This document shows positions 1-42,130 of a stretch of DNA of 42,130 nucleotides, one piece after another. Both the position numbers and the translations under genes were made by a program. Source of the stretch: Clostridia bacterium. Lineage in GTDB: Bacteria; Bacillota; Clostridia; Christensenellales; Borkfalkiaceae. The DNA lies in the NCBI GenBank assembly GCA_021202395.1, contig JAJQDC010000045.1:7887-50016 (forward strand). Reading direction: 5' to 3'. Position 1 is the first letter of the stretch, and each line of letters begins with the position of its first letter. The notes under the pieces were generated by a model. That model saw only the letters and a program-made list of their open reading frames with translations. It was not told where the DNA came from and did no database searches.

Positions 1-456
1 CCACTTTACCGCTTCTGTATAATTTTGCAACACGCCTTCTCCTTTTTCATAACAAAAACCTAAATTAAAAAGCGCATTTGTATTACCCTGTTCTGCGGCT
101 TTTCTATACCACTTTACCGCTTCTGTATAATTTTGCGACACCCCATAACCATTATCATAACAATAACCTAAATTGCATTGCGCATTTTCTTGCTCTTGAT
201 TGGCGGCTTTCCTATACCACTTTACCGCTTCTGTATAATTTTGCAACACGCCTTCTCCTTTTTCATAACAATTACCAAGGTTATTTTGTGCACAAGCATT
301 ACCTTGTTCGGCAGCTTTCTTATACCATTTTACAGCTTCAGTATAGTTTTGCGACACACCTAAACCATTATAAAAACAATAACCTAATTCAAATTGTGCA
401 CCTACTTCCCCCTGTTCTGCCTTTTTTATTATTTCTGATAAAGTATCTTGATCCAT
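1..456 (-). CDS. Sel1-like repeat protein (3' end beyond window)
   Basis: The reading frame starts at the ATG at 456-454 behind an AAGGGGAA ribosome site and stays open to the left edge, so the C-terminus is missing. After a short N-terminus (MDQDTLSEIIKKAEQGE) the visible 152 residues are 36-residue Sel1/TPR-like units carrying the signature NYTEAVKWYRKAAEQG and an LG.CYEKGEGV block. Sel1 repeats form alpha-alpha solenoids used for protein-protein contacts; the partner cannot be told. No signal peptide is seen, so it is probably cytoplasmic. Units beginning at 1 and 217 share about 55 identical bases, pointing to a recent two-unit duplication. It is divergent from the XRE regulator at 613. 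Confidence 0.85.
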   Translation of the reverse strand, partial: MDQDTLSEIIKKAEQGEVGAQFELGYCFYNGLGVSQNYTEAVKWYKKAAEQGNACAQNNLGNCYEKGEGVLQNYTEAVKWYRKAANQEQENAQCNLGYCYDNGYGVSQNYTEAVKWYRKAAEQGNTNALFNLGFCYEKGEGVLQNYTEAVKW

Positions 457-558
457 AAAATTCCCCTTTATTATTTAATTACTAACTCTTTACATTTGAT
501 AAATTTTTATATTACAACATATAAATTATATAATATGTTTACATTAATTATACGTTAT

Positions 559-593
559 ATGAGTATTCTCATTTTGTCAATGAGTTTTCTCAT
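559..593. promoter_or_regulatory. Two palindromic operator-like sites, 21 bp apart
   Basis: Positions 559-572 (ATGAGTATTCTCAT) and 580-593 (ATGAGTTTTCTCAT) are two copies of ATGAG-N4-CTCAT whose starts lie 21 bp, two helical turns, apart. They lie just upstream of a TATAAT at 601-606 and the XRE regulator start at 613, in the gap shared with the divergent Sel1 gene. This fits autoregulation by the XRE protein; binding is inferred. Confidence 0.5.
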
Positions 594-612
594 TTTATTG
601 TATAATTTTTTT

Positions 613-831
613 ATGTTCGGGAAAAGACTTAAAGAGCTGCGCACTGAAAACGACGTAACGCAGAAGCAAATTGCGGAGATTTTGGGCTGCCACCAATCTA
701 TGGTTACACGCTGGGAAAAAGGCGAATGTGAACCCACCGAAAGCGTAATTAAAAAGGCAGCCGTTTACTTTGACGTAACCGCCGATTACCTTATAGGTTT
801 AGAAGATGAAACAGGCGCCAAAATTAAATAA
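613..831 (+). CDS. XRE-family helix-turn-helix regulator, 72 aa
   Basis: Small single-domain DNA-binding protein. Residues 2-60 form an HTH_3/Cro-C1 fold: FGKRLKELRTEN, then DVTQKQIAEILG, the recognition helix region QSMVTRWEKGE, and the typical ending FDVTADYLIGL. The frame is open upstream to 448, but the ATG at 613 begins exactly at the domain, and the upstream part is AT-rich, low-complexity and covers the paired palindromes, so 613 is preferred. No clear Shine-Dalgarno is visible before this ATG, so the transcript may be leaderless or the site weak. It is divergent from the Sel1-repeat gene and may regulate it and itself. Confidence 0.85.
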   Translation: MFGKRLKELRTENDVTQKQIAEILGCHQSMVTRWEKGECEPTESVIKKAAVYFDVTADYLIGLEDETGAKIK

Positions 832-1586
832 AAAGTTAATTGGTTGGCACATATATGCCAACCAATTATTTTTAGACGGTTGGAATTATCAGAAATAAAC
901 GTTATTATTTTTAAACACCGCTACTGCCGCCGTAGTTGGTCATTCGCGAACCGCGGCTCGATGCCGCTCCCGCGAGATCCTTCGCTTTCGCTCAGGATGA
1001 CGATGTGTTCGGGCGTTTACTCTCTCTTGGCTTCCCCTTCTATGGGGGAAACTGTCCGACAGGACTGATGAGGGGATACTCCTGCCTTTCCCTACTCTTC
1101 TGCCATTTACGCTTTATTATGCGGTTAAAAGTAATCCCCTCATCCGTCGGCTATGCCGCCACCTTCCCCCATAAAAGGGGAAGGCAAGAGTGAGATAATG
1201 TACAAGTTACGATTCTGGTTGGAGATCTCTCTACTTCGGTTTGCGCACATTTATCTGAAGCCTTTTATATTAAGGTGCGCAAAGTGTCGCTACGCTCGCG
1301 CGCGAGTACTCGCGGTCGAACAAGCAATTCCGCCCATTCAATGCTTTTTGCTGCATTATAAAACATTATTATTTTTAAACAACTTGTGTGCCGCCCTGCC
1401 TGCTGGTCGCCAGTCCTGGCGGGATTGCCACGGGGTAGAACCCCCTCGCAATGACATGTAGTGTTCGGTCGTCTATAATTTGGTAATAATTTAAGCTAAT
1501 ACCTAGTCCCACCCTTGGCTCCCTTATTAGGGGAGCTGGCGCATAGCGCCTGTGGGGTTCACCTTATTTGCGGTAAGAAAACCCTG
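832..1586. repeat. Intergenic mosaic of dispersed repeats (C, R1, D, E, F, B)
   Basis: No gene is supported here. In order: a C-type fragment (about 945-1005, CTCAGGATGACG); an R1 inverted pair (1026-1188); a truncated D arm (about 1218-1240) cut by an E unit (1242-1306); an F segment (about 1316-1395); a C unit ending in CTCGCAATGACA (about 1400-1453); and a B unit (1513-1586). Every block has relatives elsewhere in the window. Confidence 0.75.
1026..1188. repeat. Composite R1 inverted-repeat element, copy 1
   Basis: A 163-bp block whose ends are CTTGGCTTCCCC on the left and GGGGAAGGCAAG on the right, with GATGAGGGGATA pairing with TAATCCCCTCATC inside. The core, CTCCTGCCTTTCC then ATGCGGTTAAAAG, matches the core of the copy at 31128-31348. 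It has the form of a non-coding MITE-like element. Confidence 0.65.
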
Positions 1587-1622
1587 CAGATGCTTTCTAC
1601 CGCTTTATATACCACATTACAC

Positions 1623-1656
1623 AAAAAACGGGCAGTGTAAACACTGTCCGTTTTTA
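1623..1656 (-). terminator. Rho-independent terminator of tuf
   Basis: ACGGGCAGTGT/ACACTGTCCGT hairpin flanked by A and T runs on both sides, beginning 17 bases beyond the tuf stop codon. It could also end plus-strand transcripts. Confidence 0.85.
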
Positions 1657-1672
1657 AGTTTGATTTTACAGA

Positions 1673-2890
1673 TTAAAGAACCTGGCTGATAACGCCGGAA
1701 CCAACCGTTCTGCCGCCTTCACGGATAGCGAAACGGAGTTTTTCTTCTACTGCTACGGGCTTGATAAGGTCAACCGTAATTTCTACGTTGTCGCCGGGCA
1801 TAACCATTTCGGTGCCTGCAGGAAGCTCGATAGAACCGGTTACGTCGGTAGTTCTGATGAAGAACTGGGGACGATAGTGGTTGAAGAAAGGAGTATGACG
1901 GCCGCCTTCTTCTGCCTTAAGAACGTAAACCTGAGCCTTGAACTTGGTAGAAGTTTTAACGGTACCGGGTTTAGCAAGAACCTGACCCTTTTCAATACCC
2001 TTACGGTCGATACCACGAAGGAGCGCGCCGATGTTGAAGCCTGCGATAGCTTCGTCAACGCTCTTGTGGAACATTTCAAGACCGGTAATAACGGTGCCTA
2101 CGGGCTTATCGATAAGACCAACGATTTCGGCAGGATCGCCAACGTGAGCTGTACCCCTTTCTACACGGCCGGTAGCAACTGTACCACGGCCAGAGATGGT
2201 GAATACGTCTTCTACAGGAAGAAGGAAGGGTTTAGCTGTATCCCTTTCAGGGGTAGGAATGTATGTGTCGATGGTATCCATAAGTTCAAGAACGCACTGG
2301 CATTCAGGAGCTGCAAGAATTTCTGCATCGGGGCAACCGGAAGTAGCCTTTTCAAGAGCCTTAAGAGCTGAACCTTTGATGATAGGTGTATCATCGCCGG
2401 GGAAGCCGTAGCCGTTAAGAGTTTCCCTTATTTCCATTTCTACAAGTTCAAGAAGTTCGGGATCGTCCATCTGATCGGTCTTGTTAAGGAATACTACGAT
2501 ATAAGGAACGCCAACCTGACGTGCAAGAAGGATATGTTCCTTTGTCTGGGGCATGGGGCCATCGGTTGCTGCAACTACAAGAATTGCACCATCCATCTGG
2601 GCTGCACCTGTAATCATGTTCTTAACGTAGTCTGCGTGTCCCGGGCAGTCTACGTGCGCATAGTGGCGCTTGTCTGTCTGATACTCAACGTGAGCGGTAT
2701 TTATTGTTATACCGCGCGCCTTTTCTTCGGGCGCCTTATCGATTTCGTCGTATCTCATTTTCTGTGCCTGACCCTTGCATGCCATAACCATAGTGATAGC
2801 TGCGGTCAGAGTGGTCTTGCCGTGGTCAACGTGGCCGATTGTGCCGATGTTAACGTGGGGCTTGCTGTTGTCGTACTTAGCCTTTGCCAT
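1673..2890 (-). CDS. tuf: Elongation factor Tu
   Basis: GTPase that delivers aminoacyl-tRNA to the ribosomal A site in the cytoplasm. The 405 residues show G1 GHVDHGKT (about 19-26), the switch I region [14 protein letters not shown]3 [10 protein letters not shown]4 NKTD (the usual form is NKCD) and the C-terminal barrels ending [17 protein letters not shown]. Length is slightly above the usual 395-400. The start is the ATG behind AAAGGAG at about 2903-2908. It is the last gene of the str operon, separated from fusA by 298 bp that carry structured element Z1, and followed by a terminator. Confidence 0.98.
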
Positions 2891-2987
2891 TTTTGTACTT
2901 CTCCTTTAAATTTTTTATTTAAACGATAACTTTTGCCCTTTTATAAGGGGTGCGCAGCTATCTATCATTTCGCACTGAATGTTATTT

Positions 2988-3086
2988 CGTGAATTTCTTT
3001 TTGCATTGCTGTGCAAAAACAAATCGCACGATTCTGAAAGACAAACCAATCTTACGCTTTGCGTTGCGATTGTTTTTTCTTTCTTT
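2988..3086 (-). ncRNA. Structured element Z, copy 1 (upstream of tuf)
   Basis: Read on the minus strand, an A-rich start (AAAGAAAGAAAAAACA) leads into hairpin 1: CAATC, GCA, ACGC, loop AAA, GCGT, AA, GATTG. A linker GGTTTGTCTTT follows, then hairpin 2: CGTG, ATTT, TTTTTGCA, loop CAGCAA, TGCAAAAA, AAAT, CACG. Copy 2 in front of rpsG has the same layout with compensatory changes in the stems. Loops and linker are conserved. It lies in the fusA-tuf gap in gene orientation, about 100 nt before the tuf start, so it may act as a 5' leader RNA, a processing site, or be a mobile palindromic repeat. Confidence 0.55.
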
Positions 3087-3188
3087 AAGATAACCTTAAT
3101 TTAACACACTAATAATTATATATTAAAAATTTTAAAAACACAAATAAAATCAACTTATATTTAAAAAATTTTTAATTAAAGCCGTTTA

Positions 3189-5297
3189 TCAGTTGTTGCG
3201 TTTAGCCCTTTCGCCTATAACCTTTTCGGCAACAGACTTGGGAACTTCGGAATAATGGTCAAACTGCATAGTAAACTGTCCGCGTCCCTGCGTCCTTGAA
3301 CGAAGGTCGGTTGCGTAACCGAACATTTCTGAAAGAGGAACTTCTGCGTCTACTACCTTTGCGCCTGCACGGTCGTCGGTAGAAACTATTGTACCGCGCC
3401 TTGCCGTTACGTTACCCATTATATCGCCGAAGTAATCGTCGGGGGTTATAACTTCTACCTTCATGATGGGCTCAAGCAGTACGGGCTTAGCTTTTGCCAT
3501 GCCGTCTTTAAACGCCATTGAACCTGCAATCTGGAAAGCCATTTCAGAAGAGTCTACTTCGTGGTAGCTGCCGTCGTAAACCTGTACCTTAAAGTCTACC
3601 ATTTCGTAGCCTGCAAGGAAGCCGTTCTTTGCGGCGCCCTGTATACCTTTATCTATAGCGGGGATATATTCCTTAGGGATAGAGCCGCCTACGGTAAGGT
3701 CTTCAAACACGTAGCCCGAAGCGGGTTCGCCGGGTATAAGGTGGATCTTGCAGTGGCCGAACTGACCTTTACCACCAGACTGCCTTTTGTAAAGACCTTC
3801 GGCATCGACTGCGTTTTTAAAGGTCTCGCGGTAAGCAACCTGGGGCGCGCCCACGTTAGCTTCTACTTTGAATTCCCTTAAAAGCCTGTCTACTATAATA
3901 TCAAGGTGAAGTTCGCCCATACCAGCTATAATGGTCTGGCCGGTTTCCTGGTCGGTATACGTTTTGAACGTGGGGTCTTCTTCTGCAAGCTTGATTAAAG
4001 CCATGGTCATCTTTTCCTGGCCAGCCTTGGTTTTAGGCTCGATGGAAAGCTGGATAACGGGGTCAGAGAAGGTCATCTGTTCAAGCACTATGGGGTGGGC
4101 TTCGTCGCACAGCGTGTCGCCCGTGGTGGTATCTTTAAGCCCTACTATGGCGCAGATATCACCCGAATAAACCTTGGGAATTTCGGTACGGGTGTTGGCG
4201 TGCATCTGTACAAGACGGCCTACCCTTTCCTTTTTGCCCTTGGTAGAGTTATAAACGTAAGAACCCGATTCAAGCACGCCTGAATATGCTCTGAAGTATG
4301 CAAGCCTGCCCACGAAGGGGTCGGTTGCAATCTTGAATGCAAGACCTGCAAAAGGTTCTTCATCAGACGTTTTACGCTCTTCTTCTGCACCCGTCTTGGG
4401 GTTGACGCCCGTTACGTGCGCTACGTCTACGGGGGAAGGAAGGAAGTCTATTACGGCGTCAAGAAGCATCTGTACGCCCTTGTTCTTGTAAGAAGAACCG
4501 CAAAGAACGGGGGTGCACTTCATTGCTATTGTTGCCGCACGAAGACCTTTACGTATTTCGTCGGGGGTAAGTTCCATTGTGTCAAGGAACTTTTCCATAA
4601 GTTCGTCGTCGCCTTCGGCAGCCGCTTCCATTACAGCCATGTGGGCTTCTTCGGCGGCAGCACGCATATCGGCGGGAATTTCGTCTTTATGGTACTGTTT
4701 GCCGTCGTCGGAATCGTAAATTTCGGCATTCATTTCTATAAGGTCTACTATCCCCTGGAAAGTAGCTTCCTTGCCGATGGGCAGTTCAATGGGAACGGGA
4801 TTGGCATTGAGCCTTTCCTTCATCATCTTTACGGCGCGCTCAAAGTTTGCACCGTTGATGTCCATTTTGTTTACGTATGCAATGCGGGGAACCTTGTATT
4901 TATCAGCCTGGCGCCATACGGTTTCTGACTGGGGTTCAACGCCGCCCTTTGCACAGAAGGTTGCGATAGCGCCGTCAAGCACGCGCAGGGAACGTTCTAC
5001 CTCTACGGTAAAGTCTACGTGTCCCGGGGTGTCTATTATGTTTATACGGCACTCGTCTTTTTTGGTCATTCCGGAACGGGTCCAATGGCAGGTGGTTGCA
5101 GCCGAAGTAATGGTGATGCCGCGCTCCTGCTCCTGCACCATCCAGTCCATGGTAGCCTGTCCGTCGTGAACTTCGCCAATTTTATGTGTGATACCCGTGT
5201 AGTATAAAATTCTTTCTGTAGTGGTAGTTTTACCGGCGTCTATGTGCGCCATAATACCAATGTTACGGGTATGAAGTAAATCGTATTCTCTTGCCAT
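3189..5297 (-). CDS. fusA: Elongation factor G
   Basis: Translocation GTPase, also used with RRF in ribosome recycling. The 702 residues contain G1 [12 protein letters not shown] (about 17-28), switch [13 protein letters not shown]3 [22 protein letters not shown]4 NKMD, and domains III-V including [14 protein letters not shown] and the C-terminal REVPK-like end [17 protein letters not shown]. Complete and of normal length. It starts 18 bp after the rpsG stop and is cotranscribed with it. Confidence 0.98.
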
Positions 5298-5315
5298 AAA
5301 TCACTCCGCAACCGA

Positions 5316-5786
5316 TCAGAATCTGAAGTGGGCGAACGCCTTGTTCGCTTCTGCCATTCTGTGGGTGTCTTCCTTCTTTTTAACGGTACCGCCTGTGTTG
5401 TTAAAGGCGTCCATAAGTTCTGCGGCGAGCTTGTTGCTCATACCTCTTTCGGCACGCTTTCTTGTATTTATTACAAGCCAGCGGATAGCAAGCGTCTGCC
5501 TTCTTTCAGGCCTGATTTCTATAGGAACCTGATAGTTGGCACCGCCTACCCTTCTTGCCTTTACTTCCAATACAGGCATAATGTTGTTCATTGCCTGGTT
5601 GAAAATATCCATAGCGTCCTGACCGAGCTTTTTGCTCATTATGTCAAACGCTTCGTAAACGATATTTTGTGCCGTACCCTTATTGCCGTCGTACATAATC
5701 TGGTTGATAAGTTTTGTTACCACCTTAGAATTATACACGGGATCGGGCAGCACGTCCCTTTTGGGCACGTTACCTCTTCTGGGCAT
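5316..5786 (-). CDS. rpsG: 30S ribosomal protein S7
   Basis: Primary 16S rRNA-binding protein that starts assembly of the small-subunit head. At 156 residues it has the usual length, with the N-terminal [10 protein letters not shown], the [23 protein letters not shown] block and the C-terminal [14 protein letters not shown]. The ATG follows AAAGGAGAT. In most Firmicutes it directly follows rpsL; here 564 bp of structured, repeat-rich DNA separate them. Some bacterial S7 proteins repress their own operon, so the long leader may be relevant. Confidence 0.98.
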
Positions 5787-5964
5787 AAATTTAATCTCCT
5801 TTAATTATTTTCATGTTAAGGGTTAAAACCTTAAATAAGCTATTGCTTGCCTTTCGGTAGCAAACCTTCTCCGTCTGTAAAGACGAATACTGCCTACTTT
5901 TTCAGGTTAAGGGAAGATATACTCCATAAACGAAGTTCTACTCCGAAACAAGTAGGGGAATGTG

Positions 5965-6068
5965 TTCACGCAAATCTTTTTGAATTGCTGTTCAAAAACA
6001 TTTGCCGTGATTTTTTAAAGACAAACCATTCTTGATACTTTGTATCTGCGAATGTTTTTTCTTTCTTT
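5965..6068 (-). ncRNA. Structured element Z, copy 2 (upstream of rpsG)
   Basis: On the minus strand: AAAGAAAGAAAAAACA, then hairpin 1 CATTC, GCA, GATAC, loop AAA, GTATC, AA, GAATG; linker GGTTTGTCTTT; hairpin 2 TCACG, AAAT, TTTTTGAA, loop CAGCAA, TTCAAAAA, ATTT, CGTGA. Compared with copy 1, several stem pairs differ on both sides so that pairing is kept, while GCA, AAA, AA, the linker and CAGCAA are identical. That pattern is expected of a selected RNA structure. It lies in the rpsL-rpsG gap in gene orientation. Confidence 0.55.
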
Positions 6069-6194
6069 TGCGCATTTGCTACTTTAGCGTAGGTAATTAT
6101 ATAATGCGCAAAATTCAATCTTTTACCTTAAAACTACGGGGTTCAAAGCATAACAAGTGAAGCTTTGAACTCACTATTATTTTTATATATAGCC

Positions 6195-6325
6195 GCTTTT
6201 TGCTTACGCAAAAGAGCGTTAATACACCTTCGCAAAGTTATTATTTTTAATAACTTGCCACGATTTGCTACGCAAATGCGTGATTATATGGTAAAATATT
6301 CTGCTTTTTGCTTACGCAAAAGAGC
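6195..6325 (-). repeat. Three related bulged hairpins in the rpsL-rpsG spacer
   Basis: Units at 6195-6217, 6259-6282 and 6303-6325. On the minus strand two read GCT, bulged C, TTTTGC, loop GTAA, GCAAAA, AGC; the middle one reads CACG, bulged C, ATTTGC, loop GTA, GCAAAT, CGTG. Stem sequence differs but the bulged C and the GTA loop are kept. Confidence 0.5.
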
Positions 6326-6350
6326 GATTATACTGCGGTAAAAAATTTAA

Positions 6351-6722
6351 TTATTTGGGCTTTTTGGCGCCGTAAAGAGAGCGGGACTGCTTGCGCTTTG
6401 CCACGCCTGCGGTATCCAATGCGCCGCGGATGATGTGGTAACGGACGCCGGGAAGGTCTTTAACCCTGCCGCCACGGATAAGCACAGAAGAGTGTTCCTG
6501 TAAGTTATGACCTTCGCCGGGAATGTATACGGTACCTTCCTGCTTGTTGGTAAGCCTTACACGGGCAATCTTTCTTATTGCAGAGTTAGGCTTTTTAGGT
6601 GTGGTAGTCGTAACCGAAAGGCATACGCCGCGCTTCTGGGGACAGTTGTCCAGTATAGGCGACTTTGACTTGTAAACCTGCTTTTCTCTGCCGTGTTTGA
6701 TAAGCTGGTTGATTGTAGGCAT
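6351..6722 (-). CDS. rpsL: 30S ribosomal protein S12
   Basis: Decoding-centre protein of the small subunit. The 123 residues start [12 protein letters not shown] and contain the streptomycin-sensitive type sequence [12 protein letters not shown] (the Lys matching E. coli Lys43 is present) and [16 protein letters not shown], where mutations classically give resistance. The C-terminus [10 protein letters not shown] is normal. The ATG follows AAGGAGGAA. It is the first gene of the str operon, with a promoter about 330 bp upstream at 7049-7077 and a B-family repeat inside the leader. Confidence 0.98.
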
Positions 6723-6835
6723 AAAATTCCTCCTTGTTAAACTCGGCTTTAATAAGCCTGTGGAATATATCTTTTATCCGTTCCACCCCTTAAAATGAAA
6801 CAAGATTAAAGTGCAAAAAAATATTTACCGCATTG

Positions 6836-6950
6836 TAGGCTCCCTTGTAAGGGGAGCTGGCGGCGTTAGCCGTCTGAGGGGTTCACCTTATTTTTTTTGG
6901 TAAGTAAACCCTTCCACCGCAAGCGGTCCCCCTTCCCTTACAGGGACGGC
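6836..6950. repeat. B-family repeat in the str operon leader
   Basis: Intact B unit: GGCTCCCTTGTAAGGGGAGC hairpin, CTGAGGGGTTCACCTTATT, then AAACCCTTCC, CCGCAAGCGGTCCCCCTTCC and CCTTACAGGGACGGC. Related copies lie at 1513, 30785 and 41014. It sits between the operon promoter and rpsL, so it would be transcribed. The rest of the gap between 6723 and 7837 holds the promoters and small RNA listed separately, and C, R1 and F repeats. Confidence 0.7.
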
Positions 6951-7048
6951 TCATAAGGTATATCATAATTATATATAGTAATTACTTTAGCCGCTTTCGG
7001 TTTTACGCTACAGCGTAGTACTCCACGCTAAGCATCACAGCAAACGCT

Positions 7049-7077
7049 ATTTTACCAAAGATAAATTTGTTTGTCAA
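7049..7077 (-). promoter_or_regulatory. Sigma-A promoter of the str operon
   Basis: On the minus strand TTGACA (7077-7072), a 17-bp spacer and TAAAAT (7054-7049). It is the only strong match upstream of rpsL and gives a leader of about 320 nt. Confidence 0.75.
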
Positions 7078-7137
7078 CAAAATTAAGGCAATTTAACGGA
7101 AGATAAACTGATTTTTACCTGCAAAGAATAAATTTGC

Positions 7138-7166
7138 TTGACTTTTTTGCTTAAAACGGCTAAAAT
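7138..7166 (+). promoter_or_regulatory. Sigma-A promoter of a short transcript
   Basis: TTGACT (7138-7143), 17-bp spacer, TAAAAT (7161-7166), divergent from the str promoter 60 bp away. No coding frame follows before the terminator at 7210-7249. Confidence 0.7.
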
Positions 7167-7172
7167 GGCTGC

Positions 7173-7249
7173 ATAAAATTTAACGGCATATAAAAATACT
7201 GAACCAGCAAGAGCGTATAATTTTCAGAAAAGTTATACGCTCTTTTTTT
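7173..7249 (+). ncRNA. Candidate ~75-nt small RNA
   Basis: The stretch between the promoter at 7138-7166 and a strong terminator contains no ORF with a ribosome site. The terminator stem is AGAGCGTATAA (7210-7220) with TTATACGCTCT (7233-7243), extended by TTTT-CAG-AAAA, then seven T. It could be an independent sRNA or the remnant of a lost gene; no known RNA family is recognised. Confidence 0.4.
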
Positions 7250-7735
7250 GTTGTTTGCCCTGTTTTTGATTGTGCGGCTTGTCTTTGCTAACGAACGACA
7301 GTACACTACGTCATCCTGAGCGGAGTGCGTAGCACGTAGTCGAAGGATCCCGCAAGAGCGGACTGAAAGGGAGCGGCTCGCGAACGCTAAAGCAAAAACG
7401 CTTATTCCTTGGCTTCCCCTTTTATGGGGGAAGCTGTCAACTTGTTGACTGATGAGGGGATAATTCTACCGCTTTATAAGGCGATAATTATTTAAGAAAA
7501 ACGTTATTATTTTTAAATAACTGAATTGCCGCCGTTGTTGGTCGTTCGCCCGTTCGGGCGGGATTGCCACGCGGTAGAGACCGCTCGCAATGACAATTAG
7601 GTTACTGTCGTTTTCTGCGGTGTGCAAAGTAACGCTGCGCTCACGCGCAATGACAACCTTCGGGTTGTACAGCCCCAACGGGGCTGTCATTTCGACCAAG
7701 CGAGCATAGCGAGCGCGTGGAGAAATCTCCTGCTA
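7250..7735. repeat. Repeat mosaic upstream of the MATE gene
   Basis: C fragment (about 7310-7390, GTCATCCTGAGCGGAG then CGAAGGATCCCGC), a single R1 arm (7408-7462), an F segment with TTATTATTTTTAAA (about 7465-7530), a C unit (about 7540-7595), a partial E unit (about 7620-7650) and a D half (about 7664-7730, GGGGCTGTCATTTCGA to GAGAAATCTCC). No gene is supported. Confidence 0.7.
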
Positions 7736-7837
7736 TCAAAGTAACTTGTACCAAAGCAACTTTGGTTGCTTATGCGTAATTGCCATCGGGTAAACATCTT
7801 TATTTTTTATTGCCGAAACGGAGGTTTTTTTATTTTT

Positions 7838-9871
7838 ATGGAAGAAGCACAGAGCAACAGATTCTTAGGAGAAGCTAAAATTTCTAAACTGCTTTTAAAA
7901 TTTTCCATACCGTGTGTACTTTCACTTCTGATAAGCTCGCTCTACAATATAGTAGACCAGATCTTTATCGGCAACAGCGAACTTGGAACCATAGGCATTG
8001 CAGCTACGTCTATAGTGTTCCCCCTTACTATTATTGCGCAAGCTTTTGCGTGGTGCTACGGAGACGGCAACGCCGCCTACCTGAGCATTTGCCAAGGCAA
8101 CAAAAATACCGAAAAGGCACATAAAAGCGTGGGCAGTATGCTCATTTTAACGCTTGTTACCAGCGTTATTCTGCTTGCAATATTTTTCCCTTTGATGGAT
8201 AATATACTCTATTTATTCGGCGCAAGCGAAAACTCTATAGGCATGGCAAGCGAATACTTTACCATAGTGCTGTCTTTCTTCCCGGTATTCATGCTCATGA
8301 ATATGATGAACGCCGTGGTAAGAGCAGACGGCAGCCCTTCCTTTTCTATGGCGTCTATGTTAAGCGGCGCGGTAATAAATATAGCGTTAGACCCCGTATT
8401 CATATTTGCGTGCAAATGGGGCATCGCAGGCGCGGCATGGGCTACGGTAATAGGTCAGGTTGTTTCCTTTATAATATCCTTTGTTTACTTTTTCAGAACA
8501 AAGACGTTTAAACTTACACTTAAAAGTTTTATACCCGACTTCAAGCTTATGGGCACCTGCATAAAACTTGGGTTATCTTCCTTCATCACGCAGATGTCTA
8601 TAGTAGCAATATCGCTTGTATGCAACATAATGCTCTCCAAATACGGCGCTATGTCTGTTTATAAGCAGGATATTCCCATAGCCGTAATAGGCATAGAGAC
8701 AAAGGTGTTTACCATAGTAATAAACCTTGTCGTAGGCGTTATACTGGGTGCGCAGCCGATATTGGGCTATAACTATGGCGCAAAGAGATACGACCGCGTG
8801 CGGCAGACTTACAAACTTGTACTTATTACAACACTAATAATAGGCATAGTAGCCACCATACTGTTTGAAGCCTGCCCCAATGCAATCATGAGCATATTCG
8901 GTTCGGGCAGCGGTGAAGGAATTGACCCCGAACTATATGCCGAATACGGCGCACTTACGTTCAGGATATTCCTTTGCCTGGTAACGTTTACATGCACTAT
9001 AAAGATGACATCCATCTTCTTCCAGTCGCTGGGCAAACCCATACAGGCTATAGTATCTTCTTTATTAAGGGATATAGTGTGCTTTATTCCCCTTGTATGT
9101 ATAATACCAGCTGTTGCAGTAAATGTAACAGGCGACGACAATGCGGGTATTACCGCCTTGTTGTGGGCTGCACCATGCGCCGACTTTATTGCTATGATAG
9201 TAGCCGTGATACTTACCGTGCTGTTCTTCCGTTCGTTAAAGAAAAAGGAGCTTGCAGAAGGCAAGATGGCTGCATACGAAGGAGCGGCAATACAGCCGAC
9301 TCAAAAGGGCGTTATTGTAACCATTGCAAGACGGCACGGTTCGGCTGGCAAACAGGTTGGCAAGCTTGTAGCCGAAAAACTTGGCATACCCTTTTACTAC
9401 AAAGAGATGGTTGCGCTTGCCGCACAGGAAAGCGGACTGGATAAGGAGTTTATTTCTGACATAAACAGTAATTCCCCCGCCATTATGCGCGATCTATACT
9501 TAAGCACCGACGTAGTGCAGCAGGCAGTTGCCGCACAGGATAAGATTATACGCAGGATAGCCGACGAAGGTTCTTGCGTTATTGTGGGCAGGGCAGCCGA
9601 CTACGTTTTAAGGGACTACCCCGACGTGGTAAAAGTTTTTGTTGACGCACCTGCAGATTTTAAAGTTAATAAGGTTATGGAGATGTACGGCGACACCCGT
9701 GAAGACGCCGAAAAGAATATAAAGCGTGCCGACAGCGCAAGGGCTGCTTACTACAAGAGCATTTCCGGCAAGACGTGGGGCGACAAGGGTAACTACGACA
9801 TTTGCGTAAACTCCGCCGAAGGGCTTGACAAATGTGCCGACGATATTTGCAATTACACAGAAAAAAGGTAA
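7838..9871 (+). CDS. MATE efflux transporter fused to a cytidylate-kinase-like domain
   Basis: Of 677 residues, about 1-455 are a MATE/NorM-type transporter: RFLGEAKISKLLLKFSIPCVLSLL start, NIVDQIFIGN, about 12 hydrophobic segments, and the second-half repeat GAQPILGYNYGAKRYDRV. MATE proteins export cationic compounds by Na+ or H+ antiport. Residues about 475-677 match the Cytidylate_kin2-type P-loop fold: VIVTIARRHGSAGKQVGKLV (loop GSAGKQ), GIPFYYKEMV, CVIVGRAADYVL, and a C-terminal YDICVNS segment. The start is the ATG at 7838 behind GGAGG (7820-7824); an earlier in-frame ATG lies in repeat DNA. The fusion is in one uninterrupted frame. Whether the kinase-like domain binds nucleotide or regulates transport is unknown. 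Confidence 0.9.
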   Translation: MEEAQSNRFLGEAKISKLLLKFSIPCVLSLLISSLYNIVDQIFIGNSELGTIGIAATSIVFPLTIIAQAFAWCYGDGNAAYLSICQGNKNTEKAHKSVGSMLILTLVTSVILLAIFFPLMDNILYLFGASENSIGMASEYFTIVLSFFPVFMLMNMMNAVVRADGSPSFSMASMLSGAVINIALDPVFIFACKWGIAGAAWATVIGQVVSFIISFVYFFRTKTFKLTLKSFIPDFKLMGTCIKLGLSSFITQMSIVAISLVCNIMLSKYGAMSVYKQDIPIAVIGIETKVFTIVINLVVGVILGAQPILGYNYGAKRYDRVRQTYKLVLITTLIIGIVATILFEACPNAIMSIFGSGSGEGIDPELYAEYGALTFRIFLCLVTFTCTIKMTSIFFQSLGKPIQAIVSSLLRDIVCFIPLVCIIPAVAVNVTGDDNAGITALLWAAPCADFIAMIVAVILTVLFFRSLKKKELAEGKMAAYEGAAIQPTQKGVIVTIARRHGSAGKQVGKLVAEKLGIPFYYKEMVALAAQESGLDKEFISDINSNSPAIMRDLYLSTDVVQQAVAAQDKIIRRIADEGSCVIVGRAADYVLRDYPDVVKVFVDAPADFKVNKVMEMYGDTREDAEKNIKRADSARAAYYKSISGKTWGDKGNYDICVNSAEGLDKCADDICNYTEKR

Positions 9872-9889
9872 ATTTATATAACTCAACTA

Positions 9890-9918
9890 TTGACACGGTG
9901 GGCGAATTATGGTATAAT
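9890..9918 (+). promoter_or_regulatory. Consensus sigma-A promoter of the toxin-antitoxin pair
   Basis: TTGACA (9890-9895), 17-bp spacer, TATAAT (9913-9918); a perfect match about 40 bp before the antitoxin start. Phd/YefM antitoxins usually repress such promoters. Confidence 0.85.
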
Positions 9919-9959
9919 TAGCGTATAATAAGAATATAATATTGACAGGAGATATTAAT

Positions 9960-10235
9960 ATGACGCCTTTACCCAAGATTATACCAGTAAACGAACTAAA
10001 AAACACGGCAAGCATAATGAAAACTTGTCAGGAAAGCGATGTACCTATTGTGATTACTAAAAACGGGTACGGCGAAGCCGTAATGATGAGCGTAAAACTC
10101 TATGAAGAATTGTTTGCAAAAATGCAGGCAGCTGCGCTTATTAATGAAAGTTTAGATGAAATAGACAACGGTGCTCCCCTTATGGACGGCGAAGAGTTTT
10201 TCAAATCTATGAAGGCTAAATATGGCAAAGCATAA
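9960..10235 (+). CDS. Phd/YefM-family antitoxin
   Basis: Type II antitoxin, 91 aa. The N-terminal half fits the Phd/YefM DNA-binding fold: IIPVNELKNTASIMKTCQES, then PIVITKNGYGEAVMMSVKLYEEL, a family hallmark. The C-terminal half (about 60-91) would wrap the toxin. The ATG at 9960 is preferred because AGGAGAT (9947-9953) sits eight bases upstream; a TTG at 9942 is in frame but lies before that site. It overlaps the toxin gene by 14 bp, so the two are translationally coupled. Confidence 0.92.
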   Translation: MTPLPKIIPVNELKNTASIMKTCQESDVPIVITKNGYGEAVMMSVKLYEELFAKMQAAALINESLDEIDNGAPLMDGEEFFKSMKAKYGKA

Positions 10236-10482
10236 ACTACGTATATCCCCTGCAGCGCAGGCAGATATGGAGCAGATTTTTAAATATATTTCTATTGAGC
10301 TTTGCAATCCGTCGGCGGCGGATGACCAGATTGACGATTTTTTCAAGGCGCTTGATAATACTTGTATGTTTCCAGAAAGTTGCCCATATGTCAATAACGA
10401 ATTCGTAAAAGATAAAACTCTGCGCAAGTTATTAGTAAACAATTACTTAATATTTTATCAAATTAAAAATGATGAAGTATAG
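10222..10482 (+). pseudogene. ParE/RelE-type toxin truncated by an in-frame amber codon
   Basis: The 86-residue product has the ParE/RelE plan: LRISPAAQADMEQIFKYIS, then LRKLLVNNYLIFYQIKNDEV. Translation stops at TAG (10480-10482). In the same frame the next codons encode VVRILYGMRNYKYLL up to TAA at 10528-10530, which is the conserved last strand and C-terminus of the family. A single CAG to TAG change explains it. The toxin therefore lacks about 16 C-terminal residues and is probably weakened or dead, while the antitoxin looks intact. TAG is an ordinary stop elsewhere (yraN), so recoding is not favoured. An assembly error cannot be excluded. Confidence 0.8.
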
Positions 10483-10543
10483 GTCGTACGCATATTATAC
10501 GGCATGAGAAATTATAAGTATTTACTGTAATTAAATAGTAACC

Positions 10544-10572
10544 AGCCGCCGGTTGCGTTGCAACCAGCGGCT
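10544..10572. terminator. Strong hairpin between convergent genes
   Basis: AGCCGC-C-GGTTGC, loop GTT, GCAACC-A-GCGGCT: a 12-bp stem with one mismatch between the toxin and the minus-strand aldolase. There is no clean T tract, so it is a weak call as an intrinsic terminator. Confidence 0.5.
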
Positions 10573-10623
10573 TACTTATACATTAATATTTTTAAACTTA
10601 GCTTTAATTAAATAATATTTTAC

Positions 10624-11604
10624 TTAATCTACCCCTAAAATTTCCTGGATAAATTTTTCGTAGTCAGTTCTGCCTGCTTTTATAAAATCTATTGCGGCGT
10701 AAGGGTGCACGTTCTGCAAGCCCGTTAAAAGGTAAGCGGTATCGTAGCCCCACGTGGTGGTCTTTTTTAAATCGTTCATATACTCACGTATAAATTTAAG
10801 AATTGGCTCCATCTTGTATTTGGGGTTCTTTAAAAACCCTAAAAGGGCTTCTGTATAGCAGTTACCCGCACCCCTGCCCATGCCGCAGACGGTGCCGTCT
10901 AAATAGTTTACCCCCTTTGCGCACGCTTCTATTGTGTTGGCAAAAGCAAGCTGCTGGTTGTTGTGTGCGTGTATGCCGATCTGTTTGTTGTACTTTTCTC
11001 CGAATTCAAGATACATATCGCAGACTCTTCTTATCTCTTCGGGGTAGAGTGCGCCAAAGCTGTCTACTATAACTATAATATCCACGGGGGACTGCCCCAC
11101 AATCTCTAACGACTGCTTTAAGTTGCTTTCCTGTGTTTTGGATATAGCCATAATATTACAGCTTGTTTTATAGCCCATTTTATGGCAGTATTCTATCATC
11201 TCTACGGCAGAAGGTATCTGATGCACGTAAGTTGCAATGCGGTATAAATCTATTACCGACTCGTTTTTAGGTATTACTTCTTCCTTTAAATCTACCCTGC
11301 CTACGTCTGACATAACGCTTATAAGCATATCCGTCTTGTTTTCGCCGCCTATAGCATCGCGGATATCCTGCTCGTCGCAGAACTTCCATTTGCCGAATTT
11401 ATTTACGTCAAAAAGTTTTTTGGATACCTTGTAGCCGAACTCCATAATATCTACGCCTGCAGCGGCATTGGCTGCATACAAAGCCTTTACAAAGTCGTCT
11501 GAAAAATAAAATGAATTAACTATGCCGCCATCGCGCAGCGTTGCGTCAAGAATTTTCACACTCTTTCTGTATGTATGAAGATTACCGGGATTCTCCATAA
11601 ACAT
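10624..11604 (-). CDS. DRE-TIM aldolase (HMGL-like domain protein)
   Basis: Of 326 residues, about 15-270 form an HMGL-like TIM barrel. It shows VKILDATLRDGG (the Arg-Asp metal and catalytic motif), VDIMEFGYK, the strand IIVIVDSFGALYPEEIRRVC and the metal-binding His-x-His in GIHAHNNQQLAFANTIEA. It resembles the aldolase domain of 4-hydroxy-2-oxovalerate aldolases, but no partner dehydrogenase is nearby, so the substrate is open. Two ATGs, at 11604 and 11598, are both possible behind AAGGAG. It is monocistronic, with its own promoter at 11643-11671. Confidence 0.85.
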   Translation of the reverse strand: MFMENPGNLHTYRKSVKILDATLRDGGIVNSFYFSDDFVKALYAANAAAGVDIMEFGYKVSKKLFDVNKFGKWKFCDEQDIRDAIGGENKTDMLISVMSDVGRVDLKEEVIPKNESVIDLYRIATYVHQIPSAVEMIEYCHKMGYKTSCNIMAISKTQESNLKQSLEIVGQSPVDIIVIVDSFGALYPEEIRRVCDMYLEFGEKYNKQIGIHAHNNQQLAFANTIEACAKGVNYLDGTVCGMGRGAGNCYTEALLGFLKNPKYKMEPILKFIREYMNDLKKTTTWGYDTAYLLTGLQNVHPYAAIDFIKAGRTDYEKFIQEILGVD

Positions 11605-11642
11605 ATTCTCCTTTTGTAGTTATAAAGTTAATAATTTTATTT

Positions 11643-11671
11643 ATTTTAACAGAAAGAACAATTATTGTCAA
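11643..11671 (-). promoter_or_regulatory. Sigma-A promoter of the aldolase gene
   Basis: Minus strand TTGACA (11671-11666), 17-bp spacer, TAAAAT (11648-11643), about 40 bp before the start codon. Confidence 0.8.
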
Positions 11672-11722
11672 CGTAAATACAGCAGTTATGCAAAAAGGGC
11701 ATAACGCAGTAATTGGCACATA

Positions 11723-12937
11723 TTACCATTCTTTTTTTAACAAAAAATCTGCAAGATGAATTATTTTTATTCCCTTTTCGTTAGCCCCAGCGTAATCGTC
11801 AAGAACCACTATATATTTGGGAAAATTATCTTTGATTTTTTCAAGATTACCAACTTCCCGCTCTCTGCCGTTTGCACTTTCGGGAATTGTCCTGCACACC
11901 TGAACATAAACCTTTTCTTCGCGGAGTATACCCACAAAATCTATTTCTTTATCACCGCAATACCCCACATAAGCCTGGTACCCGCGGCGTAAAAACTCAA
12001 GATAAACGATATTTTCTATCATTGACGAAACAGAAGTATCGTAATAGCCAAGAACGGCATACTTTAACGAAGGGTCGGCAAGATAATATTTTTCCTGCGC
12101 CCTCATAACGGCTTTGCCCTGGATATTATACCTTTCTGCTTTATAAAGAATATAAGCCTTTTGCAGCAGCTGCAAATAATTGTAAACTGTTTCTATATCC
12201 AGGCTGCGCCCTTCGCTTTTCATATAAGCGCATACAGACTGCGCCGAAAAAGTTTTACCCACATTTTCAAACGCAAACTTTACAATCCTTTCAAACTGGT
12301 CTACCTTTCTTATGTTTCCGCGCTTTACTATATCGTTAAAGATTACTGAATTATATATATCACGTACTATTGTATACGCATCCTGCTGGCTGTAATTAGC
12401 CGCCGATACCGCAGGGAATCCGCCCGTTTTTATATAATTGGCAAGGTATTCCTTATTTGTTTTTTCTTCTCCGCAGGCTTTACGGAACGTTATATATTCA
12501 CTGAAAGACAAGGTATATACAGGAATTACCACATACCTGCCTGTAAGATAAGTAGATATTTCGCTTGACATCAGTTTGGAATTAGAGCCGGTAACAAATA
12601 TGTTTACCCCCTTACTTTCTATAAGGCTGTTTACCGCCTTTTCCCATTCGGGTATTTCCTGCACTTCATCCAACAGAAGGTAATATCTGCCGCCATCCGT
12701 CATGCGGGAACAGACCTCATGGTAAAGCTTACTGCCGGAATTTATCTCTTCAAACTCGTAAGAATCAAGCTTGGCATATATTATATTTTGCGAAGGAACG
12801 CCCCTTTGTATAAGCCTTTGGGCAACCGCTTCTAAAATTGTGGACTTGCCGCACCTGCGTATTCCTGTAATTATTTTTACAAGCGGAGCATCAATAAACT
12901 GCTCTATGCGTTCCATATATAACGGTCTTTCTATCAT
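11723..12937 (-). CDS. AAA ATPase with DUF4143 C-terminal domain
   Basis: 404 residues. The N-terminal AAA_14 domain has Walker A ITGIRRCGKSTILE (about 20-33), Walker B YYLLLDEVQEIPEWE, sensor FVTGSNSKLMSSEISTYLTGRY and the SFSEY segment. The C-terminal DUF4143 region (about 205-350) includes YNSVIFNDIVKRGNIRK, a winged-helix-like stretch, and a nuclease-like strand EIDFVGILREEKVYVQVCRT. Such proteins are common and often in multiple copies in gut anaerobes; their role is not settled. The ATG at 12937 follows AAGGGG. A promoter and the tandem hairpins lie just upstream. Confidence 0.88.
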   Translation of the reverse strand: MIERPLYMERIEQFIDAPLVKIITGIRRCGKSTILEAVAQRLIQRGVPSQNIIYAKLDSYEFEEINSGSKLYHEVCSRMTDGGRYYLLLDEVQEIPEWEKAVNSLIESKGVNIFVTGSNSKLMSSEISTYLTGRYVVIPVYTLSFSEYITFRKACGEEKTNKEYLANYIKTGGFPAVSAANYSQQDAYTIVRDIYNSVIFNDIVKRGNIRKVDQFERIVKFAFENVGKTFSAQSVCAYMKSEGRSLDIETVYNYLQLLQKAYILYKAERYNIQGKAVMRAQEKYYLADPSLKYAVLGYYDTSVSSMIENIVYLEFLRRGYQAYVGYCGDKEIDFVGILREEKVYVQVCRTIPESANGREREVGNLEKIKDNFPKYIVVLDDYAGANEKGIKIIHLADFLLKKEW

Positions 12938-12960
12938 GGCACACCCCTTTACTTGACATT

Positions 12961-12988
12961 ATTATACCACATTAAAATAAAAAGTCAA
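12961..12988 (-). promoter_or_regulatory. Promoter of the AAA/DUF4143 gene
   Basis: Minus strand TTGACT (12988-12983), 16-bp spacer, TATAAT (12966-12961). The -35 box abuts the first of three tandem hairpins. Confidence 0.7.
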
Positions 12989-13096
12989 CACTTTTATCGG
13001 GTTATACTCCGATAAAAGTGTTGTTTTAAGCAAAGTTATCGGGTTATACTCCGATATAAACGGTATTTTAAGCAAAGTTATCGGGTTATACCCCGA
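12986..13096. repeat. Three tandem palindromic units
   Basis: TATCGGGTTATACTCCGATA occurs at about 12994-13013 and 13039-13058, and once more with ACCCC at about 13080-13098. Each is a CGG/CCG hairpin; units 2 and 3 are preceded by TTTTAAGCAAAGT. The first is extended to ACACTTTTATCGG/CCGATAAAAGTGT and can serve as the recG terminator. The third ends at the recG stop codon. Confidence 0.6.
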
Positions 13097-15112
13097 TTAA
13101 TTCAGCACTACGTCTTTTAAACTTTCGTACTTTTGCATGGCAAGCGAACGCAGGTTGGTTACGTCGTAACCGCCCGAAAAGGCTTCATCGGCAATGGCTT
13201 TAGCCGTAAAAATCACGCTTGCGGGGAACTTTAAATTCTTTATTTCGGTAAGCACCCTGCCGCTCTGCCGTGTACCCATAAAGTCGCCGCTGCCCCTCAT
13301 TTCAAGGTCGTATTCCGCAATCTTAAAGCCGTCGGTATTGTTCTTTATCACACCCAGCCGCTCCCTTGCCTGCGGCGTATCCGCACCCATAAGCAAAAAG
13401 CAGTAGCTCTTCTGGTCGCCCCTGCCAACCCTTCCGCGCAGCTGGTGTAACTGGGAAAGGCCGAACCGTTCGGCATTATATATAACCATAACGGTTGCAT
13501 CGGGAACGTCTACCCCTACTTCTATTACGGTAGTAGACACAAGGCAGTCGTACTTTTTAGCTTTAAAGTCTGCCATAACCTGGTTCTTTTGGGCATCCTT
13601 CATCTTGCCGTGTAAAAGCGCAAGGCGCACACCGCGCATCCTTGCCTGCAGGTCTTCGTAAAGTTCGGTAACAGACATAACTGTGCCTTCGTCATCCCCT
13701 TCAATCTTGGGGCAGACAAAGTAAGTCTGCCTGCCGGCTTTAGCCTGTTTTGCTATGTAGGCAAGCATGTCGTTGTACTTGGACGAAGGTATTACAGAAG
13801 TAGATATCTCCTGCCGTGAAGAAGGCTTGTCTTTTATGGTGCTTATTTCAAGATCGCCGTAAAAGATAAGGGATAGTGTGCGGGGAATGGGTGTAGCAGA
13901 CATAATTAACACATCGCAGCCTTCCCCTTTTTCTGAAAGGGAAGAGCGCTGTGCCACGCCGAAGCGGTGCTGCTCGTCGCACACTACAAAAGCCAACCTT
14001 TCAAAACCGACGTCCTTTTGTATAACCGCGTGGGTGCCGCACACTATGGCGGCGGTGCCGCTTTTAAGCGCAGCTTTAACTTCCCTTTTTTCCGCCGCGG
14101 TAGAAGAGCCCGTCAAAAGCCTTACGTCGTAGTCGGGGAAGTATCTTTTTATAAGTGCAAAGTTCTGCCTTGCAAGCACTTCGGTGGGGGCAATCATTGC
14201 AGCCTGATAGCCCGATTTAACCGCCATATATATGCCCGTCAACGCAACCGCCGTTTTGCCGCTGCCAACGTCGCCCTGCAGCAGCCTGTTCATTTTTACG
14301 GGGGAATGAACGTCGTTGTAAATATCCCTTACCGCCGCCTTTTGCCCTGCGGTAAATTCAAACGGAAAGCGCGCCATAAATTCCGCCGTCTGCCTTTCGG
14401 TAACGCCGTAGGAGTTGAGCCGCACCGTCTTGCCGTCCCCCTTTATCACCTTGAATGCAGAAATAAGCAAAAAGTACTCTTCCAGCGCAACGCGTGAAGC
14501 GCCGTCGGCGGCGTCCTGTCCGTCAGCGGGGTTATGCACTTTAGTGTAAGCTTCATGCAGCGGCATAAGGGAATACTTTACCCTTAAGCCCGCAGGTATC
14601 GCGCTTGAGATAATAACTTTAGAAAGCGCCTGGCGGACAGCGTCCCGCACTACCTTTTGCGTAAGAGTGCCCGCAAGCGGATAAACGGGAATTATACCCT
14701 TTAAATTCTTGTTTTTGTCGGCAGGCTCAAAAGTGGGGTTTACCATGGTTATACCCATGCCGTACTTGTTCTGCACCCTGCCGTAAAAAAGAAATTCTCC
14801 CCTGTCAAGCTTTTGCGCCACGTACGGCTGGTTAAACCATATGGCGGTAAAAATGCAGCCGTTCTGCTGGCACATAGCCTTAACGTGCGGGCGGCGCGAG
14901 TAGCGGTTAAATTCCACGTTGAGCACTTCGCAGTGAACAAGCGCAATCTGGTTGTGGTAAAGGCTGGTGATGCTCTCTGCCTTGGTCAGGTCAAGGTAAT
15001 CGCGTGGATAATGCCTTACCAGATCTTCGCAGGAATAAATATTAAGTTTTGCAAATTCCTTTTCCCGTTTATCGGAAATGTACTTTAAATCGGTAAGTTT
15101 CATATCTGACAT
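13097..15112 (-). CDS. recG: ATP-dependent DNA helicase RecG
   Basis: Branch-migration helicase acting on stalled forks and Holliday junctions. 671 residues, full length: an N-terminal wedge/OB domain (about 50-200), Walker A RLLQGDVGSGKTAVAL (about 280-295), motif II VVCDEQHRFGV, motif III MSATPIPRTL, and motif VI QLRGRVGRGDQKSYCFLL. The start is uncertain because neither the ATG at 15112 nor the one at 15103 has a good ribosome site. It lies downstream of fakA and asp23 as in Bacillus, but 430 bp of repeats intervene, so it may be a separate unit. Confidence 0.97.
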   Translation of the reverse strand: MSDMKLTDLKYISDKREKEFAKLNIYSCEDLVRHYPRDYLDLTKAESITSLYHNQIALVHCEVLNVEFNRYSRRPHVKAMCQQNGCIFTAIWFNQPYVAQKLDRGEFLFYGRVQNKYGMGITMVNPTFEPADKNKNLKGIIPVYPLAGTLTQKVVRDAVRQALSKVIISSAIPAGLRVKYSLMPLHEAYTKVHNPADGQDAADGASRVALEEYFLLISAFKVIKGDGKTVRLNSYGVTERQTAEFMARFPFEFTAGQKAAVRDIYNDVHSPVKMNRLLQGDVGSGKTAVALTGIYMAVKSGYQAAMIAPTEVLARQNFALIKRYFPDYDVRLLTGSSTAAEKREVKAALKSGTAAIVCGTHAVIQKDVGFERLAFVVCDEQHRFGVAQRSSLSEKGEGCDVLIMSATPIPRTLSLIFYGDLEISTIKDKPSSRQEISTSVIPSSKYNDMLAYIAKQAKAGRQTYFVCPKIEGDDEGTVMSVTELYEDLQARMRGVRLALLHGKMKDAQKNQVMADFKAKKYDCLVSTTVIEVGVDVPDATVMVIYNAERFGLSQLHQLRGRVGRGDQKSYCFLLMGADTPQARERLGVIKNNTDGFKIAEYDLEMRGSGDFMGTRQSGRVLTEIKNLKFPASVIFTAKAIADEAFSGGYDVTNLRSLAMQKYESLKDVVLN

Positions 15113-15499
15113 TGTTTGTTTTAAATAATATTCTTGCCTTCCCTTAGTGTAGCGACAATAAGGTAGAACAGCATCTGAAAGGCGTTCTTGCTTTACTGTT
15201 CGCGAGCCGCTCTCTTACAGTTCGCTCTCGCGGGATTCTTCGACTACGCTCAGAATGACGTGCTTTTCTGCCGACCAAGATTTTTGATAAGGTATAATTA
15301 AAATAATACTCCGCATTATAACGGCACACAACCTTGTGTCATTGCGCGTGAGCGTTAGCGCTACTTTGCGCACCGCATTATAAAAAGGCTTCAGATAAAT
15401 GGGCGCAGATATTTCCATGCGGTAGAGCCCGCTCACAATGACGTATGGTCTGCTGTCGATTACAATAAGGCACCACCCGCTTTAAAACATATTTTATTA
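15113..15499. repeat. Repeat mosaic between recG and fakA
   Basis: A C-type block (about 15195-15262, GCGGGATTCTTCGACTACG then AGAATGACG) and a second C unit (about 15338-15442) holding a forward E unit at 15346-15407. No gene is supported. Confidence 0.7.
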
Positions 15500-15525
15500 A
15501 AGGGAAGGATAGACATCCTTCCCTT
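15500..15525 (-). terminator. Terminator of fakA
   Basis: AAGGGAAGGAT, loop AGAC, ATCCTTCCCTT: an 11-bp perfect stem 19 bp past the fakA stop, followed on the minus strand by AATAAAATAT rather than a long T run. Confidence 0.7.
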
Positions 15526-15543
15526 GTAAAATCGTATTTAAAA

Positions 15544-17193
15544 TTATTCCATAGAAACAATGTAATAATAAACGGGCTGGCCGCCGTAGTGGAAGTCTAC
15601 ATCGCATTCGGGGAACTCTTCTGCCACGCGGGCAGCAAGCGCTTCGGCGTCGGCTTCTTCTACCCCTTCGCCGTAATAAAGGGTAATCATCTCGTGGTCG
15701 GGGTTCTTCATTGCCTCTATAAGCTTAATGGTTGTTTCGGTAATGTCGGTACCCTTTGCAAGAATCTTTTTGGAATCTAACCCTATTATGTCGCCCTGTT
15801 TAAGCTTAAAGCCGTTCATGGTTGTGTCGCGCACGGCGTAAGTAACCTGGCCTGCAGCAACGTTATCTATAGCGTGCGTCATATTGGTTTTGTTTACGGG
15901 TACAGATTCTTTGGGGTTAAACGCAAGCGCTGCGGAAAAACCCTGTGGTACGTTTTTGGTAGGTATAACGTGTATCGTGCGGTTGGTTACAAGCGCTTTT
16001 GCCTGCTCTGCCGCAAGAATAATGTTTGAGTTGTTGGGGAAGACAAACACGTTAGACGCATTTATCTTTTGTACGGCGGTAGCTATATCCTGCGCAGACG
16101 GGTTCATCGTCTGCCCTCCTTCTATAACCCTGTCGCACATAAGGTCTTTGAATATTTCTGAAAGGCCTTCGCCTGCGCTTATGGCAAGCATGCCCATCTC
16201 TTTCTTTTCTGCCTCAAGCTTAGCTTTAAGCTCTCGGTTTTCTTCAAGCATGTTCTCTATCTTGATCCTGTCAAGTTCGCCAAGTTCCAGCGCATAAGAA
16301 AGAGCAATGCCTGGGATGTTGGTGTGAACATGCACCTTTACAAGCTCTAAGTCGCCTATACAGATAACGCTGTCGCCAATCTGCATAAGTTTTTCTTTAA
16401 GCTTATCTATATCGGCAAGGGTAGTCATCTGCTTTAAGTGGATAATAAAGTATTCTGTGCAGTATGCCAACTCTATTTCGCCTAAATCTAAGTTTATTAT
16501 GTCTGAATTGTCGCCGAATTCAGGCTCTTTTTTGGCAGGAGCCGCATCGGTAGGTATTTCGTCTACGCCGATTTCTTCGCCGGTAAGGGCTGCAAGAAAA
16601 CCGCGCATGATTGTCATAAGCCCGACGCCGCCGCTGTCTACCACGCCCGCCTTTTTAAGTACGGGCAAAAGCTCGGGTGTGTGGGCTAACGCTTCGTCGC
16701 CGACGGCGATTACCGCATTAAAAAAGTCTACAAAGTCTTTATTCTTGCTGGCAAGCTTGGGGGCAGATTCGCTCATAAGCCTTACTACAGTAAGAATTGT
16801 GCCTTCTTTGGGTTTAGAAACGGCGCTGTAAGCTACCTTTGTGCCGGCTTCTAACGCTTTTGCAAATGTTTTTGTATCTACATTCTGGGGGCACTCGCGA
16901 AGGACTGTGCAGATGCCCCTGAAGATTTGGCTGGTTATTACGCCCGAATTGCCCCTTGCCCCGCGCAGGGCGCCCTTAGAAACGGCGTCGCAGATCTCCT
17001 GGAATCTGTTTGACGAGCAGGCGTTCATTTCGCTTATAGCCGACTGCATCGTAAGCGACATATTTGTACCCGTGTCGCCGTCAGGTACGGGAAAGACGTT
17101 GAGAGCATCAACCTTTGCCCTGTTTATCTCTAACATTCTGGCACCGCTTGCCACCATTTTTCGGAAATCGGTGCTGTTGATGACTTTTTGCAT
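15544..17193 (-). CDS. fakA: Fatty acid kinase catalytic subunit FakA (DAK2/DhaL domain, YloV)
   Basis: FakA phosphorylates exogenous fatty acids bound to a FakB (DegV) partner to give acyl phosphates for phospholipid synthesis. 549 residues: the N-terminal DhaL/DAK2 ATP-binding domain (about 8-200) with NVFPVPDGDTGTNMSLTM, supplying the Asp residues that bind Mg, and GALRGARGNSGVITSQIFRG; a middle domain (about 235-330); and a C-terminal domain including VFVFPNNSNIILAAEQA. Length is normal. The ATG follows AAGGAG. It starts 42 bp after asp23 and is probably cotranscribed; the same pair (yloU-yloV) is found in Bacillus. No fakB lies in this window. Confidence 0.93.
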   Translation of the reverse strand: MQKVINSTDFRKMVASGARMLEINRAKVDALNVFPVPDGDTGTNMSLTMQSAISEMNACSSNRFQEICDAVSKGALRGARGNSGVITSQIFRGICTVLRECPQNVDTKTFAKALEAGTKVAYSAVSKPKEGTILTVVRLMSESAPKLASKNKDFVDFFNAVIAVGDEALAHTPELLPVLKKAGVVDSGGVGLMTIMRGFLAALTGEEIGVDEIPTDAAPAKKEPEFGDNSDIINLDLGEIELAYCTEYFIIHLKQMTTLADIDKLKEKLMQIGDSVICIGDLELVKVHVHTNIPGIALSYALELGELDRIKIENMLEENRELKAKLEAEKKEMGMLAISAGEGLSEIFKDLMCDRVIEGGQTMNPSAQDIATAVQKINASNVFVFPNNSNIILAAEQAKALVTNRTIHVIPTKNVPQGFSAALAFNPKESVPVNKTNMTHAIDNVAAGQVTYAVRDTTMNGFKLKQGDIIGLDSKKILAKGTDITETTIKLIEAMKNPDHEMITLYYGEGVEEADAEALAARVAEEFPECDVDFHYGGQPVYYYIVSME

Positions 17194-17235
17194 TATAACT
17201 CCTTAAAGTTTATGGCGCACTAAAAAAGCTGGAGA

Positions 17236-17586
17236 TTAAAGTTTAACCCCCATAATATTAACATTGACCGAGTCTACTATCATACCGGAAAAGCGTTCTA
17301 CTTTATACTTTATTCCCTCTTTAAGCGATTCCGCAACGGCGTTTATAGAAACACCGTACTTTATGATAACAAAAACGTCTATAAAAATTCTGTCTCCGTT
17401 TGTTACTACCTTTATCCCCTTTGCGCCTGCCGTCTTGCGGAACAGCTCTGCAAGCGAGTCTTTAAAACGGCGGGGGACAAGGTCTACAATGCCGTAACAT
17501 TCAAGCGCGGCAAACGCCGCTACCTTTTCCAGAACCCTGTCAGATATTGAAATTTTACCGTATACGTTGCTTGTGTTGACTGACAT
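17236..17586 (-). CDS. Asp23/Gls24 family protein (YloU)
   Basis: A 116-residue cytoplasmic protein of the alkaline-shock Asp23/Gls24 family, linked to envelope homeostasis. Features: VYGKISISDRVLEKVAAFAALECYGI, GIKVVTNGDRIFIDVFVIIKYGVSINAVAESLKE, and a C-terminal DSVNVNIMGVKL. The ATG at 17586 is chosen because AGGAGA lies immediately upstream; a TTG at 17601 is in frame but precedes that site. It is divergent from rpmB and first in the asp23-fakA unit, the order seen in Bacillus. Confidence 0.92.
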   Translation of the reverse strand: MSVNTSNVYGKISISDRVLEKVAAFAALECYGIVDLVPRRFKDSLAELFRKTAGAKGIKVVTNGDRIFIDVFVIIKYGVSINAVAESLKEGIKYKVERFSGMIVDSVNVNIMGVKL

Positions 17587-17608
17587 ATCTTCTCCTGTCA
17601 AGGTTTAT

Positions 17609-17635
17609 TCTATACCATTTAAACATTTTTTGCAA
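17609..17635 (-). promoter_or_regulatory. Possible extended -10 promoter of asp23-fakA
   Basis: Minus strand TGGTATAGA (extended -10, TATAGA at 17614-17609) with TTGCAA only 15 bp upstream; weaker than the other promoters listed. Confidence 0.4.
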
Positions 17636-17729
17636 GTCTTTATTTGTCAAATTATGCAGTTTTTACGCACGATAGCATTTTTCTATGTAAAATAAATAAA
17701 AAAATTTGTTGTAACGGTAACTTTTTTAA

Positions 17730-17758
17730 TTGATTTTTTTGAAAATAGGTGATATATT
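17730..17758 (+). promoter_or_regulatory. Promoter of rpmB
   Basis: TTGATT (17730-17735), 17-bp spacer, TATATT (17753-17758); leader about 70 nt. Confidence 0.65.
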
Positions 17759-17832
17759 ATTATAGCTGTTTTTAATTACGGCTTTTATTCATGCGCTTAA
17801 AAAGCGCATTACCCTACGGAGGTGTATATATT

Positions 17833-18018
17833 ATGTCAAGAGTTTGCAGCGTATGCGGTAAAGGTCAGACGTCAGGAAACAATGTAAGCCACTCTAAAAG
17901 AAGGACCAGAAGGACCTTCAAAGCCAACGTACAAAAAATAAGCTATGTTGACAAAAGCGGCAAGGTGGTTACAGATTACGTTTGCACCAGATGCATGAAG
18001 ACCATCGAAAGGGCTTAA
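17833..18018 (+). CDS. rpmB: 50S ribosomal protein L28
   Basis: Large-subunit protein of 61 residues: MSRVCSVCGKGQTSGNNVSH, then SKRRTRRTFKANVQ, ending YVCTRCMKTIERA. The Cys pairs at 5/8 (CSVC) and near the C-terminus (CTRC) mark the zinc-binding C+ form, whose balance with Cys-less paralogues is tied to zinc supply in many bacteria. The ATG at 17833 follows GGAGGTG; the longer frame from 17791 would include that site and is rejected. It is divergent from asp23. Confidence 0.97.
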   Translation: MSRVCSVCGKGQTSGNNVSHSKRRTRRTFKANVQKISYVDKSGKVVTDYVCTRCMKTIERA

Positions 18019-18061
18019 CACAGTAAGCGGTTTTTTACCGCACAAAATTTTTTGCACAACC

Positions 18062-18097
18062 AAGGGCGGCACGTAACGTGCCGCCCTTATAATTTTT
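18062..18097 (+). terminator. Terminator of rpmB
   Basis: AAGGGCGGCACG, loop TAA, CGTGCCGCCCTT: a perfect 12-bp GC-rich stem, then ATAATTTTT. Confidence 0.93.
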
Positions 18098-18109
18098 GGT
18101 ATTTGATTT

Positions 18110-18640
18110 CAATCGGCTGACCAAGCACGTCATCCTGAGCGGCAACAAGGCTATCTGCGCCTTATTATCTGAAACCTTTTATATTAAGGTGCGCAGAGTG
18201 TCGCTTCGCTCGCGCGCGAATACTCGGTCGTTTACTCTTACTTGGCTTCCCCCTACGGGGGAAGCTGTCAACTTGTTGACTGATGAGGGGATATTCCTGC
18301 CTTTCCTTATTCTTCTGCTATTCGGCTGACCAAGTACGTCATTGCCATGCGGTAGAGACCCCTCGCAATGACATGTAGTGTGCGGTCGTTTACAATAAGA
18401 TTAACGTTATTATCCCCTCATCCGCCCTTTGGGCACCTTCCCCCATAAAAGGGGAAGGCAAGGTGTAATGTCATTTCGCGTGAGCGATAGCGCTACTTTG
18501 CGCACCTTATTTTATAAATTTCGGATAATTACGGCGCAAACTGGAGCATAGCGGAATGGAGAAATCTCCTACCCTTAGACGCTTCGCTTTAGTGCAACGT
18601 AAGTTGCAATGCTTGCTACCTTTTTATTTAGATAAATACT
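18110..18640. repeat. Repeat mosaic between rpmB and the LRR lipoprotein gene
   Basis: C start (about 18127, GTCATCCTGAGCGG) cut by a reverse E unit (18156-18220); an R1 inverted pair (18241-18462) with a C unit (about 18336-18373) in its core; a forward E unit (18478-18538); a D tail (about 18541-18600, GGAGAAATCTCC then GTGCAACGTAAGTTGCA). No gene is supported. Confidence 0.72.
18241..18462. repeat. Composite R1 inverted-repeat element, copy 2
   Basis: 222 bp with the same ends as copy 1 (CTTGGCTTCCCC and GGGGAAGGCAAG). The left core TTCCTGCCTTTCCTTATTC is conserved, but the middle contains a C unit (GTCATTGCC to CTCGCAATGAC) absent from the other two copies, which fits nested insertion. 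Confidence 0.65.
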
Positions 18641-18645
18641 CCCGA

Positions 18646-19839
18646 TCACACGCTTACAAAGTACCAGTAAACATACACGTCGGTGCCGTCTACGTCTTCC
18701 ATTCCCACTAAGTCTTCAGTCAAAAGCTGCAGCATGTAGGCGGAATCTTCAAACGTGCCGCTGGGGATATAACCGCCGTACAGCCCCGCCGTATCGTCAT
18801 CATAATAATTATAATCGGTATAAAGGTAAGTTTTAGCCGCATCCGAGCCTGCGGTATAGGTGCCTTCTGCCACGCCGTCGGTATCTTCTGTGTCAGAAAG
18901 GTTTACCGTATACAGCCAGCAAGCCTTCTGAGTGCCGTCAGAAAATTCGTTGTCCATATAAATATCTGTAAGCGCCGTGCAGTAGTAAAAGGCGTTTGCG
19001 CCTATGAATGTTATGTCAGAAGGAATAGTTACAGTTTGTATAAGCGGGCAGTTGCAGAATGCAAAACTTTCTATAGTAGTTACACCGCTGCCAAGGGTTA
19101 CGCTTGCAAGCGAAGTGCAGCTCTGGAAAGAAGCGTAGCCCACAAAGGTTACGCTGTCAGGCAGGCTTACCGATTCAATGGAAGTGCAGTAGAAAAACGC
19201 ACCTGCGCCGATAGTCTGCAGCCCTTCGGGGAAGGTTACGCTTTTTAGCGATTCGCAGTAGTAAAAAGCATAGCTTGAAATTATGGTAAGGTTAGAAGAC
19301 AGAACAACCTGTTCAAGCGAACTGCAGTTAAAAAACGCATAAACGCCGATAGCGGTAACGCTGTCCGGTATGGTTATGCTTGTAAGCAGAGAGCAATATG
19401 CAAATGCGCTTCTTGGCACCGTTGTAAGGGTTTCGGGAAGGGTTACTTGCGTAAGCCTGCTGCAATACGCAAAAGCCATTGTACCAATCGTTGTTACACC
19501 GTCTTCTATCTCTACTGTTTTAAGGTTGTTTACCCCTTCAAACGCCTGTGCGGCAATTTCCGTTACGGGAACGCCGCTGTACTCTGCGGGTATAACCAAG
19601 TCGGTAATTTTGCCGCTGTAACCCGTTACCACAAAGTAACTGCCGTCTTCTGCTTCTACCGCCTGCGAAGTTTCTTCCGTAGAAGGGTCTTCGGGCAGTT
19701 TGTAGGTAGCTACGGAATTGCCTTCTGCATCGTAAAGCGTATACTTTACGCAGGTTTCTGAAGAGCAACCCGAAAAGGCAGGTATTGCCGCCAGCACTGC
19801 GGCTGACGCTATTAAAAGCGATAAAAATCTTTTTTTCAT
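18646..19839 (-). CDS. BspA-like leucine-rich-repeat lipoprotein
   Basis: A 397-residue exported protein. Residues 1-24 are a lipoprotein signal peptide (MKKRFLSLLIASAAVLAAIP, then lipobox FSGC), so it is probably anchored to the outer face of the membrane. About 60-300 hold roughly nine LRR_5 units of 23 residues with the pattern LTSITIPDSVTAIGVYAFFNC. The C-terminal 90 residues are acidic and Tyr-rich (YLYTDYNYYDDDT). BspA-like repeats mediate binding in several gut and oral bacteria; no ligand can be named here. It is monocistronic with its own promoter. Confidence 0.9.
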   Translation of the reverse strand: MKKRFLSLLIASAAVLAAIPAFSGCSSETCVKYTLYDAEGNSVATYKLPEDPSTEETSQAVEAEDGSYFVVTGYSGKITDLVIPAEYSGVPVTEIAAQAFEGVNNLKTVEIEDGVTTIGTMAFAYCSRLTQVTLPETLTTVPRSAFAYCSLLTSITIPDSVTAIGVYAFFNCSSLEQVVLSSNLTIISSYAFYYCESLKSVTFPEGLQTIGAGAFFYCTSIESVSLPDSVTFVGYASFQSCTSLASVTLGSGVTTIESFAFCNCPLIQTVTIPSDITFIGANAFYYCTALTDIYMDNEFSDGTQKACWLYTVNLSDTEDTDGVAEGTYTAGSDAAKTYLYTDYNYYDDDTAGLYGGYIPSGTFEDSAYMLQLLTEDLVGMEDVDGTDVYVYWYFVSV

Positions 19840-19868
19840 CTTGTTCCCCTATTGTAATGTATACGGTT

Positions 19869-19897
19869 ATTTTACCACTTGGCGCAAATAATGGCAA
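19869..19897 (-). promoter_or_regulatory. Promoter of the LRR lipoprotein gene
   Basis: Minus strand TTGCCA (19897-19892), 17-bp spacer ending TGG, TAAAAT (19874-19869): an extended -10 promoter. Confidence 0.65.
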
Positions 19898-19950
19898 GGC
19901 AATTACAGCCAGCTGTGTGTGAAATTAAGATGACATATTTTTAAAGATAC

Positions 19951-19978
19951 AAAAAACAGCCCGCCGCGGGCTGTTTTT
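19951..19978 (-). terminator. Terminator after trxA
   Basis: AAACAGCCCGC/GCGGGCTGTTT stem flanked by A and T runs, 24 bp past the trxA stop; it works in both orientations. Confidence 0.9.
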
Positions 19979-20001
19979 GCAATTCACTTATATAAAAATT
20001 G

Positions 20002-20316
20002 TTAACCGATGTTTTTGTCTAAAAATTCTTTTGCTTCGTCTGCGGGCATAAAGCCGATGGAATTATCTGCCATTTCACCGCCGCGGAACACCGCAACATA
20101 GGGTATAGACATTATGCCGTACCTTACCGAAAGTTCTGGGTTCTGATCTATATCCACCTTAACAAATTCCGCCTTGCCTTCGTATTCTGCAGAAAGCTTT
20201 TCAAGAACGGGGGCAAGCATCTTGCAGGGGCCGCACCACGTTGCAAAAAAATCACACACAACGGGCTTGTCTCCCTTTAAAAGTTCGTCAAATTCCTTAA
20301 TATCTATCTGTTTCAT
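20002..20316 (-). CDS. trxA: Thioredoxin
   Basis: Cytoplasmic disulfide reductase, 104 aa, with the active site ATWCGPCKMLAPVLEKL (Cys pair about 29/32), the buried Asp in VVCDFFA, and the cis-Pro loop IMSIPYVAVF. Complete. The ATG follows AAAGGTG. It starts 40 bp after hisS, followed by its own terminator, and is probably the last gene of a hisS-trxA unit. Confidence 0.96.
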   Translation of the reverse strand: MKQIDIKEFDELLKGDKPVVCDFFATWCGPCKMLAPVLEKLSAEYEGKAEFVKVDIDQNPELSVRYGIMSIPYVAVFRGGEMADNSIGFMPADEAKEFLDKNIG

Positions 20317-20356
20317 AAATACACCTTTATATTATTATTTTTTATTTTTTTTAAAA

Positions 20357-21616
20357 TTATGACCTGTTTTGCACAATGTAGCCGTTTATATCTTCAAACC
20401 TGACGTTTTGAACAAAGCCGTCTGCCATGCGCTTTACGTTCACAGCGCCTTCGGCAAGTTCGTTGCCGCCTATTGCGGCTACGTACTTAGCACCTATTTT
20501 ATCTGCATACTTGAACTGCGCCTTTACAGACCGCCCCATATGGTCGGTTTCTGCAGCAATGCCCTGTGCCCTTGCCGCCATTGCCAGGGCGAACGCCTTT
20601 TTGCGGCTTTCTTCGTCCATGCCGGCAAAGTAAACTTCGGGCTTGCTCTCTTCGGGGAATGGTACCCCCGTATTTTCCATAAGAAGTATAAGCCGCTCTA
20701 TGCCTGCCGCAAAGCCCACCGCGGGGGTATGGCTGCCGCCCAGTTCTTCTATAAGCCCGTCGTACCTGCCGCCGCCGCACACCGTGCCCTGCGCGCCTAT
20801 TTCCTGAGAAACAAATTCAAATACCGTACGGGTGTAGTAATCAAGACCGCGCACAATGTTGGGGTCTACTTCGTACTCAAGCCCGCCCGCCGCAAGGTTA
20901 GACTGCACTTCGTTAAAATGCTGAGCGCAGTCGGAACAGAGATAATCTGTCATGCGGGGCGCGCCAGCCGTAATCTTTTTACACTCTTCTTCTTTGCAGT
21001 CTAAAATTCTGAGCGGGTTCTTTTCGTACCGCTCGCGGCAGGTTGCGCACATTTCGCCTATGTGGGGCGCAAGGTAACCTTTAAGGGCGGCGTTGTAATC
21101 TGCCCTGCACTTTTTGCAGCCGATGGAATTTATGTTGAGCTTTACGTTTTTTACGCCCAGTTTATTTAAAAATGACGACGCCGCAAAAATAACTTCCGCA
21201 TCCGCGTCGGGCTTATCCGAGCCGTACACTTCTATACCGAACTGGTGGAACTCACGCAGGCGCCCTGCCTGGGGGCGCTCATAGCGGAATGCAGGTATTA
21301 TATAATACATTTTTGCGGGGAGCACGCCCGAAGACATACCGTTTTCTAAAAAGGAGCGTGCAACGCCTGCAGTGCCTTCCGGCTTTAAAGTAATAGAGCG
21401 GTCGCCCTTGTCTTTAAAGGTGTACATCTCTTTATTTACAATGTCGGTGGTGTCGCCCACGCCGCGCAAAAACAGTTCAGTGTGTTCAAAAACGGGCGTA
21501 CGGATTTCTTTAAGGTTGAACTCCGCTGCCGTCTGCCTTGCGGCGTCTTCTATAAAGTGCCATTTGTAAGCGTCCTGCGGAAGGACGTCTTTTGTACCCT
21601 TGGGTATGTTAATCAT
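20357..21616 (-). CDS. hisS: Histidyl-tRNA synthetase
   Basis: Class II synthetase charging tRNA-His, 419 residues. Seen are IPKGTKDVLP at the N-terminus, motif 2 FRYERPQAGRLREFHQFGIE, the histidine loops RGLDYYTRTVFEF and GGGRYDGLIEELGG, motif 3 GFAAGIERLILL, and a C-terminal anticodon-binding domain (about 325-415). Four Cys in CKKCRADY and CATCRERY (about 180-205) suggest a zinc site in the insertion domain. The ATG follows CGGAG. No T-box leader is visible upstream. Confidence 0.97.
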   Translation of the reverse strand: MINIPKGTKDVLPQDAYKWHFIEDAARQTAAEFNLKEIRTPVFEHTELFLRGVGDTTDIVNKEMYTFKDKGDRSITLKPEGTAGVARSFLENGMSSGVLPAKMYYIIPAFRYERPQAGRLREFHQFGIEVYGSDKPDADAEVIFAASSFLNKLGVKNVKLNINSIGCKKCRADYNAALKGYLAPHIGEMCATCRERYEKNPLRILDCKEEECKKITAGAPRMTDYLCSDCAQHFNEVQSNLAAGGLEYEVDPNIVRGLDYYTRTVFEFVSQEIGAQGTVCGGGRYDGLIEELGGSHTPAVGFAAGIERLILLMENTGVPFPEESKPEVYFAGMDEESRKKAFALAMAARAQGIAAETDHMGRSVKAQFKYADKIGAKYVAAIGGNELAEGAVNVKRMADGFVQNVRFEDINGYIVQNRS

Positions 21617-21966
21617 ATTTTACTCCGATAATCTTTCAAGTGTTTATCAGTATATTTGTTGCTCTGTAAAGTTACTCTTAAAGTTGGAGATCTCTCCACT
21701 TCGGTCGAGATGACAGGCGGCGCTGCCGCCTGTACTTCTCAACGGCGGTAAGGGCAACCGCCGTTTCGGTCGCCGCAATCGCTTGCATTATGCGTTTGCT
21801 CATCTCACAACACAGCAACAGCGCACCGTGCTGTTGCAAGAACTGTGTTTGTTCGTCCCGCTGGGGCTGTCATTTCGAGCGGAGCCATAGGCGTAGTCGA
21901 GAAATCTCCCCACCATCCTGCGCTTTGCTACCAAAGCAACGATAGTTGCTTATGCTTATTACCGCA
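21617..21966. repeat. hslU-hisS gap: D-family palindrome split by element S
   Basis: Positions 21686-21734 are the left arm of a D element (GGAGATCTCTCCACTTCGG to GCCGCCTGTAC) and 21861-21909 its right arm (GGGGCTGTCATTTCGAG to GAGAAATCTCC). The intact D copy at 37384-37487 joins these directly; here the 123-bp element S sits between them. A hairpin AAAGCAACGATAGTTGCTT follows (about 21931-21949). Confidence 0.75.
21736..21858 (+). ncRNA. Structured element S, copy 1 (three hairpins)
   Basis: TTCTC, then stem 1 AACGGCGGT/ACCGCCGTT with loop AAGGGCA; TCGGTCGCC; stem 2 GCAATCGC/GCGTTTGC with a 9-nt loop (21783-21791); TCATCTC; stem 3 outer ACAACACAG/CTGTGTTTGT and inner CAACAGC/GCTGTTG with loop GCACCGT and a one-sided bulge CAAGAA; then TCGTCC. 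Copy 2 at 41108 has the same layout, with different stems and conserved single-stranded parts. No ORF is present. The plus strand is favoured by the purine-rich loops and by a G-U pair in copy 2. It matches no RNA family I know. Confidence 0.6.
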
Positions 21967-23280
21967 TTACAACACGTACTGCTTTAAATCGCGGTTTTTG
22001 ATTATCTTTTCAAGATGGTCTTCTACGTATTTTTCGTTTATCTCTACAGGGATAACGGGGTAATCGTTGCCGCCGGCGTTAAACGAAATATCTTCTAACA
22101 GATACTCCATTACGGTATGCAGCCTGCGTGCCCCGATGTCTTCGGAAGTGTTATTTATATCTTCTGCTATCTCTGCAATTTTTTCTATGGCATCGGGCGT
22201 AAATTTAAGGTCTATGTTATCAACAGCCAGCAGCACGGAATACTGCCTTGTAATGGCATTTTCGGGCTGGGTTAAAATATCTACAAAGTCCTGCTTGTTC
22301 AAAGAATTGAGCTCTACCTGTATGGGGAACCTGCCCTGCAGCTCGGGTATAAGATCTTCTACCTTAGATACATGGAACGCGCCTGCGGCTATAAACAGAA
22401 TGTAGTCCGTTTTTACCGGGCCGTACTTTGTCATAACGGTGCAGCCTTCCACTATGGGAAGGATATCGCGCTGTACCCCTTCGCGGGATACGTCTGCCCC
22501 CTGGTTGCCCTTGCCTGCTATTTTATCTATTTCATCAATAAATATAATGCCGTCGTTTTCGGCGCGGCGCAGCGCTTCTGCATTTACTGCGTCTTTATCT
22601 ATAAGCTTGTCCGCTTCTTCTGCCATAAGAAGGTTTAACGCTTCTTTAACGCTTACCTTGCGGTTCTTTTTCTTTTTAGGCAGACCTAAATCGCCGAAGA
22701 TGGAACCAAGCTCTATAGAAGCCCCGCTTCCCGCAGAAAGCTCTATAGATTTGGGTGCTTCAGCTACGTCCACTTCTATCATCTCTTTATCGTAAGTGCC
22801 GTTGTGTACGCCGTTTAAAATATTCTGTTCAAACACGTCTTTAGACAGCTCTCCGCGGTCTTTGGCCTTGCCGTCTGCAAGAATTTTTGCAACCTTTTTT
22901 TCTGCAGCGGCGCGGGCTTTGCTCTCTACTTCGGCAGCCTTTTCGTCGTGTACAAGGCGCATAGAGCACTCTGCAAGGTCGCGCACCATAGATTCCACGT
23001 CCCTGCCGACGTAGCCCACTTCGGTGTACTTTGTGGCTTCTACCTTTATAAAGGGCGCCTTTACAAGTTTGGCAAGCCTTCTTGCAATCTCTGTTTTACC
23101 AACGCCCGTGGGGCCCTTCATAATGATGTTTTTAGGGGTAATTTCATCCTGCAGTTCGGGCGAAAGCCTGCTCCTGCGGTAACGGTTCCTTAATGCGATG
23201 GCTACCGCTTTTTTAGCTTCTGCCTGCCCTATTATATATTTATCCAGTTCGTGTACTATCTGTTTAGGTGTCAAATCCAT
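21967..23280 (-). CDS. hslU: HslU (ClpY) ATPase of the HslUV protease
   Basis: AAA+ unfoldase that feeds substrates to HslV. 437 residues: LTPKQIVHELDKYIIGQ at the N-terminus, Walker A KGPTGVGKTEIARRLAKL (about 54-71), the pore motif YVGRDVESM, an I-domain (about 105-240), Walker B GIIFIDEIDKIAGKGN, sensor region EDIGARRLHTVMEYLLEDI, and the C-terminal tail DLKQYVL that inserts into HslV. Complete. It is the last gene of the comM-dprA-topA-trmFO-hslV-hslU run, 18 bp after hslV. Confidence 0.97.
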   Translation of the reverse strand: MDLTPKQIVHELDKYIIGQAEAKKAVAIALRNRYRRSRLSPELQDEITPKNIIMKGPTGVGKTEIARRLAKLVKAPFIKVEATKYTEVGYVGRDVESMVRDLAECSMRLVHDEKAAEVESKARAAAEKKVAKILADGKAKDRGELSKDVFEQNILNGVHNGTYDKEMIEVDVAEAPKSIELSAGSGASIELGSIFGDLGLPKKKKNRKVSVKEALNLLMAEEADKLIDKDAVNAEALRRAENDGIIFIDEIDKIAGKGNQGADVSREGVQRDILPIVEGCTVMTKYGPVKTDYILFIAAGAFHVSKVEDLIPELQGRFPIQVELNSLNKQDFVDILTQPENAITRQYSVLLAVDNIDLKFTPDAIEKIAEIAEDINNTSEDIGARRLHTVMEYLLEDISFNAGGNDYPVIPVEINEKYVEDHLEKIIKNRDLKQYVL

Positions 23281-23298
23281 TTTACCGTACCTGCCTTA

Positions 23299-23838
23299 TC
23301 ATATGGTTTCGCACTTGATATTGTCGTTGGTAAAGACGCATATCTCGCTTGCGATTTTAAGTGCTTTTGTGGCAATATCTTCGGCAGAAAAATCTGTATT
23401 CTGTATAAGCGCCCTTGCCGCAGCCAGGGCGTAATTGCCGCCGCTGCCTATTGCACAAACGCCGCCGTCGGGCTCTATCACTTCACCTGTGCCCGATACT
23501 ATCAAAAGGGTATCTTTGTCGGCTACTATCATCAAAGCTTCAAGCTTGCGGGGCATTTTATCTGAACGCCACAGCTCGGCAAGCTCTACCGCAGAGCGCA
23601 TAAGGTTGCCCGAAAATTTGTTGAGCATGCCTTCAAACTTTTCGCTTAAAGAAAATGCGTCAGAAACGGAGCCTGCAAAGCCCAATATAACCTTGCCGCC
23701 GTATATGCGGCGTACCTTTGTTGCGTTGTTTTTAAATATTACGTTTTCGCCCATGGTAACCTGGCCGTCGCCTGCGATTGCCGTAACGCCGCCCTTTTTA
23801 ACGGCGCAGATAGTAGTTGCGTGAAATTCTACCGCCAT
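23299..23838 (-). CDS. hslV: HslV (ClpQ) peptidase
   Basis: Proteasome-like threonine peptidase forming the HslV dodecamer. 179 residues: MAVEFHA is a short propeptide before the catalytic Thr of [41 protein letters not shown] and [16 protein letters not shown] are the usual motifs. It overlaps the trmFO 3' end by 10 bp, indicating translational coupling. In Bacillus xerC lies between trmFO and this gene; here it is absent. Confidence 0.97.
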
Positions 23839-25133
23839 AATTCTTCTTTATACTCCTGTATTTCTTTTAAAGACCTTTCGGCAAGATACCTGTACCGCTC
23901 TTTTTTGTCGCGTATGTTCCTGTCGCAGTTAAGTATACCGAAATTTGCGTTCATCGGCGTAAAGTTGCTGTTGGGCGTGCTTACGTGCCTTGCCAGCGCG
24001 CCGCATACGGTGTGCTGCGGGGGGATGAACGCATCTTTGTTATCCAGTTTACGCAGTGCGCCTATCGCAGCCATAAGCCCGCTTGCAGCGCTTTCTACGT
24101 AGCCTTCTACACCCGTTATCTGCCCTGCAAAAAATATTCTTCCGTCCTGTTTAAGCGAAAAGTCTGCATTAAGATTTTCGGGTGAATTTATGTAAGTATT
24201 GCGGTGCATGACGCCGTAACGCAAAAATTCTGCATTTTTAAGCGCAGGTATCATAGAAAAAACCCGCTTCTGTTCGCCGAATTTAAGGTTGGTCTGGCAG
24301 CCCACAAGGTTGTAGGCGCTGCCGCATGCGTTCTCTTTTCTTAACTGGAGCACCGCAAAAAATTTATTTCCGTTTTTATCGGTAAGCCCTACGGGCTTTA
24401 AAGGTCCGAACCGCAGGGTGTCAACGCCCCTTGCCGCCATTACTTCTACCGGCATGCAGCCTTCAAAAAATTCCCGTTTGTCAAAGGAATGAAGGTCTGC
24501 CTTCTGCGCCGACAGCAGCTCCTGCACAAAGGCATAGTATTCTTCTTTGGTAAGGGGGCAGTTTATATAATCGTCTCCCCCTTTGCCGTACCTGTCGCCT
24601 TCAAAGGCAAAAGAGTAGTCTATACTCTCACGCGAAACGATGGGTGCAGAAGCGTCGTAAAAATACAGTCCGCCGCCCAGCCTGCCGTATATATCCTGCG
24701 CAAGGCCGCCGCATGTAAGCGGGCCCGTTGCTATAATGCAGTATTCATCGGGGATTTCTTCCGCCTGCATGCACTCCGTTGTAATGTTTGGGTGCGCCGT
24801 TATTTTATCTGTAATATACTTTGCAAAAGCGTTGCGCTCTACCGCAAGCGCGCCGCCCGCGGGTACGGCTGTTTCGTCTGCCGCTTTAATTATAAGCGAG
24901 CCTATAATGCGCATTTCCTGCTTTAACAAGCCGCAGGCATTGCCGTATATATCGTTGCTTTTTAAAGAGTTGGAACATACCAGCTCGGCAAAATCTTTAT
25001 TGGAATGCGCAGGGGTAAAGCTGTTTGGCTTTATGTCGCAAAGGGTTACTTTTACTCCCCTTCCGGCAAGGTAATAAGCCGCTTCACAGCCTGCCAGCCC
25101 CGCACCTATTATTTTTATCTGCCTGCCCATCAT
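23829..25133 (-). CDS. trmFO: Folate/FAD-dependent tRNA (uracil-54) methyltransferase TrmFO
   Basis: Makes m5U54 in the T-loop of tRNAs using methylenetetrahydrofolate and FADH2. 434 residues with the FAD-binding [21 protein letters not shown], family block [20 protein letters not shown], and the second dinucleotide region [20 protein letters not shown]. Complete. Its start overlaps the topA stop (ATGA), and either of two adjacent ATGs could be used. Confidence 0.97.
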
Positions 25134-27454
25134 TCGGCAGCTTCTTCGGGCGGAAGCGGACGGGAATATTTACACGTCTTTTCAGAACACTTTATCTCGC
25201 CGTTCTTTTTTACTAAATATCCCTTGCCGCAAGTGGGGCACTTTTCGCCCGTGGGTACATCCCAGCTTAAGAATTTACATTCGGGGTAGCCGGTGCAGCC
25301 GTAGTATATTTTGCCGTTATTAGAGCGCATCCTGCGCATCGGCTTGCCGCAGTCGGGGCACTTGCCTTCCGTTTTGTAGCCTTCTTCCCCTTCGGCGCCT
25401 TTTAAGGGGCGCTTTGCGCCGCACTTGCCGCATTCAAGGTACTGCCCGTACTTGCCCTTTTTAATGAGCATTTCGCCGCCGCATTCCTTACATTTTTCTT
25501 CGGAAATTTTGGCGTCCATCGGCAGAATAGAAGAACACTGCGGGTAATTGGGGCAGGCTAAGAATTTGCCGTACTTGCCGCTTTTTACCACCATGTTTGC
25601 GCCGCACTTGGGGCAGCGCACCGAAGATACTTCCACTTCTGACTCGCTTATTATATTGAAGCATGCGGGGTAGTTTGAGCATGCAAGGTATTTGCCGTAC
25701 TTGCCCATCCTGCGTATCATGGGGTGGCCGCACTTTTCGCACTTTATATCGGTAACTTCGTCGCCGTCGGTAGAAGCCCTTTTAAGGTTATCTGCAAAGG
25801 CGGGGTAAAAGTCCGCCACTATCTTGTGCCAGTCGGTGCCGCCTTCTTCTATTTTATCAAGGTCGTCTTCCATATGGGCGGTAAAACCTACGTCCATAAT
25901 GTCGGTAAAATACCGGCAGAGCATATCGGTTATTTTGTACGCCACGTCGGTGGGTACCATATACTTGCCGTCCTTTTCTACATAGCGGCGCTTGGTAAGC
26001 ACCGAAATTATTGACGCATAGGTAGAAGGTCTGCCGATGCCCTTTTCTTCCATAGTTTTAACAAGGGATGCGTCGGTGTACCTTAAAGGGGGGCGGGTAA
26101 ACTTCTGCTCTTTGGCAAGGTCGTTTAAACTGAGCTTGTCGCCTTCTTTAAGCGGGGGTAAAAGTTTAGCCGAAACTTCCTCTTCCTTTTCTTTTGAAAC
26201 ATCCTGGTATGCCGCGGTATATCCCGCAAATAACAGCGATTTGCCGTTTGCCTTAAAGGTGTAGCCGCCTGCTTCTGCCTCTATCTGCATGGTGTTGTAC
26301 TGCGCTTCTGACATCTGCGACGCAATAAAGCGGTCGTACACCATTTTGTATATATTGTAATGTTTTTTATCTAATGAGTTTTTAACGCTTTCGGGCGTTA
26401 CCGCAAGGTTTATGGGGCGGATAGCTTCGTGGGCGTCCTGCGCGCCCTTTTTGGTTGCGTAGTAATTGGGCTTTGCGGGAACGTACTTTTCGCCGTAGTT
26501 CGCCTTTATAAATGCAAGCGCGTTAGCCTGCGCTTCTGCCGCAACGCGCACAGAGTCCGTTCTTATATAAGTGATAAGCGCTATGTGGTCGCCGCCTACT
26601 TCCATACCTTCGTAAAGGTGCTGTGCCACAAGCATTGTTTCGGGCGAAGACATGCCGTATTTGTTGGACGCGTCCTGCTGCAAAGACGACGTGGTAAAGG
26701 GTGCGGGTGCGTGCTGCTTTGATATACCGCTCTTCACCTTTGTTACAGTAAACTGCGAAGAGCGCACCGCCCTTTCTGCCTCTTCCGCCTTGTCGGCGCC
26801 GATGCTCCTGCCGCTCTTTTTAAGCTGGCACGAAGCTTTGAATGCGGCATATTCCTTAGCGAAATCTTGAAGGGTTGCCGTAAGCACCCAGTATTCTTCC
26901 GGCTTGAAAGCCTGGATCTCCCTTTCGCGGTCTACTATAAGCCGTAAGGCTACCGACTGCACCCTGCCTGCCGAAAGCCCGTTTTGTATGCGGTTGTTAA
27001 GCAGGGGAGAAAGTTTGTAACCCACAAGCCTGTCTAACACCCTGCGCGCCTGCTGGGCGTCTACAAGGTTATAATTTATTTTGCGGGGGTGCTGCAGTGC
27101 GTTCTGTACCGCTCTGGGCGATATTTCGTTGAATTCTATACGGTTATCCCCTTCGGGGTCCAAACCGAGAACAGTCTGTAAATGCCAGCTTATAGCTTCG
27201 CCTTCGCGGTCGGGGTCGGTTGCAAGGTATACTTTGCCCGCTTTTTTTGCTTCGGCGGTAAGCCTTTTTATAATATCTTTTTTACCGGGAGATTCTTCGT
27301 ACCGCGGTTCAAAATTTTCTGATACTTTTACGCCGAGAGTTTTTTCTGGAAGGTCGCGTATGTGTCCGCCCGATGCGTCTACCTTGTACTTGCCCTTTAA
27401 ATATTTAGAGATGGTTTTAGCCTTTGAAGGCGATTCTACAATTATAAGATCCAT
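25130..27454 (-). CDS. topA: DNA topoisomerase I with five zinc ribbons
   Basis: Type IA topoisomerase relaxing negative supercoils. 774 residues: Toprim domain IVESPSKAKTISKYLKGKY (about 4-22) with DPDREGEAISWHL, active-site Tyr in LITYIRTDSVRV (about 300), and RPSTYASIISVLTKRRYV. The C-terminal 200 residues carry five Cys4-type ribbons (beginning CEKCGHPM, CPKCGANM, CKECGGEM, CPDCGKPM and CPTCGKGY), more than the roughly three of many Firmicutes and accounting for the extra length. Complete; the start lacks a strong ribosome site. It lies between dprA and trmFO as in Bacillus. Confidence 0.97.
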   Translation of the reverse strand: MDLIIVESPSKAKTISKYLKGKYKVDASGGHIRDLPEKTLGVKVSENFEPRYEESPGKKDIIKRLTAEAKKAGKVYLATDPDREGEAISWHLQTVLGLDPEGDNRIEFNEISPRAVQNALQHPRKINYNLVDAQQARRVLDRLVGYKLSPLLNNRIQNGLSAGRVQSVALRLIVDREREIQAFKPEEYWVLTATLQDFAKEYAAFKASCQLKKSGRSIGADKAEEAERAVRSSQFTVTKVKSGISKQHAPAPFTTSSLQQDASNKYGMSSPETMLVAQHLYEGMEVGGDHIALITYIRTDSVRVAAEAQANALAFIKANYGEKYVPAKPNYYATKKGAQDAHEAIRPINLAVTPESVKNSLDKKHYNIYKMVYDRFIASQMSEAQYNTMQIEAEAGGYTFKANGKSLLFAGYTAAYQDVSKEKEEEVSAKLLPPLKEGDKLSLNDLAKEQKFTRPPLRYTDASLVKTMEEKGIGRPSTYASIISVLTKRRYVEKDGKYMVPTDVAYKITDMLCRYFTDIMDVGFTAHMEDDLDKIEEGGTDWHKIVADFYPAFADNLKRASTDGDEVTDIKCEKCGHPMIRRMGKYGKYLACSNYPACFNIISESEVEVSSVRCPKCGANMVVKSGKYGKFLACPNYPQCSSILPMDAKISEEKCKECGGEMLIKKGKYGQYLECGKCGAKRPLKGAEGEEGYKTEGKCPDCGKPMRRMRSNNGKIYYGCTGYPECKFLSWDVPTGEKCPTCGKGYLVKKNGEIKCSEKTCKYSRPLPPEEAAE

Positions 27455-27488
27455 AAATTTTACCGTCTTTTTGTTTTAGTGCACCGCA

Positions 27489-28559
27489 TTACAGCGCAGA
27501 GTACCTGTTGCCGCCCAGCCGCATTATAACCTTTTTTACTTCTAACGAAGAAAGGTCTGCAAGAAGTTCGTACGAAGGGCAGCCCACCGCCGCCGATATG
27601 CGGGATATGTGCGCCTCCCCTTCGGCACGGATAGCGTCAAGGATACGCTGTTCGCGCTCGGTAAGGTCGGCACCCTTTTGTGCATTAAAGTCTAAACCAA
27701 ACGCGCCGAAAATGTCAAGTATATTTTCGGTAAGATATGCCCCTTTTTTTATCAGTTTATTGCATCCTTCACCCGCAGGGGACCCTGGCGTGTAGGGCAC
27801 ACTGAACACGTCCCTGCCGTACCTGAAGGCGTACTCCGCCGTTATGCAGGCACCGCTTTTTGCGCCTGCCGCGGTAACAAGCACCCCTTCGCAAAGCCCC
27901 GCCAAAATGCGGTTGCGCACGGGGAACAGGTACCTGCGCGGCTGCACGTCGGGCAGGTTTTCGCTTATGAGAAGCCCGTTTTGTTCCACCTTTTTAAACA
28001 GAGCGGAATTTGCCGAAGGGTAAATGTAGTCAAAGCCGAACGCAAGCACGCCTATTACTTTGCCGCCCGCTTCTATGGCGCCCGAAGCGGCGGCGCTGTC
28101 TGCACCGTCGGCAAGCCCCGTTATTATGGTAAACTCACGGGAAATTTTACCGCTTATATCCGAACAGAATTTTAGCGAACGCATCTGCGCGCTTCTTGAA
28201 CCGACTACGCAAAAAAGGCGGGTTTTTAAAAGGCTTACGTCCCCTTTGCAGTAAAGCACGCAGGGCGGCACCGGTATACTGCGCAACTGCTTGGGGTAAC
28301 TTTCAGAAAAGTATGTTACGCAGGTTACGCCCTTCTTTTCCAATTCTTTAAGGTGCCTGTCGCGGCGCGCCTGGTCGTAAAAATCTTCCTTTACTTTATT
28401 ATATACGCCCTCGCCAAGCGTTTTAATCAGATTTGCCGAATATTTTTTCTGCGGGCGGGAGTAGGTAAAGTTATCAGTAATCTCCTGCCGCAGTTTGTAA
28501 TTGAGCTCTTTAATGCTGTCTAAAGCAATCAAATCAAGCTCTTTTGCCGAATAGTCCAT
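27489..28559 (-). CDS. dprA: DNA-processing protein DprA
   Basis: Binds incoming single-stranded DNA and loads RecA during transformation. 356 residues: an N-terminal region (about 1-70), a Rossmann-fold domain (about 85-280) with CVVGSRSAQMRSLKFC, ITGLADGADSAAASGAIEAGG, FPVRNRILAGLCEGVLV and AEYAFRYGRDVFSVPYTPGS, then a winged-helix C-terminus (about 295-356). Its start shares one base with the comM stop (TAATG). Together with comM it suggests transformation capacity, though no DNA-uptake genes are in the window. Confidence 0.95.
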   Translation of the reverse strand: MDYSAKELDLIALDSIKELNYKLRQEITDNFTYSRPQKKYSANLIKTLGEGVYNKVKEDFYDQARRDRHLKELEKKGVTCVTYFSESYPKQLRSIPVPPCVLYCKGDVSLLKTRLFCVVGSRSAQMRSLKFCSDISGKISREFTIITGLADGADSAAASGAIEAGGKVIGVLAFGFDYIYPSANSALFKKVEQNGLLISENLPDVQPRRYLFPVRNRILAGLCEGVLVTAAGAKSGACITAEYAFRYGRDVFSVPYTPGSPAGEGCNKLIKKGAYLTENILDIFGAFGLDFNAQKGADLTEREQRILDAIRAEGEAHISRISAAVGCPSYELLADLSSLEVKKVIMRLGGNRYSAL

Positions 28560-30085
28560 TATAAAATCTCCGTGTCGTAGCTCCTGTAAGACGCGGCTTC
28601 AAGAATGTGTTTGGGTTTGATATCGTCAGAAAAGTCAAGGTCTGCAATAGTTCTTGCTACCTTTATTATGCGCGAGCGGGCGCGGGCAGAAAGGTGCATG
28701 CTTTCAAAGGCGCTCCTTAACAAATTTTCGCACTCTTCCGAAAGGCGGCAGTAAGCTTTAAGCTGCTTTTCGCCCATGTTGCTGTTTGTTGCTATGTCGT
28801 CGTCGGCAAACCGTTCGCGCTGTACTTCGCGGGCACGCTCTACCCTTTCCTTTACCGTTGCGCTTGTCTCTTCCCCGCTTTCGTCTATAAGGTCGTCGTA
28901 TTTGATAGAGTCCATCTCTACCTGAAGGTCTATGCGGTCTAACAGCGGGCCCGATATTTTAGAGCGGTACTTTTTTATCTGTGCGGGCGTGCACGAACAG
29001 GTAAGCTCTGCCGAACCGAAGTTGCCGCACGGGCAGGGGTTCATGCTTGCGCACAGCACAAAGTCTGCAGGAAAGGTTACGGCGCCGCCTGCACGGGTAA
29101 TGGTAATTACTCCGTCTTCCAGCGGCTGGCGCAAAGACTCCAGCGCATGGCGGGTGTATTCGGGCAGCTCGTCCAAAAACAGAACGCCGTTGTGCGCCTT
29201 TGATATTTCGCCCGATTTTATCTTGTTGTTGCCGCCGCCGCATAGCGAAACGGTGGTTGCCGTGTGGTGGGGCGTGCGGAAGGGGCGCAGCGTTACTATG
29301 CCTTCTTCTGACAGCTCGCCCGCAACCGAGTGTATCTTTGTTACTTCTAACGCTTCTTCAAACGTCATATCGGGCATTATGGTGGGCAGGCAGCGCGCAA
29401 GCATAGTCTTGCCCGTTCCCGGGGGACCTACCAGAAGGATGTTGTGCCCGCCTGCAACCGCAATTTCAAGCGCGCGCTTTGCCACGCGCTGCCCCTTTAC
29501 GTAAGATAAATCGCAGTTGTACTTTTTGCGGCTTTTTACGTCGGCATACCTGCGGCGCTCTACGGGTTTATATTCAGACTCCCCCGTTAACAGCTGCACT
29601 ACGTCTTTAAGGGTGGGCAGAGCGTAAACGGTGGTTCCTTCTATAAAGCTTGCCTCGTTGGCGTTAGCTTCGGGAATTATAAAGCGGGTAAAGCCCTTAT
29701 TCTTTGCAGAAATAAGCATCGGCAGTATGCCCGTTACCGTGCGGAGCGTGCCGTCTAAGGCAAGTTCGCCCATAAACACTATTCCGTCGGTATCGGTAAG
29801 CAGCTGGTCGCTTGCCTTTAAAATGCTTATTGCTATGGGAAGGTCGTAATGCGAACCTTCTTTTTTTAAATCGGCGGGTGCAAGGTTGATTGTAATTTTG
29901 TTTATAGGAAAGTGGAATACGCTGTTTTTTATAGAGGAACGCACCCTTTCTTTACTTTCCTTTATGGCGGCATCGGGAAGCCCCACTATGTCGTAAGCTA
30001 CCATGCCCTTGTTTATATCTGTTTCTACTTCTACCGGAACGCCCTCTAAGCCGTTCAACGCAAAACTGTACACTTTGGAAAGCAT
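28559..30085 (-). CDS. comM: ComM/YifB-family Mg-chelatase-like AAA ATPase
   Basis: ComM is a hexameric helicase that promotes branch migration during transformation in Vibrio. 508 residues: an N-terminal Lon-like domain (VYSFALNGLEGVPVEVETDI; about 1-170), Walker A LLVGPPGTGKTMLARCLP, Walker B GVLFLDELPEYTRHALESLR, a zinc-like Cys cluster NPCPCGNFGS with CSCTPAQ, and an Arg finger region DRIDLQVEM. The ATG at 30085 follows CAGGAGGAA; the in-frame ATG at 30106 lies before that site. It is the first gene of the run ending in hslU, with its own promoter. Confidence 0.93.
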   Translation of the reverse strand: MLSKVYSFALNGLEGVPVEVETDINKGMVAYDIVGLPDAAIKESKERVRSSIKNSVFHFPINKITINLAPADLKKEGSHYDLPIAISILKASDQLLTDTDGIVFMGELALDGTLRTVTGILPMLISAKNKGFTRFIIPEANANEASFIEGTTVYALPTLKDVVQLLTGESEYKPVERRRYADVKSRKKYNCDLSYVKGQRVAKRALEIAVAGGHNILLVGPPGTGKTMLARCLPTIMPDMTFEEALEVTKIHSVAGELSEEGIVTLRPFRTPHHTATTVSLCGGGNNKIKSGEISKAHNGVLFLDELPEYTRHALESLRQPLEDGVITITRAGGAVTFPADFVLCASMNPCPCGNFGSAELTCSCTPAQIKKYRSKISGPLLDRIDLQVEMDSIKYDDLIDESGEETSATVKERVERAREVQRERFADDDIATNSNMGEKQLKAYCRLSEECENLLRSAFESMHLSARARSRIIKVARTIADLDFSDDIKPKHILEAASYRSYDTEIL

Positions 30086-30141
30086 AAAAATTCCTCCTGC
30101 AATCATAAAATTTTTTCTACAAACATTCGTTTGACAAATAC

Positions 30142-30170
30142 ATTGTACAACAAAAAAATCGTGAATGCAA
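30142..30170 (-). promoter_or_regulatory. Promoter of the comM-dprA-topA-trmFO-hslVU operon
   Basis: Minus strand TTGCAT (30170-30165), 17-bp spacer, TACAAT (30147-30142), about 57 bp before the comM start. Confidence 0.65.
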
Positions 30171-30221
30171 CAAAAATTTTAATTTTACGTAAACAAATTT
30201 TTAAGAAGCAGAAAATAAATC

Positions 30222-30249
30222 AGGCTGTTGCATTAAGCAACAGCCCTTT
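30222..30249 (-). terminator. Terminator of rplS
   Basis: GGCTGTTGC, loop ATTAA, GCAACAGCC hairpin just beyond the rplS stop, with A/T runs on both sides. Confidence 0.85.
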
Positions 30250-30255
30250 TTAAAC

Positions 30256-30600
30256 TTATTTAATTTCTGAAATCTTGGCAGCTTTGCCGGTAAGACCGCG
30301 CAGGTAGTAAAGCTTAGCTCTTCTTACCTTGCCGCGTTTAACAACCGTTATATAGGCAATTTTGGGGGAATGTACGGGGAACGTTCTTTCTACGCCGACG
30401 CCGAAAGACATTCTTCTTACGGTAAAACTTTCCCTTATGCCGCCGTGCTTTTTAGCTATAACAACGCCTTCAAAGTTCTGTATTCTTTCTTTAGTACCTT
30501 CTATAACTTTAAAGCCCACTTTAACGGTATCGCCAACATTGAATACGGGAACTGATTCCTTCATCCCTTCCTTTTCAATGGCTTCTACAAGACCTTTCAT
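30256..30600 (-). CDS. rplS: 50S ribosomal protein L19
   Basis: 114-residue large-subunit protein at the 30S interface, with [51 protein letters not shown] and a basic C-terminus [17 protein letters not shown]. Complete; the ATG follows AGGAGGC. In Bacillus it follows trmD; here trmD ends at 36499 and rplS stands alone with promoter and terminator, so it has been uncoupled from the rpsP-trmD unit. Confidence 0.97.
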
Positions 30601-30671
30601 AATTTAGCCTCCTATAAAGCGTTCGTACAATATTTAATGCAGAGGACCGCCGAATTTACGTTACAAGCGGT

Positions 30672-30700
30672 ATTGTATCAAAACGCAAAACAAAAAGCAA
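30672..30700 (-). promoter_or_regulatory. Promoter of rplS
   Basis: Minus strand TTGCTT (30700-30695), 17-bp spacer ending TGA, TACAAT (30677-30672). The ~65-nt leader can fold ACCGC with GCGGT; an autoregulatory L19 leader is possible but not recognised with certainty. Confidence 0.65.
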
Positions 30701-31127
30701 GCTATTTTAAGTGAAATTTATATTTTTTTGTGAAAAACAGGACACACCCACTTATTTCGCTCAAATCTTTTCGGTTTGCTGCCCGTAGGGCTGTAGGGTT
30801 CACCTTGTTTTGCAGTTATAAACCCTTCCCCCACTACGTGGTCCCCCTTCCCTTACAGGGACGGCAAGGTGTGTAGTGTTGCTCACCTGCCACACAGGGA
30901 CGGCAAGGGGGGGGTAGTTGTCATTGATATTCGGTTGACTAAGGTCATTGCGAGCGTAGCGGCTGGCGCCCGAATAGTATTTCCGACCATTCAAGGCTTT
31001 TCACTACATTATAAAAGAACGTATTATCGTTGACAGCTCCCCTTACAGGGGCGCCTTTAATGCAGTGCGCAGAGTAGCGCTATCGCTCGCGCGCAATGAC
31101 ATATAGGTATTCGGTCGTTTTTTCTCC

Positions 31128-31348
31128 CTTGGCTTCCCCCTGCGGGGGAAGCTGTCAACTTGTTGACTGTGTGAGCGCAGTGAAACTCTGCGCACCGCAT
31201 TATAAAAAGTTTCAGATAATAACTGCGCAGATGAGGGGATATTCCTGCCTTTCCTTATTTTTCTGCTAATCGGTTTTTTAATGCGGTTTAAAGTAGTCCC
31301 CTCATCCGCCCTTACAGGGCACCTTCCCCCATAAAAGGGGAAGGCAAG
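31128..31348. repeat. Composite R1 inverted-repeat element, copy 3, interrupted by E
   Basis: Same ends as the other two copies (CTTGGCTTCCCC, GGGGAAGGCAAG) and a core nearly identical to copy 1 (CCTGCCTTTCC, ATGCGGTTTAAAG). A 61-bp E unit at 31170-31230 lies between GTTGACTG and ATGAGGGG, which are adjacent in the copies at 7408 and 18241. Confidence 0.75.
31170..31230 (+). mobile_element. E unit inserted in an R1 repeat
   Basis: 61 bp from TGTGAGCGCAGTG through TGCGCACCGCATTATAAAAA to CTGCGCAG, able to fold TGCGC with GCGCA. Other E units are at 1242, 15346, 18156, 18478, 31418 and 38987, in both orientations and in different hosts. No clear target-site duplication is visible. Confidence 0.6.
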
Positions 31349-31596
31349 ATGTGTTGCATTGCGCCCAACCTGCTGGTCGCCAGTCCTGGCGGGATTGCCA
31401 CGCGGTAGAACCCGTTTTGCGCCATATAATCTGAAACCTTTTACAATAAGGTGCGCAAAGTAGCGCTATGCTCACGCGCAATGACGTATAGTGTTCGTTC
31501 GTTTATAATAAGGTAAAATTTTTAATCATCACAATAAATCAAAAAATTTTTATCAAAAACCCCATTACCATATATATAATATATGCACCGTAAAGG

Positions 31597-31974
31597 CTAC
31601 CTGCCTTCGAAGGCAGAGATAATGTGGTTGATTTCGCCGTTAAAAACTTCTATTATGTCAAAGCGGATGGTGTAATTTACATTGCGTTCGGCAAAAAAGA
31701 ACTTGGCTCCCTGCACGTACCGCCTGCACTTGTTGCGGTCTACCGCCTCTGACGGAACGCCGAATATATCAGACAGCCTTGTTTTAACTTCGCAAAAAAC
31801 CACCGTGTCTTCCTTTTTGGCTATAATATCTATCTCGCCGAACGGGTTTTTGTAGTTACGTGCTACAATTTTATAGCCGTTCTTTTTAAGGTATTTAGCC
31901 GCAAGCTTTTCGCCCTTTTTACCAAGCTTTTTATTGTGGCCGTCCTTTTTTAAGGTGTTATCTTTTGCCTTCAC
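31597..31974 (-). CDS. yraN: YraN/UPF0102 family endonuclease-like protein
   Basis: 125-residue protein with a PD-(D/E)xK-like nuclease core: LGKKGEKLAAKYLKKNGYKI (about 16-35), then NPFGEIDIIAKKEDTVVFCE with catalytic-type residues Glu and Asp, and EVKTR. The role is unknown in general, but the gene lies next to rnhB and dprA in many Firmicutes, as here. It starts with GTG at 31974 and a weak ribosome site. It ends with TAG, showing that amber is a normal stop in this genome. Confidence 0.88.
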   Translation of the reverse strand: MKAKDNTLKKDGHNKKLGKKGEKLAAKYLKKNGYKIVARNYKNPFGEIDIIAKKEDTVVFCEVKTRLSDIFGVPSEAVDRNKCRRYVQGAKFFFAERNVNYTIRFDIIEVFNGEINHIISAFEGR

Positions 31975-32066
31975 TTTTACCCCATAAAAGCCAAATTACC
32001 CCCCCTATATATGCCGCAGATAACAAAATTTTACTGCCGCAGGGGATAATTTTTAAAGCTTTAAAA

Positions 32067-32693
32067 TTAAATTATTTTGCTGTAACCATAGCTGTTTACC
32101 ACTGCGTCTACCCGAGCGCCAGCCCTGCAAAGCGGACATTCATCGGGGGAGTAAGACTTAAAGCCGGGTACGTCGTCGGTGCCGAACAGCGTTATTACGG
32201 GAAGATGACTTTCGAACCGTGCGTCGAACACAGCCGCTATTGCAACGGGCTCGCCGCCGTAGTAACTTACCCCTTCGGCAACGCTTTCTACCGTAAGCCC
32301 GGTAGACGTAGAAGCCGTTAAAATAAGCACGTGTCTGTTTTTTACGAACGGTAAAAAATTATCGCGGAGCAGCATTTTATCGTTGTTTATTTCGGGGGAT
32401 ATTACCGATATATTCTGCCCCCTGTTGATGCCGCCGCCCGACAAATCTTCTGCAAGGTATGCACCCACCATCTTCATGCGGTCTAAGCTTATAATAGTGT
32501 CTACCGGCGTGCTGTTAAGCATTGCCGCAAACATTTTTGCCGCCGCCTTGGCAGAAGTAAGCTGAGATTTTACCTTGGTCATATCTACGCAATGGCTGAT
32601 ATGAGAATGTTTTGTGGCGAAGTGCCCCGGTATTACCGCAATACTTACGTCGCGGTTTATACTTGAAAAAATTTCGTAAGCTCTGTCTTCCAT
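32067..32693 (-). CDS. Phosphoribosyltransferase-family protein (PyrE-like)
   Basis: 208 residues with a type I phosphoribosyltransferase fold. The PRPP loop is HVLILTASTSTGLTVESVAE (about 130-149) and IISLDRMKMVGAYLAEDL matches the region before the hood. It resembles orotate phosphoribosyltransferases, but the usual PRPP signature acidic pair is replaced (LILTAST rather than VxxxDDxxTT), so the substrate is open. A C-terminal CPLCRAGA could bind metal. The promoter lies directly upstream, and it is separated from rnhB by 87 bp. Confidence 0.7.
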   Translation of the reverse strand: MEDRAYEIFSSINRDVSIAVIPGHFATKHSHISHCVDMTKVKSQLTSAKAAAKMFAAMLNSTPVDTIISLDRMKMVGAYLAEDLSGGGINRGQNISVISPEINNDKMLLRDNFLPFVKNRHVLILTASTSTGLTVESVAEGVSYYGGEPVAIAAVFDARFESHLPVITLFGTDDVPGFKSYSPDECPLCRAGARVDAVVNSYGYSKII

Positions 32694-32738
32694 ACATTGC
32701 CACCTATAATTTACCGCCGTACGGCGGAGATTTACTAT

Positions 32739-32766
32739 ATTATACCAAATTATGGTAATTTGTCAA
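32739..32766 (-). promoter_or_regulatory. Promoter of the phosphoribosyltransferase gene
   Basis: Minus strand TTGACA (32766-32761), 16-bp spacer, TATAAT (32744-32739). A CCGCCGTACGGCGG palindrome lies in the leader (about 32714-32727). Confidence 0.75.
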
Positions 32767-32780
32767 TCACCAAATTTATT

Positions 32781-33377
32781 TTACTGCCATTTTTTTGTAA
32801 AACTACGGCGGTGGATGGGGCATAGTCCGCACTCAATTATAGCGTTTATGTGCGCCTTGCTGCCGTAGCCCATGTTGCTTTCAAAGCCGTATGCAGGGTA
32901 TGTTAAAGCATACGCCTTCATAATATTATCCCTGTAAACTTTTGCCGCAATGCTTGCCGCACCTATGGTATAGCTCTTCGCGTCGCCGCCAATAACAGAT
33001 TTTTGCGGTATGTCTATATCTAAAGTCATGTTGCCGTCGGTAAGCACAAAATCGGGCTTTACGCTTAAGCTTTCTACCGCGTTTTTCATACACAGCCTTG
33101 TAGCCTGCAGAATATTAATATCGTCTATAACGTCGGGTTCAATGCGGCATATTGCTAGCGCAACCGCCTTTTTATGTATAAGTTCAGACAGTGCTTCCCG
33201 CTTTTTTGCGGTAAGCTTTTTGCTGTCGTCTACCCCTTCTATAATATCGTCAAGCGGCATAATCACTGCGGCACACACTACTGGTCCCGCAAGCGGTCCC
33301 CTGCCTACTTCGTCTACACCGCAGACGTACTTTGCGCCCGAAGCTAAAATTTCTCTTTCGTAAAAAAGTTTGTCCAT
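32781..33377 (-). CDS. rnhB: Ribonuclease HII
   Basis: Removes RNA from RNA-DNA hybrids and misincorporated ribonucleotides. 198 residues with the catalytic block YVCGVDEVGRGPLAGPVVCA (Asp-Glu), GVDDSKKLTAKKREAL, DFVLTDGN and the C-terminal Asp/Ser region IGAASIAAKVYRDNIM. Complete. It starts one base after the rbgA stop, so the two are cotranscribed, as in Bacillus. Confidence 0.97.
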   Translation of the reverse strand: MDKLFYEREILASGAKYVCGVDEVGRGPLAGPVVCAAVIMPLDDIIEGVDDSKKLTAKKREALSELIHKKAVALAICRIEPDVIDDINILQATRLCMKNAVESLSVKPDFVLTDGNMTLDIDIPQKSVIGGDAKSYTIGAASIAAKVYRDNIMKAYALTYPAYGFESNMGYGSKAHINAIIECGLCPIHRRSFTKKWQ

Positions 33378-33378
33378 A

Positions 33379-34233
33379 TCAGTACTTTAAACCAAGCATA
33401 TCATCGGGGCAATCAAGGCATACCCTGCCAAGGCGCCCCTTGCGGAAGTCGTCTATTACCGCCTTATAGGCACGCTCGTAATCGTATTCACCGCCCCTTA
33501 AAACAAAACCGCGCCGCGCACAGACGGCGTCTAACATCTCTAAAGGGGAAGCAATTTCAGAGATACCGTACCGCTCTTTAAGCCTTTCGGGATATTTTTC
33601 CGCCATATCCGAAAGGAGTGCAAGGGTGATGTCATCCAGATCAAGTATATCGTCGTTGATACTGCCCACGTAGGCAAGCCGCCTTGCAAAGGTCTGGTTT
33701 TCAAATGCAGGTGGCATAGTGCCGGGGGTATCTAAAAGTTCAAAGCCTTCAAGCCGTATCCACTGCTTGCCCTTTGTAACGCCTGCCTTGTCGCCCGTAA
33801 CCGTTCGGCGTGAACCTGACAACAGGTTGATAACCGTGCTCTTGCCCGTATTGGGCACGCCAAGCACCATAAAGCGGAAGGTACGTTCGTACCCCTTTGC
33901 CTGCGCACGCTCTCTTTTTTCGGCTACAATTTTTGCAGCCCCTTCTACAAGCGCCCTTTTGCAGCCGCTCTGCGTGGCGTTCAGCTTTACCGCAAAAGCT
34001 CCCATATCCCTTAAAATTTTAATATATTCGTCGGTGCCTTCGGCAAGGTCGCTTTTATTAAGGACGTAGAGCACGGGCTTGTTTGCAAACACTTCTTTTA
34101 GTTTGGGGTTGAAGGACGATGCGGGGCAGCGGGCGTCTAATACGTAAATAGCCCCGTCGCAAAGGGACGCGTCTGCCTGCATCATGCGCATAGCCTTTGT
34201 CATATGCCCTGGGAACCACTGTATATGTTTCAT
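33379..34233 (-). CDS. rbgA: Ribosome biogenesis GTPase RbgA (YlqF)
   Basis: Circularly permuted GTPase needed for late 50S assembly. 284 residues: HIQWFPGHMTKAMRMMQAD at the N-terminus, G4 VLNKSDLAEG (before G1, as expected from permutation), G1 LGVPNTGKSTVINLLSGS (about 124-141), G3 LLDTPGTMPP, and a C-terminal RNA-binding domain (about 190-284). The ATG follows AAAGGAG. Confidence 0.96.
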   Translation of the reverse strand: MKHIQWFPGHMTKAMRMMQADASLCDGAIYVLDARCPASSFNPKLKEVFANKPVLYVLNKSDLAEGTDEYIKILRDMGAFAVKLNATQSGCKRALVEGAAKIVAEKRERAQAKGYERTFRFMVLGVPNTGKSTVINLLSGSRRTVTGDKAGVTKGKQWIRLEGFELLDTPGTMPPAFENQTFARRLAYVGSINDDILDLDDITLALLSDMAEKYPERLKERYGISEIASPLEMLDAVCARRGFVLRGGEYDYERAYKAVIDDFRKGRLGRVCLDCPDDMLGLKY

Positions 34234-34251
34234 AATTCTCCTTTAATTCAG

Positions 34252-34839
34252 CTATATCTGCGGGGCAATTTTCTCAAGCGGCAAATAGTCTATCGGGCAG
34301 TCGGCAAGCGCTAAACACCGCATCTGCTTTGCCCTTAAAAGAGAAAGTTGAAAGCATAGTATATCTACCGTCTCCCACAAAAATACCCATGCAATAATTT
34401 CTACCACGTCGCCCACAATCTCCTGCCCGTAAGCCAGCAGGGCTATTGCGGCGGCAAGCGCAACAACGCCGATTACAGCCATTACTATTGCCAATATAAT
34501 CAGCCGTTTGCGCTCGGTAGCGTTGCTTTTATACTGTTCGGCGTAGTAGCTGTGTATAGCCGCCGTGTAAATTTTCTGCTCGTCAGCCGTAATTTCATTG
34601 CTGTGAATCTCCAGCCGCACGTGCTCGTCTGCCTTTAATGGGCGCACGCTCGTATCTATAAATTCGGCGACTTCGCCGTTTATAACGCTGTTTGAACTTG
34701 TACTGTACGGCGACAGAAAGTCGCTGTCGTCGCGCACGCAAAGCTCCACTACCGCCCTGCCGTCTTCATCACGGCGGAACTCTTTACCTGCATTGCGGGC
34801 TTCTATATTCTGTTTGATTTCTTTAAATGTTTTGAGCAT
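34252..34839 (-). CDS. Unknown membrane protein, two transmembrane segments
   Basis: 195 residues; no family recognised. The first 110 are soluble and charged, with FRRDEDGRAVVELCVRDDSD, SPYSTSSNSVINGEVAEFID and EHVRLEIHSNEITADEQKIY. Hydrophobic segments follow at about 111-136 (LIILAIVMAVIGVVALAAAI) and about 140-158 (VVEIIAWVFLWETVDIL). Starts at an ATG with a weak ribosome site, 17 bp after the next unknown gene, so the pair probably forms a unit inserted between rbgA and the flavin reductase. Confidence 0.65.
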   Translation of the reverse strand: MLKTFKEIKQNIEARNAGKEFRRDEDGRAVVELCVRDDSDFLSPYSTSSNSVINGEVAEFIDTSVRPLKADEHVRLEIHSNEITADEQKIYTAAIHSYYAEQYKSNATERKRLIILAIVMAVIGVVALAAAIALLAYGQEIVGDVVEIIAWVFLWETVDILCFQLSLLRAKQMRCLALADCPIDYLPLEKIAPQI

Positions 34840-34856
34840 ACGTGCGGTCCAATTTA

Positions 34857-35903
34857 TTATTTATCAGATAGATCTGTATGGAACCCTTCGTGCGTGCAGG
34901 AAGAAAACTGCAGCTTACCGCCCTTGTAAAAGGCAAGGTCGTCAAGGTAGCTTAAAGCGTAATCGTCCTTAAACTGCAAGAGCCAGTTTTTAGTAGTATC
35001 GTTAAGTTTAAAGTAAAACACCTTGGCAAGCACATTCTGCGTGGTGCAGTGCCATGTGTAAGTAGCTTCAGTGCGGTTCACGTATGGCTTTAACGGCAGA
35101 TACAAGCTGTCGCAATCGTCCAGTAGCGCCAAATCGGGGTACACGACAGTACTTGCAACACGGGCAGACAAATCTTCCTTTACTTCTTGCAAAAAACCTG
35201 CGGTATGGTAGATGTGCCACAATGCGGAGTTACCCTGCTTGTACTTCATTTTGTTCTCTGCGTACATATCGCAGGGGAACAGCGGACGCTTGCGCTTTTT
35301 ACGGTAAAGGGCGTCCACTTCTTCCTTTATATCGTTAAAGAGAAAATCAAAATCGAGCAGCGCGCCCTTCTCTTCTTCGGTAAGGCGGTCGTACTGGGTG
35401 CGGCAGGTTGCGTACAGGTCGTCGTGCAGCTTTTTGTAGGCGGCGTCCGCAGGCTCTCTGTCCAGATGGCTGTTTAAACGGAAACCGCCGTCGTAAAGGC
35501 CCGTTAAAGAGAACTCGTCGCAGTCAGCGTACTTTTGCAGCAGTTCGGGCATAGTGATATGCTCGAAGTCGGCAGCCCGCTTAAATTCTTCTACCGTGGC
35601 GCTGCCGTCTATTGATTTTACCGTAAGCAGACCGTCGTCTATAAAACCGTTTTCCCGTAAGTAATCAACAGCCGTATTGTATTTAAGCGTTATCCCGTCT
35701 TCAATATCCTTTACGCCATCGTTTTCGTAAAGATAGTAATCCGCCAGTTTTTCGCAGATTAAGCCGCTGCCGTCATTTTCAGGAAAGGGATCCCTTTCAA
35801 AATTATAAACCTTGCCGCCCTTTACAAGTTCAACGGTTCCCGCAGTGTACTTGCCGCCGTCGAACATAAGGGAACAAAAGGTTTTAATATTGATTTTTTC
35901 CAT
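34857..35903 (-). CDS. Unknown cytoplasmic protein, 348 aa
   Basis: No family recognised. It has no signal peptide or membrane segment. The sequence is rich in Asp, Tyr and Lys; notable stretches are KVYNFERDPFPENDGSGLIC, a basic patch ALYRKKRKRPLFPCDMYAEN and the C-terminal LQFSSCTHEGFHTDLSDK. The start ATG directly abuts the stop codon of the flavin reductase gene upstream, so translation is probably coupled. Codon and base use look like the neighbours, so recent transfer is not indicated. Confidence 0.65.
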   Translation of the reverse strand: MEKINIKTFCSLMFDGGKYTAGTVELVKGGKVYNFERDPFPENDGSGLICEKLADYYLYENDGVKDIEDGITLKYNTAVDYLRENGFIDDGLLTVKSIDGSATVEEFKRAADFEHITMPELLQKYADCDEFSLTGLYDGGFRLNSHLDREPADAAYKKLHDDLYATCRTQYDRLTEEEKGALLDFDFLFNDIKEEVDALYRKKRKRPLFPCDMYAENKMKYKQGNSALWHIYHTAGFLQEVKEDLSARVASTVVYPDLALLDDCDSLYLPLKPYVNRTEATYTWHCTTQNVLAKVFYFKLNDTTKNWLLQFKDDYALSYLDDLAFYKGGKLQFSSCTHEGFHTDLSDK

Positions 35904-36419
35904 TTAGTCTAAAATATAAGCGTTTACAATCTCGCCAACGTAGGCGGTGTGAATATCGCGCTTGCCGCCTTCATCAGGGTAGCACTTATCCAGCACGTCG
36001 GCGGGCATAGCCTTTTCGTCCTGCCGCTGAACGTAAAGCACTTTACATTCAAGGGTAAGGGGGAGCTGCTTTACTGCGTTTGTGGTAACGCTTACGCCAT
36101 TCACAAGCTTTAAGCCGTATTCTTTGGCTTTGTCTATATCCCTGCCCGACTTGGTGCCGCAACCCTTTAAAATTTCTATAGGTTCGCCGTCGTAGGGGAT
36201 ACATACGGTGAACTCGCCGTTTTTATCCAAAAATTCTTTGGTGTAGCGGCTGTCGCGCACAAAAGTTGTAAAAATGGGTTTGTTCCACTCTATGCCCAGG
36301 GTGCCCCAGGAGATTGTCATAAAGTTGGACTTGCCGTCTGCCTTTACCGAAAGAAGGGCGCCGCCCTTTACTCCGCGTAAAATTTCGTTAGCATAATCAA
36401 ATACTTCAATTTTAGTCAT
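35904..36419 (-). CDS. Flavin reductase-like, FMN-binding split-barrel protein
   Basis: 171 residues of the flavin-reductase-like family: GALLSVKADGKSNFMTISWG, the flavin-contact region with NKPIFTTFVRDSRYTKEFLD, GEFTVCIPYDGEP and a C-terminal YVGEIVNAYILD. Such proteins reduce or bind FMN; the electron partner is not visible. The ATG follows a GAGG site. It lies between trmD and two unknown genes. Confidence 0.85.
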   Translation of the reverse strand: MTKIEVFDYANEILRGVKGGALLSVKADGKSNFMTISWGTLGIEWNKPIFTTFVRDSRYTKEFLDKNGEFTVCIPYDGEPIEILKGCGTKSGRDIDKAKEYGLKLVNGVSVTTNAVKQLPLTLECKVLYVQRQDEKAMPADVLDKCYPDEGGKRDIHTAYVGEIVNAYILD

Positions 36420-36498
36420 AATTTTCGCCTCATCTATGTAGTTTATTATATTTTTATCTTAGCGCAGCTGCAGGTAATAAGCCGCAGCGCCGCGCTGA

Positions 36499-37182
36499 TT
36501 ATTTACCGTTTTTATCATTTTTAAGCAGGTCGGGGCGGTTGCACTTGGTAATTTCAAGGCTCTGCTCTCTTCTCCATTTGTCTACCTTGCCGTGGTCGCC
36601 AGATAGCAGCACTTCGGGCACGGCTAAACCGTTATATACCGCGGGGCGAGTGTACTGGGGGTACTCTAAAAGACCGTCAGAGAAACTTTCATCCGTAAGT
36701 GAATCACTGGATATTACGCCGTCTACCAGACGGGATATGCAGTCGCACACTACCATTGCGGGCAGCTCGCCGCCCGTTAAAACATAGTCGCCTACGGAAA
36801 TTTCTTCGTCTATAAAAAGGTCTATAACGCGCTGGTCTACCCCTTCGTAATGCCCGCACAAAAGCAGAATTTCGCCGTTTGGGGAAAGTTCTTCCGCCCT
36901 TTTCTGCGTAAAAGTTTTGCCCCTGGGCGACATAAAAATGCGGTGCGCCGTGTGGTCGGGGTCTACCGCCTGTATGCAGGAGCCGATTGGCTGGGGCATC
37001 ATAACCATTCCCGCGCCGCCGCCGAATGGATAGTCGTCGCACTTAAAGTGCTTATTTTCGGCATAGTCTCGTATGTTTACTATATTAATTTGTAACTTGC
37101 CGCTTGCTTCCGCTCTGCCTATTATGCTCTCTTTAAGGGGAGCAAACATTTCGGGAAACAGCGTTAAAATGGTTATTTTCAT
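36499..37182 (-). CDS. trmD: tRNA (guanine-37-N1) methyltransferase
   Basis: Makes m1G37, which prevents +1 frameshifting. 227 residues: ITILTLFPEMFAPLKESIIG at the N-terminus, DDYPFGGGAGMVMMPQPIGS, and the trefoil-knot SAM site LLCGHYEGVDQRVIDLFIDE with ISVGDYVLTGGELPAMVVCD. Complete. The ribosome site is weak. It lies downstream of rimM as in Bacillus, but with 390 bp of repeats between. Confidence 0.97.
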   Translation of the reverse strand: MKITILTLFPEMFAPLKESIIGRAEASGKLQINIVNIRDYAENKHFKCDDYPFGGGAGMVMMPQPIGSCIQAVDPDHTAHRIFMSPRGKTFTQKRAEELSPNGEILLLCGHYEGVDQRVIDLFIDEEISVGDYVLTGGELPAMVVCDCISRLVDGVISSDSLTDESFSDGLLEYPQYTRPAVYNGLAVPEVLLSGDHGKVDKWRREQSLEITKCNRPDLLKNDKNGK

Positions 37183-37572
37183 AATTGGTTTTTATGGGTG
37201 CAATATTTAAATTAAACGGCAGAAGCCTATAGTCATCTTGAGCGAAACGCAGTGAAGTCGAAAGACCTCGCGAGTACTCGCGCCCGAAAAGCAATACCGC
37301 CCATTCAATGCTTTTTACCGCATTATAATTAAGGTACTAATGATTGCAACCCACGTTGCACTGTACAAGTTACTATTACGGTTGGAGATCTCTCCACTAC
37401 GGTCGAGATGACAGGCGGCGGTGCCGCCTGTACAGCCCCACAGGCTGTCATTTCGAGCGGAGCCGTAGGCGCAGTCGAGAAATCTCCTAGCCTTCTACGC
37501 TCCGCTGCCGGTTGCAGATACTTACCACCGCATTATTAAAGTATATATACTTCCAGCATACTATGCGGGCAA
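37183..37572. repeat. Repeat mosaic between trmD and rimM, with an intact D element
   Basis: C fragment (about 37231-37275, GTCATCTTGAGCGAAACG), F segment (about 37286-37327, CGCCCATTCAATGCTTTTTA), a TGCAACCCACGTTGCA hairpin (37345-37360) and an intact D palindrome (37384-37487). No gene is supported. Confidence 0.72.
37384..37487. repeat. Intact D-family palindrome
   Basis: Left arm GGAGATCTCTCCACTACGG, GTCGAGATGACAGG; small hairpin GGCGGCGGTGCCGCC; GTACAGCCCCACAGGCTGTC; right arm ATTTCGAGCGGAGCCG and GTCGAGAAATCTCC. It is the uninterrupted reference for the copy at 21686-21909. Confidence 0.75.
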
Positions 37573-38073
37573 TTACAGGGTAGCTACCTGTTTAAAGCGG
37601 GCTTCGTTTACCGTAACGGTGCCACACTGTACGTTGATATCAGTAATTACGCCGTCGGCTGCGGGGAACATAACTTCTTTACCGTTTATTAAAACTGTGT
37701 ATACGTCGGTGCGGGCGGGGGTAATATCTATCACTTCGCCAAGCTGCTTGCCGCCTTCGGTAACAAGCTTACACCCCACAATATCCGCAATGTAATAGGT
37801 TCCGTCGGGCAGGTCGGGCGCGTCGCTGCGTTCTACTACCACATCCAGCCCGCGCAAAAGCTCTGCCGCGTTGCGGTCTGCAATGCCGCGAAGAGCAAGG
37901 TAAGCAAAGCCGCCCGCCGCCCTGCACGAAAGCACTTTGTATTTTGTATCACCTATAATTACGTAAGAAAAAGCTTTTAAATCTTCTTCTGAATCGGTAA
38001 GCGGGTTTACCTTAATTTCGCCGCGGATGCCCTGCGGCTTTAATACCGTAGCCACGGTAAGACGGTCTGTCAT
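37573..38073 (-). CDS. rimM: Ribosome maturation factor RimM
   Basis: Helps 30S head assembly by binding S19. 166 residues: N-terminal domain LTVATVLKPQGIRGEIKVNP (about 4-23), then a PRC-barrel (about 90-166) with YYIADIVGCKLVTEGGKQLG and GKEVMFPAADGVI. Complete; the ATG follows AAAGGGA. It lies 78 bp after khpA. Confidence 0.95.
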   Translation of the reverse strand: MTDRLTVATVLKPQGIRGEIKVNPLTDSEEDLKAFSYVIIGDTKYKVLSCRAAGGFAYLALRGIADRNAAELLRGLDVVVERSDAPDLPDGTYYIADIVGCKLVTEGGKQLGEVIDITPARTDVYTVLINGKEVMFPAADGVITDINVQCGTVTVNEARFKQVATL

Positions 38074-38151
38074 AACTAAATTCCCTTTATAGTATGCCTT
38101 AACAATAGCAAAAAACCGTGCGCTGAAAACTCACGGCTTTAAGTAAGGCAA

Positions 38152-38388
38152 TTATTCTTTGCCCTTAATTTCTACGATATATTTTTTGCTGCCTTCGGGG
38201 GTAGCTGCCTTAACAAGCGTGCGAAGCGCTTTGGCAATTTTACCCTGCTTGCCAATAACTTTACCCATATCGGAATCTTCAAGATATACTGTAATTTCTA
38301 TGCAGTTTTCCTTTTCTTCTTCTTTATATTCTATGGCGTCTTTGTTTTCGGCAAACTGTTCGACAACGTATTTAACAAGTTCCATCAT
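38152..38388 (-). CDS. khpA: KH-domain RNA-binding protein KhpA
   Basis: 78 residues, one KH domain with the GxxG loop in MGKVIGKQGKIAKALRTLVK (about 43-62). KhpA pairs with KhpB in Firmicutes to bind RNA and influence cell size and division. The ATG follows AAGGAG; a second adjacent ATG is possible. It lies between rpsP and rimM, the canonical position (ylqC). Confidence 0.95.
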   Translation of the reverse strand: MMELVKYVVEQFAENKDAIEYKEEEKENCIEITVYLEDSDMGKVIGKQGKIAKALRTLVKAATPEGSKKYIVEIKGKE

Positions 38389-38421
38389 AATAAAAAACTC
38401 CTTAAAGACGGGTTAGTTAAA

Positions 38422-38721
38422 TCAGTCTTTTTTCTTTTTCTTGTCGTTTGTTTTGGGTGCAGAAAGCTTTGTGCTCTTTTCTATAACGCCTGCATTCACA
38501 AGGTAGCTTTTAACCGTTTCGGTAGGCTGAACACCCTTAGAAAGCCAATCTTTAGCCTTATCTGCATCAATAACTACTTCTGCAGGTGTTTTAAGGGGGT
38601 TAACGTAACCGATTTTATCGATATATTCACCTGATTGTGCCTTTCTGCTGTCTATTACGACAATGCGGTAGAATGGAGATTTTTTATCACCCATTCTGGT
38701 AAGTCTCATTTTAACTGCCAT
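38422..38721 (-). CDS. rpsP: 30S ribosomal protein S16
   Basis: 99 residues: MAVKMRLTRMGDKKSPFYRI, VVIDSRKAQSGEYIDKIGYV, and a lysine-rich tail (KTNDKKKKKD). Early 30S assembly protein. The ATG follows AAAGGAG. Downstream of ffh as in Bacillus, but 490 bp of repeats separate them, so it may have its own promoter in the AT-rich 38722-38765; I see no clear one. Confidence 0.97.
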   Translation of the reverse strand: MAVKMRLTRMGDKKSPFYRIVVIDSRKAQSGEYIDKIGYVNPLKTPAEVVIDADKAKDWLSKGVQPTETVKSYLVNAGVIEKSTKLSAPKTNDKKKKKD

Positions 38722-38759
38722 TTTTTTACTCCTTTATATAAATGTATATAAAATTTTAT

Positions 38760-39151
38760 TTTTTGTTATTGGTTGTTTATTGCTTTGACGGCATTTACAT
38801 CTTTATTTGCTATACGGCTAAACATGTACGTCATTGCGAGCGCTAGCGTGGCAATCTCGCCAGAGCGTAGCGGCTGGCGCCCGAAAAGCAATTCCGCCCA
38901 TTCAATGCTTTTATACCGCATTATAAATAACATTATTATTTTTAAACAACTTGTGTGCCGTCCTGCCTGCTGGTCGCCAGTTCTGGCGCGCGAGCGAAGC
39001 GACACTCTGCGCACTGCATTATAAAAAGGCTTCAGATAAATGGGCGCAGATATTGCCACGCGGTAGAACCAGCTCGCAATGACGGATAGGCTACTACCGT
39101 CTATTGCTCTATTGCATAAGCAAAACAGCGATTTTGTTTCTACTACTATAA
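38760..39151. repeat. Repeat mosaic between rpsP and ffh
   Basis: One long C-type unit from GTCATTGCGAGCGCTAGCG (38831) to CTCGCAATGACGG (about 39082). Nested in it are an F segment (about 38879-38970, CGCCCATTCAATGCTTTTAT) and a forward E unit (38987-39048) placed between TTCTGGCG and ATATTGCCACG. No gene is supported. Confidence 0.72.
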
Positions 39152-39212
39152 GATTGATTGTCTTTTCACGGCAAATGTTTTTGAACAGCAATTCAAAAAG
39201 ATTTGCGTGAAC
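39152..39212 (+). ncRNA. Structured element Z, copy 3 (partial)
   Basis: GATTGATTGTCTTT, then hairpin 2 of element Z (TCACG at 39166 to CGTGA at 39210), identical over 46 nt to copy 2 and including the CAGCAA loop. Hairpin 1 is degenerate. Orientation is opposite to the surrounding genes, and it ends at the ffh stop codon. This placement argues for mobility. Confidence 0.5.
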
Positions 39213-40523
39213 TCAGAAAGGTAATTTTCTCTTTCCGCTTTTAAGCTGTTTCATAAGCATTTTTACCTGGTCAAACTGCTTTAACAGCTGGTTTATCTCC
39301 TGCACGCTGGTACCTGAACCAGCGGCTATACGGCGCTTTCTTGACGCATTTATTATAACGGGATCTTCCCGCTCCTTTTTCGTCATAGAAAGTATGATAG
39401 CCTTTGTGCGCTCCATCTTTTTTTCGTCTATGTCTTCTGGCTTTACCTTGCCGCTCATGCCGGGCACCATTGCCATTACCTGCTGCATGCCGCCCATTTT
39501 CTTCATACTTTCAAACTGTTCAAGATAGTCGTCAAGCGTAAAAGAATTATCACGCATCTTCTGCTGCATCTTTTTGGCGTCTTCTTCGGTAACAGCCTGC
39601 TGCGCCTTTTCTATCAGCGTAAGTACATCGCCCATACCGAGTATGCGGGACGCCATCCTGTCGGGATAAAACGGCTCTAAATCGCTGAGCTTTTCGCCGG
39701 TACCTATAAACTTTATAGGCTTGCCCGTAACTGCCTTTATAGAAAGACACGCACCGCCGCGGGTGTCGCCGTCTAACTTGGTAAGAATAATACCCGTGAT
39801 TTCCAGCCGTTCGTTAAACGTTTTTGCAACGTTTACCGCAACCTGCCCCATCATTGAATCTACGGTAAGTAAAATTTCTGATACTTCCACCGCGGCGCAG
39901 ATGTCTTCTAACTCTTTCATCAAAGGCTCGTCTATTTCAAGCCTGCCGGCGGTATCTATTATTACAGTGTCGTAACCCTGGGATATAGCGTATTTAACGG
40001 CTTCCTGCGCGGTCTTTAAGGGGGACTGGGTGCCCTTTTCAAAAACTTCGGCACCTGCGTTCCTGCCCACCACTTTAAGCTGGTTAATAGCCGCAGGGCG
40101 ATATATATCGCAGGCAACGAGCAGCGGCTTTTTGCCGTTCTTTTTAAGGTGGACAGCCAGCTTGCCGCAAAGGGTAGTTTTACCTGCACCCTGCAAGCCG
40201 CACATCATTATTACCGTAGGCGGCTTGGGGGCTACTATAAGTTTGGAATTGGTGCTGCCCATTAAAGCAATAAGCTCTTCGTTTACAATCTTTATAACCT
40301 GCTGGGCGGGGTTAAGGCTCTTTAATATCTCCTGCCCGACGGCTTTTTCTGAAACGTCGGCACAGAACTTTTTTGCTACCTGGATATTTACGTCAGCTTC
40401 TAAAAGGGCTACGCGGACTTCGCGCATAGCCGTCTTAATTTCAAGTTCGGTAAGCCTTCCCCTTTTAGTCAGCTTAGAGAATATGTGGTTTAGTCTTTCC
40501 GATAGCGATGAAAATGCTGCCAA
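39213..40523 (-). CDS. ffh: Signal recognition particle protein Ffh (SRP54)
   Basis: GTPase that targets nascent membrane proteins with SRP RNA and FtsY. 436 residues: N domain (AAFSSLSERLNHIFSKLT), G domain with G1 CGLQGAGKTTLCGKLA, DIYRPAAINQLKVVG, DTAGRLEIDEPLM, TKLDGDTRGGACLSI, and a Met-rich M domain (about 310-436; MQQKMRDNSF, MKKMGGMQQVMAMVPGMSG). The start is TTG at 40523, because CAGGAGAT lies eight bases upstream and the N domain begins there; the frame is open to 40583 but that extension is not Ffh-like. It follows ylxM. Confidence 0.96.
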   Translation of the reverse strand: MAAFSSLSERLNHIFSKLTKRGRLTELEIKTAMREVRVALLEADVNIQVAKKFCADVSEKAVGQEILKSLNPAQQVIKIVNEELIALMGSTNSKLIVAPKPPTVIMMCGLQGAGKTTLCGKLAVHLKKNGKKPLLVACDIYRPAAINQLKVVGRNAGAEVFEKGTQSPLKTAQEAVKYAISQGYDTVIIDTAGRLEIDEPLMKELEDICAAVEVSEILLTVDSMMGQVAVNVAKTFNERLEITGIILTKLDGDTRGGACLSIKAVTGKPIKFIGTGEKLSDLEPFYPDRMASRILGMGDVLTLIEKAQQAVTEEDAKKMQQKMRDNSFTLDDYLEQFESMKKMGGMQQVMAMVPGMSGKVKPEDIDEKKMERTKAIILSMTKKEREDPVIINASRKRRIAAGSGTSVQEINQLLKQFDQVKMLMKQLKSGKRKLPF

Positions 40524-40563
40524 GGTAATATCTCCTGCAGGCGGCGCCTGCCGCAAAAATAAT

Positions 40564-40953
40564 TTATGTTTTGCTCTTATCAAGAGCTTGGGTTACTTCC
40601 CCTTCGTAATCTTTGTTCAGTATGGCGGTAAACTCTTTTTGCCCGTCCTTTAAATCGGGGTGGGCGGCAAAGAACTGCTCGCTCCATCTGTTTATATCCG
40701 TAAGCAAAAAAGATTGCTCAAGCGATACTTGCGTAATAGTTTTTTCAAAGCCGAGTTTAGCTTCGTACCCTTCAAGCTGCTTTTTGCAGCCCGCAAGACA
40801 GTCTGAAACGGCTTGCCTTGATATGCCCTTTTGTTCGGCTATTTCTGAAACCGTAAGGTCAAGGTTGAAATATAGATCGGTTATTTCTTGCTGGGTGGGC
40901 GTCAACAGGTTCCTGTACCAGTCCCACAGCCGCATAAAACGCAAATTATCCAT
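40564..40953 (-). CDS. ylxM: YlxM/UPF0122 helix-turn-helix protein
   Basis: 129 residues with a sigma-70 region-4-like HTH: LLTPTQQEITDLYFNLDLTV, SEIAEQKGISRQAVSDCLAG (about 36-55), then a coiled-coil-like tail. Always linked to ffh in Firmicutes and thought to modulate the SRP pathway. It begins the ylxM-ffh unit; ftsY is not next to it here. A promoter about 390 bp upstream (41342-41370) may serve it. Confidence 0.93.
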   Translation of the reverse strand: MDNLRFMRLWDWYRNLLTPTQQEITDLYFNLDLTVSEIAEQKGISRQAVSDCLAGCKKQLEGYEAKLGFEKTITQVSLEQSFLLTDINRWSEQFFAAHPDLKDGQKEFTAILNKDYEGEVTQALDKSKT

Positions 40954-41013
40954 ATGGTTGGTTTATAGTAATGTAATAAAGTAATAAATAACAACAATTA
41001 CATAGTCCCGCTC

Positions 41014-41254
41014 TTGGCTCCCTTATTAGGGGAGCTGGCTGCGAAGCAGACTGAGGGGTTCACCTTATTATTAGTAACAAAACCCTTCCCCCACTTCGTG
41101 GTCCCCCTTCTCAAAGGCTGTAAGGACATCAGCCTTTTCGGGCACCGCAAGCACGTCGCATATGTGCTTGCTCATCTCGCCGCCATAAACAGCGCATTTG
41201 TGCTGTTTAAAGAAATGGCGGTTCGTCCTGATAAGGACGGCAAGACGTGGTAAG
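41014..41254. repeat. B-family repeat interrupted by element S
   Basis: CTTGGCTCCCTTATTAGG, CTGAGGGGTTCACCTTATT and CACTTCGTGGTCCCCC match intact B copies (6836, 30785). The expected TTCCCTTACAGGGACGGC is replaced by element S at 41108-41228, followed by TGATAAGGACGGCAAG. The remainder of 40954-41565 is AT-rich and holds two promoters; no gene is seen. Confidence 0.72.
41108..41228 (+). ncRNA. Structured element S, copy 2 (three hairpins)
   Basis: TTCTC; stem 1 AAAGGCTG/CAGCCTTT with loop TAAGGACAT; TCGGGCACC; stem 2 GCAAGCAC/GTGCTTGC with loop GTCGCATAT; TCATCTC; stem 3 outer GCCGCCAT/ATGGCGGT and inner AAACAGC/GCTGTTT with loop GCATTTGT and one-sided bulge AAAGAA; TCGTCC. Stems differ from copy 1 with pairing kept. 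TCATCTC, AAGAA, TCGG.C.CC and TCGTCC are the same. It lies antisense to the presumed ylxM leader. Confidence 0.6.
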
Positions 41255-41341
41255 TGAATTACCTTTTTACAGAAATAAATCCTTTTACGGTCAATGCTCC
41301 GTCAAGCAATTCAGCTTTACAGGTATTTTACCATTAACCGC

Positions 41342-41370
41342 ATTATACGTCAAGTAATTTTACTTGACAA
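41342..41370 (-). promoter_or_regulatory. Promoter with a perfect 20-bp palindrome (ylxM-ffh side)
   Basis: Minus strand TTGTCA (41370-41365), 17-bp spacer, TATAAT (41347-41342). GTCAAGTAATTTTACTTGAC at 41349-41368 is a perfect palindrome filling the spacer and part of the -35 box, as an operator would. Confidence 0.6.
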
Positions 41371-41481
41371 ACATTATTTTACTGCAAAATTTTTAAATAT
41401 CGAGATTATTTTGTTAATAATTTTCAGCGACATTTATATTTTAACAAACTTTTGCGGCGACTAAAATAAAGTTATAAAATA

Positions 41482-41510
41482 TTGACTAAAATTTTTATCG
41501 GTGTTAAAAT
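41482..41510 (+). promoter_or_regulatory. Promoter of the 76-aa gene
   Basis: TTGACT (41482-41487), 17-bp spacer, TAAAAT (41505-41510), 55 bp before the start codon. Confidence 0.7.
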
Positions 41511-41565
41511 ATCATCGTTCCGTTACAAAAATATCGGAAACAAAACTATATAAGGGCAGTGGATT

Positions 41566-41796
41566 ATGTATAAAGTGATAGACGGCGTTGCCTACGACAC
41601 GCTAAATTCTACCGTTGATAAAAAATTCACCTACGGTGCGCCCGGCGATCCCTGCGGCTATGAAGAGACTTTATATATTACGAAAGACGGGCACTACTTT
41701 GTTTATACCTTTGGCGGTAAACAATCTAAATACGTAAAAGAAGATATAATACCCATCGAGCGTGAAGAAGTAAAAAACTGGATTCTTTCGCACTGA
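41566..41796 (+). CDS. Small unknown protein, 76 aa
   Basis: Begins MYKVIDGVAYDTLNS, then YGAPGDPCGYEETLYITKDG, HYFVYTFGGKQSKYVKEDI and IPIEREEVKNWILSH. The layout (IDG.xYDT start, EETLY..KdG.yFvY.fGG..SKY, then I.P...EE...W) resembles a set of short uncharacterised Firmicutes proteins, but no function is known to me. No signal peptide or membrane segment. The ribosome site is weak (AAGGG). It has its own promoter and terminator. Confidence 0.75.
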   Translation: MYKVIDGVAYDTLNSTVDKKFTYGAPGDPCGYEETLYITKDGHYFVYTFGGKQSKYVKEDIIPIEREEVKNWILSH

Positions 41797-41865
41797 ATTA
41801 CGTTTTCTGTTACGGCGGATAAACAGATGAAGTAATTAAATAAATTTGTCAAAAGCCTTGCGGTG

Positions 41866-41900
41866 AACCCCTTGCGGTCGCTGCGGGGTTTTATATTTTT
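41866..41900 (+). terminator. Terminator of the 76-aa gene
   Basis: AACCCC/GGGGTT stem (41866-41871 with 41885-41890), followed by TTATATTTTTATT. Confidence 0.7.
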
Positions 41901-41957
41901 ATTGGGGTATAAAACTGAATTTACCCATAAAAACAAGAACACACGTTTAAATTTTTA

Positions 41958-41986
41958 TTGACAGCAAAAATTTTTTGTGATATAAT
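41958..41986 (+). promoter_or_regulatory. Consensus sigma-A promoter of the right-edge gene
   Basis: TTGACA (41958-41963), 17-bp spacer, TATAAT (41981-41986); leader of about 90 nt. Confidence 0.88.
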
Positions 41987-42042
41987 AAATGCAAGCAACA
42001 AGAGCGAACCTTATGGCGGTTAGCCTTCTTAGGGGGAATTTG

Positions 42043-42066
42043 ATGATATATCAAAATTCTACGTAA
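42043..42066 (+). CDS. Candidate leader peptide MIYQNST
   Basis: A 7-codon frame with AGGGGG six bases before its ATG; its TAA merges with the AAGGAGG of the next gene. It overlaps a hairpin (GAATTTGAT at 42036-42044 with ATCAAAATTC at 42050-42059). An upstream ATG at 42013 reads the same frame for 17 codons. This arrangement would allow translational coupling or attenuation. Confidence 0.35.
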   Translation: MIYQNST

Positions 42067-42080
42067 GGAGGAAATAGCAT

Positions 42081-42130
42081 ATGACAACTTCTGATTTATT
42101 AGAATTAGCCACAGTGCTTGAGCAGTTAGA
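42081..42130 (+). CDS. Start of an unknown gene, truncated by the window edge
   Basis: ATG at 42081 behind AAGGAGG, with the first residues MTTSDLLELATVLEQL. Too little is visible to assign a family. The consensus promoter and ideal ribosome site suggest strong expression. Confidence 0.7.
   Translation, partial: MTTSDLLELATVLEQL

Follow-up and report, generated by a model that had tools for sequence, protein, structure and literature searches.

The window analysed here, a stretch of 42,130 nucleotides from a Clostridia bacterium of the family Borkfalkiaceae, contains two copies of what is likely to be a non-autonomous, mobile and modular three-hairpin DNA repeat, similar in kind to the REP and BOX elements but belonging to a new family. 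We call it element S. The initial annotation had placed its two copies at 21736-21858 and 41108-41228, and both are present there; comparison of the whole family sets the ends at 21737-21855 and 41109-41225. The copies, their hairpins and the repeats that surround them are the following:

21686..21909, no strand assigned: host palindromic repeat (REPIN-like) around copy 1, with arms 21686-21736 and 21856-21909
21737..21855, plus strand: element S copy 1, TCTC...TTCG, model match 115.4 bits
21741..21765, plus strand: hairpin H1 of copy 1, stem 21741-21748 with 21758-21765, loop TAAGGGCAA
21775..21799, plus strand: hairpin H2 of copy 1, stem 21775-21782 with 21792-21799
21807..21852, plus strand: hairpin H3 of copy 1, outer stem, inner stem and one-sided AAGAA bulge
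21856-21858, plus strand: TCC after copy 1, largely conserved as well
37381..37487, plus strand: S-free counterpart of the host repeat of copy 1, 91% identity over the joined flanks
41013..41244, no strand assigned: host palindromic repeat around copy 2, of the CTTGGCTCCC...GGACGGCAAG type, S-free counterpart at L014:600-687
41109..41225, plus strand: element S copy 2, TCTC...TTCG, model match 133.2 bits
41113..41137, plus strand: hairpin H1 of copy 2, stem 41113-41120 with 41130-41137
41147..41171, plus strand: hairpin H2 of copy 2, stem 41147-41154 with 41164-41171
41179..41222, plus strand: hairpin H3 of copy 2, outer stem, inner stem and AAGAA bulge
41226-41228, plus strand: TCC after copy 2, largely conserved as well

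The general plan of the element, ~117-121 bp in length, is: TCTC – H1 (with an AAGG-rich loop) – TCGGKCACCG – H2 – CTCATCTCG – H3 (with its one-sided AAGAA bulge) – CTCG, mostly followed by TCCY. The unpaired linkers between the three hairpins are conserved and the stem sequences vary widely among the copies; in another genus of Borkfalkiaceae this plan is kept with changed linkers and a changed H1 loop. A single fold common to both window copies had been proposed at the outset, and RNA folding does return three hairpins in each (copy 1: z -3.0, with 2 of 200 shuffles folding as well; copy 2: z -6.0, with 0 of 200). The minus strands have z values of -2.0 for copy 1, equalled by 9 of 200 shuffles, and -3.5 for copy 2, equalled by none of 200. 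For a first alignment, 46 copies were read from stretches of the source genome and the window; 43 of them (40 distinct) were aligned, the other three being cut by a contig end (one) or chimaeric-looking (two). In this alignment 94.8% of the cells are paired under the named S structure, as against 25-44% when the partner is slid by 1-3 columns; both-sided changes occur at 21 of the 34 base pairs, and RNAalifold, unaided, arrives at nearly the same fold. The compensatory stem changes first noticed between the two window copies thus hold in a large alignment, with 186 double-change cells against a shuffled mean of 51, the stems differing in sequence and yet pairing in each copy. The original description of the first stem was borne out as a fold, except for the last pair beside the loop, which forms in only 11 of the 40 distinct copies. 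Neither strand could be chosen as the better folder, the plus strand being the more stable in 82 of 205 copies as RNA and in 96 of 205 as DNA.

Element S is abundant in its source genome. The covariance model gives 95 matches in these 1.83 Mb, a figure for which 150 of 1132 first-look candidates were scored, partial copies were counted and one place matched on both strands; at ~120 bases per copy, S takes up about 0.6% of the genome. When copy 1 with its flanks was used as a DNA query against the same genome, 41 places were found. The further copies keeping the three stems that the initial annotation had looked to were found by the covariance model both here and in relatives: 30 of 61 relatives' genomes match (the source genome included), all 30 of them among the 37 of the genus, and the 24 genomes of other families in that search have no match. 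An order-wide search of 296 genomes found 13 with matches: 8 of the genus, 3 of other genera of the family and 2 of other families, one of the latter strong (G110, E 3.8e-15) and one weak. With stricter filtering and only a small number of candidates taken from each genome, these broad searches lose matches. The strong match outside the family is a single copy (L299:5223-5345), which could reflect either a horizontal transfer or a mis-binned contig. In public genomes a strict DNA pattern identified at least 104 stretches; among the 80 loci listed the titles name Clostridia or Clostridiales bacteria, with the exception of one Coproplasma and one Alphaproteobacteria, and the latter label may be a binning error. 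A phage origin was rejected, one strict pattern giving 0 stretches in viral contigs. Many of the copies are 90-94% alike, which suggests a recent spread.

The ends of the element are sharp. In up to 120 flank contexts, a few of which are chimaeric or array copies, the base composition shifts abruptly on either side of TCTC...CTCG; the boundary logo kept the 205 of 234 copies that start with TCTC or TCTT and have 40-base flanks, so that the left end is in part fixed by this filter. The strictest way of counting, in which contexts are linked by any shared flank, leaves 36 contexts, with 42 of the 234 copies dropped (12 for a short flank, 17 for another start and 13 for another end). Among these 36 there is no clear target duplication when direct flank repeats of at least 3 bases are compared with shuffles: the largest excess, of 3-base repeats at one offset (4 of 36 against 1.6), was equalled by 15 of 300 shuffles and was one of 45 tests. 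Nor are the two ends inverted repeats. The flanks themselves are rich in perfect hairpins of at least 5 pairs, found in 10 of the 36 right flanks and 11 of the 36 left flanks, as against 3.3 and 3.1, respectively, in letter-shuffled flanks. In the source genome, an S-free counterpart of the joined flanks exists for 64 of the 70 copies that have both flanks (7 of the 64 alignments were inspected), these counterparts being other copies of the host repeat rather than the same chromosomal site without S. From the flanks listed, and as judged by eye, S has palindromic repeats of several other kinds as its hosts and usually lies between an inner hairpin and the outer hairpin of an arm. This genome has several nested families of REPIN-like palindromic repeats, as seen in the window at 37381-37487 and 41013-41244. 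With its 95 matches, its up to 120 contexts with unrelated flanks and its 64 S-free counterparts out of 70, counts that are not independent because the copies within one genome are related, S has the general features of a mobile palindromic repeat.

Some copies of S lie inside or beside copies of tRNA and 5S rRNA genes. The right end of S abuts tRNA bases 27-1 or 26-1, in antisense, in 7 of 256 contexts (L184, L093, L206, L255, L251 twice and L185), involving tRNAs for Pro, Arg and Val; L317 is a weaker eighth case. At several of these loci an intact gene for the same tRNA lies close by. At L093 the left flank of S matches bases 51-30 of the same tRNA-Arg, which places the element inside an extra, broken copy of this tRNA, an intact tRNA-Arg being found nearby. 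Likewise, at L181 and L084 a 5S copy is interrupted by S near its 3' end. At E 1e-6, 12 of the 256 contexts have a tRNA or 5S match; at E 0.05 the number rises to 56, many of these matches probably arising by chance. Eleven of the 12 are antisense. The sense orientation of S is seen at L143, within a copy of tRNA-Leu, and at L226 (E 7.6e-6), within a copy of 5S, so its orientation to RNA genes is not fixed. Beside the element at L033:2139-2260 and L095:1501-1836, the 3' end of a 5S rRNA is joined by its own inverted copy to form a new hairpin; at L252, too, an inverted 5S copy lies beside S.

The three hairpins behave as modules. Among 69 copies of the source genome there are 37 different combinations of H1, H2 and H3 types, and two-by-two sets of types occur in all four combinations for H1/H2 (27 of 225), H2/H3 (7 of 225) and H1/H3 (4 of 225), which indicates that modules have been exchanged between copies. 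Entire elements can also be arrayed: L236 has three copies head-to-tail, L090 has two copies and a fragment, and extra modules are present at other loci. The copies of ~180 bases (L125-L129, L131, L132 and L014:831-1012) have a second small hairpin module between H1 and H2. This mobile-looking module of ~60 bases, TTGCGCAC...TTATCTGAAACCTTTTA...AAGGTGCGCAAAGTGTCGC..., seems in places to be split by yet another repeat, for example at L134:330-550.

Pairing that is maintained in RNA would be expected to leave a one-sided wobble signature, in which the transcribed strand shows many G-T and few A-C mispairs. In S, 223 distinct copies scored at 27 well-paired positions (7 of the 34 pairs being below 85% Watson-Crick and left out) give 5776 Watson-Crick pairs, 46 G-T and 75 A-C out of 5966; over all 34 pairs the totals are 195 G-T, of which a single pair beside the H3 loop accounts for 119, and 214 A-C. 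As a yardstick we have employed 34 distinct tRNAs of the same loci, whose 17 fixed positions have 527 Watson-Crick pairs, 45 G-T and 4 A-C out of 578, or 486, 19 and 3 out of 510 under the same 85% filter. A count restricted to the pairs drawn by ARAGORN gives 671, 57 and 0, the zero being partly by construction because only drawn pairs entered. The G-T share is thus about fivefold higher in tRNA than in S, and the large excess of G-T over A-C in tRNA has no equivalent in S, a comparison made with a small yardstick of tRNA alone and with S copies that are related to one another. The lack of one-sided wobble suggests that the pairing of S is probably kept as DNA, whether through selection acting on the folded single strand or through repair of one arm from the other; that such repair could produce perfect stems without any selection is a point against the preferred reading. 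With respect to H2, a frequent variant in the relatives' copies has a two-base mismatch of TC against TC (for example L162:1061-1180), and among 77 copies of the variant with CTCG on both arms there are 50 in which H2 folds more stably on the minus strand.

The orientation of the element relative to protein genes is mixed. Of the 234 copies, 94 lie between called genes, which are both on the minus strand in 37 cases, both on the plus strand in 25, convergent in 20 and divergent in 12; a further 111 are short of flank and 29 lie inside ORFs that were picked by length and are maybe spurious. Copy 1 lies beside hisS and an AAA ATPase gene and copy 2 beside a YlxM-like gene. Given these neighbours and the mixed orientation throughout the family, a cis-regulatory role was rejected. 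The initial annotation had read the covariation as that of an RNA under structural selection. That reading is not supported by the mispair counts, the mixed orientation to genes and the location of copies inside other repeats, and a DNA hairpin element explains the covariation of S better than a structured RNA does. Among the functions it had offered, part of a mobile element is supported, though as DNA.

We have searched for the enzyme that might mobilise such a repeat in four families. Of 61 genus genomes, 18 have a Y1 transposase match. The source genome has one IS200-like Y1 gene, and four S-rich draft genomes (G002, G006, G014 and G016) have no Y1 match; as Y1 genes do not track the numbers of S, a REP/RAYT identity was rejected. 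A retroelement was discarded as well: the source genome has no reverse transcriptase match, and such a match was found in 1 of the 10 S-richest genomes searched, as against 6 of the 9 that were poor in S or free of it. Neither IS110 nor TnpB tracks S, and both were set aside as mobilisers, there being no match above the cut-off in 19 draft genomes and one weak match below it for each (in G023 and G011).

How, then, does this DNA repeat spread? A putative trans-acting enzyme might recognise the folded single strand of S by its linkers, loops and shape, in which case the stem sequence would be free to drift as long as the arms stayed complementary, and insertion would favour TCCY-like sites at a hairpin's 5' foot; the negative outcome of the enzyme searches in the four families counts against this. 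In its most specific form, that of a multi-hairpin single-stranded DNA element inserting precisely at hairpin feet, including sites between the D stem and the anticodon stem of tRNA copies, and served by a mobiliser other than Y1, IS110, TnpB or reverse transcriptase, the proposal is a tentative one, possible though doubtful. It is perhaps rather unlikely, on the other hand, that S is copied with no transposase of its own, by template switching: a growing strand stalled at DNA hairpins would use short pyrimidine matches (CTC, TCC) to move to another hairpin-rich copy, copy S and return, with arm-to-arm templating keeping the stems perfect. The failure to find a candidate enzyme in the four families, the lack of a clear target duplication, the mosaic modules, the nested insertions, the inverted 5S copies beside S at L033, L095 and L252 and the hairpin-rich flanks would all be in keeping with such copying, but the two ends of S are fixed to ~1 base (the left one partly by the filter), which is sharper than microhomology switching predicts, and ~95 matches in one genome are many for an accident.

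A more familiar origin would be that of a relic of an IS200/IS605-like or REP/RAYT element whose Y1 transposase has since been lost from most genomes. Hairpins, insertion sites that adjoin hairpins, the absence of a clear target duplication and the one IS200-like Y1 gene of the source genome are all to be expected of such a relic; we nevertheless regard it as improbable, in view of the lack of correlation between Y1 genes and S numbers, the absence of a GTAG tag at the ends and the 90-94% likeness of many copies, which suggests a recent spread. Least probable of all is a structured RNA transcribed from the minus strand, for example a processing or stability element within transcripts. The conserved unpaired linkers would suit it, as would the fact that in 11 of the 12 tRNA/5S contexts at E 1e-6 the minus strand runs with the RNA gene. 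The slight excess of plus-strand A-C, equivalent to minus-strand G-T, over G-T (75 against 46) points the same way, and the H2 variant with CTCG on both arms, which would give a tandem G-A on the minus strand, is often the stabler there. However, G-T and A-C are both rare in S and favour no clear strand, whereas tRNAs under the same filter are plainly one-sided; S lies in sense at L143 and L226; and the orientation to protein genes is mixed, and the stability of the whole element, greater on the plus strand in 82 of 205 copies, favours neither strand.

The preferred reading of S as a mobile DNA hairpin repeat has a practical consequence: strong covariation at many stems in a genome scan need not mean RNA, as such repeats mimic the signal, and comparing the numbers of G-T and A-C mispairs offers an easy aid in distinguishing the two. 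No named RNA family had been suggested by the initial annotation, in agreement with the Rfam models, which give 0 matches in the window at gathering level. The best weak matches, near copy 1 (17.7 bits against a gathering threshold of 56, E 0.49) and near copy 2 (15.6 bits against 80, E 0.71), illustrate that lax thresholds give chance-level matches, and membership of an Rfam family was therefore rejected. Text searches of the open-licence literature yielded nothing recognisable as the S family.

Among the known repeats, the BOX elements of Streptococcus pneumoniae are described in PMC3049150 as short dispersed repeats of hairpin-forming modules, variable in module number and clustered with other repeat families. 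Element S resembles them in that its hairpin modules recombine and vary in number (37 combinations in 69 copies, with tandem copies and extra modules), but its three hairpins are joined by conserved linkers, it lacks inverted terminal repeats and its host group is another, a distinction drawn by description and not by models of boxA, boxB and boxC. With the REP and REPIN sequences, which are high-copy extragenic palindromes with variable stems and mosaic arrays according to the relevant passages of PMC3733652 and PMC6006769, it shares the high copy number, the variable stems and the mosaic arrays. REPs measure 20-40 bp in the same two accounts, carry a GTAG tag and are often accompanied by a RAYT gene; S, in contrast, is ~120 bp long with no GTAG at its ends and is independent in number of Y1 genes. 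In the other genus of the family GTAG does occur, within H1 at stem and loop. The CGTC-tagged palindromic repeats, including the RPE of Rickettsia, have a single stem of 8-9 bp and, according to PMC3733652, no known dedicated transposase. S has CGTC inside its terminal CTCGTCC, but at the 3' end only, and has three hairpins in ~120 bp. How such repeats spread without a linked transposase is a question that PMC3733652 leaves open for the CGTC-tagged group, and the S family adds a well-sampled example of a hairpin repeat spreading in the absence of the transposase genes commonly associated with repeats of this kind. Finally, MITEs are defined, in the wording of PMC3049150, by terminal inverted repeats and a target site duplication; like them S is short, non-autonomous, dispersed and strongly folded, but its ends, TCTC and CTCG, form no terminal inverted repeats and it makes no clear target duplication. 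By its tags, size, terminal repeats and the enzymes tested, element S is outside the REP/RAYT system, the CGTC repeats and the MITEs.
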